In this document: positions 1 through 64,000 of the stretch, piece by piece | Layout of the letters: each line of letters starts with the position of its first letter | Position numbering within the stretch: position 1 is the first letter of the stretch | Assembly: GCA_018654845.1 (NCBI GenBank) | Contig: JABIKU010000032.1 | Coordinates: 1 to 64,000, forward strand | Origin: Methanobacteriota archaeon | GTDB taxonomy: Archaea > Thermoplasmatota > Poseidoniia > Poseidoniales > Thalassarchaeaceae | Direction of reading: 5' to 3' | Length of the DNA: 64,000 nucleotides | Made by a program: the position numbers and the translations under genes | The notes under the pieces: generated by a model | Seen by the model: the letters and a program-made list of their open reading frames with translations, nothing else | What the model was told of the DNA's origin: nothing | Database searches by the model: none

Positions 1-2569
1 CATCTGCGCCCGAGTCAAAATTGGTCCAGTAAGTTGGACCCATATTGTCGAGAACGGCTTCTTTGAAGGAAGCCGCATCTTCATCACTAATTTCGCTAAA
101 GGTATGGATTTCGAAAACCGGTTGGACGTCTGAGCCAAAGTCTGGATTCATTGACCCGGCTCCTCTCAGGTCAAGGTAGAATCGTGAAACAGATTTTCCA
201 TACATGACTACATTTGTGACCGGTTCTACTTTTAGATCAACTGTCGAGCCAAAGTAAATTGGTAATCCACCCGGCATTACATCGAGGATTGTTCCTGTTC
301 CGAGTAATTTTGCTTGAATTTGGTGTGTCGAGGGGTCGAGATTTATGGTATGCTCTACCATAGGGATTCCCTTGTAGACCACATTGTCTCCAACGATACT
401 GTCTGCTGTAGCATAACCAACTAGATTTACTTTGAATGATTCATCAGCATCTCCAATACCGCCTATGGTTCCATTGAGGGTTGTATCTGCATTACCTACA
501 TGATCAGTCAATAATCCATATGTGGATTCTTCAGCAGCCGGAGCCCTCCATGGTAAATATTCACTCATGTCATAAATTTCGCCAGTTTCTCCACTGATGT
601 ATCCTTGAGCAATTCTATGTTCGACACTGTCGAGTCCGTCTGGACCACTTCCTGTGCTCATCTTGTAAACTGAATAATCTCCAGTACTGACTCCTTCTGA
701 TCCGTAATAGGTCATGTTTGTTTCCAAACTAACCCAGCCAAGAGTCATGTCGTTGATATCGCCAAGCGTATCTGCAACTGCGATATCTCTCCAACCATAG
801 AGCCAGTTATTGAGTGATTGAGTTGTATAAGGTGATGTTTCATATTGGAAAGCTAACAATGCCCCAACTACTTGGTCGAACATCAAATCCTTTACCCATG
901 ATCGTAGTGCTGATGCAGCTTCGGTATCGATTCCGTACATACCTGCAATTAATTCATCATTCCAATCAATCTGCGCTCCACCACTAACTGGAATGCCATC
1001 TGCTCCCGTTGGCAGTGTCTTTCCAGATAATTCACCATACATGAAAACTGTAGCAAAATCGCCGGTCAGTGCAAATGGGCCATCATAGAGAATTTCTCTA
1101 ACCTTTTCAGGTGCCAAATCAGCATCTCCTGCATGATCTGCTCTATTCAATCCAATTGATAGGTATCCCCCCTGAAGAGGTTCGACAGACCCGAATGAAA
1201 GTTGCCACCAAAGGTCAGCATTGATAGTGCCTTGCCCACCGATTAAAATCGCTTCAAATTCAGTCATTGTTCCAACCATACCAATCCACCCTCCAGCATA
1301 ATCCGCGAGCGCGAGTACTTGACCAAGATTGACGCTGTATTCTAACATCGTGCCGAATGGATCACCATCTGCTCCCAATAATAGAAGCGCGACACCGTTT
1401 AGTGGAATACCATTGAAATCAGTCTCAGTCAATAAGCCAGCACCTAATCCAGTCTCTTCATTGATTCCGAATAATAAATAATTCAAGGTATCTGGATTTG
1501 TAATGTCCATTCCATCATCGTACGGTATTCCATTTCCATTAGAATCCTGATTAATATAGGGGTCGGTTGCAGTTCGAAATCTCTCACGAAGGTTGTCTGC
1601 ACTTTCTAATTCTGCACCTCCTCCGTTTGATAGGAAAGTTGTTCCAGCCAATGCGTAAACAGTCCAGTCGATGAGGGTGGTGTCGAGACGGTCTGAATAT
1701 CCGTAAAGTGCTGCGCGGACTGCAGTAGTTTCGTCAGCCGGTTCACCGATTCCAGCAGCTAACATTGGTCCGATTTCACATGTTAATGCGATACAATTAC
1801 CAGTTGAAGGGTCTACTGCATCATAGAGAATATAATTCGCAACTTCAGTGAAGTCTGGATCCATAGGACTCGTACCTCCTGCTGAAGCATTCCAACTTGC
1901 ATAAGCTGCGTTAAGGTATGCGACCGGAGCCATTGCTGAAGCTGTGGCTTCGTCATATCCTGCTTGTACCAGTTGTGCGGCGACTCCATCTACCATCATA
2001 TTGATTTCAGCAGCTGACCAAATGCTTGGTGCACGGTTTTGTAAATCGTTAGCCATCATTGCGTTGGCAAATCCAGCTTTTGCGAAAATCTCACCATAAG
2101 TAATCCCAGTGGATAGACCAGCGATTTTCTGAGTATTGTATAGGATATTGACATTGGTTAGTTCGGTATCTCCCGATATCGATGCCTTTCCATCGTGAAT
2201 ACAATTTTCACACCAATCGAATACATCATATTCTGAATAAGTCATTTCTCCAGCATCTTCATCAAAAGCAAGAATTTCTCGATGGGTAGTTACTGTGTAT
2301 ATTGCAGGGCCAATCAATTCAAATTCAGGCGCATCTGTTTCGCCGGAATTTATTGCATCAATATTGGCAATATTATAGGCATAATATGCCCTCTCATCTG
2401 TAGAATTCATCCAACTTTCGTCACTTTCCCAATCTTCAAGGTTATCGCGACCATCTACGATTGCTCCCGCGACAGTTTCCGCGACAATTCCATCAACAAT
2501 CGAAGTCAAAACGACTGCATTTACAATCATCAGTAACATTCCAACAACTACAAAAATTGCCGGTATCAT
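1..2569 (-). CDS. CD36/LIMP-2-like membrane-anchored ectodomain protein (partial)
   Basis: Open frame from ATG 2569 to the window edge with no stop, at least 856 codons; C-terminus missing. GTG 2599, ten codons upstream in frame, is an alternative start. Residues 1-25 form one hydrophobic N-terminal helix and the rest looks extracellular. I could not match it to a usual archaeal surface family, but landmarks of the eukaryotic CD36/SCARB family occur in the right order: ELIGPAIYTV near 84-93 (CD36 has RGPYTYRV), a WLYGWRD motif at 589-595 (CD36 LLWGYRDP), YKGIP at 732-736 (CD36 KGIPVYRF), GLPIYF around 769 (CD36 GRPVYISL) and VEPVTN at 781-786 (CD36 IEPITG). The 430 or so residues between the first two blocks are far longer than in animal CD36 and look like an insertion rich in Ala/Gly. 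In animals these proteins bind and move lipids across membranes; a lipid-related role here is inference. It lies 86-115 bases downstream of the TctA-like gene on the same strand. Confidence 0.6.
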   Translation of the reverse strand, partial: MIPAIFVVVGMLLMIVNAVVLTSIVDGIVAETVAGAIVDGRDNLEDWESDESWMNSTDERAYYAYNIANIDAINSGETDAPEFELIGPAIYTVTTHREILAFDEDAGEMTYSEYDVFDWCENCIHDGKASISGDTELTNVNILYNTQKIAGLSTGITYGEIFAKAGFANAMMANDLQNRAPSIWSAAEINMMVDGVAAQLVQAGYDEATASAMAPVAYLNAAYASWNASAGGTSPMDPDFTEVANYILYDAVDPSTGNCIALTCEIGPMLAAGIGEPADETTAVRAALYGYSDRLDTTLIDWTVYALAGTTFLSNGGGAELESADNLRERFRTATDPYINQDSNGNGIPYDDGMDITNPDTLNYLLFGINEETGLGAGLLTETDFNGIPLNGVALLLLGADGDPFGTMLEYSVNLGQVLALADYAGGWIGMVGTMTEFEAILIGGQGTINADLWWQLSFGSVEPLQGGYLSIGLNRADHAGDADLAPEKVREILYDGPFALTGDFATVFMYGELSGKTLPTGADGIPVSGGAQIDWNDELIAGMYGIDTEAASALRSWVKDLMFDQVVGALLAFQYETSPYTTQSLNNWLYGWRDIAVADTLGDINDMTLGWVSLETNMTYYGSEGVSTGDYSVYKMSTGSGPDGLDSVEHRIAQGYISGETGEIYDMSEYLPWRAPAAEESTYGLLTDHVGNADTTLNGTIGGIGDADESFKVNLVGYATADSIVGDNVVYKGIPMVEHTINLDPSTHQIQAKLLGTGTILDVMPGGLPIYFGSTVDLKVEPVTNVVMYGKSVSRFYLDLRGAGSMNPDFGSDVQPVFEIHTFSEISDEDAASFKEAVLDNMGPTYWTNFDSGAD

Positions 2570-2684
2570 ATTTTTATTTCCATTCAAATTTCCATTCACG
2601 GTATCCACTGCTCTATGTGGTTACGAACGGGTTCCGAACATAAGCGTTCCAGTTACTGTTAGCAGGTGATTTAGATAGAATTGT

Positions 2685-4337
2685 TCAGATAAATCCGAAG
2701 CCGTCGAATTGTTGAGCAAAAGTGTAGAGCATTATCGGAACGAGAATAATACCCATTGCGTGACTTCTTCGTATACCAATTCGGGGAGGCATCAATCCGA
2801 GTTGAGTACCAATCATTAGAACTCCAACCCCTATCCAACCAGTCGATAACCAAACCAGTACTGTGACGAGGAGTGTGACTGCACCAACTAATGTTCGTAA
2901 TGGAACCATTTCATGAACTCGCAACATTCCTTTCCCTACTCGAATCATTACTGGAACGGCAAATAATCCAGCACCTATCGTAATTCCGAGAAGCCGAATA
3001 AAATCAGACGGAGGTTCGATGCCGTTCCAAATGTCGATGGGGTACATCATGTTCAGAGCGAGGGCTGCTCCGGAACGAGGTCTTCCCACCATGTATAGGA
3101 ATCCGAGAACCATTACGGTAACCGCTGTATTAACGGAGGAGAGAATTGCGATAATTTCCAAATCCTGTTGCTGGCTCCTACTTGCAAAATCATCCTCTGA
3201 TGTATCTCCTGCTTCTTCAAGTGCTGCAGAAAATAACGCAGCTTCTTCATCAGATAAATCGTCCAATCCTTCGTAAATTGAGCTAGAACTTTTTTTCGGG
3301 AAGTCCTGTGTCCCATGTTCAAAATCAGCAGGGACATAATTGGGGTCGGTCAATCGACCCCAGAAATTTCGCATACTCATTACTACGACAGTGGCTTGAG
3401 CAGCAGTCATTCCTGGTAAAATTGCCATGACTGAAGATACGATTGCCGATAGGAATGTTGGAACTGCAAGTGGGCGCATCTTCGGCATCTCCCAATTGGG
3501 TTCTTGTGGTGGAATCTCTGATGTTGTAACATAAATGTCGATGAGATTTGCTATGCCGAAAAGGCCTGCAAGTCCCGGGAATAAGAGGGTTGCAGAAGGC
3601 ATTCCTATAGGAGATCTGCCTGGTAATTCGAATACAGCCCAGCCGTAAAACCCGGACAAGCAAAAGAAGGCTGTGGCAACGAGGATTCCAGCTATTCTAG
3701 AACTCGAGCCAAATGTGAAATCGAGGTATTCCCAACTACGATAGATCCTGCTTTTACCTATAGGAATCGATAGTTCGAATTTTTTCGGTAGTTTCCATCT
3801 CAAATTTTTTGTCAAATTTTGCACCCAAACTGGCCAAGGTAATCGGGTAGTCTCCGTAGTAATCAAGAATATTGAAATGAATAAAAGTAACCAAGGCAAG
3901 ACTTCACGACTTGCTTCATACAAACCCAATCCTGGTTCTTTACCGAACATTAGACGAGCAACGATTAGCAATGGAATCGACATCATCATGCCCATTTGAG
4001 AGCCTCGGGCTGAGTAAGCAACTCCCTGGGCTGCCTGGCCAGAAACCAGCATTCTGTGGCCTGGCAAAAGTGCCAATGCCATATTGTCATCTGGCGCGCC
4101 GACCAGCGCACTAGGAATATAATTCAGGAAAGTGTGAACGGTTCCAGTTGCGACAATTATTCCAGCGACTGCATCGAGAGGAATTCCCAGACCAACTGCG
4201 ATGGGAGATAATGAAAGTGCAATTAATGCGACGTTATTCACGTGGAAACCGGGGATTAAACCGGTTAAACAGCCAAGGAATACTCCGATGACAAAAGAGG
4301 TGATTAACCATCCGAAGTCTACGAAAAACGGGTCCAT
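2685..4337 (-). CDS. TctA/COG1784-family polytopic membrane protein
   Basis: A 550-residue protein with about ten or more hydrophobic helices. The N-terminal region has the GLIPGFH motif (residues 26-32), which corresponds to the conserved GxxPGxG loop of TctA permeases, followed by small-residue-rich helices and a second TctA-like segment, LPGMTAAQATV, near residue 310. The length and motif order fit the archaeal DUF112/COG1784 branch of the tripartite tricarboxylate transporter superfamily. An acidic cytosolic-looking loop (about residues 349-390, rich in D, E and S) is inserted in the second half. No TctB or periplasmic TctC partner is visible, so transport of tricarboxylates should not be assumed. 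The start is well set by a Shine-Dalgarno site that overlaps the stop codon of the upstream OB-like gene, which implies translational coupling. Confidence 0.75.
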   Translation of the reverse strand: MDPFFVDFGWLITSFVIGVFLGCLTGLIPGFHVNNVALIALSLSPIAVGLGIPLDAVAGIIVATGTVHTFLNYIPSALVGAPDDNMALALLPGHRMLVSGQAAQGVAYSARGSQMGMMMSIPLLIVARLMFGKEPGLGLYEASREVLPWLLLFISIFLITTETTRLPWPVWVQNLTKNLRWKLPKKFELSIPIGKSRIYRSWEYLDFTFGSSSRIAGILVATAFFCLSGFYGWAVFELPGRSPIGMPSATLLFPGLAGLFGIANLIDIYVTTSEIPPQEPNWEMPKMRPLAVPTFLSAIVSSVMAILPGMTAAQATVVVMSMRNFWGRLTDPNYVPADFEHGTQDFPKKSSSSIYEGLDDLSDEEAALFSAALEEAGDTSEDDFASRSQQQDLEIIAILSSVNTAVTVMVLGFLYMVGRPRSGAALALNMMYPIDIWNGIEPPSDFIRLLGITIGAGLFAVPVMIRVGKGMLRVHEMVPLRTLVGAVTLLVTVLVWLSTGWIGVGVLMIGTQLGLMPPRIGIRRSHAMGIILVPIMLYTFAQQFDGFGFI

Positions 4338-4340
4338 GAA

Positions 4341-4348
4341 ATCACCTC
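4341..4348 (-). promoter_or_regulatory. Strong Shine-Dalgarno site of the TctA-like gene
   Basis: The minus strand reads GAGGTGAT three bases before ATG 4337, a perfect match to the archaeal anti-SD. It overlaps the TGA stop (4349-4347) of the upstream gene, so ribosomes finishing that gene could re-initiate here. Confidence 0.8.
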
Positions 4349-5996
4349 AGCGTACATCTAAGCAAAAATAAATTGTATTTTCAAGTGGTAAATCTGCCAT
4401 TGTCAATCGACCAATCCAAGTCAAAGGTTCACCTGCATTTTCCTGTTGGCTGGATTCAGACCCGTCTCCTAGTAAGCATACTTGTTCAATAGATCCAGAA
4501 CGATTTACCCATTGGTTTCCATCTTCATCTGTCACCGCTTCACCGGTGATGCTGACTAATTTTCCAACCTCCCAACGCCATGAATCATATCCATCCCCCC
4601 AATTCAAGGCGGTGGGTTCAGGAGTATCTCCTAAGGTCCATGATCGAGCTTCGAGGATAATGCGACCTTCTGATTCGGACCAGATAACGGTCGCGTTGAA
4701 TCGGATTAATTGGTCCGCTTCAATCCATTCGACGTGTTCGCCAATTAAATGAATTCGTAATTTTGTATTTCGCGAGTAATAATCAGGGCCGTCGCCAACA
4801 TATCCCTTATCATAATCTGGAGAAATTGGATCTGTAATCCATCCTTCAAATGTGTAATTTTGATTTGCAAAACCGAATGGATTTTGAGCGACATCAAGCA
4901 TGTTTGTAGCACCATCGCCAATTTGACCATGAGGGTTACCGAATTCGGGTTGTTGACCTCGGTCAAGACAAATTACCGCTTCATCGGTTGCCCAAACAAG
5001 TCGGCCAGTCCATTCGTCTGAAATCCCATCGATATTATTCGAAATATCTTCTGGGGAGGCAAGAAGGCACAATCTGTCAGTAGGGGTTGGACCGAGTAGC
5101 CACCAATTTGTTCCATCAAATGATGCAGTGCCATCGATAATGACCATTTTACCGACATCATAAGTTAGCATATATGGCTCGACATCCCACTTAATTTTCA
5201 CAGGGTCTGCATAATTTAGAACTTCAACGGATGTTGCCTGAGCAATCAGGCGCCATCTCAAGGATCTCTCATCATATTGTAACCATCCAGAAACGATAAC
5301 ATGACTGCCTGCTTCGATTGTGCCTAATTCTGGCTCGAGACGACCTTCTACTTGCATGTAGAGAAGGTGGTCTGAATTTCCATAAGCAGGATTATCCATT
5401 AGGCTGAGCGATTGATAGGTGACGTTCGGCGATAATGCTTCACTGAGGTATCCTTCAATTTCAAGGGATTGGTTTGCATAATTTGAAGGATTTTGAGCGA
5501 CATGAACAAGAGTCTCTCCTCTAAATTGAATCACCTGCTCTTTCGCCGTAATCGCACCATAACCATTGGATTGTAACCAAATTCTTCCATTCCATTCAGA
5601 AACTTCTCCTTCTATTGTTACAACGCTACCAATAGGGGGGACGGTAACTGTCAGGTCGACATTCCATCTGATTTTTATTACAGAATTTCCATCATGTGAG
5701 GCGACCTGTAAATCTATTCTATTTGCCTGTTCACCATATGGATCTCTTACATAACTGGTTAAAATTCCTTCAATTTTCACTGTTTCTCGCGGAAAATTTT
5801 GAATATCCTCGATTTCAATCATATCTGGCTCACGGATAACCGCATAGAAATTCATCCCTGAAACCAAAAGGAGTGAAGTGAAGAACATCACCCATAACTT
5901 TCCCTCACCACCGGTTGGCTCAAATGGTGCTCTGAGAATTTTTGCCAGTCTCGATTCGTTAGTCATAACTACCGGCGGTAGTCGATAACGCTTCAA
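4347..5996 (-). CDS. Membrane-anchored protein with tandem OB-fold-like repeats
   Basis: A 549-residue protein. A cytosolic N-terminus of about 32 residues is followed by one membrane helix (about 33-54), and the remainder is predicted outside. The ectodomain is repetitive: VAQNPSNYANQS near 167 and VAQNPFGFANQN near 367 open two copies of a roughly 200-residue unit. Within each unit are beta-rich segments of the type 'GKMVIIDGTASFDGTNWWL' and 'GKLVSITGEAVTDEDGNQWV'. These resemble OB-fold nucleic-acid or oligosaccharide binding strands as in COG4085-like proteins, but this is judged by eye. Unpaired cysteines occur in CLL and CLD motifs. It is the first gene of a probable minus-strand operon with the TctA-like and CD36-like genes. 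ATG 5966 (residue 11) is an alternative start. No specific function can be named. Confidence 0.6.
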   Translation of the reverse strand: MKRYRLPPVVMTNESRLAKILRAPFEPTGGEGKLWVMFFTSLLLVSGMNFYAVIREPDMIEIEDIQNFPRETVKIEGILTSYVRDPYGEQANRIDLQVASHDGNSVIKIRWNVDLTVTVPPIGSVVTIEGEVSEWNGRIWLQSNGYGAITAKEQVIQFRGETLVHVAQNPSNYANQSLEIEGYLSEALSPNVTYQSLSLMDNPAYGNSDHLLYMQVEGRLEPELGTIEAGSHVIVSGWLQYDERSLRWRLIAQATSVEVLNYADPVKIKWDVEPYMLTYDVGKMVIIDGTASFDGTNWWLLGPTPTDRLCLLASPEDISNNIDGISDEWTGRLVWATDEAVICLDRGQQPEFGNPHGQIGDGATNMLDVAQNPFGFANQNYTFEGWITDPISPDYDKGYVGDGPDYYSRNTKLRIHLIGEHVEWIEADQLIRFNATVIWSESEGRIILEARSWTLGDTPEPTALNWGDGYDSWRWEVGKLVSITGEAVTDEDGNQWVNRSGSIEQVCLLGDGSESSQQENAGEPLTWIGRLTMADLPLENTIYFCLDVR

Positions 5997-6022
5997 GGTT
6001 GAGAGGTAATCAACTGGCGGAA

Positions 6023-6029
6023 TTTAAAA
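6023..6029 (+). promoter_or_regulatory. Possible TATA box of the tRNA gene
   Basis: TTTAAAA lies 47 bases before the first base of the mature tRNA. Archaeal BoxA usually sits about 26 bases before the transcription start, so this would imply a short 5' leader. Weak, position-based call only. Confidence 0.3.
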
Positions 6030-6075
6030 TTGACATAAGATAAGTTCATCTCCGATTGTTCGATGAGACGACTCA

Positions 6076-6152
6076 GGACCCGTAGCTCAGTTGGTTAGAG
6101 CGCTCGGCTCATAACCGAGTGGCCACCGGTTCAAATCCGGTCGGGTCCACCA
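6076..6152 (+). tRNA. tRNA with CAU anticodon (probably elongator Met; tRNA-Ile2 possible)
   Basis: A complete cloverleaf can be folded by eye. The acceptor stem GGACCCG (6076-6082) pairs with CGGGTCC (6142-6148), followed by discriminator A 6149 and an encoded CCA (6150-6152). The D arm contains AGCTCAGTTGGTTAGAGC, the anticodon stem CTCGG/CCGAG encloses loop CTCATAA with anticodon CAT, and the T arm is CCGGTTCAAATCCGG. The G1-C72 pair and the absence of three consecutive G-C pairs in the anticodon stem argue against initiator tRNA-Met. Separating elongator Met from the AUA-reading Ile2 (modified by TiaS) needs a comparison of identity bases. No intron is seen. Confidence 0.95.
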
Positions 6153-6387
6153 TCTTTCAAATCGTATACAACTCGAGAATGCTAACTTTGAGAAGGATTG
6201 GGAATTGTAATATTTTGGTGAATTAATTAGCCTAGATTTACTAGAATTAGCCCAATTTTGTACTTTTTCACCCTGCTATGAAATTTCGTTTCTCTATCTC
6301 CCAATTATTGATTAGGTTGGATTTTGATGCTTTTCGCCACACTCAACGTGAGAAGGCTCAAATACGGTCTTTGGCGGCATTCGGTTA
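6153..6387 (+). other. Intergenic region after the tRNA
   Basis: AT-rich spacer between the tRNA and the next gene. I see no ORF, no clear repeat and no strong terminator; a T-rich stretch (6258-6271) lies about 120 bases before the next start. Confidence 0.5.
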
Positions 6388-7323
6388 ATGAAGTCGGCAC
6401 GCTCGGTTAGACCTGTCTTGATGATACTCGCTGTGTACATGCTCAGCATGTTCGCAGGCGTTGCTGCTGTGCAAGCACAGAATCCAACTCCAGATATCAC
6501 TCTGACATGTGATAATCCTCAACCTATCGAGGTTTATCCTGGTTCAACCAGAACAGCAATTATCAATTGTAAATTAGATAATCCAACGATTTATTCAGAG
6601 AAAGTTAACATCCAGATTCAATCTGGTGCTCTCATCTCTGCTGGACCTGCTTCTCTGACTGTTGGAGCAGGTGGTGTGGTGAATTTCCAAGTCATCCTTC
6701 GGGGTGAGTTGCGAATGGCTGAGGGGCAGCATCAAATTTCGATAACCGCAGAAGTAGTACAGGCAAATGGGGTAACAGTCGTTGGTACTCCTACAACTTA
6801 CAAGGTTCTTGCAGTGATTAAACAATTCAGCAGGCTCCGAGTTGCGTCCGAGATCGCCTTCCTTCAACTCAGACCTAAAGTCGATTACAATCTAGTATTC
6901 GATTTATACAATGACGGAAATGCAATGGATAGATTTAATGTTGAAATTTCAAATTATGACGAATTAAATGATGAAGGATTCCAGTTAAGTATTCCTCTGG
7001 TTTCGGTTGAAATTGAATCGATGTCTCCTGCTGAAAAGGTTAGAATACAAATGAGAACTCCTAAAAATCAAGGTTGGACTGATAAATATTTTAATTTACA
7101 ATTCAAAGCAACTTCTGAGTATTCTGTTAGAACAGAAGGAATTCCAAATTATCAGATTCAAACTGTAACAATTTACATTCGTGGAGTTTATCTCCCTGGA
7201 TTCGAATTACTAGGCACTTCGATGATCACAGCTCTTGCAGCAGCAGCCTTCGCTGGCCGATATCGTAGTGATGAAGAAGAAGACTCAGAACTTCCCAATG
7301 AATTAGATGCCCGACTTTTCTGA
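6388..7323 (+). CDS. Secreted Ig-like protein with C-terminal PGF-like membrane anchor
   Basis: A 311-residue protein. Residues 1-31 are a signal peptide ending near AVQAQ. The body is beta-rich and resembles the NEW3/NPCBM-associated or CARDB-type Ig-like domains that stud archaeal surface proteins; two cysteines near the N-terminus (TLTCDN, IINCKL) could form a disulphide. The C-terminus reads LPGFELLGTSMITALAAAAF followed by GRYR and the acidic tail SDEEEDSELPNELDARLF. Pro-Gly-Phe directly before a hydrophobic helix recalls the PGF-CTERM archaeosortase signal, but the tail after the helix is longer than usual, so it may just be a membrane anchor. Transcribed away from the tRNA; the next gene follows 92 bases later. 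Confidence 0.6.
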   Translation: MKSARSVRPVLMILAVYMLSMFAGVAAVQAQNPTPDITLTCDNPQPIEVYPGSTRTAIINCKLDNPTIYSEKVNIQIQSGALISAGPASLTVGAGGVVNFQVILRGELRMAEGQHQISITAEVVQANGVTVVGTPTTYKVLAVIKQFSRLRVASEIAFLQLRPKVDYNLVFDLYNDGNAMDRFNVEISNYDELNDEGFQLSIPLVSVEIESMSPAEKVRIQMRTPKNQGWTDKYFNLQFKATSEYSVRTEGIPNYQIQTVTIYIRGVYLPGFELLGTSMITALAAAAFAGRYRSDEEEDSELPNELDARLF

Positions 7324-7362
7324 TAGCGGATATTTTCTAATTCGAACATAACTAAACGGCAA

Positions 7363-7377
7363 CGGGTTGATAACCCG
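7363..7377 (+). other. Triloop hairpin upstream of the 7416 gene
   Basis: Inverted repeat CGGGTT-GAT-AACCCG (6-bp stem, 3-base loop). An AT-rich ATATTTTCTAA (7330-7340) lies about 26 bases upstream, where an archaeal TATA box would be if transcription starts at the hairpin. It could equally be the 3' hairpin of the preceding gene. Confidence 0.4.
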
Positions 7378-7415
7378 CGAGTGAGACCCGAGTTTATCCA
7401 ACGAGGTGTATCTCA

Positions 7416-8714
7416 ATGAGTGATGGCGGTCTTCTACAGAAAGCAATCGAACAACAATCTGAATCTGACACGGTAATAGACGGTGTTGTTTCAACAAGTA
7501 ATTCAAGTTCTATCGTCTCATCAGGTTCCAAACCAATTTCATTCGTTGGAATGATAAAAATATTATTTATTGGCGCTATTCTACCATTTTTTCTACTAAT
7601 GTGGTTTGGAATATATATCGATTTGATTCCGATCACAATATTAACTCCTCTTGTTATTTCAGCAACTCTTGTGTTTGTTTGGTGGAAATTAGACGTAGGA
7701 TTGCCAACAATACTAGGTGGGAACGGATTCGATTTGAAAAAATTATTCGCCGTCGTAATGACGTACATGATACTGGTTGGCACCCCTTTTGTCTTTGCAA
7801 CAATTTTTGTAGGCGATATCTCTCTTGGTGAGGTGGAATTCAATGATGATGGTTCACAATTAACAGTTAAAATACGTCAGAATGGAGGGGGTGGGACTCA
7901 CGATGCTATGGTGAGCGTTTTCCACACCAATCAAGAAGTTTGGAGTAGTACCGAATCATTTACGTTCAACAAAGAAGATTATCAAGGAGATTATGGGCAA
8001 TTTACAATTAATACGTTAGATTTCTGGGATGGAAATTCACTCCCTTCACTTTCTAATAATTATTCTATTCAAGTAAAAATTGGAGATTACACCTCCGATG
8101 CTGAATTAGATCCGATGGTGATGACTAGAGTGGTTACCGCTGCACTATCATCAAGTATCGGCTCAATAAGTAATAATGCTGATGATTGCGAAGGTGAGGA
8201 CAAAGAAACTTGTATTGTTGCCGTAGGACTTACTACATGGGCAGGAATAACATCATTAGAAGACTATCCGGGGCCATTATCCTATGCCGATTACACCATT
8301 AAGGCCACCTTATATTATGAAAACCATGTTGCTATTGATTATCCAATAATTACAGTTGTTAAAACCGAAGCTACTTGGGAATCGATGTCGGGTAAGTTTG
8401 GAACTGGTAGTGGCACTGTTGGTATCGACGGTTCCCAACTCGCCTTAACCGGGTCGGCCGATGACAATAGCTTAGGCATGTCTGTAATTCCTAAATCTGA
8501 TTGGGAAGAGAGTGATTTTGGTTGCTACACATTCACTGTGGAAGTGATGTCTTCGGATGAATGGAGTGACGAAGCGGATTCTGTAATTTCTTCATCATAT
8601 TATTTGTATGAAGAAACCGGCTCACACTCTGGGTCTGGTCCACCTAATCCCTCTGACCCTCATGGTGCCACTGATGAGGCATGGACTGAATTAGTAGATG
8701 GCGAGACCTGTTAG
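7416..8714 (+). CDS. Unknown protein with three N-terminal membrane helices and an ectodomain
   Basis: A 432-residue protein I do not recognise. A Ser-rich polar N-terminus of about 40 residues is followed by three hydrophobic segments (about 46-66, 68-90 and 110-132). A beta-rich domain of roughly 300 residues follows, likely outside the cell, with strands such as GSQLTVKIRQNGGG and a single CEGEDKETC loop near residue 259 that could be a disulphide. The C-terminus is Gly/Ser/Pro-rich and ends in CTAA-free ETC, with no C-terminal anchor. The start is supported by GAGGTG about 9 bases upstream of ATG. The stop lies two bases from the stop of the convergent 8717 gene. No function is proposed. 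Confidence 0.6.
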   Translation: MSDGGLLQKAIEQQSESDTVIDGVVSTSNSSSIVSSGSKPISFVGMIKILFIGAILPFFLLMWFGIYIDLIPITILTPLVISATLVFVWWKLDVGLPTILGGNGFDLKKLFAVVMTYMILVGTPFVFATIFVGDISLGEVEFNDDGSQLTVKIRQNGGGGTHDAMVSVFHTNQEVWSSTESFTFNKEDYQGDYGQFTINTLDFWDGNSLPSLSNNYSIQVKIGDYTSDAELDPMVMTRVVTAALSSSIGSISNNADDCEGEDKETCIVAVGLTTWAGITSLEDYPGPLSYADYTIKATLYYENHVAIDYPIITVVKTEATWESMSGKFGTGSGTVGIDGSQLALTGSADDNSLGMSVIPKSDWEESDFGCYTFTVEVMSSDEWSDEADSVISSSYYLYEETGSHSGSGPPNPSDPHGATDEAWTELVDGETC

Positions 8715-8716
8715 AA

Positions 8717-10471
8717 TTATTCGCCCTTGTCGTATTCGTAATCGTCATCGATGAAATCTTCCTCCTCATCTTTTTGCTTGACGAAATTATTGAAGTAATA
8801 ATAACCGGCTCCGATCATTGTCAATGCAGTGGCGATAAGGATTGGAATTATCGACATACTTTCTTCTTCAATAGGTTGTATCCATGTAATTACACCAGTA
8901 GTTCTCAAACCTCCACCGAATGCATCGTCCTCGACTAGTTGAGTTGGTGTCAGTACTCGGCAGGTTAGGCTTGCATTGCCTTGGTTTGCATTTCTCCAAC
9001 CAAATGAAATTTCGAGAGATTCTCCAGCATCGATAACTGCATTTTGATATCCCCCAATATCTGCAGCTTCACCAGTTTCTGCAATGTCACAAGTGAAGAA
9101 AAAATTAGCCGGAGCCGTACCACGATTTGCTAGTCGAGCGAGAATTGGAACGGAGTGAACAGTCGAGCTTTCAGTAACTTCATCTGTCATAGCCAGTGAT
9201 TCCCATTGGATATTAGGAATATTAGAATCGATTACAATTTGTTTTTCCCAAGTTAGAGGAATCATTTGTGGCCCATAATTCCCAATATCATTTTCTAGTG
9301 TTTCTGGATTCCAAGCAGTTCTATACGATGTGATTATTATATTCGCATTTTCATTGGTAATACTACCATCAGCCCAACCAATTTCAATAACTCTTTCTTC
9401 CCCTCCTACAATGTACGAAACTCCATCGTCTCCACTCACATTGTTAAATTCCAAATCTCCACTCGGACTCTCTCCTAATACACTATAGAAAACGCCTATT
9501 GCATCGAACTGAATCGATTGACCCCTGATTCGCCTTTCCCATCGATCGATAATTTCAACACTCGTTTCGACATTATCTCCCCACTGTATTACCGATTCTG
9601 GAAATGCTCTGACATAGTGGTCATCGTGACTTCCTGAAAGTATCGAAAATCCTCTGATGTCAATTTCTGCTGTATTCGATTCTAAAAATATTGGAGCACT
9701 ATTTTCAATAACTGAATCATCGATTGTGATTGAGCCATCTGAATTTATTTTTCCACCTTGCATAGTAGATGAAATTAATTCGATATTTCCAGACGAATCA
9801 ATCGTAAACCCTGCCTCGCCCTCAATCATCATATTGTGATATTCTAATTCAATACCTAGCAGTTCATCGATTAAGGTGCCTGTAGACATCATAGTCTGAA
9901 TTTTTGATAGGGTAACTGGAGCGAATCCAAAGGCCGTTAATCCTACCCAAATATCCTCTGTTCCAGCAGGGAATGAGAGAGTATATTCCCCTCCATTCAT
10001 CTCGATTGGTTCACTGCCTTCGATATGTGCATGTGCTCCATCAAATGAAAGTCCATCAACTGGAAATAAAGTTGCATCGAATGATTCATTATAGCCTCCC
10101 CGTGGAATTAGAATTCGAGAGCGGTTTTCCTCATCCCAATATGTCGATGAAATTAGGGATGTTGGAGGGGAATTTGCATTTAGTATTGATGAATCGAGTC
10201 GTAGACTGCTTCCTTCAGCAATTTCGATACTCGATCCAGCCATCATGGTAATCTCCGCGTTATTAATCGTCAGACTACCTCCATCTACAATCGAGATTAA
10301 TCCAGTAATCGATTCGTCATTTTCCCAAATAGTATCCGAATCGATGGTTATCGTATCATTAGAGTCAGCAAATACAATTGATGAGGATAAGATTGCTATG
10401 ACCGATGTAATAATCAGAGTTGTTTGTATTACTGCCGCAGTACGAGACATAATTCTGTGGCGGCGAATCAT
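8717..10471 (-). CDS. Surface protein with beta-helix-like N-terminus, CARDB-like domain and C-terminal anchor
   Basis: A 584-residue protein. The signal peptide is residues 1-36; ATG 10450 (MSRTAAVIQ...) is an equally good start. The N-terminal half has short repeating beta segments of the kind SLTINNAEITMMAGSSIEI and SGNIELISSTM that look like a right-handed beta-helix. Residues about 420-520 resemble a CARDB-like Ig domain with a cysteine pair (FTCDIAE, LTCRVLT). A membrane helix near 540-562 is followed by an acidic cytoplasmic tail (KQKDEEEDFIDDDYEYDKGE). It shares this design with the 6388 and 23421 proteins. A binding or structural role at the cell surface is inferred; no catalytic motif was seen. 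Convergent with the 7416 gene and divergent from carS. Confidence 0.6.
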   Translation of the reverse strand: MIRRHRIMSRTAAVIQTTLIITSVIAILSSSIVFADSNDTITIDSDTIWENDESITGLISIVDGGSLTINNAEITMMAGSSIEIAEGSSLRLDSSILNANSPPTSLISSTYWDEENRSRILIPRGGYNESFDATLFPVDGLSFDGAHAHIEGSEPIEMNGGEYTLSFPAGTEDIWVGLTAFGFAPVTLSKIQTMMSTGTLIDELLGIELEYHNMMIEGEAGFTIDSSGNIELISSTMQGGKINSDGSITIDDSVIENSAPIFLESNTAEIDIRGFSILSGSHDDHYVRAFPESVIQWGDNVETSVEIIDRWERRIRGQSIQFDAIGVFYSVLGESPSGDLEFNNVSGDDGVSYIVGGEERVIEIGWADGSITNENANIIITSYRTAWNPETLENDIGNYGPQMIPLTWEKQIVIDSNIPNIQWESLAMTDEVTESSTVHSVPILARLANRGTAPANFFFTCDIAETGEAADIGGYQNAVIDAGESLEISFGWRNANQGNASLTCRVLTPTQLVEDDAFGGGLRTTGVITWIQPIEEESMSIIPILIATALTMIGAGYYYFNNFVKQKDEEEDFIDDDYEYDKGE

Positions 10472-10544
10472 CTCAATTAAGAGTTCGATTCTTTGTGAAG
10501 GGTTGGCGAGGGTTCATGTCCCCAATCTACTCGCACGCATTTGT

Positions 10545-11195
10545 ATGTCTATAGCCGGACTCCCAATGGATATCGCTACTGTGTTATTGATTGCAGGGCC
10601 GGCATATTTGGCAAATACTGGTGCAATGCTATTCGGCAAGTGGTTGCCAGAAAAATATAATCTTCCTAAATTTGTTATTGATGGCGGTAAGGACTGGCGA
10701 GATGGCAATCGTATTCTAGGTGATGGTAAATCCTGGAATGGATTGTTTGGTGGAGCATTTTTATCAGGTCTATTGATGATGTTGACTCATTTTTTGTTTT
10801 TTGAACAGGGGTTTGAGTCTAAACCATTTGTTGACCCTCTCTTTTTTGCAAACGAATCACACTGGTTTTGGTTTGGTAATGAGTGGAGCGCCGCTTTTAC
10901 TATGGGATTCATCCTTGGTTTCGGGTGCTTAGTCGGAGATTCTCTCGGTTCTTTTGTGAAGCGTAGGAGGGGTTTGAGGCGTGAAGGAGAAATCAGTTCG
11001 AAAGCACCAATTTTGGATACATTGCCATTTGCAATTATGATTTTTGTATTTGCGTTTGCATTTTTCCCAGAACAAATAATAGTCGATGAGAACTTTAATA
11101 ATTCTATTATTGGATTGATTATTTTCACTCCGATTATTCATCGTTCGTTCAATATTTTTGGCCATAAAGTCGGACTAAAAGATGTGCCATATTGA
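10545..11195 (+). CDS. carS: CDP-archaeol synthase (CarS)
   Basis: A 216-residue polytopic membrane enzyme of the DUF46/CarS family, which transfers CMP from CTP to 2,3-digeranylgeranylglyceryl phosphate (EC 2.7.7.67) in archaeal membrane lipid synthesis. The N-terminus AGPAYLANTGAMLFGKW and the cytosolic segment ILGDGKSWNGLFGG (family motif D-G-K-T/S-W-R/N-G) are diagnostic. LGDSLGSFVKRR-like residues (here VGDSLGSFVKRRRG) and LDTLPF follow in the expected order. The frame stays open back to 10245, but that part lies antisense to the 8717 gene, so a start at ATG 10545 or 10566 is preferred. purD follows after 58 bases on the same strand. Confidence 0.9.
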   Translation: MSIAGLPMDIATVLLIAGPAYLANTGAMLFGKWLPEKYNLPKFVIDGGKDWRDGNRILGDGKSWNGLFGGAFLSGLLMMLTHFLFFEQGFESKPFVDPLFFANESHWFWFGNEWSAAFTMGFILGFGCLVGDSLGSFVKRRRGLRREGEISSKAPILDTLPFAIMIFVFAFAFFPEQIIVDENFNNSIIGLIIFTPIIHRSFNIFGHKVGLKDVPY

Positions 11196-11253
11196 ATTTG
11201 ATTTCTGAATTCGTAGCGGAATTAATTATTTCCCTCGTGTCCTGCCTTAAGCC

Positions 11254-12522
11254 ATGTCGGGCATGAATGTCTTGGTTGTCGGTGGCGGCGGACGTGAGCA
11301 TGCTTTGGTAATAGGCTTGAATGAAAGCCCATCTGTCGATGCCATACACATTGCTCCTGGAAATGCTGGAACCGCTGTACTGGGCTTGAATCATCAGGTA
11401 GAGGCAGGAGATGTGGATGGCCTAGTTTCTCTTTCTCAACATCTTGAAGTTGATCTCGTTATCGTTGGTCCGGAGGGGCCACTCGTAGATGGGTTGGCCG
11501 ACCGACTCCGAGAAGTGGGCATATCTTGTTTTGGTCCACATTCAGCTGGAGCTGAATTGGAGGGTTCGAAATTACATGCAAAGAAAATTATGCAAGAATT
11601 AAACATTCCAACTGCTGGAATTATTTTGATTGAAAATTCCGAGCGCATCAAAGAGGCGCTCGATACATTTTCACCACCTTGGGTTGTAAAAAGAGATGTA
11701 TTAGCTGGCGGCAAAGGGGTTGTTGTGACTGAATCTCGAAAAGAGGCTTATGAGGCACTATCCTATGGTCTAGAAAGCGATGGTTTTGTTCTTCTCGAAG
11801 AATTTTTATCAGGTGAAGAAGCCTCAGTTTTGGTGATAATGGATGAATCAGGTTATGTCTGTTTACCACCAAGTCAAGATCACAAACGGGTTGGTGATGG
11901 AGATTCTGGACCCAATACTGGTGGTATGGGTGCATATGCTCCAGCGCCAATCGCAACTGCTGCGGTGATGCAGAGAGCGATTGATGAGATTATTGAACCA
12001 ATGCATCATTATTTGCGCAATCAGAAAATACCCTACCGGGGTTGTCTCTATGTTGGGTTGATGATCGATGAAAATCGCGCTCCAAATGTAGTCGAATATA
12101 ACGTCCGATTTGGCGATCCAGAGACTCAGGTTACAGTGCCTTTGATTGCCAGCGATTTGGGTCAACTTCTGTTATCGGCAGCTGAAGGTCGGTTGTCAGA
12201 ATTTGATGTAGAGTTTCATAATTATTCGGCTGCGACGATTGTACTTGCCTCTGAGGGTTATCCAGCCTCATCAAAAACTGGCAGGGAAATTTTTTGCTAT
12301 GACACAATAATAGACGAAGGGCATATTCAGGCCTTTGTCCATCATGCGGGAACAGGAGTTTCTGAGGCGGGATCTGTTGTGTCAACGGGTGGCCGCGTGC
12401 TTGCAGCAACCGGAATTGCGCCTGATTTGAATTCAGCCGTCAACGCGGCTTATGAAATAATTGAAAGTATCAAATTAGATGGTTCGCATTACCGTTCTGA
12501 CATTGCTTTTCGGGCACTTTGA
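11254..12522 (+). CDS. purD: Phosphoribosylamine-glycine ligase (PurD)
   Basis: A 422-residue ATP-grasp enzyme joining phosphoribosylamine and glycine to give GAR, the second step of purine synthesis (EC 6.3.4.13). The N-terminal motif VLVVGGGGREHAL and GNAGT are typical of PurD. The ATP-grasp core includes VVKRDVLAGGKGVVV, the loop EEFLSGEEASVL, the motif DHKRVGDGDSGPNTGGMGAY and the metal-binding segment EYNVRFGDPETQ. The length matches the family average (about 425). ATG 11263 (residue 4) is an alternative start. It is monocistronic or co-transcribed with carS; no other pur gene is in the window. Confidence 0.97.
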   Translation: MSGMNVLVVGGGGREHALVIGLNESPSVDAIHIAPGNAGTAVLGLNHQVEAGDVDGLVSLSQHLEVDLVIVGPEGPLVDGLADRLREVGISCFGPHSAGAELEGSKLHAKKIMQELNIPTAGIILIENSERIKEALDTFSPPWVVKRDVLAGGKGVVVTESRKEAYEALSYGLESDGFVLLEEFLSGEEASVLVIMDESGYVCLPPSQDHKRVGDGDSGPNTGGMGAYAPAPIATAAVMQRAIDEIIEPMHHYLRNQKIPYRGCLYVGLMIDENRAPNVVEYNVRFGDPETQVTVPLIASDLGQLLLSAAEGRLSEFDVEFHNYSAATIVLASEGYPASSKTGREIFCYDTIIDEGHIQAFVHHAGTGVSEAGSVVSTGGRVLAATGIAPDLNSAVNAAYEIIESIKLDGSHYRSDIAFRAL

Positions 12523-12606
12523 GTCAAGGAAGAAGCATTGCTACGGCTAATGGTTTTATTTCCCTCGCCAGCAAGGCTATAACACGAATAATTTTCGCCG
12601 CGTTGC

Positions 12607-12622
12607 CGAGCCTATAGGCTCG
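12607..12622 (+). other. Perfect 16-bp palindrome before the aglB start
   Basis: CGAGCCTATAGGCTCG is a perfect palindrome, 18 bases before the aglB ATG. CTATAA at 12577-12582 lies about 26 bases upstream, so the palindrome could fold at the very 5' end of the mRNA or serve as a dyad operator. A near copy of the same sequence precedes the gene at 23421. Confidence 0.5.
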
Positions 12623-12629
12623 ACCAAAT

Positions 12630-12635
12630 GGTGAT
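12630..12635 (+). promoter_or_regulatory. Shine-Dalgarno site deciding the aglB start
   Basis: GGTGAT five bases before ATG 12641 fits the archaeal anti-SD and favours this ATG over the upstream in-frame TTG 12635. Confidence 0.6.
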
Positions 12636-12640
12636 TGATA

Positions 12641-15600
12641 ATGAACGAAATGAAATATGCAAAGGATAGTGATTTTCCAATAGGAAATCTCCTTCCGGCT
12701 CCTGCTGTACTAGTGACTTTACTGGTACTATTCTTTGGAGCTGATTTCCTTGCAAATGGCAATATAGAAAATGACGGATATATGAACATCCTGATTCTGC
12801 CAATTGCTGCAGCATTTGCTGCGGCACTAGGCCGAATCGCTACTACTATTTCCCTCAGTAATTCATTCACCTCGAAACACCGAGCAGCAATTATTTCACT
12901 CGGATTTTTCGTCGCTTCAATAGTTGTGATTAATGCTGGACTAACATCTACGATTATCGGATTCACATTCGCATTGGTTGGTATATCCACATTTGCGCTT
13001 ATTTTGAACAATAGGAATGAAGAATCATCAATTCTTCTATCAATTGTTATCGGATTTCATCTCGCAGTTGCTTATTCGGCTCGACATGTATTCGATGACA
13101 GTAATTGGTCAGGCAGCGCAGCAGAGATGATTGATGCAGCTCGAGCTGCAAGTGGTTCGATGTTTTTTGCATTCTGGGCTGCGGCAATAGTTCTGGGTTT
13201 ATTCCTCACATTGGCAATGCGTGGTAGAATCGAAGAAGCCGGATCAGGTTCTTGGTTTTCTGATATTCCACAGGTTTTTGGAATTGAAAGTCTCTCATTT
13301 GTGGGTGCAATTTTTGTTACAAACTTGATTCCAGTGATTTGGCTTGGTCAAATCGATGATTTACAAGTTTTCACTAACCACCATTATCTTGGTTCTGTTT
13401 GGGCATTATTTACATCGGTAGTTATCGTTTTCCTCGCATTCTGTCATGCAGAACGCTGGCATGTATTGGGAACACTTGCCGGAGTAAACTGGACAATGTA
13501 CACCTTTGGACATCTACAAGAAATAGGTAATAGTTTTCCTGAATTGCTTTCAGGTAATAGTTTCACCAGCACAATCGCTTGGTTCTTCTTGGCTTTCTGG
13601 TTGAATGTTGGTGGGGTAATGATAGCATCTCGTGGTTACTTTGGTGATATTGCTCCTATGCGACAGAAATCAGATATTCGCCGCTGGTGGCAAGCTCACT
13701 CGTATGGTATTTTAGTCGGTTCAGCAGTACTTATTGGTCTAGCGGTTCGAACTGGCTGGAACATCCTTCCTGCTATGAATGCATCAGGAACTGGACTTTG
13801 GGATATGACTGGAGGCTCTGACCCTTGGTACATGAAGCGAGTTGTCGATTATATCATCGCAGAACGCAGTCACTACATCTTTGACGCCGATCGTGCTTAC
13901 CCAATGGGTGCCATCAATCCTCGGCCGCCACTTTTCTCGTGGTCGTTAGCACTTGGTGGAATCGGTCTTTCTTGGCTTACCGGAATTGCAGCAGAAGAGG
14001 TTGCATGGTGGAGCGTTGCCGCTATGCCAGCAATCTTTGGTGCATTAATCGTTTTACCAATAGCTGGATTAGCAAGTCGAGTTCATAGTAAGCAAGCAGG
14101 AATATTTGCTGCTTGGCTTATCGCTTTGATGCCAGGTCATATCAGTCATTCCACATTTGGTTTGGCGGATCACGACGCTTTCGCTCTGCTATTCCTCGCT
14201 TTGGCATTTTACTTCTGGGTTAAAGCAGTTGAACAAATTAAGAATGAAAGGATGTTCTCAAATCCTAGTTCAAATCCACTCTATCTTTTCGCTGGAATTA
14301 GAGAAATGTGGTCTCGCAGCCCTGCTGTGATGGCCAATGCTACTCTTTCTGGAATTTCATTTGCAACTGTTGCACTTGGTTGGAAAGGTTTTGTTTACGG
14401 ACCAGGGATTCTATTCCTTGCATTCGCTGGACAAATTTTCCTGAATATGATTCGTCGCCGTGACAGTCTACCATTGACTTCGGCAGCTCTACAAATGATG
14501 CTTACTACTTTCTTGATTCCATTTCCATTCTACATATGGCCTGGATTAAATCTTTTATTCGACCCAAGTGGATTCCAACCGATGTTCTATATCATTGGAT
14601 TTACCCTTGCTCTCGGTTGGGTTACATGTTCATTCCGAGACAAGCCTTGGCTTCTTGTTCTAGGTAGTGGAATATTCCTAATGGGTGGAATTTTAGGTTT
14701 ACTATATGTTCTACAATACGCAGAAATTTACAATGGTTGGGACATTCTCTTTACCGGTGGTTTCTACTTCTCTAAGAACAAGATTTTCGGAACAATTGGT
14801 GAGGCACAAGCACCAAGTCGTGGAGTTCTTTTCGCTTCGTATGGGCCTATTGTATTCCTAATATCAATCGGTGTTGCTTGTATCATGATTTGGAAAGGTG
14901 CAAGAAAGGAGAGGCAAGGAGATATGCTACTCGGGCTCTGGGTTTTCATCGCAGCATACATGGCTTTCTCAGCAGGCCGTTTCATCTTTAACGCTACACC
15001 TGCTATGGCTGTTGTAGGCGGAATTGGAATTTCGTCGATGTGGCAACGTGCTAATTTCGTCAACTTCGCTAAGGAATGGCGCCGGTCTGGTATTGGAACA
15101 CCTCGAACACGGTTCCGATCTATTTGGCCTGCTACCAAGAGAAATCCTGGCATACCAGCAATGTTGATGGTAATATTGATGATTTCCTCACAACACATGA
15201 CTTACGGAATAGACTCCGGTATCCCACGTGGTGAAGATTCAGCAACCGATGTAGACCAAACAATTCATGACATTGCACCAGATATCTTCAGACTTGAAGC
15301 CCTCGGCTTATCAATTCTAAACAGCAATAATTACGATCCAGACAGTGGAAAACTTTGGTACATGGGCACATTCGGTCCTGGTTTCAATTCCGGTTCTTGG
15401 AATATGGCTTATGACTGGTTAGCAGAACAAGATTCTGACGTTTCATTTTCTGAGCGACCCGCATTCGTTTCGTGGTGGGATTATGGTTTCCAAGCTTTAG
15501 CACAAGGTCAGCACCCAACAGTAGCTGATAACTTCCAGTCCGGTATTCCAAATAGTGGAGCAATGTTACTGGCTGCTGGACAAGACGATACGCTTTCGTT

Positions 15601-18600
15601 ATTCATCACAACTCTCGCTCAAGGTGACCGCCGATACAATGGTGGTCAAGGATTCACCGATGAATTCAACGACATTCTATTGTCACACATGAGCGATGCT
15701 CAAATAGAAGAATTCAACTCAATTATTAGTCTTGCAGTTGGTGACTCAGCAATTGTTGAGTCACGCGCACTAGCGATAATGGCTTCTGATGACAATGTTG
15801 AACTATTGTTTGGCGGTATACTTGCTGATGATGGTACATTAGAATTAGAAGACCAATGGAAGGTTCGCGTAGATGGTGAACAATATGGTAACCTATCAAC
15901 CGACCAGTCAGAGGCGATGTCTCTCTACAACGAGGCGCGTTCAAGTGTTGGAGAATTTGATTTAGAGGTTGAATACTACGAAATTGGTGGTTATTTATAC
16001 ACCCCTGATTTGATTATAGATTTTGACGATGTTTCAACGGGTCTTCATCGTACAAATGCAAGATTATCTCTTAGTCGAGCATTCCTCTTAGAGGCCTTCG
16101 ATAATGATCAACTCACCGATATGTATCATGATATGACAACAAGCATCGAGTATGATGTACAAGATTACGAAGGTAGCCTTGGAGAATTGATAACTCGAAA
16201 TAACGACATCCGATACTTTGCTGTCGATAACAGACTATACCCACTTGGAGGTAAGTATTACGAAGATTATTCCTATCATCGAGGACAGACTACTGGAATT
16301 TTCCATGCACCTACTACTCTTTCGGGGTTAGATACTGATACATACATCTCATCCCTTTATCTTACACAGAGAGGAGACGGACCGATAATTCCTCGAACAG
16401 TTGAAGAATTCAATTTAGAGTATCAGAATGATATCATCCGCAATCAATACAATGGTCAAAACGACGCAAGCGATATTATTCGTATGGTCGATATTGATTA
16501 TCAACACCAGCCGGAATTTTTCGAAACCATGGTTGCACGAATATACGTGGGATACGGTACCTCGACTCTCGGTTTGGCAGGGGATGCAGAACAACCAATG
16601 CCTCATTTCTATACGAGTGGTGCTCCTGGTTCATATCTAGAAAATGCCTACCCCCTTCCAGGTGCTATGATGAACGATCTAGTTCTTTCGAATTGGTACG
16701 ACGCAGAGCGTTGTGAAGTAGATGAAAACGGAACAATGCTTGACTCAACTTGTACGAACCCTACCATCGGTTCTGCAAATACTCAAGTCAAGATAATGAA
16801 ATACTATAGTGGTGCAACTCTAGAAGGGACTGTCGAATTAGATGGCTATGGAGTGGTTCCTAATGCTCGCATATTGATTGAGCGTGATGCATTTAGCGGC
16901 GATGAAATCGCTGTTGATGGAGAAGTCGTAGATCGAGATGACAGAACTTATTGGATTCCAATTGGAACTACTGATGCTGATGAAAACGGCAGATATAGTT
17001 TCCAAGCACCAGCAGGTAAGATTCGTGTCACGGCATTTTTCGGTGAATCTGATCTTGTATCTGCTCGAACTCAGATTATGACTTCAGATATTCAATCTAC
17101 TTTCGGCGATATATTCGAAGCTTCAACAACCGGAGTAAGATCAATTAATCCAGTTACTGGAATTCTTGGCAATGTTTCTGGTTCAACGTGGTTATCTGAG
17201 ACCATCGTTAATATTTCTGGTGAAGATGGGCACAGTAATGGAGACGCTCACATCGATGCTCCAATAATTGTCAACCCTGCTCACGCTACAGGCCGCCTAG
17301 TTTGGACTGGTTCAGAATTTTTCGATGGGGATTCAGTTACCAATGTCACGATCGAACTCACCCCTGCTTGGGATGAGATTGAACTTGAACCATATGTGTT
17401 ATCAACTTCAGTTGGGACTGTCGAGGGTGAAAACCTAAGATTTGAAGGTCTTGGAGAAGTAACATTTACTGGAGATGGTTCAGTAGTTTCTCAAAGTATT
17501 ATGACTGCAACTGATTTCACTGGTAATTTCACTCAAGTCATTTATCATAATCACAGTTTGACTGGTGACGGAGAATTCTCCGGGCGAGGTTTGCTCGATG
17601 GAACGGTTAACGATGATATCGAAATTACCGATTGTGATGAGAATGATACCATGCCAGAAGACTTTGGCCTTTGTATGACTTCATCTGGAGAATATTTGTT
17701 GGAAGGAACCGTAAATGCGACCGGCCGATTTACAGCAAATGGTTCATCTTCTTTCACACAAAAGTACACTCATGCAACGCTGATTGGAAGTGGTGTGTTC
17801 TCGACTAACACGACGATGGATCTAGAATCATACGGGACTCTAAATGGATCAGGAATCTTTACCGGTGAAGGAATATTTGGTGGAGAAATGGTCGAGCCAG
17901 GTACATTCCATATCGTCGATGCAATCCCTGGTAATTACGATGTGACTATTGTCTTTGATGATGATCGTCGAATTGAAATTAATGATGGATTTACGATTCC
18001 TCAAATGGCTGTAAATTATATCACTAAGATTGATATTAACGGTGGAGCTCTCTTTGGTTTACTAATCAATCCTGAAGGTGAAGCCGTTAATGGAACAGTT
18101 ATTCTCCGCGATATTGACACGGTTGCAGCAGATATTGTCGATAATTGTGAAGATACGGGACAAGCTCCTTGTTTGATTACACCTGATGAAGATGGCAAAT
18201 TTGAATTCGGACCTATTATTCCTGGTGAATATATAGCAGAAATCGATATTGATGGAGATGGATTCAGCGAATTATCTGAAAATTACTTCTTTGATGCGAA
18301 TGAGACATCCGAATTTGAATTCCCAATGCCGGTTCCTATGACCTCTGATGTCAACTTCGGTTTATTCCAGATAGTAGACGGTGTAGATGAAGAAATTGCT
18401 GACCTAAATGTTAGTTTCCACCTGAAAGATGGAAGTGGTAATCCTGTCGAAGCAATTTATGATTCAGACGCTGGTTCGTATTATGTAGAGTTAACAGAAG
18501 GTATTTGGATTCTAAATCACACACTTTCGAATGAAGACCAACTCTGGGAGCAGATTGAGATTGGTTCCGATGATTTTAGTGCAGATTATTATTTCCATAC

Positions 18601-21600
18601 TAGCCAATTGGTGACTGGAACGGTTTACTATAATGAAGATGCAAATCTAGATACACCTCTGAATGAATCCAAAACTCTCGATCATGTTCAAGTTGACTTC
18701 AATTGGGATGGATTTAGCACCTCGGTTCAAACCGATGGGGAGGGGCATTTCTCAGTAGTTCTCCCTCAAGGGTCTACAGTAGATGCAACAGTTCAACTCG
18801 GTGAAAATCTCAAATTAGTCGATGGAATTCATTTCACTGTCGAGGAGGGAATGGATGCAATTTCAATCGATGCTCGGCCAGGCTATGGTGTAGCGGGTGC
18901 GATTAACATTAATCGAATAGGTAATAGTTACAACGCAAATCTTGGTGGTTGGGAATCTGTAGTAGTTATTGCTACGAATTCTGATTATGATGTGACATGG
19001 CGAGCTGGAACTGATGAGAACGGACTATTCCAAATGGTTCTCCCCAAAGGGGAGTGGGAATTCACTCTCGAAGATAGTGAATGGTTGTCCCCTGATACCA
19101 ATATAACAAATGTTGATGGAATCAATAATACGGTGGAAATCTTGGTATATCCTGCAAATACAAATGTAGAAATTGATTTCTTCCTAGACAATTCCGAAGA
19201 TAATAATGCTTCAAACGGGACTGCTGTGACTTATGATTTCACAATCATTTCGATGATGAACGCAGGAATTGATTATCCAATTCAATCTAATGGGACCGAA
19301 TGGACTAGTGTCGGTCACGCACAGGTTCCAATTGAACCCGGAATATATCGAATAGAGGTTGATATTTCCGATGCGAACGAGGGTGACTTATTCGGAACTC
19401 GCATCATGAGCGGCGATGTTCTTATCGACATTGGTCTTGATGGCACCGTTGTTGAACGGGCTATTGGTTTTGATCCTGAGTGGCGCGTTAGTATTGCTTT
19501 CACAAACGAAAGCGGCGGCATCTTAGCTGAACAATTAGTTAGATTTACCAATACAGAAAGTAATTGGATCCTTTCAAGAATTACTGATGATAATGGCATA
19601 ATTAACGATTTCATTGGTGAGGGCGATTGGGTCGTCTCAACCGATGTGGAATCGGTGGGAATATCAGAAGGATTACGTGAGTTGATTTCGGTTTCTGTCG
19701 ATAACGCGGAATTGGATTTAGAAATGTCTACTAGCGAATTGGCACAAGTCTCTTTCACTCTCTATGAAGATAATTCAGCAAACCCTATTGGTGATGTGCG
19801 ATTAAATCTTGAATCTACAGATGGGTTAGGCTCTTTCAGTATCGAGAATACCAATTCTGAAGGAATGGTCACTATCGATCTAGTTCCAGGAAATTGGGAT
19901 GTGTCATTGGATTACATGGACTATGGCAAACAATGGTTGGTCGAATCCATGCCAATTTCAGTCGATGTTGGTGGAGATAATGATTACAATATTACTGCTC
20001 AATTATTTGTAGAACTCAGTGGTACAATCTTCTGGGATTTGAACGATAACAATGAGGCCAATGCGGTTGAAGGAATCGTCAATGTCACTTTGATGATTTT
20101 CGATAGTGAGGGGGTGTTAGAAGCAAATCTCACGACAGATAACAACGGCGATTGGAGTTATTATGTTCCTGCTGAGACGGCTTGGCAACTCAATACTTCA
20201 TACGAAGGATTCGAGGATGTCAGTCGTGCAGTTTCGGTTGGGAGCTCCTCTAACAGTATCGATATTGAATTAACAGCTGGTCAAGTTTTGACATCAGGAA
20301 TAATCTCGTATATCGATGAAACACAATTCTCTTCAATCTCCGATTCAATTGTTCTTGAGTTAATCCCAACAGAGGGATTGATTCGAGATAACATCACTCC
20401 AGAAAAGATTCTGGAAGATGGTGAGTGGAATGGGAATTGGTCAGCAATGGTAGAACCAGGCAATTGGATACTGCGTGCTAGTGTTGCCGATCAAAATTTA
20501 GTTGCTATGGGATTGATTGATGCAAGCGTAGTAGACGGTGGAACCCTAGATGTTTCATTATCCAATGGTGGAATTTTATCCATCGAGACACACTGGTTAG
20601 ATTATGATGGAAATTCATTTACTCTTGCTGATGTTGTAGATTCTGAATTAGTTCTTGATCTAGGTCTTGGCTTAGAATGGATTGGTGAAACCGATGAGGA
20701 CGGTGGAATGAGCATCCTACTACCAAATGGTCGAGTCGATCTTCGAAGTGAATTTGAGGTTCACCAGATGGACAGAAACATGTCCTACATTGGAGGCCAA
20801 GGAATTGATATTCATGCTGGTCAAGAAACTCCTAAGATTACATTAACACATGCACGAACTGCAGATCATTCAATTGATGTTACTACGTTGAATTTGACTA
20901 GCGGTGATGATTCATACATCGGTTCCGCTGGAGATGTCACGGTCGTTGTCGATGATGAGAACGGCTTTGTACCAGTAGAGTTTGTATTAGCTGTAGATTA
21001 TCTCGGCCACGAATCGTTCGACTCTTACTCAGTCGGTGCACTTGTGACTGGTTCTGATTCTACAGATTGGGTTGTCGAGTTCCACAATGGTTCAGGCGAT
21101 TGGAATATTTCTACTACTTTCGATATAGGATTAGATAATTCAGTTTCGTTCACTGATTTGCACGTCAGAGTGACTCCAGCAGAACAAAATGTATCTCATT
21201 CTTTCATAGAAGGCCACACGATATCTATTCAATTCTCAACCCAAGATGGCTTCTTCCAAGCTCATGATGTCTTGGTGAAAGTTCCACAGTTGCACGGTTT
21301 CGAACTTTCCGAGCCGATGGATGATGTGTATGGTATTTCTATTGGGGAGTCAAAGCAAATTGGTATTAAATTCACAAATTCTGGAAATGGTGATGAAAGA
21401 TACGAATTCGAATTTGATGATTCTGAACTCCCTGTGAGTTGGGAAAGAACTGGAGCAACTTCACACACGATTGGTGGATTTGTCAGCTCAACCCATACTA
21501 TCATCGTCACCGCTCCTGCAAATGCTACAGGTGAAGAGGATTTCACAATCTATGTCTCGGTAACCGATAAGGTAAATGGCACTTATGATACAATTGAAAT

Positions 21601-22078
21601 TAATGTGAGAACTTCAGAACCAGTTTTGAAAATATTAGATTTCGCAACATCGAGTGGTGATGCAGGACAAGTGGAAACAGGAACCAAGGTAAATTATCTC
21701 GTGACCGTTGAGAATAGTGGTCTCGTGGATGCATCTTTGGTACAAGTGAATGCAACTCTTTGCGAAGATATCCATTGCGCTGAACCAACTGATGTTTCAG
21801 CAATAGCAATCAAGGATGTTCCTGCTGGAACTTCCGTGTCATTTAGTTTAGTCATTGATCTATCTGATGTTGTTATTGGACCATATTATATTAATTTCGA
21901 TATCAATTCAAGTGGTTTCAACTCTGTTGAAGAATTCCCTGCGAAGAACGTCGATGTCCGTTCACCTTCAGTTGATGGAACAACCGATTGGATTGGATGG
22001 TTACTAGGTGCAATGTTGTTAATCGCAGCATTCCTATTAACCAAAACTCGTTCACGCCGACCCAATGCACCGTTCTGA
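12641..22078 (+). CDS. aglB: Giant STT3/AglB oligosaccharyltransferase with N-terminal membrane and C-terminal repeat extensions
   Basis: A 3145-residue protein, three to four times the usual AglB length (about 600-1000). AglB transfers the lipid-linked glycan to Asn in N-X-S/T sequons on the outer face of the membrane. Motifs seen: the first acidic motif DPW at 394-396, the second D-H-D at 510-512, the conserved RPPLF segment after the first loop, and the acceptor-site motif WWDYG at 945-949. The spacing of these matches archaeal AglB, but about 345 residues with many hydrophobic helices precede the normal first helix. After the usual soluble domain, roughly residues 1390-2890 are a chain of beta-sandwich units resembling carboxypeptidase-regulatory or SdrB repeats (TDADENGRYSFQAPAG, TDENGLFQMVLPKG, TDEDGGMSILLPNG). 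A NEW3-like domain (near 2900) and a CARDB-like domain follow. A final helix at about 3117-3136 ends in basic RSRRPNAPF. ATG 12641 is chosen for its Shine-Dalgarno site. Confidence 0.9.
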   Translation: MNEMKYAKDSDFPIGNLLPAPAVLVTLLVLFFGADFLANGNIENDGYMNILILPIAAAFAAALGRIATTISLSNSFTSKHRAAIISLGFFVASIVVINAGLTSTIIGFTFALVGISTFALILNNRNEESSILLSIVIGFHLAVAYSARHVFDDSNWSGSAAEMIDAARAASGSMFFAFWAAAIVLGLFLTLAMRGRIEEAGSGSWFSDIPQVFGIESLSFVGAIFVTNLIPVIWLGQIDDLQVFTNHHYLGSVWALFTSVVIVFLAFCHAERWHVLGTLAGVNWTMYTFGHLQEIGNSFPELLSGNSFTSTIAWFFLAFWLNVGGVMIASRGYFGDIAPMRQKSDIRRWWQAHSYGILVGSAVLIGLAVRTGWNILPAMNASGTGLWDMTGGSDPWYMKRVVDYIIAERSHYIFDADRAYPMGAINPRPPLFSWSLALGGIGLSWLTGIAAEEVAWWSVAAMPAIFGALIVLPIAGLASRVHSKQAGIFAAWLIALMPGHISHSTFGLADHDAFALLFLALAFYFWVKAVEQIKNERMFSNPSSNPLYLFAGIREMWSRSPAVMANATLSGISFATVALGWKGFVYGPGILFLAFAGQIFLNMIRRRDSLPLTSAALQMMLTTFLIPFPFYIWPGLNLLFDPSGFQPMFYIIGFTLALGWVTCSFRDKPWLLVLGSGIFLMGGILGLLYVLQYAEIYNGWDILFTGGFYFSKNKIFGTIGEAQAPSRGVLFASYGPIVFLISIGVACIMIWKGARKERQGDMLLGLWVFIAAYMAFSAGRFIFNATPAMAVVGGIGISSMWQRANFVNFAKEWRRSGIGTPRTRFRSIWPATKRNPGIPAMLMVILMISSQHMTYGIDSGIPRGEDSATDVDQTIHDIAPDIFRLEALGLSILNSNNYDPDSGKLWYMGTFGPGFNSGSWNMAYDWLAEQDSDVSFSERPAFVSWWDYGFQALAQGQHPTVADNFQSGIPNSGAMLLAAGQDDTLSLFITTLAQGDRRYNGGQGFTDEFNDILLSHMSDAQIEEFNSIISLAVGDSAIVESRALAIMASDDNVELLFGGILADDGTLELEDQWKVRVDGEQYGNLSTDQSEAMSLYNEARSSVGEFDLEVEYYEIGGYLYTPDLIIDFDDVSTGLHRTNARLSLSRAFLLEAFDNDQLTDMYHDMTTSIEYDVQDYEGSLGELITRNNDIRYFAVDNRLYPLGGKYYEDYSYHRGQTTGIFHAPTTLSGLDTDTYISSLYLTQRGDGPIIPRTVEEFNLEYQNDIIRNQYNGQNDASDIIRMVDIDYQHQPEFFETMVARIYVGYGTSTLGLAGDAEQPMPHFYTSGAPGSYLENAYPLPGAMMNDLVLSNWYDAERCEVDENGTMLDSTCTNPTIGSANTQVKIMKYYSGATLEGTVELDGYGVVPNARILIERDAFSGDEIAVDGEVVDRDDRTYWIPIGTTDADENGRYSFQAPAGKIRVTAFFGESDLVSARTQIMTSDIQSTFGDIFEASTTGVRSINPVTGILGNVSGSTWLSETIVNISGEDGHSNGDAHIDAPIIVNPAHATGRLVWTGSEFFDGDSVTNVTIELTPAWDEIELEPYVLSTSVGTVEGENLRFEGLGEVTFTGDGSVVSQSIMTATDFTGNFTQVIYHNHSLTGDGEFSGRGLLDGTVNDDIEITDCDENDTMPEDFGLCMTSSGEYLLEGTVNATGRFTANGSSSFTQKYTHATLIGSGVFSTNTTMDLESYGTLNGSGIFTGEGIFGGEMVEPGTFHIVDAIPGNYDVTIVFDDDRRIEINDGFTIPQMAVNYITKIDINGGALFGLLINPEGEAVNGTVILRDIDTVAADIVDNCEDTGQAPCLITPDEDGKFEFGPIIPGEYIAEIDIDGDGFSELSENYFFDANETSEFEFPMPVPMTSDVNFGLFQIVDGVDEEIADLNVSFHLKDGSGNPVEAIYDSDAGSYYVELTEGIWILNHTLSNEDQLWEQIEIGSDDFSADYYFHTSQLVTGTVYYNEDANLDTPLNESKTLDHVQVDFNWDGFSTSVQTDGEGHFSVVLPQGSTVDATVQLGENLKLVDGIHFTVEEGMDAISIDARPGYGVAGAININRIGNSYNANLGGWESVVVIATNSDYDVTWRAGTDENGLFQMVLPKGEWEFTLEDSEWLSPDTNITNVDGINNTVEILVYPANTNVEIDFFLDNSEDNNASNGTAVTYDFTIISMMNAGIDYPIQSNGTEWTSVGHAQVPIEPGIYRIEVDISDANEGDLFGTRIMSGDVLIDIGLDGTVVERAIGFDPEWRVSIAFTNESGGILAEQLVRFTNTESNWILSRITDDNGIINDFIGEGDWVVSTDVESVGISEGLRELISVSVDNAELDLEMSTSELAQVSFTLYEDNSANPIGDVRLNLESTDGLGSFSIENTNSEGMVTIDLVPGNWDVSLDYMDYGKQWLVESMPISVDVGGDNDYNITAQLFVELSGTIFWDLNDNNEANAVEGIVNVTLMIFDSEGVLEANLTTDNNGDWSYYVPAETAWQLNTSYEGFEDVSRAVSVGSSSNSIDIELTAGQVLTSGIISYIDETQFSSISDSIVLELIPTEGLIRDNITPEKILEDGEWNGNWSAMVEPGNWILRASVADQNLVAMGLIDASVVDGGTLDVSLSNGGILSIETHWLDYDGNSFTLADVVDSELVLDLGLGLEWIGETDEDGGMSILLPNGRVDLRSEFEVHQMDRNMSYIGGQGIDIHAGQETPKITLTHARTADHSIDVTTLNLTSGDDSYIGSAGDVTVVVDDENGFVPVEFVLAVDYLGHESFDSYSVGALVTGSDSTDWVVEFHNGSGDWNISTTFDIGLDNSVSFTDLHVRVTPAEQNVSHSFIEGHTISIQFSTQDGFFQAHDVLVKVPQLHGFELSEPMDDVYGISIGESKQIGIKFTNSGNGDERYEFEFDDSELPVSWERTGATSHTIGGFVSSTHTIIVTAPANATGEEDFTIYVSVTDKVNGTYDTIEINVRTSEPVLKILDFATSSGDAGQVETGTKVNYLVTVENSGLVDASLVQVNATLCEDIHCAEPTDVSAIAIKDVPAGTSVSFSLVIDLSDVVIGPYYINFDINSSGFNSVEEFPAKNVDVRSPSVDGTTDWIGWLLGAMLLIAAFLLTKTRSRRPNAPF

Positions 22079-22090
22079 TAGGGCTATTAC

Positions 22091-22105
22091 ACGAGCCTAT
22101 CTCGT
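22091..22105 (+). other. Hairpin between aglB and the subtilase gene
   Basis: ACGAG-CCTAT-CTCGT, a 5-bp stem 12 bases after the aglB stop. It shares the CGAGCCTA core with the palindromes at 12607 and 23396, though the second arm differs. Confidence 0.35.
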
Positions 22106-22125
22106 AATGATTGGTAGGAATTGAG

Positions 22126-23364
22126 ATGAGGTCACTGGAAGGATTGGAGTTACTTCCCGAACCCGAAGATCATCGAATTCTAACTGCAGTCGACCCAACA
22201 GCACCAGGCTATCCTGGCAAAGATTACGGCATTAGCGATGAAGATGCAAAGGAACTTCGTTGGCCGGCTGGGCCGATTAAGGAATTTTTGTGGCCATGGG
22301 GTGCTGTAATGTTTTCAATTGGGACGGTTTTCCTAATCGTCGCATGGCCATGGATTAATGCTTATTTGGCTCCTGTTTTGCCAAATTCTGAATGGGCTTT
22401 TGAGGAAACCGGAATTCGAGAATTACAAAGTTTAGGTCTCGATGGTAGTGGAATTCATGTTTGTATTGTCGACACTGGGATAGACATGAACCACCCCGAT
22501 TTTGCACATCAAAATATAGTTGGATTTAGAGATTTTTATTCTGGGCAACACGATGTTATTCGTGATGTCGGTGAAGAATATCACGGAACACTAATGGCTG
22601 GTATTTTGATAGCAAATGGAACCTTTAGAGGTGCTGTGCCCAATATCGATCTGTCTGTTGCTCTTGCACTCGGCCCTGAAGGTAGTTCAGGTCAAGGTGA
22701 CAAAGTGGCACAAGCTATCAGATGGTGTCGGATAACAGAACGTGTTGATATCATCAGTCTCAGTTTAGGTGGTGAGTCTGGAGATGGAATGACTCAACAT
22801 TCGGCTACTGCTGCCGCGGTTCAAGAAGCACTTGATGTAGGTATATTTGTTGTTGCAGCAGCAGGAAATACAGGACTCGACACGGATATCAATGATGTTT
22901 CAACACCCTCAAGTATTGAGGGCGTTATTTCTGTTGGAGCACAAACAAAGAGTGGCTCTGTTTGGAGTAGAAGCGCATACGGCTCACAGAGTGACCCATC
23001 CACGGGATTAGATAGAATTTATCCAAATCAAAAACCAGAAATCATTGCTCCTGGAGTTAATATTTTTTCAACCGCATCCACCGATCTTGCAGCGAACTAC
23101 GCATACTCTTCAGGAACCAGTGATTCAACAGTATTCGTTACGGGTGCTCTTGCATTGATATTACAATTATATGGAGACGAAATTGCCGGTGATGATGGTG
23201 TAATAGATGCATCTGAAATCGACTTAGTAAAACGAAACCTTGCAATTTCTGCAAATCGAAACGATTTCGATACTAATACACATGATTCTCACTTTGGATA
23301 TGGCAAATTAGATGCAATGAAATGGGCCGAAGCCATTGCTTTTGAATTGAATATTGATAACTAA
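22126..23364 (+). CDS. Membrane-anchored subtilisin-family (S8) serine protease
   Basis: A 412-residue S8 peptidase. A cytosolic N-terminus of about 50 residues precedes a single membrane helix (AVMFSIGTVFLIVAWPW), so the catalytic domain is outside but tethered. The catalytic triad is visible: Asp116 in CIVDTGIDMNHPDF, His153 in EEYHGTLMAGIL and Ser332 in SGTSDSTVFVTGALAL. The oxyanion-hole Asn is in VVAAAGNTG. The Ser motif is unusual (GTSDST instead of GTSMAT), and there is no propeptide between helix and catalytic domain beyond a short linker. It lies directly downstream of aglB, which suggests a job at the cell surface such as processing of glycosylated proteins; that is inference. TTG 22111 is an upstream alternative start; ATG 22126 is preferred. 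Confidence 0.88.
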   Translation: MRSLEGLELLPEPEDHRILTAVDPTAPGYPGKDYGISDEDAKELRWPAGPIKEFLWPWGAVMFSIGTVFLIVAWPWINAYLAPVLPNSEWAFEETGIRELQSLGLDGSGIHVCIVDTGIDMNHPDFAHQNIVGFRDFYSGQHDVIRDVGEEYHGTLMAGILIANGTFRGAVPNIDLSVALALGPEGSSGQGDKVAQAIRWCRITERVDIISLSLGGESGDGMTQHSATAAAVQEALDVGIFVVAAAGNTGLDTDINDVSTPSSIEGVISVGAQTKSGSVWSRSAYGSQSDPSTGLDRIYPNQKPEIIAPGVNIFSTASTDLAANYAYSSGTSDSTVFVTGALALILQLYGDEIAGDDGVIDASEIDLVKRNLAISANRNDFDTNTHDSHFGYGKLDAMKWAEAIAFELNIDN

Positions 23365-23395
23365 TTTATATCAAGATTTTTTTCATTTTATCAAA

Positions 23396-23410
23396 CGAGC
23401 CTACGGCTCG
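23396..23410 (+). other. Triloop hairpin before the beta-helix gene
   Basis: CGAGCC-TAC-GGCTCG, 6-bp stem. TTTATAT at about 23366-23372 lies some 26 bases upstream, so transcription could begin at the hairpin; the start codon is 10 bases downstream. The same arms as the palindrome at 12607. Confidence 0.5.
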
Positions 23411-23420
23411 ACATGACCCT

Positions 23421-26400
23421 ATGATTAAATCACTATTCGAACCCGCAAATTACATGACTGACCCACGTGCGAGAAGTTACTTCCTTGTTTTCCTGATGTT
23501 CTCGAGTGTATTGGTCGCATTAGTAGGGCCTGCAAGTATAGTTTTGGCAAATAACGAAACGACCGCTGGAACAATTGCCGGAACTGAAGTTTGGTCTGGT
23601 ACGCATCAACTAACTGACGACATTACAATCGCTGCCGGTGCCAAGCTGATTATTGAACCTGGAACTATAGTTATTTTTCCAAATGGAACTTATCTCGACG
23701 TTCGTGGAAACCTCTGTGCTGGAAAAGCCTCTTGTGGCGCCAGTGGCGATTCAAGTGCTGCTAATAAAATAACATTCAGATGGACAAATCCCATCGACGA
23801 TCAAGCAAATGGAACTTGTTTGGGAATGTCTGAGGGCACCCAGGACATCGACATTAACGACCCATCATGCTTTGAGGGAATTTTAATTCGAAGTTCGATT
23901 GATCTTTCACAAACCGGACTTCGACATATGACATTCGATGGGGCTTGGGGAATTCCATACTTTATTGATTCAGTAAACCGTTGGAGGTATGGTGTAATGG
24001 TTATCGATGGTGCTGCACCGACGTTGACGGAAATGGTATTCACTGATATCAATACTAGCAGTGTTCTGACCACTAATTTAGCACAACCTACTTTTGTTGG
24101 CGGTGAATATATTGCAGGAAATGACGCAGAGAGTGATGTTGGTGGTTCCGCTGTTCAAATCTACGGTTCTGGGACACATATTTCTCCATTGATAATGGAT
24201 TCTCCTTCTTTCGTTGGAACAAATAATGGCTGTGGTCGAAGAGATGGTGGCCGACCAACCGTTTGGGCTGAAGACACATTTATCGAAATTAATGATGCAA
24301 GTGTTGGAATCGGAGATTATGGATTTAGTTTAATCAATTCAGCAGGTCATGTAATTAATTCCGTAATGAGTGTGAATTGTAATGCAATTGAAATCAATAG
24401 CCACAAAGCAATTCAAGGTGTTGATTATGAATTCGAAATTTCAAATAACGAACTTACTACTGGTGAAGGAGCAGGAATTTATGCTTATGATGGGGCGATA
24501 GCTGAACTATTCAATAATGAAGTTTCAGGAGCAAGCGACGCATCTGGAATTTCAATATCATCTAGTAAAGTGAATATGCATGATAACGATATTGGACCCA
24601 TTGGAGGGTGGAATGGAATTTGGTTAATCGGTTCATACGATGTAATGGCTGAGCGAAACAATATAGTTAATACAGCCAAAGAGCCACTTCGTGCGGGAGA
24701 ATTTGGTAGCCAAGCTCCTTCTCCTGCTGCTTCCCGCCTATATTTCGTAAACAATACAATTACACAAAATTCGCCAGGAGTTTGCTCCAGTACCAAATAT
24801 TGGGGAGGAGATTATACTTGCCCTGCTGTAAGCGTATTCCGAACTGGAGTAACATTGAAAGATAATCAAATCAGTGTTGGAGGTGATGCAGATGGAATCC
24901 GTGCTATCGGAGCTATTCTGGATGTTCAAAGAAATACGTTCGACGTTGGAAGCACCGGCGCAATTATCAAACATTATGATGATGGTTATGCCAATTCCCA
25001 ACAATATGGTTCGTTAGCGTTCTTTTCTCAAAATATGTGGAATGGTGTGGCCACTACCTACAATGTCACCAAATCTTCAGTTACAGTTCAGTCAGAATAT
25101 ATCCCTAGCCCTCCTGCGGGAATTAATCCCGTATTGCTTTCTTGGCCAGATCAAGAAGCTTGGCCTGCTAATAACTTTCAAAACGCGATTCTCCCTACTC
25201 CCGTTTCAGAGTGCTCCACTTGCAATAACCTGGCTCCCATCGATTTCCCTCTGGCAATATCGATGGATAATAACTCAACAACCTTCACGTTTGCTAATTT
25301 ATCGAATCTTGATCGTTCGAAAATAAATATTGCGACTCAACCGACTCCATTTGCAGTTCAGGTGCGTCGAGCGGAGATGGTCCGATTCCAAACTTTAGTC
25401 AACGGTGAGCGAGTTGAAAACGCGAATGTTTTGATTGAAGATGCGCTAGGGAACGATATATATTCATTACATACTAATCAAGATGGATATACCCCCTGGT
25501 TCGCTTTACCCTCGGATTTTCACCTTGACTTCAGGGGTTTAGCGGGGGGAGATAATCCTGATGGATTTGCAGATGATGAATATGAAGATTCATGCTCGGA
25601 TGGAATCGATAACGATGGAGATTTAATTATTGATACTGACGATGAAGATTGCAATGATGCGGCAGGAACCCGTGAATTTTCGCGATATTTCTATTCTGCT
25701 TACAAATTTGGTTTTGGATACGTTAGAGGGGAGTTCACATTAGATGATACTACATATCAAGAAACGGTTAATCTTGTCAATGAAGGCCCAACTATGATGG
25801 TCACTCAAAATGAAGGCCATTCATTCCGAAAAATTGTTAATTTCACTGGTTCCGCTCACGACGGACAATTAGCAGGTTTCTACGCTACAGATGAATTAGC
25901 TCAATGGGATCAACAAGGATATGTTCACTCCATCGAAATTAGAGATCCATTCACCAGCGAATGGGTTGAGGCGGGTCTTGCCGTCGATGATAGTGGAATG
26001 GAAACAGGAACCGTAACTAGATACAATCATCCATTTTCTGATTGGTATTATTCTTTCGATATGTCTAATCGTCAAGAAGGCGATTACACCTTTGAATTCC
26101 GCGCATTTGATGGTGTCGATTACAGTCCGATAATTTCCCGAACAATCAAATTGAATACAGTAGCACCGACGATTTCGGTCTCGACACCAAGCGACCATTC
26201 AACCTGGTCAGAAGGTATGATTACTTTCGAAGGAACCGCCTACGATCAATACGGTTGTCCTCTTGATTGTAGTAAGGACGTCGGCGAGGTATACTTCCAT
26301 ATCAGTGGCCCTAATTTTGAGGGTGTCACACCTACATCAGGTGGTTCTGATTGGAGTTGGACTTGGGACTTTAGTGGTCAACCTAGGACCATTGCAGAAT

Positions 26401-27668
26401 ATACATTTACAATCTGGGCATCCGATGAAAATTTCTGCATCGGAGTGATTGAGGAATGTGAGCCAGTAGTTCTTACTTTAACAGTGGATAATTCCAATTC
26501 GATACCGTTTGTGAGCTTGATTTCACCACAAGATAATGAGAGAATGTCAGTTGGAGAAAATTCTCAGATTCAAGGGGTAGCTAGAGATAATGATGGCGAA
26601 GTATCTAGAATCGATATTACTGTCCGAGATATTTTCAATGGCGGAGTAATTGTCCACGAGCAAGCAGTGACTGAAATATTGCCTAATGGTGGCTGGGTCG
26701 CCGACTGGGATTCGACACATTTGATTCATGATTACCAATATTCGATTGAAGTCACTGCATTTGACGGATATGATTACAGTGAGATGACAACCATCGTTAT
26801 CACTGCTGATAATCCACCAGATGCTGGAAATAATCAACCCTCATTTGATTCAACAAATTGGGTACAAGAAATCACACTTTATTGTGAAATCGAATCCCAA
26901 TCTCAAGATCGCTGTACCAAAGGCACAATTGATTTAATGCAATTCTTTTCTGATGCCGATGTTAATCAAGAATTGATATTATCAGTTTACGATAATCCTG
27001 AACTCACTTCGGATGACAGATATGGTCTTGTAATCAACGTCGGTGTCGATGGTATTGCTGTCTATGATCCGATTTCTATGTTTTTCTATGATACAGACAT
27101 GGATACTTGGACATTAGAAGATGTTGTATTTGTCGCAACTGACCCCCATGGCTCGAAAATGAACTCGATGCCAGTATCATTCACAATCGCCGGAATAGAT
27201 TTCAAAATATTTTCTCCCGAATCAACTCGAATTAATAGTGGCGAAATAGCAATATTCACAGGAGTGGCACTACCTGGAAAAACCGTAGTAGTAACCATTG
27301 ATGGGAATCCTGTCAACAATACAATTGTTAGTGACAATGCCACCTGGATTCTTGGAATACCTTCATCAAGGATTTTGGGAGGTTCAGCAATCCCTGAATT
27401 CCGTTATTCTGGAGAAATTTACCAAGGAGAGAAAATCTATGTTGGAGAAGTTGACGAAGGCATGTCATTGATGAAGATGATTATAATCTCGATTGTAATA
27501 TTAGGAATGGCCGGAGGCGCATTTGTATACTTCTTTGTGGAAATCGAAGATGACGAAGAATCTACTGACTCTGAATCAGAGGAAAGCACAGATGAATCTA
27601 GCACCGATGGATGGATTTGGGATGAAGAATCTGAAGAATGGATAGAAGATCCAAACTACAATAATTGA
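23421..27668 (+). CDS. Large beta-helix/Ig-like surface protein with acidic cytoplasmic tail
   Basis: A 1415-residue surface protein. The signal peptide or first helix is about residues 15-42; ATG 23454 (residue 12) could be the true start. Residues about 50-560 are a right-handed parallel beta-helix of the NosD/PbH1 type, opened by the common lead-in LTDDITIAAGAKLIIEPGT. Near 723-745 is a Cys-bounded acidic stretch of the CSDGIDNDGDLIIDTDDEDC type, a likely calcium-binding loop seen in many secreted proteins. Several Ig-like domains follow (for example PTISVSTPSDHSTW and IPFVSLISPQDNE). A membrane helix near residues 1350-1375 leads to an acidic tail containing DGWIWDEESEEW, an aromatic/acidic motif. 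The role is probably adhesion or polymer binding; no catalytic residues were identified. It belongs to the aglB-subtilase run of genes. Confidence 0.75.
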   Translation: MIKSLFEPANYMTDPRARSYFLVFLMFSSVLVALVGPASIVLANNETTAGTIAGTEVWSGTHQLTDDITIAAGAKLIIEPGTIVIFPNGTYLDVRGNLCAGKASCGASGDSSAANKITFRWTNPIDDQANGTCLGMSEGTQDIDINDPSCFEGILIRSSIDLSQTGLRHMTFDGAWGIPYFIDSVNRWRYGVMVIDGAAPTLTEMVFTDINTSSVLTTNLAQPTFVGGEYIAGNDAESDVGGSAVQIYGSGTHISPLIMDSPSFVGTNNGCGRRDGGRPTVWAEDTFIEINDASVGIGDYGFSLINSAGHVINSVMSVNCNAIEINSHKAIQGVDYEFEISNNELTTGEGAGIYAYDGAIAELFNNEVSGASDASGISISSSKVNMHDNDIGPIGGWNGIWLIGSYDVMAERNNIVNTAKEPLRAGEFGSQAPSPAASRLYFVNNTITQNSPGVCSSTKYWGGDYTCPAVSVFRTGVTLKDNQISVGGDADGIRAIGAILDVQRNTFDVGSTGAIIKHYDDGYANSQQYGSLAFFSQNMWNGVATTYNVTKSSVTVQSEYIPSPPAGINPVLLSWPDQEAWPANNFQNAILPTPVSECSTCNNLAPIDFPLAISMDNNSTTFTFANLSNLDRSKINIATQPTPFAVQVRRAEMVRFQTLVNGERVENANVLIEDALGNDIYSLHTNQDGYTPWFALPSDFHLDFRGLAGGDNPDGFADDEYEDSCSDGIDNDGDLIIDTDDEDCNDAAGTREFSRYFYSAYKFGFGYVRGEFTLDDTTYQETVNLVNEGPTMMVTQNEGHSFRKIVNFTGSAHDGQLAGFYATDELAQWDQQGYVHSIEIRDPFTSEWVEAGLAVDDSGMETGTVTRYNHPFSDWYYSFDMSNRQEGDYTFEFRAFDGVDYSPIISRTIKLNTVAPTISVSTPSDHSTWSEGMITFEGTAYDQYGCPLDCSKDVGEVYFHISGPNFEGVTPTSGGSDWSWTWDFSGQPRTIAEYTFTIWASDENFCIGVIEECEPVVLTLTVDNSNSIPFVSLISPQDNERMSVGENSQIQGVARDNDGEVSRIDITVRDIFNGGVIVHEQAVTEILPNGGWVADWDSTHLIHDYQYSIEVTAFDGYDYSEMTTIVITADNPPDAGNNQPSFDSTNWVQEITLYCEIESQSQDRCTKGTIDLMQFFSDADVNQELILSVYDNPELTSDDRYGLVINVGVDGIAVYDPISMFFYDTDMDTWTLEDVVFVATDPHGSKMNSMPVSFTIAGIDFKIFSPESTRINSGEIAIFTGVALPGKTVVVTIDGNPVNNTIVSDNATWILGIPSSRILGGSAIPEFRYSGEIYQGEKIYVGEVDEGMSLMKMIIISIVILGMAGGAFVYFFVEIEDDEESTDSESEESTDESSTDGWIWDEESEEWIEDPNYNN

Positions 27669-27685
27669 TGATATTTTGAATATCA
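27669..27685 (+). other. Triloop hairpin after the beta-helix gene
   Basis: TGATATT-TTG-AATATCA, 7-bp stem immediately after the TGA stop at 27668 and 43 bases before the next start. May be a 3'-end structure or an operator of the regulator gene that follows. Confidence 0.4.
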
Positions 27686-27728
27686 CCCATACCGAACATT
27701 ATTGAGTGCATCAGTACGCACGCCGAGC

Positions 27729-30257
27729 ATGACGAGTATGGCCTTGCCACGTCCAGGTGTTCAGGAACGTATCCTATTGCATCTACGTGATTATGTCGAT
27801 TATTCTGAGAGGGTCGAAGTTCCTTTCGCCCTTTCGCAGATGGGAATCGCAAATGCCGTCGCTATTGCTCGCTCTAATGTTCCCCGAGCGATATCTGGAA
27901 TGCGAGAACAAGGTTTACTCATTGAACGCCAAGCTCATGTAACTGGTGTTTCAAGAAAAAGAAAGGCATATTTTCTGACCGATGAAGGAGCGAAAGTTGC
28001 CAATAATATTTGGGATACTGTTAGCCAACAACCAGTTAGGTTGATACATTCCGATGGAAGATCTGAGACTGTTGAACTCTCTAACGCATTGGAAATAACT
28101 GATTTACCATTACGTCATGTCGATTTTCTTCGCTATATTGATGATAATGGTACAGTTGATTTATCTGTACTTTCAGCAGAATTAATCGAGAGAGATTTAT
28201 CTAAGCAAATTGAAAAACAATTGATTTCCTCTCTTAATGATCTGCCTAGAACAAGAAAATTTTACGGACGTGAAAAGGAAGTCGACGATATTGTCCAACT
28301 TCTCGAAGCCCAATCATCTTCAATACTGATTCCTGGAATAGCAGGGATTGGGAAAACTGCCTTGGCAGGGAAGGTGTTGGAGAGATTCACTCATCGCCGT
28401 AATTTGATATATCATCGATGTCAAGATTGGGAAGGTTCGAGAGCTTTTCTTGAAGCGGTTGGAGAGTGGCTCTCGGCTATGGGCTCCAACGATTTATCTG
28501 ATTATTTAGCTGCAACTCCAGTTCCACAGGCATCTGTTGCAGTCGATTTGATTATCGAAGGACTCGGCTATGCACCAGCACTTATCGTAATCGATGACTT
28601 ACACAAAGTTGGAGATGAAACGTTGATTTCGACATTACGAGGGCTTTCTCAAAAGTTCCCAAAATTGGATGAAGTCGGCCTAATCATGTTTTCTCGGTCT
28701 TTCCGTATGGTTGTTCCGGACCAAGATTCAAGTGGAAAAATTTTGACTTTGATTATGCCACTAGAAGGGCTCGATCAAGATTCTAGCAGGCAAATTCTCA
28801 ATGCAATGCCAGATATTGAATCGACACAATTTTCACACATTTATTCACTTTCTCGTGGCCACCCTCTCATACTTGAATTGATTAATCGAGGGAGTGTAGG
28901 TGGAACTTTCCATGCAACCTTAGAAGCATTCGTCGAGCAAGAAATCTTCAGCCGCCTTTCTGGGCCTCAAAAAAGGTTACTTGGATCTATTGCTGTATTC
29001 CGCGAGCCAATGTCATTAGATGCACTTAGTGAGCAAGAAGTGGTCATTGATTTGCTTGATGAATTAGTTGAGAAAGGACTTGCTCGTCAAGCTGATAGCG
29101 AAAACTATGATGTGCATGATTTGGTTCGTGAATTCTTGGTAAGATCTATGGACTCTGAGCTCAAATTAGAGTTACATAGCAGAGCAGTCGATTGGTATCG
29201 AACACGTAAAGGTAGTCCAACTGACCGAATTGAGTTTATTTATCATCTTCATAGCTCTGATCTAATCGAAGAATTAGCTGAAGTACTAACCAATGAAGGA
29301 CATGGTCTAGTTGAAACAGGTCATACTGAATTATTGGGAATATTACGTGCCTTGGATCAGGATGGATTCGATGCTCAAGGTTGGGGTGTGGTTCGAGAAT
29401 TAAGAGGTAATATACTCTCTTTACAAGGCCGATGGGATGAGGCAGAATTAGAGTATGATTCTGCAATTACTTCCGCTAAAAAGAATCGGTTAGGCAATCA
29501 ATTAGCTCGCCTATATTCTGCTCGGGCAGATATTGCAGTTAAGCGAGGCGCTACCGACGATGCTTTAGAATTACATAGAAAGGCTTTAGAAATTCAAATT
29601 GCGATTAGGGATGCAGTTGCTGCAGCTAGATCCTACAATAATATGGGCTATATTTTCCGTCGTCGACGAGATAATCGTCATGCCTTGGAAGTTTACGGAA
29701 ATGTCGAGGAGTTACTTGATTCGGAAGACAATCCAAAACTATGTGAATCGAGGATTAGACTCGCATCCGCCTTCCTTGAGATGGGAGAACTTGATAGAGC
29801 TCGAAATCATGCAATGATTGCTCATGATGAAACGAAAGAGAACGGCGACGAAACTCTACATGCACGCTCTCGGGCGGTTCTTGGCCGATACTATGCGCGG
29901 ATTAAGGACAACGATTTAGCGATGATGCATTATTCAGGAGCATTGGAAGTATTATCTAGGCTAGCAGACCCACATAGCGCAGTCGAAGTTCAAATGCTTC
30001 TAGGACATGTTCTCAGCGATGCTAATCAAAAGGATGATGCTGCAGAACATTATTTAGAAGGATTAGCACTCGCTGAAGCGAACGATTTCCGCCATCTCCA
30101 AGGTGAATTATTAGCTCGATTAGGTGAGGTGGAAAGTGAGAGGTCTCAACGCATGGAATATCTTCAAAGGTCATTAACTGTTTTCCGAGAATTAGGGGCA
30201 ATTGATCGAATGAGGGAAGTTCAAAATTCAGTACATCGAGTTATTATGGGCCATTGA
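27729..30257 (+). CDS. Winged-helix / STAND NTPase / TPR signalling protein
   Basis: An 842-residue cytosolic protein. Residues about 1-100 form a winged helix (ANAVAIARSNVPRAISGMRE, then a wing with SRKRKAYFLTDEG) of the MarR/ArsR-like archaeal type. Next comes a STAND-class P-loop NTPase: Walker A GIAGIGKTA near 203-211 and Walker B ALIVIDDLHK near 284-293, with a helical domain and a second small winged helix (YDVHDLVREFLVR). The C-terminal 350 residues are tetratricopeptide repeats, for example RLYSARADIAVKRGATDDALE and SYNNMGYIFRRRRDNRHALE. The architecture is that of MalT/LuxR-like or NB-ARC sensors, in which ligand binding to the TPR array drives oligomerisation. Whether it regulates the adjacent surface genes is unknown. 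TTG 27702 is an upstream alternative start. Confidence 0.85.
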   Translation: MTSMALPRPGVQERILLHLRDYVDYSERVEVPFALSQMGIANAVAIARSNVPRAISGMREQGLLIERQAHVTGVSRKRKAYFLTDEGAKVANNIWDTVSQQPVRLIHSDGRSETVELSNALEITDLPLRHVDFLRYIDDNGTVDLSVLSAELIERDLSKQIEKQLISSLNDLPRTRKFYGREKEVDDIVQLLEAQSSSILIPGIAGIGKTALAGKVLERFTHRRNLIYHRCQDWEGSRAFLEAVGEWLSAMGSNDLSDYLAATPVPQASVAVDLIIEGLGYAPALIVIDDLHKVGDETLISTLRGLSQKFPKLDEVGLIMFSRSFRMVVPDQDSSGKILTLIMPLEGLDQDSSRQILNAMPDIESTQFSHIYSLSRGHPLILELINRGSVGGTFHATLEAFVEQEIFSRLSGPQKRLLGSIAVFREPMSLDALSEQEVVIDLLDELVEKGLARQADSENYDVHDLVREFLVRSMDSELKLELHSRAVDWYRTRKGSPTDRIEFIYHLHSSDLIEELAEVLTNEGHGLVETGHTELLGILRALDQDGFDAQGWGVVRELRGNILSLQGRWDEAELEYDSAITSAKKNRLGNQLARLYSARADIAVKRGATDDALELHRKALEIQIAIRDAVAAARSYNNMGYIFRRRRDNRHALEVYGNVEELLDSEDNPKLCESRIRLASAFLEMGELDRARNHAMIAHDETKENGDETLHARSRAVLGRYYARIKDNDLAMMHYSGALEVLSRLADPHSAVEVQMLLGHVLSDANQKDDAAEHYLEGLALAEANDFRHLQGELLARLGEVESERSQRMEYLQRSLTVFRELGAIDRMREVQNSVHRVIMGH

Positions 30258-31067
30258 TTATAATCGAATTTTCACATCCTCATTCTTCAATTCTCCAACT
30301 CGAATTGTAAAATCAGGACCATCTTGTGTCGAAATTGAAATTGTGCCGGAATATTCTTCTCCAATATGCATCAATACTTCGCTTTCTGCTAGGTGCGGCG
30401 CATTATTTTTTTCAGATAAGTGACAAAGGACGATACTCTGAAGTTTTGGATTCATGATATCTTGTAAAATTTCTGCAGTTTGAAGATTGGATAAATGACC
30501 TCCACGACCACTTATTCTACGTTTTAATGAATGAGGATAAGGGCCATTCATTAACCGCTCCTCATCATAATTTGCCTCGATAGAAATATGTGAACAACCA
30601 TTTAGATGCCTCTTCAGTTCATGGGTTGCTTCGCCTAAATCTGTTACTATTGCTGCCCGGTGCCCGTCTCCATTTGTTGCAATAACTGCAACATTATCTG
30701 CGTCATCATGTGGAATTGGTATAGGCAATAAGCTCATTTCATCACTAATTTGAATCCTCTCAACATTACCAAATGTTCTGCATTCAGAAATCGGAGCCCA
30801 ACCCATTCGAACAGCAGTTTCTGGGTTGCAATGCAATATCGCATCCCATTTTTCTGATGCACGCTTTGCAGATTTTGCATGGTCTGAATGATGATGTGTG
30901 ATAAAAATACCATCGATATCAAGAGGATTTACATTGATTCTACTCAGCCTTAATTCAAGCTGTTTTAAGGAAAACCCACAATCGATGAGCACCATTGTGG
31001 AACCAGATCTAAGCAAGGTCGAATTACCTCTACTGCCTGAACCGAGAGGTGTTATCTCTAACGCCAT
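30258..31067 (-). CDS. Metallo-beta-lactamase-fold hydrolase, WalJ/YycJ-like
   Basis: A 269-residue MBL-fold protein. The opening ITPLGSGSRGNSTLL is typical of the WalJ/YycJ (VicX) branch, and the metal-binding motif THHHSDH (His58, His60, Asp62, His63) is intact. Further family motifs are VTDLGEAT (Asp metal ligand), SIEANYDEERLMNGPYP, RISGRGGHLSN and the C-terminal LCHLSEKNN. Bacterial members are thought to act as exonucleases in DNA repair; the archaeal function is not established. An open frame extends to 31265, but it would cross the strong start of the divergent 31255 gene, so ATG 31067 is preferred. The 3' end is next to the stop of the STAND gene. Confidence 0.85.
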   Translation of the reverse strand: MALEITPLGSGSRGNSTLLRSGSTMVLIDCGFSLKQLELRLSRINVNPLDIDGIFITHHHSDHAKSAKRASEKWDAILHCNPETAVRMGWAPISECRTFGNVERIQISDEMSLLPIPIPHDDADNVAVIATNGDGHRAAIVTDLGEATHELKRHLNGCSHISIEANYDEERLMNGPYPHSLKRRISGRGGHLSNLQTAEILQDIMNPKLQSIVLCHLSEKNNAPHLAESEVLMHIGEEYSGTISISTQDGPDFTIRVGELKNEDVKIRL

Positions 31068-31240
31068 GTTAATCGATGCACTGTGACGACAGACACCCCT
31101 TGAATGAATCCGTTTAATCGGCCGTATTTCTTCTTCTTCCATACCTTTGTAACATCGCCATATTTTTGTCACCAACCAAGTGTGTCCGAACGACGCTCCA
31201 TCATCGTCATAAATCAAACAAGTTGGCTTAGTATTGTAAA

Positions 31241-31251
31241 GAGGAGGTGAT
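31241..31251 (+). promoter_or_regulatory. Near-perfect Shine-Dalgarno site before a GTG start
   Basis: GAGGAGGTGAT ends three bases before GTG 31255 and is complementary to most of the archaeal 16S 3' end. It fixes the start of the giant secreted protein and predicts strong initiation. Confidence 0.85.
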
Positions 31252-31254
31252 ATC

Positions 31255-34200
31255 GTGCGTCGCAAGCAGTCAGCAGTACTAATGACACTCTTGATATTGA
31301 GCAGTTTGGCTTTTGTTTCACAAACAAGGCCTCAGGCTCCAGTCGATCATATCGACCCTGGAGATGCACATGGGGGGGCCCCTCCAGTAACTGATGCTGA
31401 TGGAGATCAGATACCCGATTTGCATGAAGCAATCTTTGGTAATGAAATTCTTCTTGATACCTCTACTGGCGTGGTTCGCATCAAAGGTTTAGATCCTACT
31501 AACGGAACTGATAATATGACTGATTTTGATCGAGATGGTGCAAGCGCTTTACTCGAGTATTGTTGGCCGTTTACTCTCGACAAGTGTTTTACAGATCGTA
31601 TCGCCCTAACTGGTAAACCACCCGAATTATCGGAATCTGGGTTACGTGAATTCCTCGACCCACGTGTTGCTGATACCGATGGTGATGGTTTACCAGATGG
31701 TTATGAGATTTTTATGTGTACTGAGGGTGGATTAGGATATCTTAATGCTACAAATGCATGGAATTGCCTATGGTTCGACCCGTTGAATCCAATTGATCAA
31801 TACGATGATATCGACCGGTGTCAAGATTTTACTTTTGGCTGCGGCGATGGCTTTGATGTCAACCGAGATGGGACAATCGATGAGGGAGAAATGTATACGA
31901 ATTCAGAGGAGTATGCTTTTGGTATGTCTGATAATTGGGTTACAGAACGTGATGGATTGTGGTGTTTTGGGGAAATCAGTGGTTTGGACAAGAATGCTTG
32001 CCAAACTGAAATTAGTCGGGAAACTGGTGATGATGGTTGGCTTGGAAGCAATCCAACACAGTCAGATTCTGATTATTACACTTGGTCAGATGTCCTCGCC
32101 ATCGGCTTGGCCGTTCCAGGAGATGGTATTCCTGATGGTTGGGAAGTTCACTATGGATTGGATCCAAGGAATGCGAGTGACTCAATCCTCGATAGTGATG
32201 GTGATGGTTGGGATTTAGATGCGGATGGTTATGTTATCCCTGATACATCGATTGCCACTGCTGCTTGGGGAGAGGCATTCAGTAATTATGAAGAATACAT
32301 GATACACTATGATGGTGGTGCTTGGGTGACCCCTGGTATTCGAGGTATCAGTTTATCGAATGTTGGAGATGAAATTTATTCATTCGATCAGTCGACCTCA
32401 CCTCAACTCGTCGATGGTGCAGTTCATTCCGTAATTCCTGACCAACAACGAGATCGGCTAATTGTCGGTTCTCGTTATGGAATTACAATTCTCGACCCAT
32501 ACAGCATGAGTTCAACACTTTACGAATTGCCTGATGGTTTGGAGATGTACACTATGCATCATTGGAATCAAGGTATATCTGAATATCTTATTGTAGGAAC
32601 TAATGTGGGTATTTTGAGCATTGAGTTAGAGAGTGGATTGCCACAAATCGACTCTTCATTGAATACCGAGGGGGCTTATCACGAAATTGGACCAATTTAC
32701 TCGATGGTGCCATTGCTAACAGGAAGCGGTTCACTTGAAATGATGGTTTTTGGTAAAGGTGAGGCTTGGACGATTGTAATCAACAGCGACGATTCGAGCG
32801 AAGAGCCAAGAATTACTGAGCCAATTTTCCGTGAGGATATCTCCGATTTACTTAGCTCGGCAGATGTTACTGTCAACACGGCATTACATGTAGATATGGA
32901 TGGCCGTGGCCCATTATTGGTTATTGGAACAGATGCGGGATTAATCGCGTGGAATACGACCGATGGTTCTGATTCAACAGGTTGGCCTTGGTGGGTATTC
33001 AATTCACAAAACGCAGAAAATTATGTCCAACGTGCTGATTTACTAAATGTTTCAAAATCTGCAATTGTAAATGTCCTTGAACCTGCAGGTTCAAAAGACT
33101 CATCAGGTGAATTTGAAGAAATAACTGGATTTTGGATGGGAACTGCAGGAGGTATTCACCTAACTGACTTGTCAAGATTAGTGACGACACCGAAGAGTGC
33201 GTTCAATACAGATAGAATGTGGAATATTGAGCGTTGGGCAAACGGGGCTAATGATATTCGTTCTATATACACGACTAATGATGAAATCTTTGTCGGCTCT
33301 AGAGATGGAACATGGGTTCTCGATGGTGGTCATCACGGAGTTACTGGAATCGCGGATAATCAAACTCGCCTTCCGGGTTTAGTAACTTCATTGGTGACTC
33401 TTGAAAGCTCTGATGGAGTTTCCCTATTCGCTGGTATCTCACCCGGACGATTCATGAATATCATGCCTATTGACCCTATGTCGATGGATTCTGATTTGGA
33501 TGGAATGCCAGACGGTTGGGAATTTATCTATGGTTTAGACCCAACCGACCCTTACGATCGTGATCGTGATGCTGATGCTGATGGGGTTCACTTCACTCCT
33601 ACGTCAGGTGAAGGCATTGATCGAAGTTGGACAAATCTTGACGAATATCGATATATTTCTACCAGCGAGGGAGGTTTTAACGGAACTGATCCAAGGGAGA
33701 TGGATTCGGATGGCGATGGCCTAACTGATGGTGAAGAATATTGGGGGTGGTTCGCTGACTCAACAAATTTTGATTGCCATTATTTGAATACAGAATATGT
33801 CTGTGATGAAACTGCCGGTGCCCTTGCACAAACTGTACATCTTGAAGGATGGTTAGGTTCTGGGGCAGGTGGTGGAACTGATGGGCCTACTGATCCAACC
33901 AACTTAGATTCAGATGGAGATGGAATGCCAGATGGTTGGGAGATTGAACATCGCCGATGGATTGGTGATGTGTATAATGGCGGAAACCTCTGGACATTGA
34001 ATCCAAGAAATTCTGACGATGCAGACCTCGATGCAGATGGGGATGGTTTGTCGAATTTATGTGAATACAAATGGGGTGCCTTACTCGATCAGGTATTGCG
34101 TGAAGGATTGCCGAGTCATGGCGAAACATCTGAGGCTGCTGAGAATTGGACAAAGACTGATCCTAACGAAATCGATTCTGATGGAGATAGTTTACCAGAT

Positions 34201-36987
34201 GGCTGGGAGGCACGATATACTTGTTCATGGAATAAAGATGAAGCGGGAATTAATCCCTTGAATGGTTCTGATGCATTGAACAATCCAGATGGAGATGGTT
34301 ACGATGTTAATCACGATGGAATACTCGATCTCGAGGAGAGTTTAGTAAATTGGCTAGAATATCATTGGAAGACTGAAGTTATATTCGGAGATAGTACGAA
34401 TAACGACATACCTTTCCCAGAAAATTTCACTACCGTTCTCTATAATCTAACCTGGGAAGATTTTGCAGGAGGGTCATTTGGCGAATACACCAGTCCCGCA
34501 TACCGGAGTTTGATTAATGGAACAACTTCATTCGATATAGGCTCAGGAAATCCTTTACTCGCAGATTCTGACCGCGATGGAATGCCAGATGGTTGGGAAT
34601 TTTATCACGCACGTTGGAGTCTTTTTGATGAGAAGTGGACACTGAATCCTGTGGATGAACGTGACAAAAATGGCGATTCTGACGGTGACGGGATGAACAA
34701 TTGGGAAGAATACAATGTCATTGCTGGTAATTTGAGTGAAACTGATAATTTAATCACAGTTCCACAATTCTACCTATTACCAATTGGTGGAGAGCTGCTC
34801 GCAAATCCATGGCTATCTGCTGAATCTTCGGAATCCTTCGGAACTTTCTTGACCGAAGAACAGAAAAATTTGACTGGATTAACTGCGGATCCAAACAATC
34901 CCGATACCGATGGGGATGGATTGTTAGACGGTATCGAATTAATTTTTACTAAATGGAATTCAACAAATAATGTTTGGACATTGAACCCCTTGGTTGCCGG
35001 AGACGGTCAATATGATTCAGATAGGGATGGCATTACAGATCAAATCGAACTTAATCTGACGATTAACAATCCGGCGAACGGAGGATTGTCGCCGCCCGAT
35101 GCCCCACGGATGTGGGAAGAGGCGGAATTGCTCGACCCAGATGAAGCGGTGAATCGAGTTTATCGCATTCTATTCAATAAAGAGGGACGGGCGTTAATTG
35201 CGCTGGAACAATTCCAAGATTGGCAGGATGGTAAGCCCGCCAAGCCATTGTTGCAAGCATTGCTTGGTGTATCTGATCCAACTTCAGATGACACTGATCG
35301 AGATGGAATGAGCGATGGATACGAATATTGGTTTACAGAATGGAATTTAGAGAGCAATAAATGGGAAATGAATCCATTAACCGATACAGATATTCACGTT
35401 GATACTGATGGCGATTCCTTTGATTGCAATGATGATGGAATTATTTCTGATTCCGAATCCTTTGACAATCTCGCAGAATACGAGAGTAGAATTTATGGAA
35501 AGAAAACTGCAATCGATACTATACCAAACGGAACTGGCTTAGTCTCCTACGGAGCTGATGCAGTTAATGCTTACATCGATGAAGAAGGAATGTTTCCAAG
35601 TGCAGCATTCGGCCAACTTTATGTTCAATTCGTGTCAAAAAGTTTGATTTCAGCCGAACGGGCTGGTCTAATCAATCAACACGATTCGAATAATTTCAAT
35701 ATCAGCCTAGCTGGTGTTAGCGATCCTACCGACGACGACTCAGATCGAGATGGTATGCCGGACGGTTGGGAATTCTGTTTCTCAATATATGGTGAGTTTC
35801 TTCCAATCAACGATTATCGCTGGTCGATGAATCCAATCAATCCACTAGATGTGGATTACGATCCAGATGCCGATGGTTGGTATGACCGCAACTGGCTCGA
35901 CACCCCTGCAACACAAGGTGTCTGGGAAAATCGTGAATTTACCGCCCTAGGTACCGATATGCAGATTGGTCATGGTTCCCTTGGACTTTTCTTTGGTAAT
36001 CTAATGGAATATGAGAATGGTACACTCCCTCTCAACCCAGATTCAGATGATGACTCGATGGTGATGGAACCAGTCTTCCAGAACGGTGAAGTAACCGATT
36101 ATATTCAAAACATGAATTTGAGCGATGGGCGCGAGGTGTTCAAGTATGGGACAAATCCACTCGATAATGATACAGATGGCGATATGATGCCTGATTTCTA
36201 TGAGTATTATCGTGGCTGGAATGAAACGAATGACAACTGGTCTTCTTATCTAAAAATCGAAGTTCAATGGCAGCAAGTAACGACAAATAATTGGAAACCG
36301 GTTGATATTACCGGAGGAATAATTGCTCGCCCTATTTTGAATTGGGTTTGGTTTACCCATGATGCAACTGATCCTGATGATGCTGGACAAGATGCAGATA
36401 AAGACGGGGGATGGGATTGTTCTAGTGGCTCATGCATTTATCAGCCGTACAATAATTTCCAAGAATACTATGGTGTGGTTAACGCCACTCTATCCTCACC
36501 TACGCTAGTTCGACAAGCTATGCTCTACGATTGTTCTGGTGATTATGTGCAAGAATGGTGGCAATTACGAGAATCCCTTCTTGGTACATGTGCTGGTTCT
36601 GCAGCAATTAATTCGAATTATTTCCGCATGTACCGGATCAATAATGCGGACGACTTGTTCGCATTGATAATTGATGACAACGATGTAGATTACCAATATC
36701 TAGATACCTCTGATGACCAAACATTGTGCAGTGGTGAATGGACCGATTTATGGCAGCGCTTTGCTGGAGATCAGTACCATTTGCCAAATACTGGACTTGG
36801 AGAATACGTATTCGGTTGGTGGGTTTTGGATATAGATGGTGATCAAATCGCTGATGGGACCGATCCAACAAAATGGGATACTGATGGAGATTGGTTGAAT
36901 GATTTCTTTGAAATTGAAGATGATATGCTCGATGGTGTCCGTGGAAATAGCGGTTCTCCAATTCGATACGACGACAGGACGACATAA
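31255..36987 (+). CDS. Giant secreted protein with TSP3-like calcium-binding repeats and an inserted beta-propeller-like region
   Basis: A 1910-residue protein. It starts with a signal peptide (about 1-25, KQSAVLMTLLILSSLAFVSQ). About twelve copies of an acidic loop D-x-D-x-D-G-(M/L)-P-D-G-W/Y-E run from residue 140 to 1880, for example DTDGDGLPDGYE, DSDGDGMPDGWE and DTDRDGMSDGYE. These are thrombospondin type 3-like EF-loop repeats that bind calcium. Many copies lie in a longer unit of 120-170 residues: acidic loop, Trp-rich stretch, LNP, then a second acidic loop and NEEY-like end. Residues about 360-735 interrupt the series with short blades such as LIVGSRYGITILDP and LLVIGTDAGLIAW that resemble a beta-propeller. 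There is no C-terminal helix, so it may be released or held by another protein. Start GTG is fixed by the Shine-Dalgarno site. Confidence 0.8.
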   Translation: MRRKQSAVLMTLLILSSLAFVSQTRPQAPVDHIDPGDAHGGAPPVTDADGDQIPDLHEAIFGNEILLDTSTGVVRIKGLDPTNGTDNMTDFDRDGASALLEYCWPFTLDKCFTDRIALTGKPPELSESGLREFLDPRVADTDGDGLPDGYEIFMCTEGGLGYLNATNAWNCLWFDPLNPIDQYDDIDRCQDFTFGCGDGFDVNRDGTIDEGEMYTNSEEYAFGMSDNWVTERDGLWCFGEISGLDKNACQTEISRETGDDGWLGSNPTQSDSDYYTWSDVLAIGLAVPGDGIPDGWEVHYGLDPRNASDSILDSDGDGWDLDADGYVIPDTSIATAAWGEAFSNYEEYMIHYDGGAWVTPGIRGISLSNVGDEIYSFDQSTSPQLVDGAVHSVIPDQQRDRLIVGSRYGITILDPYSMSSTLYELPDGLEMYTMHHWNQGISEYLIVGTNVGILSIELESGLPQIDSSLNTEGAYHEIGPIYSMVPLLTGSGSLEMMVFGKGEAWTIVINSDDSSEEPRITEPIFREDISDLLSSADVTVNTALHVDMDGRGPLLVIGTDAGLIAWNTTDGSDSTGWPWWVFNSQNAENYVQRADLLNVSKSAIVNVLEPAGSKDSSGEFEEITGFWMGTAGGIHLTDLSRLVTTPKSAFNTDRMWNIERWANGANDIRSIYTTNDEIFVGSRDGTWVLDGGHHGVTGIADNQTRLPGLVTSLVTLESSDGVSLFAGISPGRFMNIMPIDPMSMDSDLDGMPDGWEFIYGLDPTDPYDRDRDADADGVHFTPTSGEGIDRSWTNLDEYRYISTSEGGFNGTDPREMDSDGDGLTDGEEYWGWFADSTNFDCHYLNTEYVCDETAGALAQTVHLEGWLGSGAGGGTDGPTDPTNLDSDGDGMPDGWEIEHRRWIGDVYNGGNLWTLNPRNSDDADLDADGDGLSNLCEYKWGALLDQVLREGLPSHGETSEAAENWTKTDPNEIDSDGDSLPDGWEARYTCSWNKDEAGINPLNGSDALNNPDGDGYDVNHDGILDLEESLVNWLEYHWKTEVIFGDSTNNDIPFPENFTTVLYNLTWEDFAGGSFGEYTSPAYRSLINGTTSFDIGSGNPLLADSDRDGMPDGWEFYHARWSLFDEKWTLNPVDERDKNGDSDGDGMNNWEEYNVIAGNLSETDNLITVPQFYLLPIGGELLANPWLSAESSESFGTFLTEEQKNLTGLTADPNNPDTDGDGLLDGIELIFTKWNSTNNVWTLNPLVAGDGQYDSDRDGITDQIELNLTINNPANGGLSPPDAPRMWEEAELLDPDEAVNRVYRILFNKEGRALIALEQFQDWQDGKPAKPLLQALLGVSDPTSDDTDRDGMSDGYEYWFTEWNLESNKWEMNPLTDTDIHVDTDGDSFDCNDDGIISDSESFDNLAEYESRIYGKKTAIDTIPNGTGLVSYGADAVNAYIDEEGMFPSAAFGQLYVQFVSKSLISAERAGLINQHDSNNFNISLAGVSDPTDDDSDRDGMPDGWEFCFSIYGEFLPINDYRWSMNPINPLDVDYDPDADGWYDRNWLDTPATQGVWENREFTALGTDMQIGHGSLGLFFGNLMEYENGTLPLNPDSDDDSMVMEPVFQNGEVTDYIQNMNLSDGREVFKYGTNPLDNDTDGDMMPDFYEYYRGWNETNDNWSSYLKIEVQWQQVTTNNWKPVDITGGIIARPILNWVWFTHDATDPDDAGQDADKDGGWDCSSGSCIYQPYNNFQEYYGVVNATLSSPTLVRQAMLYDCSGDYVQEWWQLRESLLGTCAGSAAINSNYFRMYRINNADDLFALIIDDNDVDYQYLDTSDDQTLCSGEWTDLWQRFAGDQYHLPNTGLGEYVFGWWVLDIDGDQIADGTDPTKWDTDGDWLNDFFEIEDDMLDGVRGNSGSPIRYDDRTT

Positions 36988-37072
36988 TCCGCTTGATTCT
37001 TGTATTAATATTGTATATTTTCTGAATATGGGCGGATTGCATTAATTTGCTCACCACGATTGGGGCGACCTG

Positions 37073-37540
37073 ATGGAGGATAGTCAAATTCCGAGCGTTG
37101 ATGCTCCGATTGAAGAAAAATTATTATTCCTTCAAGAAAACATGTCTAATTTTGTCAAACAATACAGTTTACCGGTCGTTGAAGTTGCGTTAGTTATTTC
37201 TAAATATATCAAAATATTACTTAGTGAATTAACCACAAAAGCCAACACTGTCGGTGAAACTTTACCAATTGAATTAACTCAACCTTGGGAAATTGATACA
37301 AATGATCAAGATTCCCTAATCGATTCATTCCCAATCGAGAGGGTGCTTTCGACCATTGATCAAGATCGAATGGATATTTTTGACACAATTATTCGAACAA
37401 TTTTGAATAATGCCGAAATTCCATTGATTAATGGTCTGACGTTATTACGAGATTGGGAATCTGTGACTAGAAAACAATTAGTCAACGCGGCCAGCCCTGG
37501 CCATCTTTTCAGCCCCTTTGTATTACCTGATAATTTTTAG
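37073..37540 (+). CDS. Small soluble protein of unknown function
   Basis: A 155-residue, mostly helical acidic protein without signal peptide, membrane helix or recognised motif. The N-terminal 60 residues contain a long amphipathic helix (EKLLFLQENMSNFVKQYSL, then VVEVALVISKYIKILLSEL). The gene stands alone between the giant repeat protein and a convergent small membrane protein, and codon usage is like its neighbours. I do not recognise the family. Confidence 0.55.
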   Translation: MEDSQIPSVDAPIEEKLLFLQENMSNFVKQYSLPVVEVALVISKYIKILLSELTTKANTVGETLPIELTQPWEIDTNDQDSLIDSFPIERVLSTIDQDRMDIFDTIIRTILNNAEIPLINGLTLLRDWESVTRKQLVNAASPGHLFSPFVLPDNF

Positions 37541-37567
37541 AATCTTAATAATCTGATATTTGATTAT

Positions 37568-37900
37568 TCATTCATTTTGAGCAGATGCGACAATTCTACT
37601 TGAAATCCACCATGCATCACCGATTGACCAGAAAAAGAAGAGAGGCCAAAGTACTACTGAAACAATTAGTGGCAATTGAATCAAAAACCAACTAGCTGCT
37701 TTCGAATGTTGGCCGTTGAAGTGTTGGCCAAGAAATAAAAACGGAACCAGAGATAATGCTAGAGCAACCAAAGGTCTAACAGTCCCCCAAGGCCCAATTC
37801 CGCCACTGAGTTCTGACCAAATCACGCCAAACACGCCTAGAGGATTTACACGATTCGGCTCCTCTTCCGGAGCAACTTGAACCACATACTCCTCTACCAT
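37568..37900 (-). CDS. Small two- to three-helix membrane protein
   Basis: A 110-residue protein read from ATG 37900 (MVEEYVVQVAPEEEPNR). A longer frame starts at 37924, but this would overlap more of the divergent gene region. After a soluble N-terminus of about 40 residues come two hydrophobic segments: TVRPLVALALSLVPFLFLG and ASWFLIQLPLIVSVVLWPLFFF. The tail ends ...WISSRIVASAQNE. No family is recognised. Convergent with the 37073 gene and divergent from the PCP-NUDIX fusion. Confidence 0.55.
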   Translation of the reverse strand: MVEEYVVQVAPEEEPNRVNPLGVFGVIWSELSGGIGPWGTVRPLVALALSLVPFLFLGQHFNGQHSKAASWFLIQLPLIVSVVLWPLFFFWSIGDAWWISSRIVASAQNE

Positions 37901-37988
37901 TAAATTGGCCCGAACATATACCAATCATCAATCTGACGCTATATTGGTCATAGAAAACGCCAACAGTAGGTACTCGCTGGAAACTCTA

Positions 37989-38996
37989 ATGGCAACGCCA
38001 AAGGTTCTAGTGACTGGATTTCCTGTTTTTTCAAATTATTCAAATAATATCTCTGAGTTGATTGTAAAACAATTATCTATCGATGGTATTGACGGGGTTG
38101 AGTTGGAAACTGAAATATTATCAGTTGATGAAGCCGGGTCAGATAAAGTTGCATCGCGATTACGAAATGGGGATATTTATGATGCGATATTACATTTGGG
38201 ATTGGCAGCAAAAAGGCAAAAAATTTCTTTAGAAAGATTTGGCAAAAACCAATTTCGGATGAATGAGAATGATAATTCAGGTAGAATTGTAAAATCAGGT
38301 GAAATTATTGAAGGTGGAATGGATCGGTTAGAAACAACCGCTTCAATCCATGTTTTTGATGAGGAATTTGATGACGATGATATCATTTGCTGGAGTGAGG
38401 ATGCTGGTGGTTATGTCTGCAATGAAACGATATATCGAACTCTCAATGAAATTATAGAATTGGGATTGTCGAATTCGAATGGTCGAACACTACCTGCAAT
38501 ATTCATTCATTTGCCGCCTGAAGAATCTCTGGAATTGAATATTCAAATTAATGTAGTCAAACGAATTGTAAATTGTCTCGTTCATAGGCCATATATGCAC
38601 GTAGTTGGAGCCTTGCTCTTCAATTCTAATCAAGAGATATTGGCATGTCGTCGTCCAATAGGTGATGCTTGGGAAGGTTGGTGGGAATTCCCAGGGGGGA
38701 AAGTCGAAGGTCTCGAAAGTGATTTTGAAGCTCTGCGTAGAGAAATAATTGAAGAGTTAGGATTGATAATTTTGAAAGGTGAACTGATTGCAAAAACAAT
38801 TCATGAATATAATGACAGAATAGTAAATTTACGAATTTTTAATTGTGGAATAATTAATCCGAACGAAGTTAACCACACTGAACATGACGAAATTCGTTGG
38901 CTTTCAATAAATGAGTTGATGTCGGTAAAATGGTTACCTGCGGATTTACCTATTATTCAAGAATGGCAGAGTCAAGGATTCCCATCATCTTCTTGA
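37989..38996 (+). CDS. Pyroglutamyl-peptidase (C15) fused to a NUDIX hydrolase
   Basis: A 335-residue two-domain enzyme. Residues 5-190 match pyroglutamyl-peptidase I, which removes N-terminal pyroglutamate; the family catalytic residues are all present: Glu82 (ISLERFG), Cys144 (GGYVCNETIYR) and His174 (IFIHLPPEES), at almost the same spacing as in bacterial Pcp. Residues 200-335 are a NUDIX domain with a perfect box: Gly237, Glu243, Arg251-Glu252, Glu255-Glu256, Gly258 (GX5EX7REUXEEXGU). The preceding RRPIGDAWEGWWEFPGGK is typical of MutT-like 8-oxo-dGTP or CTP pyrophosphatases. The reading frame continues without break, so the fusion looks real. ATG 37989 is chosen because it begins right before the family N-terminus (KVLVTGFPVF); an in-frame extension to 37905 lacks support. 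The last 25 bases overlap the convergent UPF0201 gene. Confidence 0.88.
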   Translation: MATPKVLVTGFPVFSNYSNNISELIVKQLSIDGIDGVELETEILSVDEAGSDKVASRLRNGDIYDAILHLGLAAKRQKISLERFGKNQFRMNENDNSGRIVKSGEIIEGGMDRLETTASIHVFDEEFDDDDIICWSEDAGGYVCNETIYRTLNEIIELGLSNSNGRTLPAIFIHLPPEESLELNIQINVVKRIVNCLVHRPYMHVVGALLFNSNQEILACRRPIGDAWEGWWEFPGGKVEGLESDFEALRREIIEELGLIILKGELIAKTIHEYNDRIVNLRIFNCGIINPNEVNHTEHDEIRWLSINELMSVKWLPADLPIIQEWQSQGFPSSS

Positions 38997-39490
38997 TTAA
39001 TGGTTGGATGACCCCTTTTGTCGAACCACTCTACTGGGAAACCACTCCTCCTCATCGACAAATCATCTCCTGCACTTCTTGGGATTTCGTTTCTTCCTTC
39101 GTGCCAAGTTTGTTGCTCGATCCATAGTTCTAAGTCATCTCCCGAAAGACTGACAGTTAATTTCCCACCTAGATTCACATCTTCAAGTGCAAAAGCGACC
39201 TTTCCCGCCATAGCAGCCTGTCTAGAAAGGTCAAATACTGTTGTGTCAAATTCTAGGTTCATCGTCATAGCATCTAGTGCGGTGTCTAAAATTCTTTGAG
39301 TTTTCATCAAATTTAATATGAATTCTATAGATTCAGACTTTCCGTGCATAAGTTGAGCTCGTCGGTCGCTAGGGAATGAAGCACGCTCCGGAATCCGATC
39401 AGGGATCCAATCTGGAAATAATTTCTGGATAGCTTCTACTACTTTCTGCGCATCCTCCCATGCTCGCACAGTAGTTGAGACGCTAATCAT
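38972..39490 (-). CDS. UPF0201 (COG1931) archaeal protein
   Basis: A 172-residue protein of the archaeal UPF0201/DUF54 family, distantly like ribosomal protein L5 in fold and thought to bind RNA. Conserved blocks: ISVSTTVRAWEDAQKVVEAI at the start, LFPDW, the central GKSESIEFILNLMKTQRILD and the AAMAGKVAFALEDVNLGG region. The C-terminal 40 residues (rich in D, R and P) extend beyond the family core. ATG 39490 is preferred since GGGAGGT lies 9 bases upstream; ATG 39499 has the same site only two bases away. Overlaps the convergent PCP-NUDIX gene by 25 bases. Confidence 0.8.
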   Translation of the reverse strand: MISVSTTVRAWEDAQKVVEAIQKLFPDWIPDRIPERASFPSDRRAQLMHGKSESIEFILNLMKTQRILDTALDAMTMNLEFDTTVFDLSRQAAMAGKVAFALEDVNLGGKLTVSLSGDDLELWIEQQTWHEGRNEIPRSAGDDLSMRRSGFPVEWFDKRGHPTINQEDDGNP

Positions 39491-39594
39491 CGGCTCCATA
39501 CCTCCCTGCGGATGTCGATGGGTCATATGTTCTCTGTTTCATTGACCTCGCAACAACACGAATGGTTCAAACCTGAAACTATCCGCCTAGATTC

Positions 39595-40395
39595 ATGGCG
39601 GACCGTTCACCAGGCATTGGATTGGCTTTACTTATCGCACCTACGATGTGTGTTGTTGCCCTACGATTTGGATTGCCAATACTCGACGAGGCAATATCAA
39701 ATGATTATAATATTGAGGTGGGAATACATGCCACAGCTATCATCATTGGTGTTTTGATGTTCCTTAGATATCGTGTCGTTGAAGATCATGAATATCACCG
39801 CTCTGCTGCAATAAAGCGATTGACAAAATCATATTCACAAGAAGATAAAGGGCTTTGGAACAAGGGCGATATTGCTATTGAAAAACTAGAATCAGCGGCT
39901 TCAATTCAACAAACTGGCAAGGGTGCATTACGAACCCAAACAATGCTGTCTGGTAGTATCGGATCGATGAATGCAGAATCCCCCGAAGTAGAAGTCGAAG
40001 AAGATATTGAAACAGAAGTTGTTACTCATTTAGGTGGAATTAACACATTAGTTGACCTGCAAGTAGTCGATGGTAATAATTCGAAGAAAGCAAATATTTC
40101 TGACCGCCTTGATACTTCTGCGGCTAATCGTCTGGAAAAACAAAGACTCCAAGCCGAAAAGAAAGCAGAAAAACAACGATTGAAAGTAGAAAAAGCTCAG
40201 GCCAAAGCTGAGAAAAAAGCTCAAAAAGCATCTGCTCAATCAATAAAATCACAAAAAGGTGAATCTAAAGAATCTCGTTGGAATACCCCGGTGGTTTCTA
40301 CCATGGCTAAATCTGTGGTCTCCTGTTATGATTGTGGGACACTAAACAATTCTGGGGATTCGTATTGCTCTTCTTGCGGTTCATTTCTCAATTGA
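39595..40395 (+). CDS. Membrane protein with Lys-rich coiled coil and C-terminal zinc ribbon
   Basis: A 266-residue protein. Two hydrophobic helices lie near residues 8-26 and 44-58 (GIGLALLIAPTMCVVAL; HATAIIIGVLMFLRY). A soluble linker is followed by a Lys/Glu/Ala-rich coiled coil (about 185-225, repeats of AEKKAEKQRLK type). The end is a zinc ribbon with two CxxC pairs: CYDCGTLNNSGDSYCSSCG. The design, a membrane anchor plus zinc ribbon on a flexible charged arm, is common among uncharacterised archaeal proteins. dnaJ starts 50 bases downstream on the same strand and may be co-transcribed. Confidence 0.65.
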   Translation: MADRSPGIGLALLIAPTMCVVALRFGLPILDEAISNDYNIEVGIHATAIIIGVLMFLRYRVVEDHEYHRSAAIKRLTKSYSQEDKGLWNKGDIAIEKLESAASIQQTGKGALRTQTMLSGSIGSMNAESPEVEVEEDIETEVVTHLGGINTLVDLQVVDGNNSKKANISDRLDTSAANRLEKQRLQAEKKAEKQRLKVEKAQAKAEKKAQKASAQSIKSQKGESKESRWNTPVVSTMAKSVVSCYDCGTLNNSGDSYCSSCGSFLN

Positions 40396-40445
40396 GGATG
40401 GAGAGATTCAAAGAGGGTCCCTTGGAGCCACGCTTAGGTGAGTAG

Positions 40446-41600
40446 ATGGCAGGGAAACGTGATTATTACGAAATTCTAGGGATTTCTAAATCTGCTTCGG
40501 ATAAAGAAATCAAAAATGCATTTCGTAGCCTAGCTCGAAAACATCATCCAGATAAGAACCCTGATGACCCTGATTCAGAGAGACTTTTCAAAGAAGTTCA
40601 GGAAGCCTATGCGGTCTTATCAAACCCTGATGAGCGAAGAAAGTTTGACACATTTGGTCATGAAAGACCGGGAGGCTCACCGTTTGGGCCAGGTGGATTT
40701 CAAAGTGTTAATATCAATTTTGATGATCTTTTCGGTGGTGGTGGATTTGAATCAATTTTCAGTTCTCTTTTTGGCGGAGCCTCGGGAGGTCGACAACGCC
40801 GTCAGCGTGGTTCAGACTTACTAGTACACCATCAAGTTCCTTTTCAAGCTGCCATGGACGGCATTGAGGATTCGATAGAAATTGATGTGCTAAAGTCTTG
40901 TGATGATTGCTCAGGTTTGGGTTCCAAGAGCCCGGACGAGATTAGAGAATGTCCTGCATGTGATGGACGGGGAAGAATACAGCGAATTGAGAGGGTCGGG
41001 CCGTTTACTCAGCAGGTTGTCAGCGACTGTGCGAGTTGTCGTGGTTCTGGTCGTATAATCCCAAATCCATGTACAAGATGTCAAGGAGAGGGTAGAGCAT
41101 CTCGTACAAAGAAAATACAATTTCACGTGCCTCCTGGAATCGATAGTGGTACTCGATTAAGAATGTCTGGACATGGTGAAGCAGCCAAAGGCAATCGTGG
41201 TGAACCCGGGCATCTCTATATCGAAATTCAGGTTGAGGAACACGAATGGTTTGAACGTGATCGTTCAGATTTATTGATGGCATTACCAATTAGTTATGTC
41301 GATTTAGTACTTGGAACATCTGTAGAAATATCTCATATCGATGGTCAAAATTTGAAAATAAATATTCCTGCAGGTTCGAAACCTGGTGATACAATTTCTT
41401 TGCGAGGCAGAGGGTTGCCAAGCCAGAGGAGTCGAATTGGTCGTGGCTCAGTGATGGTATTGTTAAAACTCGATATTCCTGATAAAATTCCTCGTTCTTT
41501 GAAGAAACAATTGGAAGAAATACGAGATGAACTGAGTATCAACTCGGATATGTTAGATGAAAAGATTCGATCTGAAGCGCGACAACGCCGTCAATCTTGA
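40446..41600 (+). CDS. dnaJ: Chaperone protein DnaJ (Hsp40)
   Basis: A 384-residue type I DnaJ, which stimulates the ATPase of DnaK and delivers unfolded clients. The J domain is at residues 5-70 with the HPD triad at 34-36. A Gly/Phe-rich linker covers about 75-115, a zinc domain with four CxxCxGxG-like repeats (CDDCSGLG, CPACDGRG, CASCRGSG, CTRCQGEG) about 152-222, and the C-terminal substrate-binding domain the rest, with HVPPGIDSGTRLRMSGHGEA. All eight zinc cysteines are present. dnaK and grpE are not in the window. The stop is four bases from the stop-proximal end of the convergent 41605 gene. Confidence 0.96.
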   Translation: MAGKRDYYEILGISKSASDKEIKNAFRSLARKHHPDKNPDDPDSERLFKEVQEAYAVLSNPDERRKFDTFGHERPGGSPFGPGGFQSVNINFDDLFGGGGFESIFSSLFGGASGGRQRRQRGSDLLVHHQVPFQAAMDGIEDSIEIDVLKSCDDCSGLGSKSPDEIRECPACDGRGRIQRIERVGPFTQQVVSDCASCRGSGRIIPNPCTRCQGEGRASRTKKIQFHVPPGIDSGTRLRMSGHGEAAKGNRGEPGHLYIEIQVEEHEWFERDRSDLLMALPISYVDLVLGTSVEISHIDGQNLKINIPAGSKPGDTISLRGRGLPSQRSRIGRGSVMVLLKLDIPDKIPRSLKKQLEEIRDELSINSDMLDEKIRSEARQRRQS

Positions 41601-41604
41601 TTGT

Positions 41605-43746
41605 TCATTCAATAGGTGCGTCCCAATCGATTGCTCGATTTGGTACTGCTGCGAGAGGTTGATTATCTACCAGTCCTGATAATTGAAATCCTAAGCTTGA
41701 AGGGTTTCCGTCTAAAGTAATTCTCAAAAATAATTGCGAACGTGCTTTCATATTATCTAGAAAAACCTCGTCGTTTTGAAATAATCGTGATGGAGAAACA
41801 TCACTGATACTAACCAAAGATCCTTCTGGAGCATGGACGCGCATTGCTGCTAAATTCCAATCCTTATCTCCAATTCTGATACCAAGTAATAATGATGCAG
41901 TACCTTCACGGATACGCCAGACACAAACCTCCACTTGCTCGGTCATATGCCGTAAGGTCGGCTCTCCCCATTCGCTGATGATTGATTTCCACGGACAATC
42001 TCCTAATTGGTGTAATGCCGAATTTATCGCACCTTCATCTATCGAATCGTTAGCCAGAGCTAACGACAATCTTTCACGTATTCGTTGAAGACGTCGCCGC
42101 TCATGTTTTTCAACTTGAACGGGTAATATTTCTCCTGAGAAAATAGAGCGGCGATTCCAAAATATTACTAATAATATTGGAGATAACATTACACCCCCTA
42201 TCAAGAAATAAAAATTCGTGAATAGATAAGAAAGATCTGTATAATTTTCTAACTCGGGTGGTTCATGAGGGCCCAGATAACCGACTTCGAAGGAATAATC
42301 AATGATAGTTCCTTGATCCCCCAGCCTCTCTATCCGGAGTGCATGAATTCCTTTTGAAATAATAATGGTTGAGCCATCGGTGGTGTTTACGATCACTCCG
42401 GTGCTTTGGTCGAGGGCTTGAATTTGATAATTCACTCTTGATTGTGAACCACCATCAATGAAGATGCGTGAACCATTTTCGTCGGTGATGATAATTTGGT
42501 AGATGTCAACATTATCATCTGAATGAAGGTGGCCAGAATACATCTCATTTGGTGATAAATATGCCTTTCCACTATTAGAATCGGTGGGAATTGGAAGTTC
42601 TTCTTGCGCATCAGCAAAATCTCCCGCATCAGGAGGTTGGATAGGGTCGATTATGAAGGACCATATTGCTGCCTCATCAGATGTAATACGTACTTCGATA
42701 GCGACAGTTCCAACTGGCGTTGTAAATTCAGTTGTTATCGGTTCAGCGGAGATGTATTCGATTATTTCTGAACCGTCTTCAAGGTGAAATATTATCTCGT
42801 AATGGCAAATTCCTGAAATAAATTCGGGAGTAATTGAGAAGGTATATTCTTCACCGATATCTAATAGGACCGCATCTCCATCTTCATCGAAAGAACTGAT
42901 TGAGGAACGGAAAGAGGTATAATCGTTCAACGAAAGCGGCTCTCCATGATTCCAAGGGTTGGATAATTCCCCCCCCCCTGGTGCTTCATCGTTATTGGAA
43001 TCTCTAGATATTTTGAACATATATGTAGAATAATTCACTCCAACTTCAGGAGTTGTTCTGAACCAAAGTTGGCCATCTTGTGGGTAATCAATTATTTTAT
43101 TTTTTGAATCAACTGGAGAATATTGTGTAATCAGTTTATTTTCTAAACTATTTCGTGACCAAATTTCGAGATTAGCACCTTCGGGTGCGACGAAATCGTA
43201 GAGAAAAACCACATCACCTGCACTGCCTTCTATCATTATCGCATCTTTATCAGAAGCGTTATCTAACCCGCCAACAAATAATACAATTGATGAATTGATT
43301 TGATCATCATTGCAGTTCCAAAGGAAGCAATTGTGCAATAAGGGCATTAGAATTGGTAATTCTATATCAGTCCCTGGTGATGGAACCGAATTAGGTTGGT
43401 CAAAATATTCTGTTGATGCCAATAGCCAACCTCCAATTCTTGATGAAGAATAGCTGTTGGAATGTTCTGAATCGATTTTAGCAGTAACGGTTGAACCTGT
43501 ATTCAAATAACCTGACCATGTGACCTCGTGAAGATCCTCGATAAAGATGGAATTATTTCCATCAATTATCTCTAATTCCATTCCAGTACAACTAGTAATT
43601 TCACATTCAAGACTATAATAAAATGGCCCAGAATTGTAAATGAATATTTCATCAGCGACGTGTTTTTCTTCATTTTCTGCTTCTACATTCACCACCATCG
43701 ATGATAGTATCAGTAGAGCGAGAACGCCGGCAACACTCTTGTTCAC
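41605..43746 (-). CDS. Type I membrane protein with PPC-like ectodomain and large cytosolic domain
   Basis: A 713-residue protein. The signal peptide is residues 1-23 (MNKSVAGVLALLILSSMVVN). The ectodomain has at least two prepeptidase C-terminal-like (PPC) beta-sandwich segments, recognised by patterns such as NDEAPGGGELSN and LHSDDNVDIYQIIITDENGS. A single helix lies near 505-530, followed by about 180 cytosolic residues rich in Arg (HERRRLQRIRERLSLAL). The frame crosses a run of ten C bases (42969-42978) and stays open on both sides, so no frameshift is indicated. The topology could suit a transmembrane signalling or anchoring role; no known cytosolic domain is recognised. Divergent from arcS. 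Confidence 0.6.
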   Translation of the reverse strand: MNKSVAGVLALLILSSMVVNVEAENEEKHVADEIFIYNSGPFYYSLECEITSCTGMELEIIDGNNSIFIEDLHEVTWSGYLNTGSTVTAKIDSEHSNSYSSSRIGGWLLASTEYFDQPNSVPSPGTDIELPILMPLLHNCFLWNCNDDQINSSIVLFVGGLDNASDKDAIMIEGSAGDVVFLYDFVAPEGANLEIWSRNSLENKLITQYSPVDSKNKIIDYPQDGQLWFRTTPEVGVNYSTYMFKISRDSNNDEAPGGGELSNPWNHGEPLSLNDYTSFRSSISSFDEDGDAVLLDIGEEYTFSITPEFISGICHYEIIFHLEDGSEIIEYISAEPITTEFTTPVGTVAIEVRITSDEAAIWSFIIDPIQPPDAGDFADAQEELPIPTDSNSGKAYLSPNEMYSGHLHSDDNVDIYQIIITDENGSRIFIDGGSQSRVNYQIQALDQSTGVIVNTTDGSTIIISKGIHALRIERLGDQGTIIDYSFEVGYLGPHEPPELENYTDLSYLFTNFYFLIGGVMLSPILLVIFWNRRSIFSGEILPVQVEKHERRRLQRIRERLSLALANDSIDEGAINSALHQLGDCPWKSIISEWGEPTLRHMTEQVEVCVWRIREGTASLLLGIRIGDKDWNLAAMRVHAPEGSLVSISDVSPSRLFQNDEVFLDNMKARSQLFLRITLDGNPSSLGFQLSGLVDNQPLAAVPNRAIDWDAPIE

Positions 43747-43808
43747 GCGTTGTCGGGCGCGACATCCCCTTAGAATCCTTCAAGCGAATTGTGCGGCACG
43801 CACGCACT

Positions 43809-45593
43809 ATGAGTGAGAGGCCGATGGCGCGGAGTGTCGTCGCAAGGCAGCGTTTTTCGCGACTTTTCGCACTAGGTGACCGTAAATCTCCGATTTCTTG
43901 GTCGCCGGGATTAGTTATCGCACCTGAAGACAAAGAATTAGCAATTTCTATCGCACCTCTAACTTATTCTAGAGATGGTACTTCATTACCTGCGAAGATA
44001 CAAATGAGTACTAGGGGAAACCTTTGTTTACCATTCGATTCAATCGAGGAATGGTATGCAAACGAGGGTTTGATACTCCCACCGAGTCTTTCTGAATCAA
44101 ACTCGGGGGAATTTGGAACAGGTGATCAAATATTGCCGGTTTCTTGGCAATCACTTCACCATGATATTTCATTATTAGAAGAAACAATTGAACCATCAGT
44201 GATAATATTGACTGATGCACCGCAACTTGCTCAGCGCCCTGGGATGCTCGTCGATGCGATCTATACACTCCGTACACGCTTCCCAACATCTTTACTTTGG
44301 GCGGTGGGAATTGGTGGACCGGATAATTGTGCACTTTTGGCTTGGATGGGGGTCGATTTGTTCGATCTGGCGAGGTCGAGATACGCTTCATCTCTTGGGG
44401 TTCTTCTGACGGAAAATGGCCCTAGGCCTGTAGAGGATTCTCTAGATGAAGATTGTTCGATGACTTCTCAAGTTGCGGCTTGGAAAACCGCGTTGGCAGC
44501 AACACGCTCAGCAATTCGCGATGGCTCACTTCGTGAATTAGCTGAGCGTCAGAGTATGTCCAGTCCTCGTTCGGTTGAGCGTTTACGTCGTCACGATGCT
44601 AAAATGGGCAGCTTGAGTGGTGAAGAATCCGGACTTACTAGAATAAAAGGTCAAGAATTCCCACTCCGTTGTCATTCGTACACGAGTCGAAATGATGCTT
44701 TAATTACCGATTGGCAGAAGCGCATTGCAGAATCGCATACTCCACCAGTACATCAAACGGAAATATTACTTCTTCTCCCATGTTCGGCAAAAAAACCCTA
44801 TCGATTATCTGCCTCACATCGTAGATTTCGTAATTCGATTACATCCAATCGAGTTCACCAGGTGATGGTGACAGCTCCGTTAGGACTTGTTCCTCGTGAA
44901 CTAGAAGATATATGGCCTGCTGGAAATTATGATATTCCAGTTACAGGTGAATGGGATTTAGATGAATTAACTACAATTAGATATATGGTCAATAAATACG
45001 CAATTAGAAACGGATATTCAAGAATAATTAATCATTCTGGAATTCATATTGAAGTTGAAGGAATTGACATAATCGATACACGTCAGGGCGAAAGTGCTGG
45101 AAATTCTGAATCACTCTCCCGATTAGAAAAAGAGGTTGGTCGAGCCGCTCAAGAATACAAACTTTCAAGTCCCAAAGAAAATATACACCGCCTCAATAAA
45201 TTACGTGCATTGTCATTGTTCCAACACGGGACAGATGAATGGTTGGCCGGTTGCAAAATCGAGGGTCGCCCACCAATATTCACAATAAAAAAAGATAAAA
45301 CTCAATTGGCTAGATGGAATCCAAGACTCGGGCGTTTCTCATTTTCTAAAGCATGCTTACCACTTTTACAAGAAAGCGGTAAATTCCCTATTGTAAATTT
45401 AGTCGACAATTTCGATTGGAAAGGTGATCTATTCTCAACTAATATCAAATCAAAAAAGGGTGAAATTCGCGTTGGCGATGAGGTTTTGGTCTATCAGGAT
45501 GACACATTAATCGGCTCAGCAAGAGCGGATGCTGCAGGTTGGGAATGGCCTGAAGGACCTGGTAGGCTGGCGAAGGCTCAACACCGATTGTGA
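43809..45593 (+). CDS. arcS: Archaeosine synthase ArcS (TgtA2)
   Basis: A 594-residue protein of the TgtA paralogue family that turns preQ0 at position 15 of archaeal tRNA into archaeosine. The N-terminal TIM-barrel-like domain is degenerate relative to TgtA. The ArcS-specific motif PCSAKKPYRLSASHRRF starts near residue 324 (Cys325), followed by VTAPLGLVPRELEDIWPA and YDIPVTGEWD. The C-terminus is a PUA domain (KKGEIRVGDEVLVYQDDTLIGSA). It acts after TgtA has inserted preQ0. ATG 43809 is used; the frame stays open to 43701 but that part would overlap the divergent gene's signal peptide. ATG 43824 is an alternative. rps15 follows 74 bases later. Confidence 0.9.
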   Translation: MSERPMARSVVARQRFSRLFALGDRKSPISWSPGLVIAPEDKELAISIAPLTYSRDGTSLPAKIQMSTRGNLCLPFDSIEEWYANEGLILPPSLSESNSGEFGTGDQILPVSWQSLHHDISLLEETIEPSVIILTDAPQLAQRPGMLVDAIYTLRTRFPTSLLWAVGIGGPDNCALLAWMGVDLFDLARSRYASSLGVLLTENGPRPVEDSLDEDCSMTSQVAAWKTALAATRSAIRDGSLRELAERQSMSSPRSVERLRRHDAKMGSLSGEESGLTRIKGQEFPLRCHSYTSRNDALITDWQKRIAESHTPPVHQTEILLLLPCSAKKPYRLSASHRRFRNSITSNRVHQVMVTAPLGLVPRELEDIWPAGNYDIPVTGEWDLDELTTIRYMVNKYAIRNGYSRIINHSGIHIEVEGIDIIDTRQGESAGNSESLSRLEKEVGRAAQEYKLSSPKENIHRLNKLRALSLFQHGTDEWLAGCKIEGRPPIFTIKKDKTQLARWNPRLGRFSFSKACLPLLQESGKFPIVNLVDNFDWKGDLFSTNIKSKKGEIRVGDEVLVYQDDTLIGSARADAAGWEWPEGPGRLAKAQHRL

Positions 45594-45597
45594 CGCT

Positions 45598-45610
45598 CAC
45601 CCTATGGGTG
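45598..45610 (+). terminator. Possible 3' hairpin of arcS
   Basis: CACCC-TAT-GGGTG, 5-bp stem with triloop, four bases after the arcS stop and 57 bases before rps15. There is no T-run, so termination is uncertain. Confidence 0.3.
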
Positions 45611-45667
45611 TGTATACGTAGCGATTAAAGAGGGGCAGCAGGTCGCCCGCACGCCTGAGGTATCAAA

Positions 45668-46123
45668 ATGGCTCGAATGCACAGTAAAGGAAAAGGCACA
45701 AGTGGCTCCTCAAAGCCAGATGCAAGCAAGGCTCCTGCATGGTCGGAGACTAGTAAAAAGGATGTTGAAGAATTAGTTCTCAAGTATTCCAATGAAGGTC
45801 ACTCAACTGCAATGATTGGTACAATTCTTCGTGATCAACACGCAATACCAGATGTGCGCCTAGTCACTGGAGAAAGAATAGGGCAAATATTGTCCCGAAA
45901 TGAAATTTCTTCAACATATCCAGAGGATATGATGAACCTTATGCGCCGTGCTTTGAGCTTAATTGATCATCTCGGTGCAAACCGCAAGGATATCCACAAT
46001 CGTCGACAACTCGAACTTTGCGAATCCCGGATTCGTAGATTGGCGCGGTATTACAAGGGTAATGGCCGCTTACCTGCTACTTGGGCTTACAAGCGTGATC
46101 AGTTACGCTTGATGGTCGAGTGA
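45668..46123 (+). CDS. rps15: 30S ribosomal protein S15 (uS15)
   Basis: A 151-residue archaeal/eukaryotic-type uS15 with the N-terminal extension (MARMHSKGKGTSGSSKP) absent in bacteria. The core is recognised by IGTILRDQHAIPDVRLVTGE, the rRNA-binding helices with LMRRALSLIDHLGANRKD and the C-terminal ESRIRRLARYYKGNGRLP. Length is as expected. The next gene begins within or just after the stop, which suggests an operon; in many archaea rps15 is followed by a RecJ-like gene. Confidence 0.97.
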   Translation: MARMHSKGKGTSGSSKPDASKAPAWSETSKKDVEELVLKYSNEGHSTAMIGTILRDQHAIPDVRLVTGERIGQILSRNEISSTYPEDMMNLMRRALSLIDHLGANRKDIHNRRQLELCESRIRRLARYYKGNGRLPATWAYKRDQLRLMVE

Positions 46124-46207
46124 TTGTTTACCAATCAAAGATTCAATCGCTTCAATCGTGATTATAGTGGCGCAGAAGATTTGAACCACAACCGCTCAGA
46201 CCTCGTT

Positions 46208-47065
46208 ATGACCGCGCTTCTGGAGACGGCTCCATTCGCTCCTGTTTCTGATATCCTCATCAGTGCGGCCGATGAAATTCGCCGGATAAAAGTTCCAATT
46301 CTCTTATTGGCAGCTCCTTCTATTGAAGGTTCTCTGGCTTTGGCACCAATCGAAGCCGCATTAGTAGATAGTGGAATTCCATATCGACGGCGGTTTAAAT
46401 TGGAAGCACCAAACGAAGGATCTTGGATTCATATTTTAGGAAGTGGTGAAGAAACAGGACCGAGAATAGAGACAAATCCGTTTCGATTAACGATTGCTGG
46501 AACAGTTGTGAAAGGATTGACAGGTCATCGTGGTGATGAAAGAAAGGGGCCGCTAACCGCCATAGCTCAATGCAATGTGCTCGGTCAATTAATTTCACCA
46601 CACGGGCTTAGAACGCGGCGAATGAAGCCTTGGGCACTATCTGGTAACTGGCTGCATTCATCTCTTGATACGACATATGATCCCGTGTTCACAACGATTC
46701 GTGATCAATTGGTAGAAGAGGGGGTAATCCGAGTCGTATGTTTACCTGAGGTGCCAGAACCCAATGTTTCAATTCACAATTGGATTGATCCAACTGCCCT
46801 TGATGCGATAACTTCCCGTTGGCCTACTTTGGATGTAGAAGGTAGAGCCCGCGCACTATCTCACCTTGTGAAGCCGTCATTGGCTAGTTCGACACCTTCA
46901 ACAGCTAGGTTAGAAGAAATTATTTGGCATTGTGTACTATCTTCTGGATGGTCAACAGACTTAGCTGGTCAAATTACTGCCGGTGCTCAATTGTGGAAAG
47001 AATATGCTGCGCCGATTGCGGCAGCAAAATTAGTTGACAAATTATTGCGAGATGGAAAAATTTGA
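46208..47065 (+). CDS. Unknown protein in the rps15 operon, possibly a degenerate RecJ/Cdc45-like protein
   Basis: A 285-residue cytosolic protein from ATG 46208; the frame opens at TTG 46124 directly after the rps15 stop. The N-terminus VPILLLAAPSIEGSLALAPI followed by ALVDSGIPYRRRF resembles the first strand-loop-helix of DHH-family RecJ/Cdc45 proteins, where the metal motif DADG would sit at the loop. Here the acidic residues are missing (APSIEG). In archaea rps15 is often followed by the RecJ-like GAN/Cdc45 gene, so context fits. A helical C-terminal part contains LEEIIWHCVLSSGWSTDLAG. The family link is inference from pattern and position. The stop touches that of the convergent 47066 gene. 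Confidence 0.45.
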   Translation: MTALLETAPFAPVSDILISAADEIRRIKVPILLLAAPSIEGSLALAPIEAALVDSGIPYRRRFKLEAPNEGSWIHILGSGEETGPRIETNPFRLTIAGTVVKGLTGHRGDERKGPLTAIAQCNVLGQLISPHGLRTRRMKPWALSGNWLHSSLDTTYDPVFTTIRDQLVEEGVIRVVCLPEVPEPNVSIHNWIDPTALDAITSRWPTLDVEGRARALSHLVKPSLASSTPSTARLEEIIWHCVLSSGWSTDLAGQITAGAQLWKEYAAPIAAAKLVDKLLRDGKI

Positions 47066-49066
47066 CTATTCTTCAATACGCAGGATTGCATCACAGCCTT
47101 CACATTCGAATCGCAATGGCCGAATGTCCGATTCTACCGGATTGATAGAATCGCAGGCCGGGCATTGAATCGTTGGTCCACGGATCTTTCGTGGATGATT
47201 CGATGGGTCCGAACGCGGTGAAACCAATGCGACAGGGAAAACTAACAAGATGCTTGAACCAACTATGCCAAGAACGATTTGCATTGGCATGCCTAGAACA
47301 TAAATAATGAAGGCTAGACCTCCGAGTGTTACAACCGTTAGTAAAGACGGCACACTTGCTCGTTTCCGAGTCATCAATAACCCCATACCGATAGCAGCGC
47401 AAAGTGCGAATACCGAAATCATTGCAGAAATAAGTGGACTGAATGCCATATTTGCGGTCGGTAAAAACTCGATTCTATATTCTAGTTCTGGATCTAACTC
47501 ATCTATATCGACGGTAATCATTTCCATGAAAATCCATCTTCGATGACTATAATCTATCTCTTCAGCAGAAACCGCTCCCAATCCTGCGAGCATCGTTGTC
47601 TTAATTTCAACATCTAAGTTAACTTTTTGCCAATAATCATTTCCAGGATTTCTAATGAAGTTTTCAACCAAAGGTTGCCTAGAACCTAATTCTACTATAC
47701 TAGATGTGTCGATTGTTATGATAATTATCTCTGCATTGAATGCACGAGTGCCTCCCATATCTAATGTGATTTCAGTTGGCCCTAGATCGACTGGATTAAC
47801 TCCTACTAGGGACTCAATCTCAATTGATAAACCGTTTGAGATGAATGAACGTAAATCAGATCCTGAACCAGTAAGGTGAGCGGTCAAGGCAAGGAGCTCT
47901 GAATCATCAACTCTACCATTATTTTTTTCAACACTCGGCACCGAATCTGAATATGTTTGCAAATTTCTCCACCAACTATTCGAATCCAAACTATCATTTC
48001 CAATGTTATCCAGTCCCCATCGCATCCATTGAGACATGGCTCCATCAAAGGAAATAGTTACGACACGACCCATTGAATCTCCATCGAATTTCACATCAAG
48101 ATCGATTTCTAAATCGGAACCTCCTGATCGTAGAGGTTCCGAGGCTGGATACCAGCCACCGGTTCCGTCAGTATCTTCGCCGATGGTGATTTCATGTGTG
48201 CGACTCATACTCACCTCTAGTCCTGATTGTGGTTCGAGGTGGAAGCGAATTGAATAGGTTCCACTTTGAGCATCTTCTGGCGCTTCCCAGACAAATGTGA
48301 CTTCAACTCCTGAATCTAATCTTGTTGCGATAGGCCTCTCACTCAATTCATTATTTTGTACAGATAGGCCACCGCTCGATGCTGACCACATTCGATCATC
48401 AAATCCTGAATTGATGACAATTGGAAAGTAGATTAGCCGCCCCTTCACGCTTGCATCTTTTGCGGTTATTTCGAGTAATGGAAATTTTGTAGAAACTTTT
48501 GAAATTGAATCTTCGGAACCCCAGAGGAATCTTAATCCTGCATCTTCACCAGGGCTTGAAAATAGTAGGCTTCGAACAGATAAGGACAATTCGACTAAAT
48601 CTCCATCTCGAATTTCACCGGTTTCAACATTTACTGTTATTTGCAAATCTCCTTCTCCAGTAAGATACGGAGCTATTCCCGCATCCCCTGAATAGATAGA
48701 ACCGCCAATTTTTATGTCGAGGGTTGAATTAATCGTCACACCGACTGCCCCCTCAACTTTGTAAGGCATAGTAAATGTCCACCCATGCTCTGGATAACTA
48801 CCATCAATTCCCCATATAACATCCCAAGAACCGATATTTACCTCGCCTCCGATAGAAGGCGTAACTAGAACGGAGTATTCTTGATCGAGGTCACCTTGAA
48901 AGGGTGTTAACGAGCCATCTGCGGATTCTCCAATTAGGAATAAATCAAAATCTGTTGAAATACAACATTCCGTAGCATCTTCGGCACTTGCTGGCGAGAT
49001 GGCGAAACTGGTCAAGACTAGCATAGTGGTTAGGATAATTGCCGAGGCCACTCTATTACCAGTCAT
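47066..49066 (-). CDS. Membrane protein with beta-rich ectodomain, three helices and cytosolic zinc ribbon
   Basis: A 666-residue protein. The signal peptide is residues 1-28. The ectodomain of about 500 residues is beta-rich, with Ig-like stretches (EVTFVWEAPEDAQSGTYSIRF). Three hydrophobic helices follow near 535-615 (LISAMISVFALCAAIGMGLL and others). The C-terminal 33 residues form a zinc ribbon with CPAC and CEGC pairs. Combining a surface domain and a cytosolic zinc ribbon is similar in concept to the 39595 protein. No function is assigned. Upstream, CTATAAACC (minus strand, near 49135) could be its TATA box. Confidence 0.6.
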   Translation of the reverse strand: MTGNRVASAIILTTMLVLTSFAISPASAEDATECCISTDFDLFLIGESADGSLTPFQGDLDQEYSVLVTPSIGGEVNIGSWDVIWGIDGSYPEHGWTFTMPYKVEGAVGVTINSTLDIKIGGSIYSGDAGIAPYLTGEGDLQITVNVETGEIRDGDLVELSLSVRSLLFSSPGEDAGLRFLWGSEDSISKVSTKFPLLEITAKDASVKGRLIYFPIVINSGFDDRMWSASSGGLSVQNNELSERPIATRLDSGVEVTFVWEAPEDAQSGTYSIRFHLEPQSGLEVSMSRTHEITIGEDTDGTGGWYPASEPLRSGGSDLEIDLDVKFDGDSMGRVVTISFDGAMSQWMRWGLDNIGNDSLDSNSWWRNLQTYSDSVPSVEKNNGRVDDSELLALTAHLTGSGSDLRSFISNGLSIEIESLVGVNPVDLGPTEITLDMGGTRAFNAEIIIITIDTSSIVELGSRQPLVENFIRNPGNDYWQKVNLDVEIKTTMLAGLGAVSAEEIDYSHRRWIFMEMITVDIDELDPELEYRIEFLPTANMAFSPLISAMISVFALCAAIGMGLLMTRKRASVPSLLTVVTLGGLAFIIYVLGMPMQIVLGIVGSSILLVFPVALVSPRSDPSNHPRKIRGPTIQCPACDSINPVESDIRPLRFECEGCDAILRIEE

Positions 49067-49173
49067 ACGAGCCTGTGGTCGACCTTCAAGACTTCAATGC
49101 GCCGCTTCCGAGAGCCTGCGATATTAGGTTTATAGAGTGCTGAGAATCACACGAATACCCTAGTTTGCAATAT

Positions 49174-50925
49174 TCAACTATGAAGCCAAATTAATTTGAC
49201 CGGTAAATCATCTGTTAATGATTCAATTTTGGCAAATCCAACTCTTTCTAGCTGTATGATTTGCCCAATCTTCAATTCATAATCTTCAATCATCCCATTG
49301 ACTGAACGCAATTCCATACCGTGTGGAATGGATAATTCAGCCTCTCGTGCCATATTTTCTGGAATCCAGTGAACAATTGGGCGTTTATCTGAGCGATCCC
49401 AAGATTGCACAATAGCTTTCCCATTAATGTTGGAAATATCAGCATAATCCTTCAAGCGAATAGTTTCAATTTCAGCATCTTGCTTTTCAACGAGAATTTT
49501 TCGACTACCAAGGTTCCAAATTCTTGACCCTTCAATCGCCCCATCGGGATGTTTTGAAATAGAAATTATGTCCCCGGGGTTACTTTCATCTATTTCTGTT
49601 ATCAAATCCAAACATACTGCATTTCTGACAAATGCACGTCGCTCACAATTTGCATCGATTTCTTTGGCATTGAAAGCCTCGATAGTCTGCAAAGAAACTG
49701 AGATGTCTTTCTGAGTCAGTCCAAGGTCAATCCAAAATGCGCGTAATGCAGTTGCATTGAAGCCGCGACGGCGAAGTGCACGAAGTGTAGGTAGGCGAGC
49801 ATCATCCCAACCTGAATAAATCCCATTTTCAATATCTGTTCGCATACCTGAAGTAGAAAATCCACCAAAGTCATGCACCTTTACACGCCCCCAGTAAAGC
49901 GTTTCGGGGTAAGTCCAACCAAAGTGAGAATAGAGAATTGTTTGTTTTCTTGTTGAATCCATCAAATCTTTTCCACGAATGATGTGAGTTACTCCTTGCT
50001 GATGGTCTTCGATAGCACTTTGGAAATCTAATAGGGGCCACACTTTGTAGCGTTCGCCAACCATTGGATGAGTTGAATGTTGAATGCGCAGAGCTGGCCA
50101 ATCTCTCAATGCAGGATTAGGTAAATCCATGTCTGTTTTTACACGAACAACCGCTTCACCTTCAGCGATATTTCCTTCTATCATCAATTTCCAATCGATT
50201 AGATTGTCTTCGATGGAACGAGGTCTACAGGGGCAAGCATCTTTCCCATCACGTAATTTTTTGAAGTCAGTGGCTGAGCAACGACATACGTAACCAAAAC
50301 CACCTGCGAGCATCTGTTCAGCATGATCGAGATAGACTGGCATTCTCTCAGATGCTCGAATTATGATATCTGCTTTGGTTCCAGTTAACCATTCGTAATC
50401 AGATTTAATCCAATCATATGCTGCTGGCATTGGTGGTTTAACTTTTGAATCGGTGTCATCGAAACGGAGTACAACTTTTCCGTGATACATTTTCGCATAT
50501 TCTGAATTTATTGATACACCTCTAGCATGACCTAGAGTAAGCGGACCATTTGGATTTGGAGCAAATCGGAGAACGACTTTTCCTTGTTCAGCATTAGGCA
50601 ATTCTTTCAGTCCAACGCGTTTTTTTTGTTTCTCGCGATGAAGGGCTTCTGGATTCGTTGCAGCCAACGCATCACGTGCAACCTGAATACCTTGGCTGGA
50701 GGCGAGCTTATTTGCTGAAGCAACCTCTTCTTCGACGAGTGTTTTGAGTTCTTGAGCCATCTTTCGAAGATCTGCACGTTCACCAAGAAGTCGGCCTAGA
50801 ACGGATCCTGCTTGACCTGCGCCATCATATTCGACTGCATTTTGAAGGGCATATTTTCTCACCGTAGCGATAATTTCAGAATCCCAATTGTCAGAATCCA
50901 CCATGCTATCATTCACTTCCGTCAA
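49174..50925 (-). CDS. gltX: Glutamate-tRNA ligase (archaeal GluRS)
   Basis: A 583-residue class I synthetase (EC 6.1.1.17). An N-terminal helical extension of about 110 residues, as in archaeal/eukaryotic GluRS, precedes the catalytic core with the HIGH-like motif PLTLGHARG (His133) in RFAPNPNGPLTLGHARG. A Cys-rich zinc site (YVCRCSATDF and ACPCR) and the KMSKS-equivalent FSTSGMRTD follow. The C-terminus is the beta-barrel anticodon-binding domain of the GlnRS-like type. Archaeal GluRS is often non-discriminating and supplies Glu-tRNA(Gln) to GatDE. It is third in a minus-strand operon behind the SGNH protein and rnhB, 26 bases after the latter. Confidence 0.95.
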   Translation of the reverse strand: MTEVNDSMVDSDNWDSEIIATVRKYALQNAVEYDGAGQAGSVLGRLLGERADLRKMAQELKTLVEEEVASANKLASSQGIQVARDALAATNPEALHREKQKKRVGLKELPNAEQGKVVLRFAPNPNGPLTLGHARGVSINSEYAKMYHGKVVLRFDDTDSKVKPPMPAAYDWIKSDYEWLTGTKADIIIRASERMPVYLDHAEQMLAGGFGYVCRCSATDFKKLRDGKDACPCRPRSIEDNLIDWKLMIEGNIAEGEAVVRVKTDMDLPNPALRDWPALRIQHSTHPMVGERYKVWPLLDFQSAIEDHQQGVTHIIRGKDLMDSTRKQTILYSHFGWTYPETLYWGRVKVHDFGGFSTSGMRTDIENGIYSGWDDARLPTLRALRRRGFNATALRAFWIDLGLTQKDISVSLQTIEAFNAKEIDANCERRAFVRNAVCLDLITEIDESNPGDIISISKHPDGAIEGSRIWNLGSRKILVEKQDAEIETIRLKDYADISNINGKAIVQSWDRSDKRPIVHWIPENMAREAELSIPHGMELRSVNGMIEDYELKIGQIIQLERVGFAKIESLTDDLPVKLIWLHS

Positions 50926-50951
50926 CTTTCGGCATTTGACGCTTGTCTAAT

Positions 50952-51680
50952 TCACCAGTCATCAAGTGAGGATTGAATGATACCACGGCCATCTTCAGTC
51001 CTAATGGGAATTGGAGTAGAATGAACCTCGGACCATAGATCTGATGTCGTTGACCAAGTCCATCGAAGACAATCTGCTGGAAGATTGCCTTCGACCATTT
51101 TCTTAACCGCAGCTCGAGTTTTTGGATCGGATGGGTAACCGCTTCCTATATCGAAATTATATTCGGCTGCAATTTTTTCAATCTCCAAGTCACGGCATAC
51201 TTTTGCAAGTATGCTCGCAGCACCCGCGACCCGATCTATAGAATCCATGCCATGGCGTGAATCTATTTCCCAATTTTTCCAATTTTCGCCGAGTGCATTT
51301 TCCAGTCTTTTTCCAAAGCGCTCAGCATTACTATCACAAGCATCAGCTAAAATAATTCCATTCTGATGTGAATTATTAGCTAATCTAATTGCTTCGGCAA
51401 ATAATTCAATTTCAAGAGTATTCAAATCAGAAACGGATTTATTCAAATCAATTCTACTTGGCGGGCAAATCACTAGGCCTATTCCCCAGTTATGTTTTTC
51501 TGCTGCCTTCTCAATTTGTCCTGCGATTACTTTGCGAGCTTTTGCTGTCAATTCCTTTGAATCTCTTGCACCAATCCATTCGAGTACATCTCGATTGAGG
51601 TCAGGAATTTTCAATGCGCAGACGACTAATGGGCCGATTACAGGGCCACGTCCAGCTTCATCGACACCGATGCTGTTCAT
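50952..51680 (-). CDS. rnhB: Ribonuclease HII
   Basis: A 242-residue RNase HII (EC 3.1.26.4) that cuts RNA in RNA-DNA hybrids and misincorporated ribonucleotides. The active-site motif GVDEAGRGPVIGPLV (Asp7, Glu8) is intact, and a third acidic residue lies in ILADACDSN. The AGAASILAKVCRD block is the family signature. ATG 51680 is favoured: GAGG lies 7 bases upstream and a longer start at 51686 would be TTG. The start overlaps the last codons of the SGNH gene, so the two are probably translationally coupled. Confidence 0.95.
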   Translation of the reverse strand: MNSIGVDEAGRGPVIGPLVVCALKIPDLNRDVLEWIGARDSKELTAKARKVIAGQIEKAAEKHNWGIGLVICPPSRIDLNKSVSDLNTLEIELFAEAIRLANNSHQNGIILADACDSNAERFGKRLENALGENWKNWEIDSRHGMDSIDRVAGAASILAKVCRDLEIEKIAAEYNFDIGSGYPSDPKTRAAVKKMVEGNLPADCLRWTWSTTSDLWSEVHSTPIPIRTEDGRGIIQSSLDDW

Positions 51681-51682
51681 TT

Positions 51683-54517
51683 TCAATCCTCAGCATCGTT
51701 CTTTTTGGAGAGTTTTGAAATTCTTGATTCAAACTCCTCATCTACGTCGAGCATTACATTGTCAGGGTGAATGAGTTCGCCCTCATTAAAATCATCTGCA
51801 ATTTCTACGATGTCATCGAGAGCATCTTCCGTCATTGCTTGGTCGAGGGCGTGACTGGCTTTGTCAATAATTTGTGGAGCCGGTGCGGAGCGAATCCTTT
51901 CTGTTAATCCACCAGATTTTTCAATAAACTCAGTAGCAAACTCACTGGCATCTTGTTGGGGCGATTCGATTGAAACTTTCATTCCTCCTTCTTTTTTCGA
52001 ATATTTTTCCATCCAATTTTCAACAATGTTTTCTTCTTCAGAAGGTAATCCTAGCCTTTTACGATCTTCTTTCAATCGATATTTAATCGCTAATGCAACT
52101 CCGATACTGCCTAAAATAATAACCATTATGCTTAGAATAACGGTATGCCAAGACTGTAACCATTCCAATATTTGTGATTCTTCCTCATCTGAATTTTCAT
52201 TTCCACTGCTCACCCCACCTATTGTTGCAGAATCGGTCGCAGTGAAACTAATTCGTGGATCTCTCATCGAATGAGCTTCGATAGTTAATGTCGCCATAGT
52301 ATCGACAGGCGCTTCTTCGGGAACTATCATCCAAGCAGTAAATATCACAGTTTCCCCAACTTGAATGCTTAAAATGTCGAAGGAGCGAGGATTTCCAGTG
52401 CTGCTAAAGGCCGCTCCTTCGGGAGGAATTAACCCAAATTGCGTAAATACATTAACGTCGAGATTAACTACTAATCCATCATCGATATTTCCTAAATTTG
52501 TTAATTTCCAAGTCGATGTTAAATTATTTTCATTTATCATTTCGGTGGAGATCATCTCCAAACTCCACTCGAAATAATCTCCGGTTGTAATCACAAATTC
52601 CACCGTTGAAGGGTTCCAATTATCTACCCATAATTCAACGATAATTGTGGCCTGTAAATTCGCACTCGTCCCTGGCCTTACACTGGCATTCATGTTTATT
52701 CCGTTAACGACTTCGGACGGATTTAGCTCGATGAATCGAGTATTCAAATCGACATCTAACCATTCTGGAGTCGATAAGAGTTTGAGTTCAAATTCATATG
52801 GTACGTCTCCTGTATTTTCTACAATTAATTCCGTGCGGCAGCTTTCACCAGGAGAAATTTCGAAATTACAATCGATATTGTTCAATTCTAATGAGCCTCC
52901 TGACCTTGGAACAATATTCACTCGTTGAGTTGTGTATACAGCATCTTCTGGTGCTGCTGAACTCCAAATTTTCACTTCAAAGAACATCGAACCAGAAGTT
53001 AGGAAAGGAGACTCAACTTGAAAACGAATATTTGCTGTTTGATTCGGATATAAATCATTCAATTCATGCTTATCGAGAACAAAGATATTCCAATTATCTA
53101 ATGCGAATGCTTGACCGAAATTTTCCAGTGGTGTTCCATTTTCATCAACTGGCCTTATGCCAATTTCTAAATCGCGTTGAGTATTGCCCAAGTTTCTTGC
53201 AATCATTGTAATCGTTGCGACATCAAAAGGCGATATTGAAAATATACCTCCTCCCTCAACAATTTCTGCTTCATGATGGTACCCATATTTCATAGAAAAG
53301 TTGTACCAATCTTGACGTCCGTCAGAATCTGCTGTCAATTCCATACTAAATTTGTGTATTGAATTTGCTAACGGAAGTCCATTTTTTGTCACTGGTGCCG
53401 TGATTGAAAATTGCACCCATCCAGTGGAGCTAGATGGAGCACTGAATTCATTCTCAAGAGTGGTGTCATTATTGTAACCCCACCAAATATTCCATCCTTC
53501 CGCGCCAGTAATTTTTATCTCAGCAATATCTGAATGTTCTGCATAATTTGTAAAATTCACATTCAAATTCATCTGTATTCCTGGGTCTATTGAAAATACA
53601 GATCCCGAATCTGGCCCAAATTTGATGCCAGGAGGTTCGATTTGGAATGGATAGAGATAATTTGGAGTATTATTGAATACAGTTTCTGTTGCTGCCTGTT
53701 GTAATTCTAAAGCGCGAGATGCTGTAATTTGGTTAGGGTAATCGAGTCCAATTGTTGAATTACCTGTTAGAATTGAATGAAAAACACAAGCGGCCAAGTA
53801 GGTTCCATCTATCGATGGGTGTGCTCCATCGGCTGAGTATAGATCTGAGAAGGAAGTGGAGCCCAGCGACGGGTCGGCACCAGTATCTGCAATATTGTTG
53901 TAAATATATTCAAACGCGAGACCAACAGGTGCGATAAAAGCAGGTTGTAAATCAGTAGTAATGTTTTCAAGATACATTTCATATCCTTGTCGAAGATGTA
54001 ATTGCATAGTCAAATAATCAGGATTTCTCCATTGATTATTGCTATCTCCATCCTTGTACCCCCAAGTCATGAAAAGAATAGTGTTTCCATTCGAATTGAT
54101 TATGCGTTCGTTCAGATAGATTGCTCCTGCCTTACTTTCTCTCCAAGATGTTGAACTGGTTGGAAATGAGGGTATTTGACTTTGGTCTTGAATAATGACA
54201 TAGTCATTTGCTTCGTTCAAAGTTAAGTTCCATGAATTCCCAGCTTCTTTGGCTTTTTCTTCATGATCTTTCAAATTAAGTCCACCACCAGTTAATGCAT
54301 TCACTGATACTTCTTCACCTCCTGAATCCATTAACTCATTGAGTTTGGATGCAAGATTATTCTGATTTGTATAGGAATTTCCTAGGAATAATATATCCGT
54401 AGCAACGTTTTTTTCTATAGATTGAGATGCCCCAGTAGAATCTTCTAAACTCGCCGGCGTTGAGAGTGGTGCTAATAGTAAAAAAATGAGAATCACCGCG
54501 TTCAACCGCTCATTCAT
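51683..54517 (-). CDS. SGNH-hydrolase-like surface protein with NEW3/CARDB domains
   Basis: A 944-residue protein. Residues 1-22 are a signal peptide. Residues about 40-260 look like an SGNH/GDSL hydrolase of the DUF4886 type: catalytic Ser48 in LFLGNSYTNQ, and the Asp-x-x-His pair Asp230/His233 in SADGAHPSIDG. It could remove acetyl or acyl groups from carbohydrates. Residues about 280-770 are Ig-like NEW3/CARDB domains (for example SGSMFFEVKIWSSAAPEDAV and ECN-type CNFEISPGESCRTELIVENTG). A membrane helix lies near 784-810, and about 130 charged cytosolic residues follow. The first gene of the operon with rnhB and gltX; ACATATAAGG (minus strand, around 54561) is a plausible TATA box. Confidence 0.75.
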   Translation of the reverse strand: MNERLNAVILIFLLLAPLSTPASLEDSTGASQSIEKNVATDILFLGNSYTNQNNLASKLNELMDSGGEEVSVNALTGGGLNLKDHEEKAKEAGNSWNLTLNEANDYVIIQDQSQIPSFPTSSTSWRESKAGAIYLNERIINSNGNTILFMTWGYKDGDSNNQWRNPDYLTMQLHLRQGYEMYLENITTDLQPAFIAPVGLAFEYIYNNIADTGADPSLGSTSFSDLYSADGAHPSIDGTYLAACVFHSILTGNSTIGLDYPNQITASRALELQQAATETVFNNTPNYLYPFQIEPPGIKFGPDSGSVFSIDPGIQMNLNVNFTNYAEHSDIAEIKITGAEGWNIWWGYNNDTTLENEFSAPSSSTGWVQFSITAPVTKNGLPLANSIHKFSMELTADSDGRQDWYNFSMKYGYHHEAEIVEGGGIFSISPFDVATITMIARNLGNTQRDLEIGIRPVDENGTPLENFGQAFALDNWNIFVLDKHELNDLYPNQTANIRFQVESPFLTSGSMFFEVKIWSSAAPEDAVYTTQRVNIVPRSGGSLELNNIDCNFEISPGESCRTELIVENTGDVPYEFELKLLSTPEWLDVDLNTRFIELNPSEVVNGINMNASVRPGTSANLQATIIVELWVDNWNPSTVEFVITTGDYFEWSLEMISTEMINENNLTSTWKLTNLGNIDDGLVVNLDVNVFTQFGLIPPEGAAFSSTGNPRSFDILSIQVGETVIFTAWMIVPEEAPVDTMATLTIEAHSMRDPRISFTATDSATIGGVSSGNENSDEEESQILEWLQSWHTVILSIMVIILGSIGVALAIKYRLKEDRKRLGLPSEEENIVENWMEKYSKKEGGMKVSIESPQQDASEFATEFIEKSGGLTERIRSAPAPQIIDKASHALDQAMTEDALDDIVEIADDFNEGELIHPDNVMLDVDEEFESRISKLSKKNDAED

Positions 54518-54612
54518 AGTCTCGGCTCATCGTTCTCACTCTTTCATTCCTACCCTTATATGTTGATTACAAAAAACGAAGGGTCTATGGTACTAGGCCT
54601 TGTTCGAATACC

Positions 54613-54810
54613 ATGGTGCCGATATGGCCATTTGGAAAAAAACAACCCGAGCCGGTGAAGACCATTAAAATCAGAAAACCAGAAGTTGTTGAATATGAAA
54701 GACCAACTAGTGATGGCCAAGAGAATTTGGTTTCAAATCGATCGCATCTTAAAGACAAAGAATTTATTGATGCGATGAACTTTTTTGGCGAAGACAAAAA
54801 AGAAGAATGA
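54613..54810 (+). CDS. Small charged protein (hypothetical)
   Basis: A 65-residue ORF, very rich in Lys and Glu, without hydrophobic segments. It lies in the gap between the divergent SGNH gene and the convergent pheT and has codon use like its neighbours. No Shine-Dalgarno site is visible. It may be a genuine small gene; no family is recognised. Confidence 0.45.
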   Translation: MVPIWPFGKKQPEPVKTIKIRKPEVVEYERPTSDGQENLVSNRSHLKDKEFIDAMNFFGEDKKEE

Positions 54811-54817
54811 TTACATT

Positions 54818-56572
54818 TCAGAGAACCGGGTCGGGTATTGATTGGCCGATGGCGTTGATATCAAATTCACCGGCCTGGATGGGAGATTTTAATCCAAATT
54901 TTCGACTTACAATTGGGTCGATTTCTCCAAATTCTCCGACTTCAACTCCATCATAGAAAATTTTTGCACCTCTGCCCTCAATCCATGGTCCTAATTGGGG
55001 AGTAGTCGCTTGGTAAGTAATGAGATTAATTTCAGCTCCAAGGTCACGCAATAGGGCTTGTGCAATGCCTTTTGCTGCTGCAAACCCTCCACCAACCTCA
55101 GCACAAGCCCAAGCGGTTTTCAGTTGATTTTTTGAATCTATCACAACAGTACCAAATTCATGAATTCTCTGTGGGAGTTCATGATGGCGATTGGCAGCGA
55201 GCAAATTCAGCAGAGACGGTAAGAGATGTTGCCTCAATATTGTATGATCTTTGGTAATAGGATTTGCAATTTCCGTTATCTCCCCCTTTGCTTTCCATCT
55301 TAGATTATTGAATTGGTCTAAATTATTTGAAAGGGTCAGACTCTGTGTTTCTTGTAAACCAAGTGCGCATAAACTAGAGCTAACTCTGCGCCTTAATTGT
55401 GATGATTTTAACGGAATAGCATCTAAATGAACAGTTGAGAGAATATCGGGTAAATTGTCATAACCATAACCGATAGCGATTTCCTCGACGATATCAACAG
55501 GGTGCATAATGTCTGAGCGCCATCTTGGCATTGCAATCACATGCTCTTTTTCCCCGACAGCGCAATCTGCCCACTTCTCAGATTTTTCAGCACCATCGGT
55601 AACGGTCCTTGATTCGAGTAAAACACCTCCCATCTTCTTAATCGCTAAGTTAATTTCTTCGTTAGACAATTCGATGCCAAGGATTCTTTGAATCAAATTA
55701 TGTGGAAGGTTGTGAAGTTTTGAATCTCCTCGTGGGCAATTTGAGATTTCATCATCCCAATTTCTCAACTCGATCGATTCAATGATTCCTCCGCGTTCAG
55801 AAAGTGACAGGCAGGTTAGTAATAAACAAGCTTCACAAGATCGTTTATCCCAACCTGTTACGTCGATGAAAAAATCGGTAGTAGAAGAGCTAACTGCTGT
55901 GTGGTTTCCGTTAATTATAGGTGGAAATGATAGTACCTTTTCATTCGAATCAATAATCACTGGATATTTCGTTAATCCTTTCATCAGATGGGCATAATCA
56001 ACTCCCTTTGGATGGGTGGTGAGGATTTTTTCGATGCTTATTTCCTTATCCATTGCCAAAGGGATAAATTTGAATCCACTATCAACTGTAGTTACTCTAA
56101 ATGGGGGTTTAATTTTTGCTAAATCATGCACTCCAATGGATGAAAATTTCCTTCTTCTTCCAAGTGTCATATGCAATTTTTCTTGATGTTCCATAAGTGA
56201 TTGAATAAATTCGTCCTTTTCCTGGGGTGTCGAACCATTATCCACGCCTCGTACAATAGCGCCGAGTATAACGGGTCTAACTTCGGCTAATGATGATTCA
56301 ACCTTCATCTCAATTTCACCGTGATGAATTTCTAGATCTGGGGTGATATCTATTGAGTGAAGGAATGAACGAGCAGCACGTGCAATATTTTCATGGCTGA
56401 GTAAATCGGGCCTGTCGGGAAAAATTTCAATTTCAATTCCATTTTCATCATTAGCTTCGACGACACATCCAATTCCTGGAAGCCTTTTTTCCCATTCTTC
56501 AGCATTATATTCAATGCCTGAACGATTTTGTAATTGGGATAATATCGAATGTTGAAATGTTAATGTCGGCAT
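54818..56572 (-). CDS. pheT: Phenylalanine-tRNA ligase beta subunit (archaeal type)
   Basis: A 584-residue PheRS beta subunit (EC 6.1.1.20), which binds tRNA and edits Tyr-tRNA(Phe) as part of an alpha2beta2 enzyme. Features: the archaeal B1 domain with EIEIFPDRPDLLSHENIARA, the B3/B4 editing domain with the conserved KGVDYAHL segment, B5 repeats, and the catalytic-like B6-B7 domain with LGLQETQSLTLSNN and a C-terminal FGEIDPIVSRKFGL. The length is close to archaeal PheT (about 550). pheS is not in the window. Preceded by the GXGXG protein with a 9-base gap on the same strand. Confidence 0.95.
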   Translation of the reverse strand: MPTLTFQHSILSQLQNRSGIEYNAEEWEKRLPGIGCVVEANDENGIEIEIFPDRPDLLSHENIARAARSFLHSIDITPDLEIHHGEIEMKVESSLAEVRPVILGAIVRGVDNGSTPQEKDEFIQSLMEHQEKLHMTLGRRRKFSSIGVHDLAKIKPPFRVTTVDSGFKFIPLAMDKEISIEKILTTHPKGVDYAHLMKGLTKYPVIIDSNEKVLSFPPIINGNHTAVSSSTTDFFIDVTGWDKRSCEACLLLTCLSLSERGGIIESIELRNWDDEISNCPRGDSKLHNLPHNLIQRILGIELSNEEINLAIKKMGGVLLESRTVTDGAEKSEKWADCAVGEKEHVIAMPRWRSDIMHPVDIVEEIAIGYGYDNLPDILSTVHLDAIPLKSSQLRRRVSSSLCALGLQETQSLTLSNNLDQFNNLRWKAKGEITEIANPITKDHTILRQHLLPSLLNLLAANRHHELPQRIHEFGTVVIDSKNQLKTAWACAEVGGGFAAAKGIAQALLRDLGAEINLITYQATTPQLGPWIEGRGAKIFYDGVEVGEFGEIDPIVSRKFGLKSPIQAGEFDINAIGQSIPDPVL

Positions 56573-56581
56573 AGTAATACC

Positions 56582-58120
56582 TCAATTTCCAAGCCAAATC
56601 GGAAGTGGTCGTTCGAAACCAATCAATCGTAATCCAGTTATTGCTGCAGTGTCATAATCCATTGCACGAAGATTTTTTCTGTTTATCATCTCAATGCCAT
56701 CAATTCCTAATTCTCTCATCCAACCTCTGATTGTAGAGTCCAACCACGCACAGTATTCTTCTAAATTTTCATCTGGAGCTGGTGCTACGACAATGGAACA
56801 GCCAGCTCCACGTGCGATTAGACAATCTTCTGCACTTGGTGGTTCATCCAGTTCAATCATTAATTGACGTCCTTGGTTGACCAAATCCATAGCTCTTGCT
56901 GCCAAGCCAATCCTTGGCAATGCTGCAGCTGCTCTACCTCCTCCCGGGCTTGATGCGTCGATTATTGCTCCATCCAAATCTAGTTCAACAACCAATCTGA
57001 AAAGATGATCGACACGGTCTACACGATCTCGTAACATTATTAGAGCAGAATTTTTAATTTTGCTTGATAAAGAAACTAATAATCCTTCTATTTCAGCATC
57101 GTTCATCACTGGTAATTTTGCAAGATTTAGGACAATGCCTGCACAATTTATTAAGGAATCTACTGAATCAACTAGATTTTTCTCATCGATTAACAACAAA
57201 TCGATTTCCCGGGGATTTTCTGAAACCAATGACGGTTGAGTCGCAGATTTTGGACCTGAATTTCCAGTACCAATTTCTTCGATAAGCCAGGGAATTGGGA
57301 ATAAAAGTCCTCCTTCTTCTTCACCAGGAGGCAATATCAGTGTGTAAGGATCTAATGGAGAATGTGAAGCCAGTCTGTCTTGGGTAGTTGGTACTACTGC
57401 AATGCCTTCGAAACCTTCTATGATGGAGCATTCCGGCTGTTCTCCAATCGAGGGAGAATTTACATCGGTGACTAAAACCAATGCATCTTCATCGATGGAA
57501 AGACCAAGTGGTTCCAAATATTCTGAAATATCTTTCATTTCTGCTTGTTCTATACCTCGCATCGTCGCTCCATCGCCGGGTGGTGGACAAGAGCCCGCGA
57601 CAATGATTCGTCCCCCTCTCATCCCAACACCGGGTTCAGAACCAACCGAGCCAAGGACAACGATTGTTCCATCATGCATACCGGCTCCAACCCTATTTCC
57701 AGCATGACCTCTAACAAGAATCAATCCACCTTTCATTGAAGACCCAGCTTCTTTGGCAACAGAACCGTTGACATTGATGGTTCCGCCACTCATATTTGCT
57801 CCAATTCGATCTCCAGCATCCTTCTCGATGATTAATCTCCCTTCGACTTGGAAAGCGCCAGCCATCGACGTGCAGCCTCCTTGCAATGTAAAAGTCCCGC
57901 CTCTATTCATTGCACCTGCGCATTCACCCAAATTTCCTAGCAATAATACTCTAGATTTTGGTGGAAGATGGGTGATGACTCCAATTTCACCATTTTTTGG
58001 TTTTTCATCACCTCCGCGACCCCAACCGATTCTTACTAAGAGATCCCGTTGTAGCGCTTCAGTAAGCATTTTTTCGAGGTCACGATTCAATTTCATACTC
58101 TTACCAGTGACCTCGCGCAT
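56582..58120 (-). CDS. GXGXG-domain protein with truncated glutamate-synthase-like C-terminal half
   Basis: A 512-residue protein. Residues about 45-200 form a GXGXG beta-helix as in glutamate synthase domain 3 and formylmethanofuran dehydrogenase subunit C: repeated GGxIxVxGxxGxxxGxGMxGG (for example GGLILVRGHAGNRVGAGMHDG). The C-terminal half resembles the FMN-binding TIM-barrel of archaeal GltB, with GAIIDASSPGGGRAAAALPRIGL in place of the ISGHDGGTGASP loop, and the closing block NRKNLRAMDYDTAAITGLRL that is characteristic of archaeal GltB. Cysteines for the 3Fe-4S cluster are not in the usual place, so it is unlikely to be a full glutamate synthase. No methanogenesis gene is nearby, so a FwdC role is unlikely. 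ATG 58096 is an alternative start. First gene of the pheT operon. Confidence 0.65.
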   Translation of the reverse strand: MREVTGKSMKLNRDLEKMLTEALQRDLLVRIGWGRGGDEKPKNGEIGVITHLPPKSRVLLLGNLGECAGAMNRGGTFTLQGGCTSMAGAFQVEGRLIIEKDAGDRIGANMSGGTINVNGSVAKEAGSSMKGGLILVRGHAGNRVGAGMHDGTIVVLGSVGSEPGVGMRGGRIIVAGSCPPPGDGATMRGIEQAEMKDISEYLEPLGLSIDEDALVLVTDVNSPSIGEQPECSIIEGFEGIAVVPTTQDRLASHSPLDPYTLILPPGEEEGGLLFPIPWLIEEIGTGNSGPKSATQPSLVSENPREIDLLLIDEKNLVDSVDSLINCAGIVLNLAKLPVMNDAEIEGLLVSLSSKIKNSALIMLRDRVDRVDHLFRLVVELDLDGAIIDASSPGGGRAAAALPRIGLAARAMDLVNQGRQLMIELDEPPSAEDCLIARGAGCSIVVAPAPDENLEEYCAWLDSTIRGWMRELGIDGIEMINRKNLRAMDYDTAAITGLRLIGFERPLPIWLGN

Positions 58121-58276
58121 GGATATCCCTAAGCGGACATAATGCTAGTAGTCTTGATTCTGACGGGTGAAGGCACTCCGCCATAGCGAGTTTGTTAGGT
58201 TGTAAAATAACCTGAAGGGTATATTGATAGAGGTTCGCTTAGGGCAACGGATTACCGATAGGCGTGTGGTGTGGTC

Positions 58277-59317
58277 ATGGGAAAAATCAAAGTTGCAATC
58301 AATGGATTTGGGACGATTGGAAAGCGTGTTGCTGATGCGGTCGATGCACAGGATGATATGGAGATTATCGGAGTAACAAAAACCGGGCCTTCTTTTGGCT
58401 GTGATTTAGCTGTCAAGAAAGGTTTTCCCTTATTCTGTACTTTCGATGATAAAGAGAAAATTGCCGCCTTTGCCACACAAGGATACGAATGTTCTGGCGG
58501 CATATCACAAATGCTCGCTATAGCCGATGTCGTCGTTGATTGCTCCCCTGGGAAAATGGGTGCAGAAAATCTGCTAAAATATCAAAATGCAGGAGTCAAA
58601 TATATGTTTCAAGGAGGTGAAAAACACGCCCTCACCGGCCTTTCATACACCTCATGTGCAAATCATAGCGCAAACCTGAATGCTGCCGGCACAAGAGTTG
58701 TTTCGTGCAATACTACTGGTCTATCCCGGACACTTGTTCCATTGTATGATCACTGCGGCTCGCTTACGGTTGAATGTACAATGATTCGTCGAGCTGCTGA
58801 CCCAGGTGATTCGAAAAAGGGTCCAATAAATGCTATCAAGCCAGTACTAAGTGTCCCCAGCCATCACGGCCCGGATGTTATGACGGTGAAACCAGAAATT
58901 TCAATCAATTCTCTCGCTGTCGCTGTACCTACTACGATAATGCATGTTCACTCGATTATTGCTGATCTACCTAGTGGCCATGGATTAACCACTAATTCAA
59001 TTCTAGATATGTGGAAAAATAGCCCTCGCATCATCGTCATGAGTGGTGCTGAAAATAAGCTTACAACCACTGCAGAAGTCATGGAAATGGCTCGTGATAT
59101 TGGTCGAAAATGGGGGGATTTGCATGAAATTTTCGTTTGGGAAGATGGAGTGAAGTTAGTTGGTGATAGATTGTATTATTTCCAAGCTATTCACCAAGAA
59201 AGTGATGTGATTCCCGAGAACGTTGATTGTATCCGTGCTCTGATGGGAACCGAAACCGATTGGCGGGCTAGTGTGGCTAAGACAGATGCAGCAATTGATG
59301 CATATTACGGCCTTTGA
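58277..59317 (+). CDS. gap: Glyceraldehyde-3-phosphate dehydrogenase, archaeal type II
   Basis: A 346-residue archaeal GAPDH using NAD(P)+ (EC 1.2.1.59), in glycolysis/gluconeogenesis. The Rossmann start KVAINGFGTIGKRVADAV is clear. The catalytic Cys144 is in VVSCNTTGLSR, the archaeal counterpart of the SCNTN motif. The conserved PSHHGPDV segment follows, giving the catalytic His. ATG 58277 is chosen over GTG 58271. A TATA-like GGTATATTGA at 58216-58225 lies about 30 bases upstream of a possible transcription start, leaving a leader of some 30 bases. Confidence 0.95.
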   Translation: MGKIKVAINGFGTIGKRVADAVDAQDDMEIIGVTKTGPSFGCDLAVKKGFPLFCTFDDKEKIAAFATQGYECSGGISQMLAIADVVVDCSPGKMGAENLLKYQNAGVKYMFQGGEKHALTGLSYTSCANHSANLNAAGTRVVSCNTTGLSRTLVPLYDHCGSLTVECTMIRRAADPGDSKKGPINAIKPVLSVPSHHGPDVMTVKPEISINSLAVAVPTTIMHVHSIIADLPSGHGLTTNSILDMWKNSPRIIVMSGAENKLTTTAEVMEMARDIGRKWGDLHEIFVWEDGVKLVGDRLYYFQAIHQESDVIPENVDCIRALMGTETDWRASVAKTDAAIDAYYGL

Positions 59318-59334
59318 ACACCTCTTTGAGGTGT
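59318..59334 (+). terminator. Triloop hairpin after gap
   Basis: ACACCTC-TTT-GAGGTGT, 7-bp stem starting at the first base after the gap stop. It is the most stable small hairpin in the window. A terminator or mRNA 3' stabiliser; no long T-run follows. Confidence 0.45.
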
Positions 59335-59390
59335 GATACTCCGACCCATCTAGTATCAATAGTCAAAAACTCCAGTGAGTCGGGTTAGTC

Positions 59391-62300
59391 ATGCTTGGTA
59401 AGAGGTCAGCAGTGCCGATTCTGTTTATTCTCCTCTTCTCGACTTGGGGGAGCGCCCTTTCTTCTGCTTCGATTAATGATTCAGAATCGGATATTGAGAC
59501 AAACCCTCAAATCATTTCTCCTACTTCTCAAATGAGTCAATTTACCGATGTTGTCGCCTCATCATATGAACTACGAGATATCTCGAGATTGATTCATTCA
59601 CCATTAGGTTCTTTTGACCCACTTTCCGATCCGATACCATTAGGCCCTGAAAATTTATTCGACCCCTCAGCAATCTTACGAACTGAAATGGTCGTAGTTC
59701 AATCGAATGATGCTGATATGACTGATTTGTATGAATTATTAGATTTGAATGGATTCAGTGTGTTAGATGTAATTCCTGATTCCGCTCTTGTAGTACGATT
59801 ACCAGTTGAGCACCTCAGTTCTTCGATGAAAATATTGCAGGAATCGAATTCAGTGAGATGGGTCGGCGAGTTACCAATCGCCTGGCGAGTATCCAACGAG
59901 CTTAGCGAATTAGCCGGTCGTTCTGGTATCATCATTGATTTGGACATCACTCCTGCTTCAGATTTGTCAGCTATCGAGATAAGTGAACTTGAAACTGATT
60001 TGAAAATGGTCTCCAACAATGATGAATACAGAAGTGTATGTGATTTTCATCTATGCCAAATTCATTCTGTCGATGCTGCTTGGCTTCCTATTCTTGCCAT
60101 GGACGGAAGAATTCTTTCCATTGATTCTGCTTCGGTTTTGGTAATTCACAATGATAACGCCCGCTCTATCGCAGGAATTGATTCCGCTCTAAGTTTGTCT
60201 GATATGACATTAAATGGAAGTGGTGAGGTATTAGCTATTTCAGATACTGGTTTAGATGCTGATCATGGAGATTTTTCAGGAAGAGTTCGAGCAATATACA
60301 ATCAATTCGGGCCTGATAACTCTCATCTAGATCGTAATAGTGGCCACGGCACTCACGTTACAGCAACCTTGCTTGGGGATGGCTCAGGGTCTTCTCAAAC
60401 TACGGGTGTCGTTCCTGCGGCATCTTTCCACTTCTATCAATTAGAGGCTGATTCATCAGGAATCCTTGCTCGATGGGGTTCTCTTTACGACATGTTCTCT
60501 CATTCTTGGCAACAAAGTGCCCGCATTCAAACAAATAGTTGGGGTAATGAGAATTTGGTGGGTGAATATAGCTCTGATTCACGTTCAGCAGACACTTTCC
60601 TAGTAGATTATCCCAGATTCATCGTTCTTTTCTCAGCAGGTGAATTAGGAGAAAATGGATATCAAAGTATCACACCACCTGGAACTGCAAAAAACGTGAT
60701 TACAGTAGGCGCATCGACTACCGGATCATATGGTACAGAAGCGATTGGCGCGGTAGCTGATTTCTCCTCTCAAGGTACTACATTAGATGGGCGTATCAAA
60801 CCAGATTTGGTCGCACCTGGAGTGATGATATGTTCAGCTAGAGCCGAAGAGGCTCAATTCATCTCAGGACTAAATTGTACTGGAGAAACTCATTTGAACG
60901 GTGTCACGCCACTTTACACAACCATGAATGGTTCATCGATGGCAACAGCGGTCGTTGCTGGCGGTGCCACGATGGTTCGACAATATCTTCGAGATGTAGA
61001 ATCAATTAGTGAACCTCGTTCAGATTTAATAAAGGCGATATTAATCAACGGCGCGGAAGATATTGGTGCTGAAAATATTCCAAATGCTATGGAAGGATGG
61101 GGGCAAATCGACTTGTCAAATTCTCTTTATCCACAAAATAGTGGCCAAAATTTAGACATTATTTTCGATGATTCAAGAGAATTATTACCAGGTCATAGTT
61201 TCATCTACACAATTGAAAATTCTGGTGACGGTACCAATCCTCTTGACTTTACTATAGTTTGGAATGATGCTGAGGGTTCAGCAACTGGGAATCAGAGCAG
61301 TACTCGATTGGTAAACGATTTGGATATTATTGTTACAGCACCTGATGGTTCTGTTTACTATGGTAATTCTTTCATCAATGGATTTAGCACAACTTCTGGC
61401 AGTGCAGACAGGTTGAACAATGTTGAACGAGTTCAAATTGAAAATGGAGTTGTCGGAACGTGGTCGGTTGAAATAGGCCATGCAGGTGGTTCTCAACAAG
61501 GATTCGCTCTCGTTTTGAGCGGAATGGTTACTGAAACTGTTTCAGCAGATTTGACGACTTTCCCCGGTTCATTATCAACTTCGGTTCTAAGCCCGCTTCA
61601 AGGTGACACCTTCCTCGTTGAAACGGCATGGAGAAACCAAGCGGCGGGTGCAACTGGTGCATATTCAATAGAGGTTGAAGATTTGACGACAGGTTCTATC
61701 TTGTTGACTCAGCAAAAATCATCTCTAGCTGGTGGTTCTCTAGATTCACTATCATTTCCCCATTCATTCTCAACTACTGGAATACATACACTTGAATTAA
61801 GATTAGACTCAAACTCTGAGGTTACCGAACTTAATGATGAGTTGAATGGAATAAACAATAATATTATTCAACTCGATGTATATGTTTCACAAATTGGTGT
61901 CAGATTAACTCCACTGATGGAAAACGGCAATTTACCAATCAATGCAGCGGAATTGGCTTTAGCAAAACATCGGACATTAAATCCAAGTTCTGCAAGCCAT
62001 GTGATTTTTGAATTAGAATTGAAAAATGAGGGGACATCAGAAGTAACCGTTGACATTTCAGCATCCCCAATACAATTGGTTGGTGATGGTGGATTATTAC
62101 ACCAACCACAAGACGAATGGTGGAAAATTTTCAATGAATCAGGGCCATGGGTTCTCGCTCCTTTCGGGGATGTAGGTGACCGTATTATCATCTCTCTGAA
62201 TTATTCTGATATTGACGCTGATTTCAGTAATCCTGCTGGCCCTCAGTATGCTATTCCGGGTACATTTGTTTCTCAATTAAATCTCTGGGATAAAAACGCC

Positions 62301-64000
62301 CCTACTATCTCGCACTCTATTGAGTTAACCACTGAAGTTGAGAGGGTAGAAGGCCTATTTACAGTGGTTGCGGGTACTGATAATCTTGGGGCTCAACCAG
62401 GTGATTTTGCAATATTTTCTTTATCGATTCGAAATACTGGAAATGGTCCGACACAATATACAGTTTCATGTGAAACTGAAAATCACTGGATAAGTTTTTT
62501 GGGAAGCAGTCAGTCACCAGTACTGACAATTGAGCCATTAGCTCGACTCCAATTTTTACCTTTACCAGTCAAGATCAAAGTTCCAAATGATATCATTGGC
62601 CAACCATTGGCCGGCTCCACAGAATTGGTTACTTGTACAACAGAATCAGTCAATGACCCGTCCTTATCCACGATCGAGAATGCAATCGTCGAAGTGTTCG
62701 AGAATCATGATTTTATCGCCGATATTTACGATGAGGGTGTCGCACTGGGTGCGATGGCTTTAGCTGCCCCACGACCCGTGTTGAACGATGAATCTGTTTC
62801 AACAGAATTAATTGTATCAAATCTCGGAAACGTACCACTCCAATTCACAGTGTCTGCGACATCTTCACAAAATAGCTGGCCAATACAACTTGTTCAAGGT
62901 TCTACTGAGGTAATAGGGGAAGACCTCTCGATAAGTATTCCTGCAGGTGGTATAAAATCCATTTTCATCAATACCATAGTCCCTCTGAGTGCGTCAATGG
63001 GAATATCGAATGTTATTACCATCCGGACAACTCTTGAAGATGGACCAACCATAACTAATGGAACAAAATTAATCGTTCAAGAATTAGCACTATTAGATAT
63101 CGAGAACCCTGAAATCTTAGACGTAGCACTCGGATTATCGAGTGTGTCTGCAATAAATGTACAGAACATTGGGAATGTGCCATTGTCGATATCTCTGACG
63201 ATGGGAAGTTTAGCTGCAGGATGGTCTGGAGGATTCCTCTCCGGTAAAAATTTCGAAATGGATATGAATCGCCATGCAACAATATCGGTAGGGCTAGATC
63301 TTCCGGGGAATCTTCCTGTTGGCATGCTTGATGAAGAGATTTCTGTGATTATCGAAGCGCAAACTCCTTCCGGTGAAATAGAAATTTATACTATTGAAAT
63401 GGGAGTAAATGTTGTACCTTCTATATGGATGAGTTTGAGTGTTGACAATATAAATTTGGAAGAGATAGATTTAGGAACTACTAAAGAATTTGAAATTAAT
63501 ATATCAAATATAGGAAATGTCCCCACCTCTTTGGAATTAGGTTATCTTGCACCTGATGGATGGGATGTAGTGTTAGAACATTCCAACATAGATAACCTTG
63601 CAGCAGGTGATTCAGTTATGGTAACAATAAATATTCGCCCTGATTCAATATCTGCATTGGGATTGACTTCTATTACATTTTATTCAAATTCAACAAATAG
63701 TGAATTAGAATCATGGACTACCAACGCAATCCTTGAACTAGAGATGAGCCGTTCAAGAGATGAGCAGTGCAGCGGACTCAGCTGTATTTTTGTCAGTCTA
63801 GGACTTCCTAGGTGGACATTGGCTCTAATATTTGTTGTCGCTCTAGTGGGGTTGATTATTGGTGGTCTTAACATGCGTCGCTCCTCGGAAGATTATATTT
63901 CTTCGGACGAAGAATTAATTCCAAAAGGCTCAGCTCTATTATCCGGTTCAACTTCAGAAAGGCGAGCCGCTGCTTTGGATACTTCTCGTTCAGGAGATGT
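59391..64000 (+). CDS. Giant secreted subtilisin-family protease with C-terminal anchor (partial)
   Basis: An open frame from ATG 59391 to the window end, at least 1536 codons with no stop; the C-terminus is missing. Signal peptide residues 1-24. Residues about 60-270 are a long prodomain-like region with an I9-like fold (for example LYELLDLNGFSVLDVIPDSA). The S8 triad is intact: Asp285 (ISDTGLDADHG), His322 (GHGTHVTATLLG), Ser516 (NGSSMATAVVAG). A proprotein-convertase-like P domain pattern (NSGDGTNPLDFTIVWNDAEG; DLDIIVTAPDG) follows. Residues about 820-1460 are NEW3/CARDB-like Ig repeats (LSIRNTGNGPTQYTVSC; SNLGNVPLQFTVSA; VQNIGNVPLSISLT). A helix lies near 1472-1497, followed by a cytosolic tail. 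Probable role: digestion of external protein or processing of surface proteins. Confidence 0.9.
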   Translation, partial: MLGKRSAVPILFILLFSTWGSALSSASINDSESDIETNPQIISPTSQMSQFTDVVASSYELRDISRLIHSPLGSFDPLSDPIPLGPENLFDPSAILRTEMVVVQSNDADMTDLYELLDLNGFSVLDVIPDSALVVRLPVEHLSSSMKILQESNSVRWVGELPIAWRVSNELSELAGRSGIIIDLDITPASDLSAIEISELETDLKMVSNNDEYRSVCDFHLCQIHSVDAAWLPILAMDGRILSIDSASVLVIHNDNARSIAGIDSALSLSDMTLNGSGEVLAISDTGLDADHGDFSGRVRAIYNQFGPDNSHLDRNSGHGTHVTATLLGDGSGSSQTTGVVPAASFHFYQLEADSSGILARWGSLYDMFSHSWQQSARIQTNSWGNENLVGEYSSDSRSADTFLVDYPRFIVLFSAGELGENGYQSITPPGTAKNVITVGASTTGSYGTEAIGAVADFSSQGTTLDGRIKPDLVAPGVMICSARAEEAQFISGLNCTGETHLNGVTPLYTTMNGSSMATAVVAGGATMVRQYLRDVESISEPRSDLIKAILINGAEDIGAENIPNAMEGWGQIDLSNSLYPQNSGQNLDIIFDDSRELLPGHSFIYTIENSGDGTNPLDFTIVWNDAEGSATGNQSSTRLVNDLDIIVTAPDGSVYYGNSFINGFSTTSGSADRLNNVERVQIENGVVGTWSVEIGHAGGSQQGFALVLSGMVTETVSADLTTFPGSLSTSVLSPLQGDTFLVETAWRNQAAGATGAYSIEVEDLTTGSILLTQQKSSLAGGSLDSLSFPHSFSTTGIHTLELRLDSNSEVTELNDELNGINNNIIQLDVYVSQIGVRLTPLMENGNLPINAAELALAKHRTLNPSSASHVIFELELKNEGTSEVTVDISASPIQLVGDGGLLHQPQDEWWKIFNESGPWVLAPFGDVGDRIIISLNYSDIDADFSNPAGPQYAIPGTFVSQLNLWDKNAPTISHSIELTTEVERVEGLFTVVAGTDNLGAQPGDFAIFSLSIRNTGNGPTQYTVSCETENHWISFLGSSQSPVLTIEPLARLQFLPLPVKIKVPNDIIGQPLAGSTELVTCTTESVNDPSLSTIENAIVEVFENHDFIADIYDEGVALGAMALAAPRPVLNDESVSTELIVSNLGNVPLQFTVSATSSQNSWPIQLVQGSTEVIGEDLSISIPAGGIKSIFINTIVPLSASMGISNVITIRTTLEDGPTITNGTKLIVQELALLDIENPEILDVALGLSSVSAINVQNIGNVPLSISLTMGSLAAGWSGGFLSGKNFEMDMNRHATISVGLDLPGNLPVGMLDEEISVIIEAQTPSGEIEIYTIEMGVNVVPSIWMSLSVDNINLEEIDLGTTKEFEINISNIGNVPTSLELGYLAPDGWDVVLEHSNIDNLAAGDSVMVTINIRPDSISALGLTSITFYSNSTNSELESWTTNAILELEMSRSRDEQCSGLSCIFVSLGLPRWTLALIFVVALVGLIIGGLNMRRSSEDYISSDEELIPKGSALLSGSTSERRAAALDTSRSGD

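Follow-up and report, generated by a model that had tools for sequence, protein, structure and literature searches.

A conserved giant AglB of Poseidoniales with an N-terminal membrane domain and a sequon-rich ectodomain, probably an N-glycosylated surface arch

The window, a 64,000-nt stretch of contig JABIKU010000032.1, carries the aglB gene at 12641..22078 on the + strand, and all features of the window described below lie on this strand. The gene encodes 3145 aa in one uninterrupted frame, from the ATG at 12641 to the stop codon at 22076-22078. A TTG is found two codons 5′ of this ATG (at 12635), and the relatives align at the ATG. Upstream lies purD (11254..12522; Pfam GARS). Downstream are genes for a membrane-anchored S8 subtilase with one N-terminal membrane segment (22111..23364) and for an exported beta-helix/Big_7 protein of 1415 aa (23421..27668). 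The order purD, aglB, S8 subtilase, beta-helix, with the genes close together on one strand, is kept in both Poseidoniales families wherever the flank was covered. No homologues of these neighbours were observed at the aglB loci of MGIII and other Thermoplasmatota in the flanks covered.

As judged by sequence comparison, the product is an AglB/STT3 oligosaccharyltransferase (GT66). PF02516 (STT3) matched residues 393-652 (E = 1.9e-18; 67.6 bits for a cut-off of 24.5), and PDB searches aligned solved AglB chains (875 residues) to 362-653 and fragments of AglB to about 918-986. Among NCBIfam models, the nearest was TIGR04154 (oligosaccharyltransferase of archaeosortase A systems), which covered residues 358-979 with 155.7 bits, below its cut-off of 450. 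Together with motif alignment, the Pfam and PDB matches place the GT-C membrane part and the catalytic core, extracellular by the known topology of AglB, at residues 346-1395 (13676..16825). The alignment located the first catalytic Asp motif GGSDPWY (D394; 13811..13831), the second acidic motif DHD (residues 510-512; 14168..14176), the external-loop-5 motif TIxE as TIGE (718-721; 14792..14803) and WWDYG (945-949; 15473..15487). Since all four are intact and can be aligned across 27 proteins spanning the phylum, the enzyme looks active. At 86% completeness, the genome gave a match to the STT3 family at only one place. The original prediction had described a continuous 9.4-kb frame for a 3145-residue AglB with an N-terminal membrane extension and a giant repeat ectodomain. 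The unbroken frame, the Pfam match and the relatives agree with this description, and D394 and the WWDYG at 945 are exactly where it had placed them.

Residues 1-345 (12641..13675) form the N-terminal membrane domain, delimited by hydrophobic segments, model helix borders, K/R bias and a profile. The roughly 345 extra hydrophobic residues predicted in front of the enzyme correspond to about ten membrane segments ahead of the catalytic D394. A structure model of residues 1-375 (mean pLDDT 47, ten sequences in the alignment) was used for helix boundaries only. Over 32 sequences, 350 K/R were counted in inside loops versus 57 in outside loops, a clear positive-inside pattern that points to ten helices with the N-terminus inside and both ends in the cytoplasm; the first STT3 helix would therefore be oriented as usual. 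Evolution of the domain is rapid, with a mean identity of about 0.26-0.32 to other Poseidoniales, but the residues G138, E271, W314 and F319 are invariant. Profile searches of Pfam and PDB gave nothing credible. A profile built on the first 360 residues matched 47 Poseidoniales genomes at strong scores, with one marginal match elsewhere and none in the five MGIII genomes sampled, and the matched domain always preceded AglB or lay at the end of a contig. Two AglBs from other Thermoplasmatota (L116 and L117, families f13 and f20) have an N-terminal membrane extension of their own, of about 245 residues. A relationship between the f13 and f20 extensions and that of Poseidoniales was rejected (hhalign probability 0.3%).

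The catalytic core is followed by a sequon-rich ectodomain, residues 1396-3110 (16826..21970), defined by sequon counts and by collinear alignment with AglBs of other Thermoplasmatota. Offsets in profile self-alignment gave modules every 92-94 residues over about residues 1535-2700 (17243..20740). These are predicted to be all-beta by a low-confidence model of residues 1380-2480 (mean pLDDT 40, ten sequences in the alignment), of which only this all-beta character was used. The profile of 1380-2480 matched no PDB structure, the part beyond 2480 being searched with a single-sequence query. Carboxypeptidase-regulatory-like units had been proposed in this region together with NEW3- and CARDB-like domains. 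In Pfam, one CarboxypepD_reg domain was above cut-off (residues 2477-2544), the NEW3- and CARDB-like domains were not confirmed, and Ig-like HYDIN and DUF11 matches near residue 3000 were sub-threshold. No S-layer Pfam family was matched by the aglB product, and no relative of the ectodomain was detected at E<0.01 in the rest of the genome sequence sampled. The motif DIDGDG (1869-1874; 18245..18262), with Asp 1869, 1871 and 1873 invariant among aligned relatives, looks like a putative calcium-binding loop.

The final membrane anchor of the original prediction was recovered as a hydrophobic segment at residues 3115-3133 (21983..22039), followed by a basic tail, KTRSRRPNAPF. With this last helix and basic tail, the ectodomain should therefore be rooted in the membrane at both ends, and could form an arch or, alternatively, a folded bundle. 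The last residue (22073-22075 in the window) is Phe in the aligned full-length Poseidoniales AglBs (APF, SRF, TKF), preceded by a variable tail, and is possibly a C-terminal signal.

An STT3 match was present in 58 of 60 related genomes. Exactly one was found in 140 of 146 Poseidoniales genomes, most of them with a single frame of >3000 residues. The full-length Poseidoniales AglBs examined measure about 3124-3232 aa. Their first Asp lies at about 380-424, and they end with a C-terminal membrane helix and a basic tail. Every relative readable end to end is around three times the usual AglB length; a longer frame, in L058, crosses an assembly gap. The comparison of length among relatives, suggested by the original prediction, thus came out in favour of conservation across Poseidoniales, and the architecture of the giant AglB and its conservation are secure. 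No description of it was found in the open-licence papers searched; it is a genuine, conserved and seemingly unreported form of a familiar enzyme. Such proteins may have escaped published STT3 surveys: in the open reviews of one STT3 phylogeny, a referee objected to the discarding of over-long sequences (PMC4973528).

Across the phylum, some families have STT3 open frames of about 900-1450 residues, and many others have frames of 1800-2750 residues. The Poseidoniales ectodomain and C-terminal anchor are collinear with the tails of AglBs of 2000-2750 aa from much of Thermoplasmatota. Alignments with the core and ectodomain profile, obtained also for MGIII AglBs, remain collinear for as many as about 1000-1250 residues (L130, 1092-2316; L118, 1446-2403), although, the repeats being alike, this may partly represent cross-alignment between modules. 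The long AglBs, of about 1800-2750 aa, found in MGIII and other Thermoplasmatota thus share the catalytic part, a collinear ectodomain and, in most full reads, the final membrane helix, but their ectodomain is shorter and they have no homologous N-terminal domain. Since the stalk is widespread in Thermoplasmatota and the N-terminal domain is confined to Poseidoniales, the two are, on this distribution in sequences, separate additions of different age. The giant AglB, first thought unusual, is therefore no oddity of one genome. On a quick catalytic-domain tree, long AglBs require two changes, and a single origin is possible. AglBs of ordinary length (about 910-1000 aa) occur in L103, L092, L097 and L101 (families f15, f21 and f23) and belong to a catalytic clade that separates deeply from the others. 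A second STT3 match is also present in several of the genomes with ordinary-length AglB.

Residues 1400-3112 of the window AglB contain 36 N-x-S/T sequons compared to 17.6 expected from composition, and 15 copies of the reversed motif. No excess was observed in the N-terminal and catalytic parts of the same protein, nor in the proteins encoded downstream of aglB. Pooled ectodomains showed an excess of 2.05x in family f1, 2.53x in f2 and 2.66x in other Thermoplasmatota; the ratio for the reversed motif was close to 1. The excess was weaker in MGIII (1.41x). The catalytic part was sequon-enriched too in the MGIII and other Thermoplasmatota sampled. As controls from the same genome, drawn from the window and about 280 kb of its other contigs, 133 cytosolic proteins gave 0.97x and 26 exported proteins 1.10x. 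The latter value led us to reject a general sequon richness of exported beta-rich proteins. One clear exception is an S8 subtilase of 2095 aa encoded elsewhere in the same genome (L161:4984-11268, - strand), which contains Ig-like domains and carries 42 sequons for 20.5 expected (16 reversed) and may be another major N-glycoprotein. In Poseidoniales pairs of <45% identity, ectodomain sequons occupied the same column in 29% of comparisons against 11% for the reversed motif, so selection appears to hold them. Most other control motifs shared a column in 3-12% of comparisons; N-x-A/G, at 24%, calls for caution.

Taken together, these results suggest that the ectodomain is probably an N-glycosylated surface arch. 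Its being a glycoprotein has good support from the sequence statistics. We propose a single-subunit AglB carrying two extra built-in parts. The first would be a membrane domain of about ten helices, specific to Poseidoniales and placed in front of the catalytic part, and the second an ectodomain of about 1700 residues of beta modules after the core, which a C-terminal helix would bring back to the membrane as an arch. Judging from its intact motifs, the catalytic part would work like that of other AglBs, moving glycan from the lipid carrier onto N-x-S/T sites. The ectodomain, exported past such active sites, would be N-glycosylated at tens of sites. As a single STT3 gene was found, glycosylation, if any, would therefore be carried out by AglB's own kind of active site; the same enzyme is the simplest agent, and glycosylation of the ectodomain by its own catalytic domain is plausible. 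We infer from these features the glycosylation itself, its origin in the same or a neighbouring molecule, the arch-like geometry and the function as a coat. The outcome would be an enzyme that doubles as a cell-surface glycoprotein, in the form of an arch or of a coat element. We judge the chances of this reading to be about even; the weaker excess in MGIII, the enriched catalytic parts of the MGIII and other Thermoplasmatota sampled and the N-x-A/G control count against it. Of the roles suggested earlier for the stalk, that of a surface-layer element is favoured by the sequon enrichment, while that of presenting acceptors takes another form, the stalk itself being the acceptor. None of the results speaks to the third suggested role, the sensing of glycan density.

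Alternatively, the ectodomain could be mainly a working scaffold that holds or positions exported substrates near the active site, a task that would fall to the accessory subunits in the eukaryotic oligosaccharyltransferase, its own glycans serving only for protection or stability. In every case the ectodomain is part of the enzyme chain and has a membrane attachment on either side, and its best-conserved stretch comes directly after the core (mean identity to relatives of about 0.40-0.55 at residues 1401-1800, compared to about 0.25-0.38 later), all of which would suit this function. However, the profile of 1380-2480 matches no solved structure and hence no oligosaccharyltransferase subunit, and a pure scaffold alone predicts no twofold sequon excess. 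We therefore hold a scaffold to be possible but rather doubtful. A protease, perhaps the adjoining S8 subtilase, could also split AglB into two products, the enzyme and an independent surface glycoprotein. The neighbourhood allows such processing, a membrane-anchored S8 subtilase following aglB in both Poseidoniales families wherever the flank was covered. Nevertheless, there is no known cleavage site, and the same type of ectodomain occurs in MGIII and other Thermoplasmatota with no S8 homologue in the flanks covered, which makes a precursor improbable.

Neutral growth, in which beta modules were duplicated and retained without a particular role, would fit the mutual similarity of the modules with their 92-94 residue period and the difference in total AglB length between families. 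It seems very improbable given a length nearly constant within Poseidoniales and sequon columns conserved beyond controls. As for an assembly artefact fusing two genes, the few broken frames among relatives (at residue 1541/1544 in L043 and 2693 in L040) are single shifts with the remainder directly following, and the single frames of >3000 residues in most of the 140 genomes leave it a negligible probability; whole-length conservation across Poseidoniales excludes a chance or assembly joint. Among 20 further short frames fetched, most reach a contig end and a few show isolated breaks at no recurring site. A split into separate genes at the domain borders, considered in the original prediction, was thus not observed.

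Compared with the solved archaeal AglB (PDB 3WAJ / 5GMY, 875 aa), the giant AglB shares the catalytic motifs, the GT-C membrane part and the extracellular core, but is extended by about 345 membrane residues on the N-terminal side and by about 1700 extracellular residues plus a membrane anchor on the C-terminal side. In the eukaryotic oligosaccharyltransferase, the STT3 core is surrounded by accessory subunits (Ost1, Wbp1, Swp1) with lumenal domains and membrane anchors. The likeness is loose, consisting of extra anchored lumenal or extracellular domains around an STT3 core; these belong to several chains in the eukaryotic complex and to one in the giant AglB, with no sequence relation as judged by the PDB search with the 1380-2480 profile. 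Archaeal S-layer glycoproteins are large beta-domain surface proteins that are rich in sequons and anchored in the membrane at the C-terminus, features shared by the AglB ectodomain. In contrast to them, the latter is part of an enzyme and matches no S-layer family.

A classical S-layer is absent in many Thermoplasmatota. Cell coating combined with glycosylation in cis is put forward here as a hypothesis. A coat role needs a high abundance of AglB. In a metatranscriptome study, an oligosaccharyltransferase, filed under lipid metabolism, was among 16 genes more abundant where the MGIIb genus O1 was active (PMC9723583). In its broadest form, which we consider unlikely, the proposal would make AglB a main surface glycoprotein of Thermoplasmatota, with the cis-glycosylated ectodomain as the coat and the N-terminal domain as a new integral oligosaccharyltransferase module of Poseidoniales. 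If true, a single gene would set the abundance of the enzyme together with the density of the coat and the supply of glycan.

To our knowledge, little has been established about the cell surface of Poseidoniales. In the plankton of surface ocean waters, these organisms have been described as the most abundant archaea (PMC6461757). If the proposed reading is true, one conserved protein, at once N-glycosylation enzyme and probably a heavily glycosylated surface structure, would explain part of the cell surface of Poseidoniales. It would also represent a new mode of building an oligosaccharyltransferase, in which extra domains are fused in one chain and not added as subunits.
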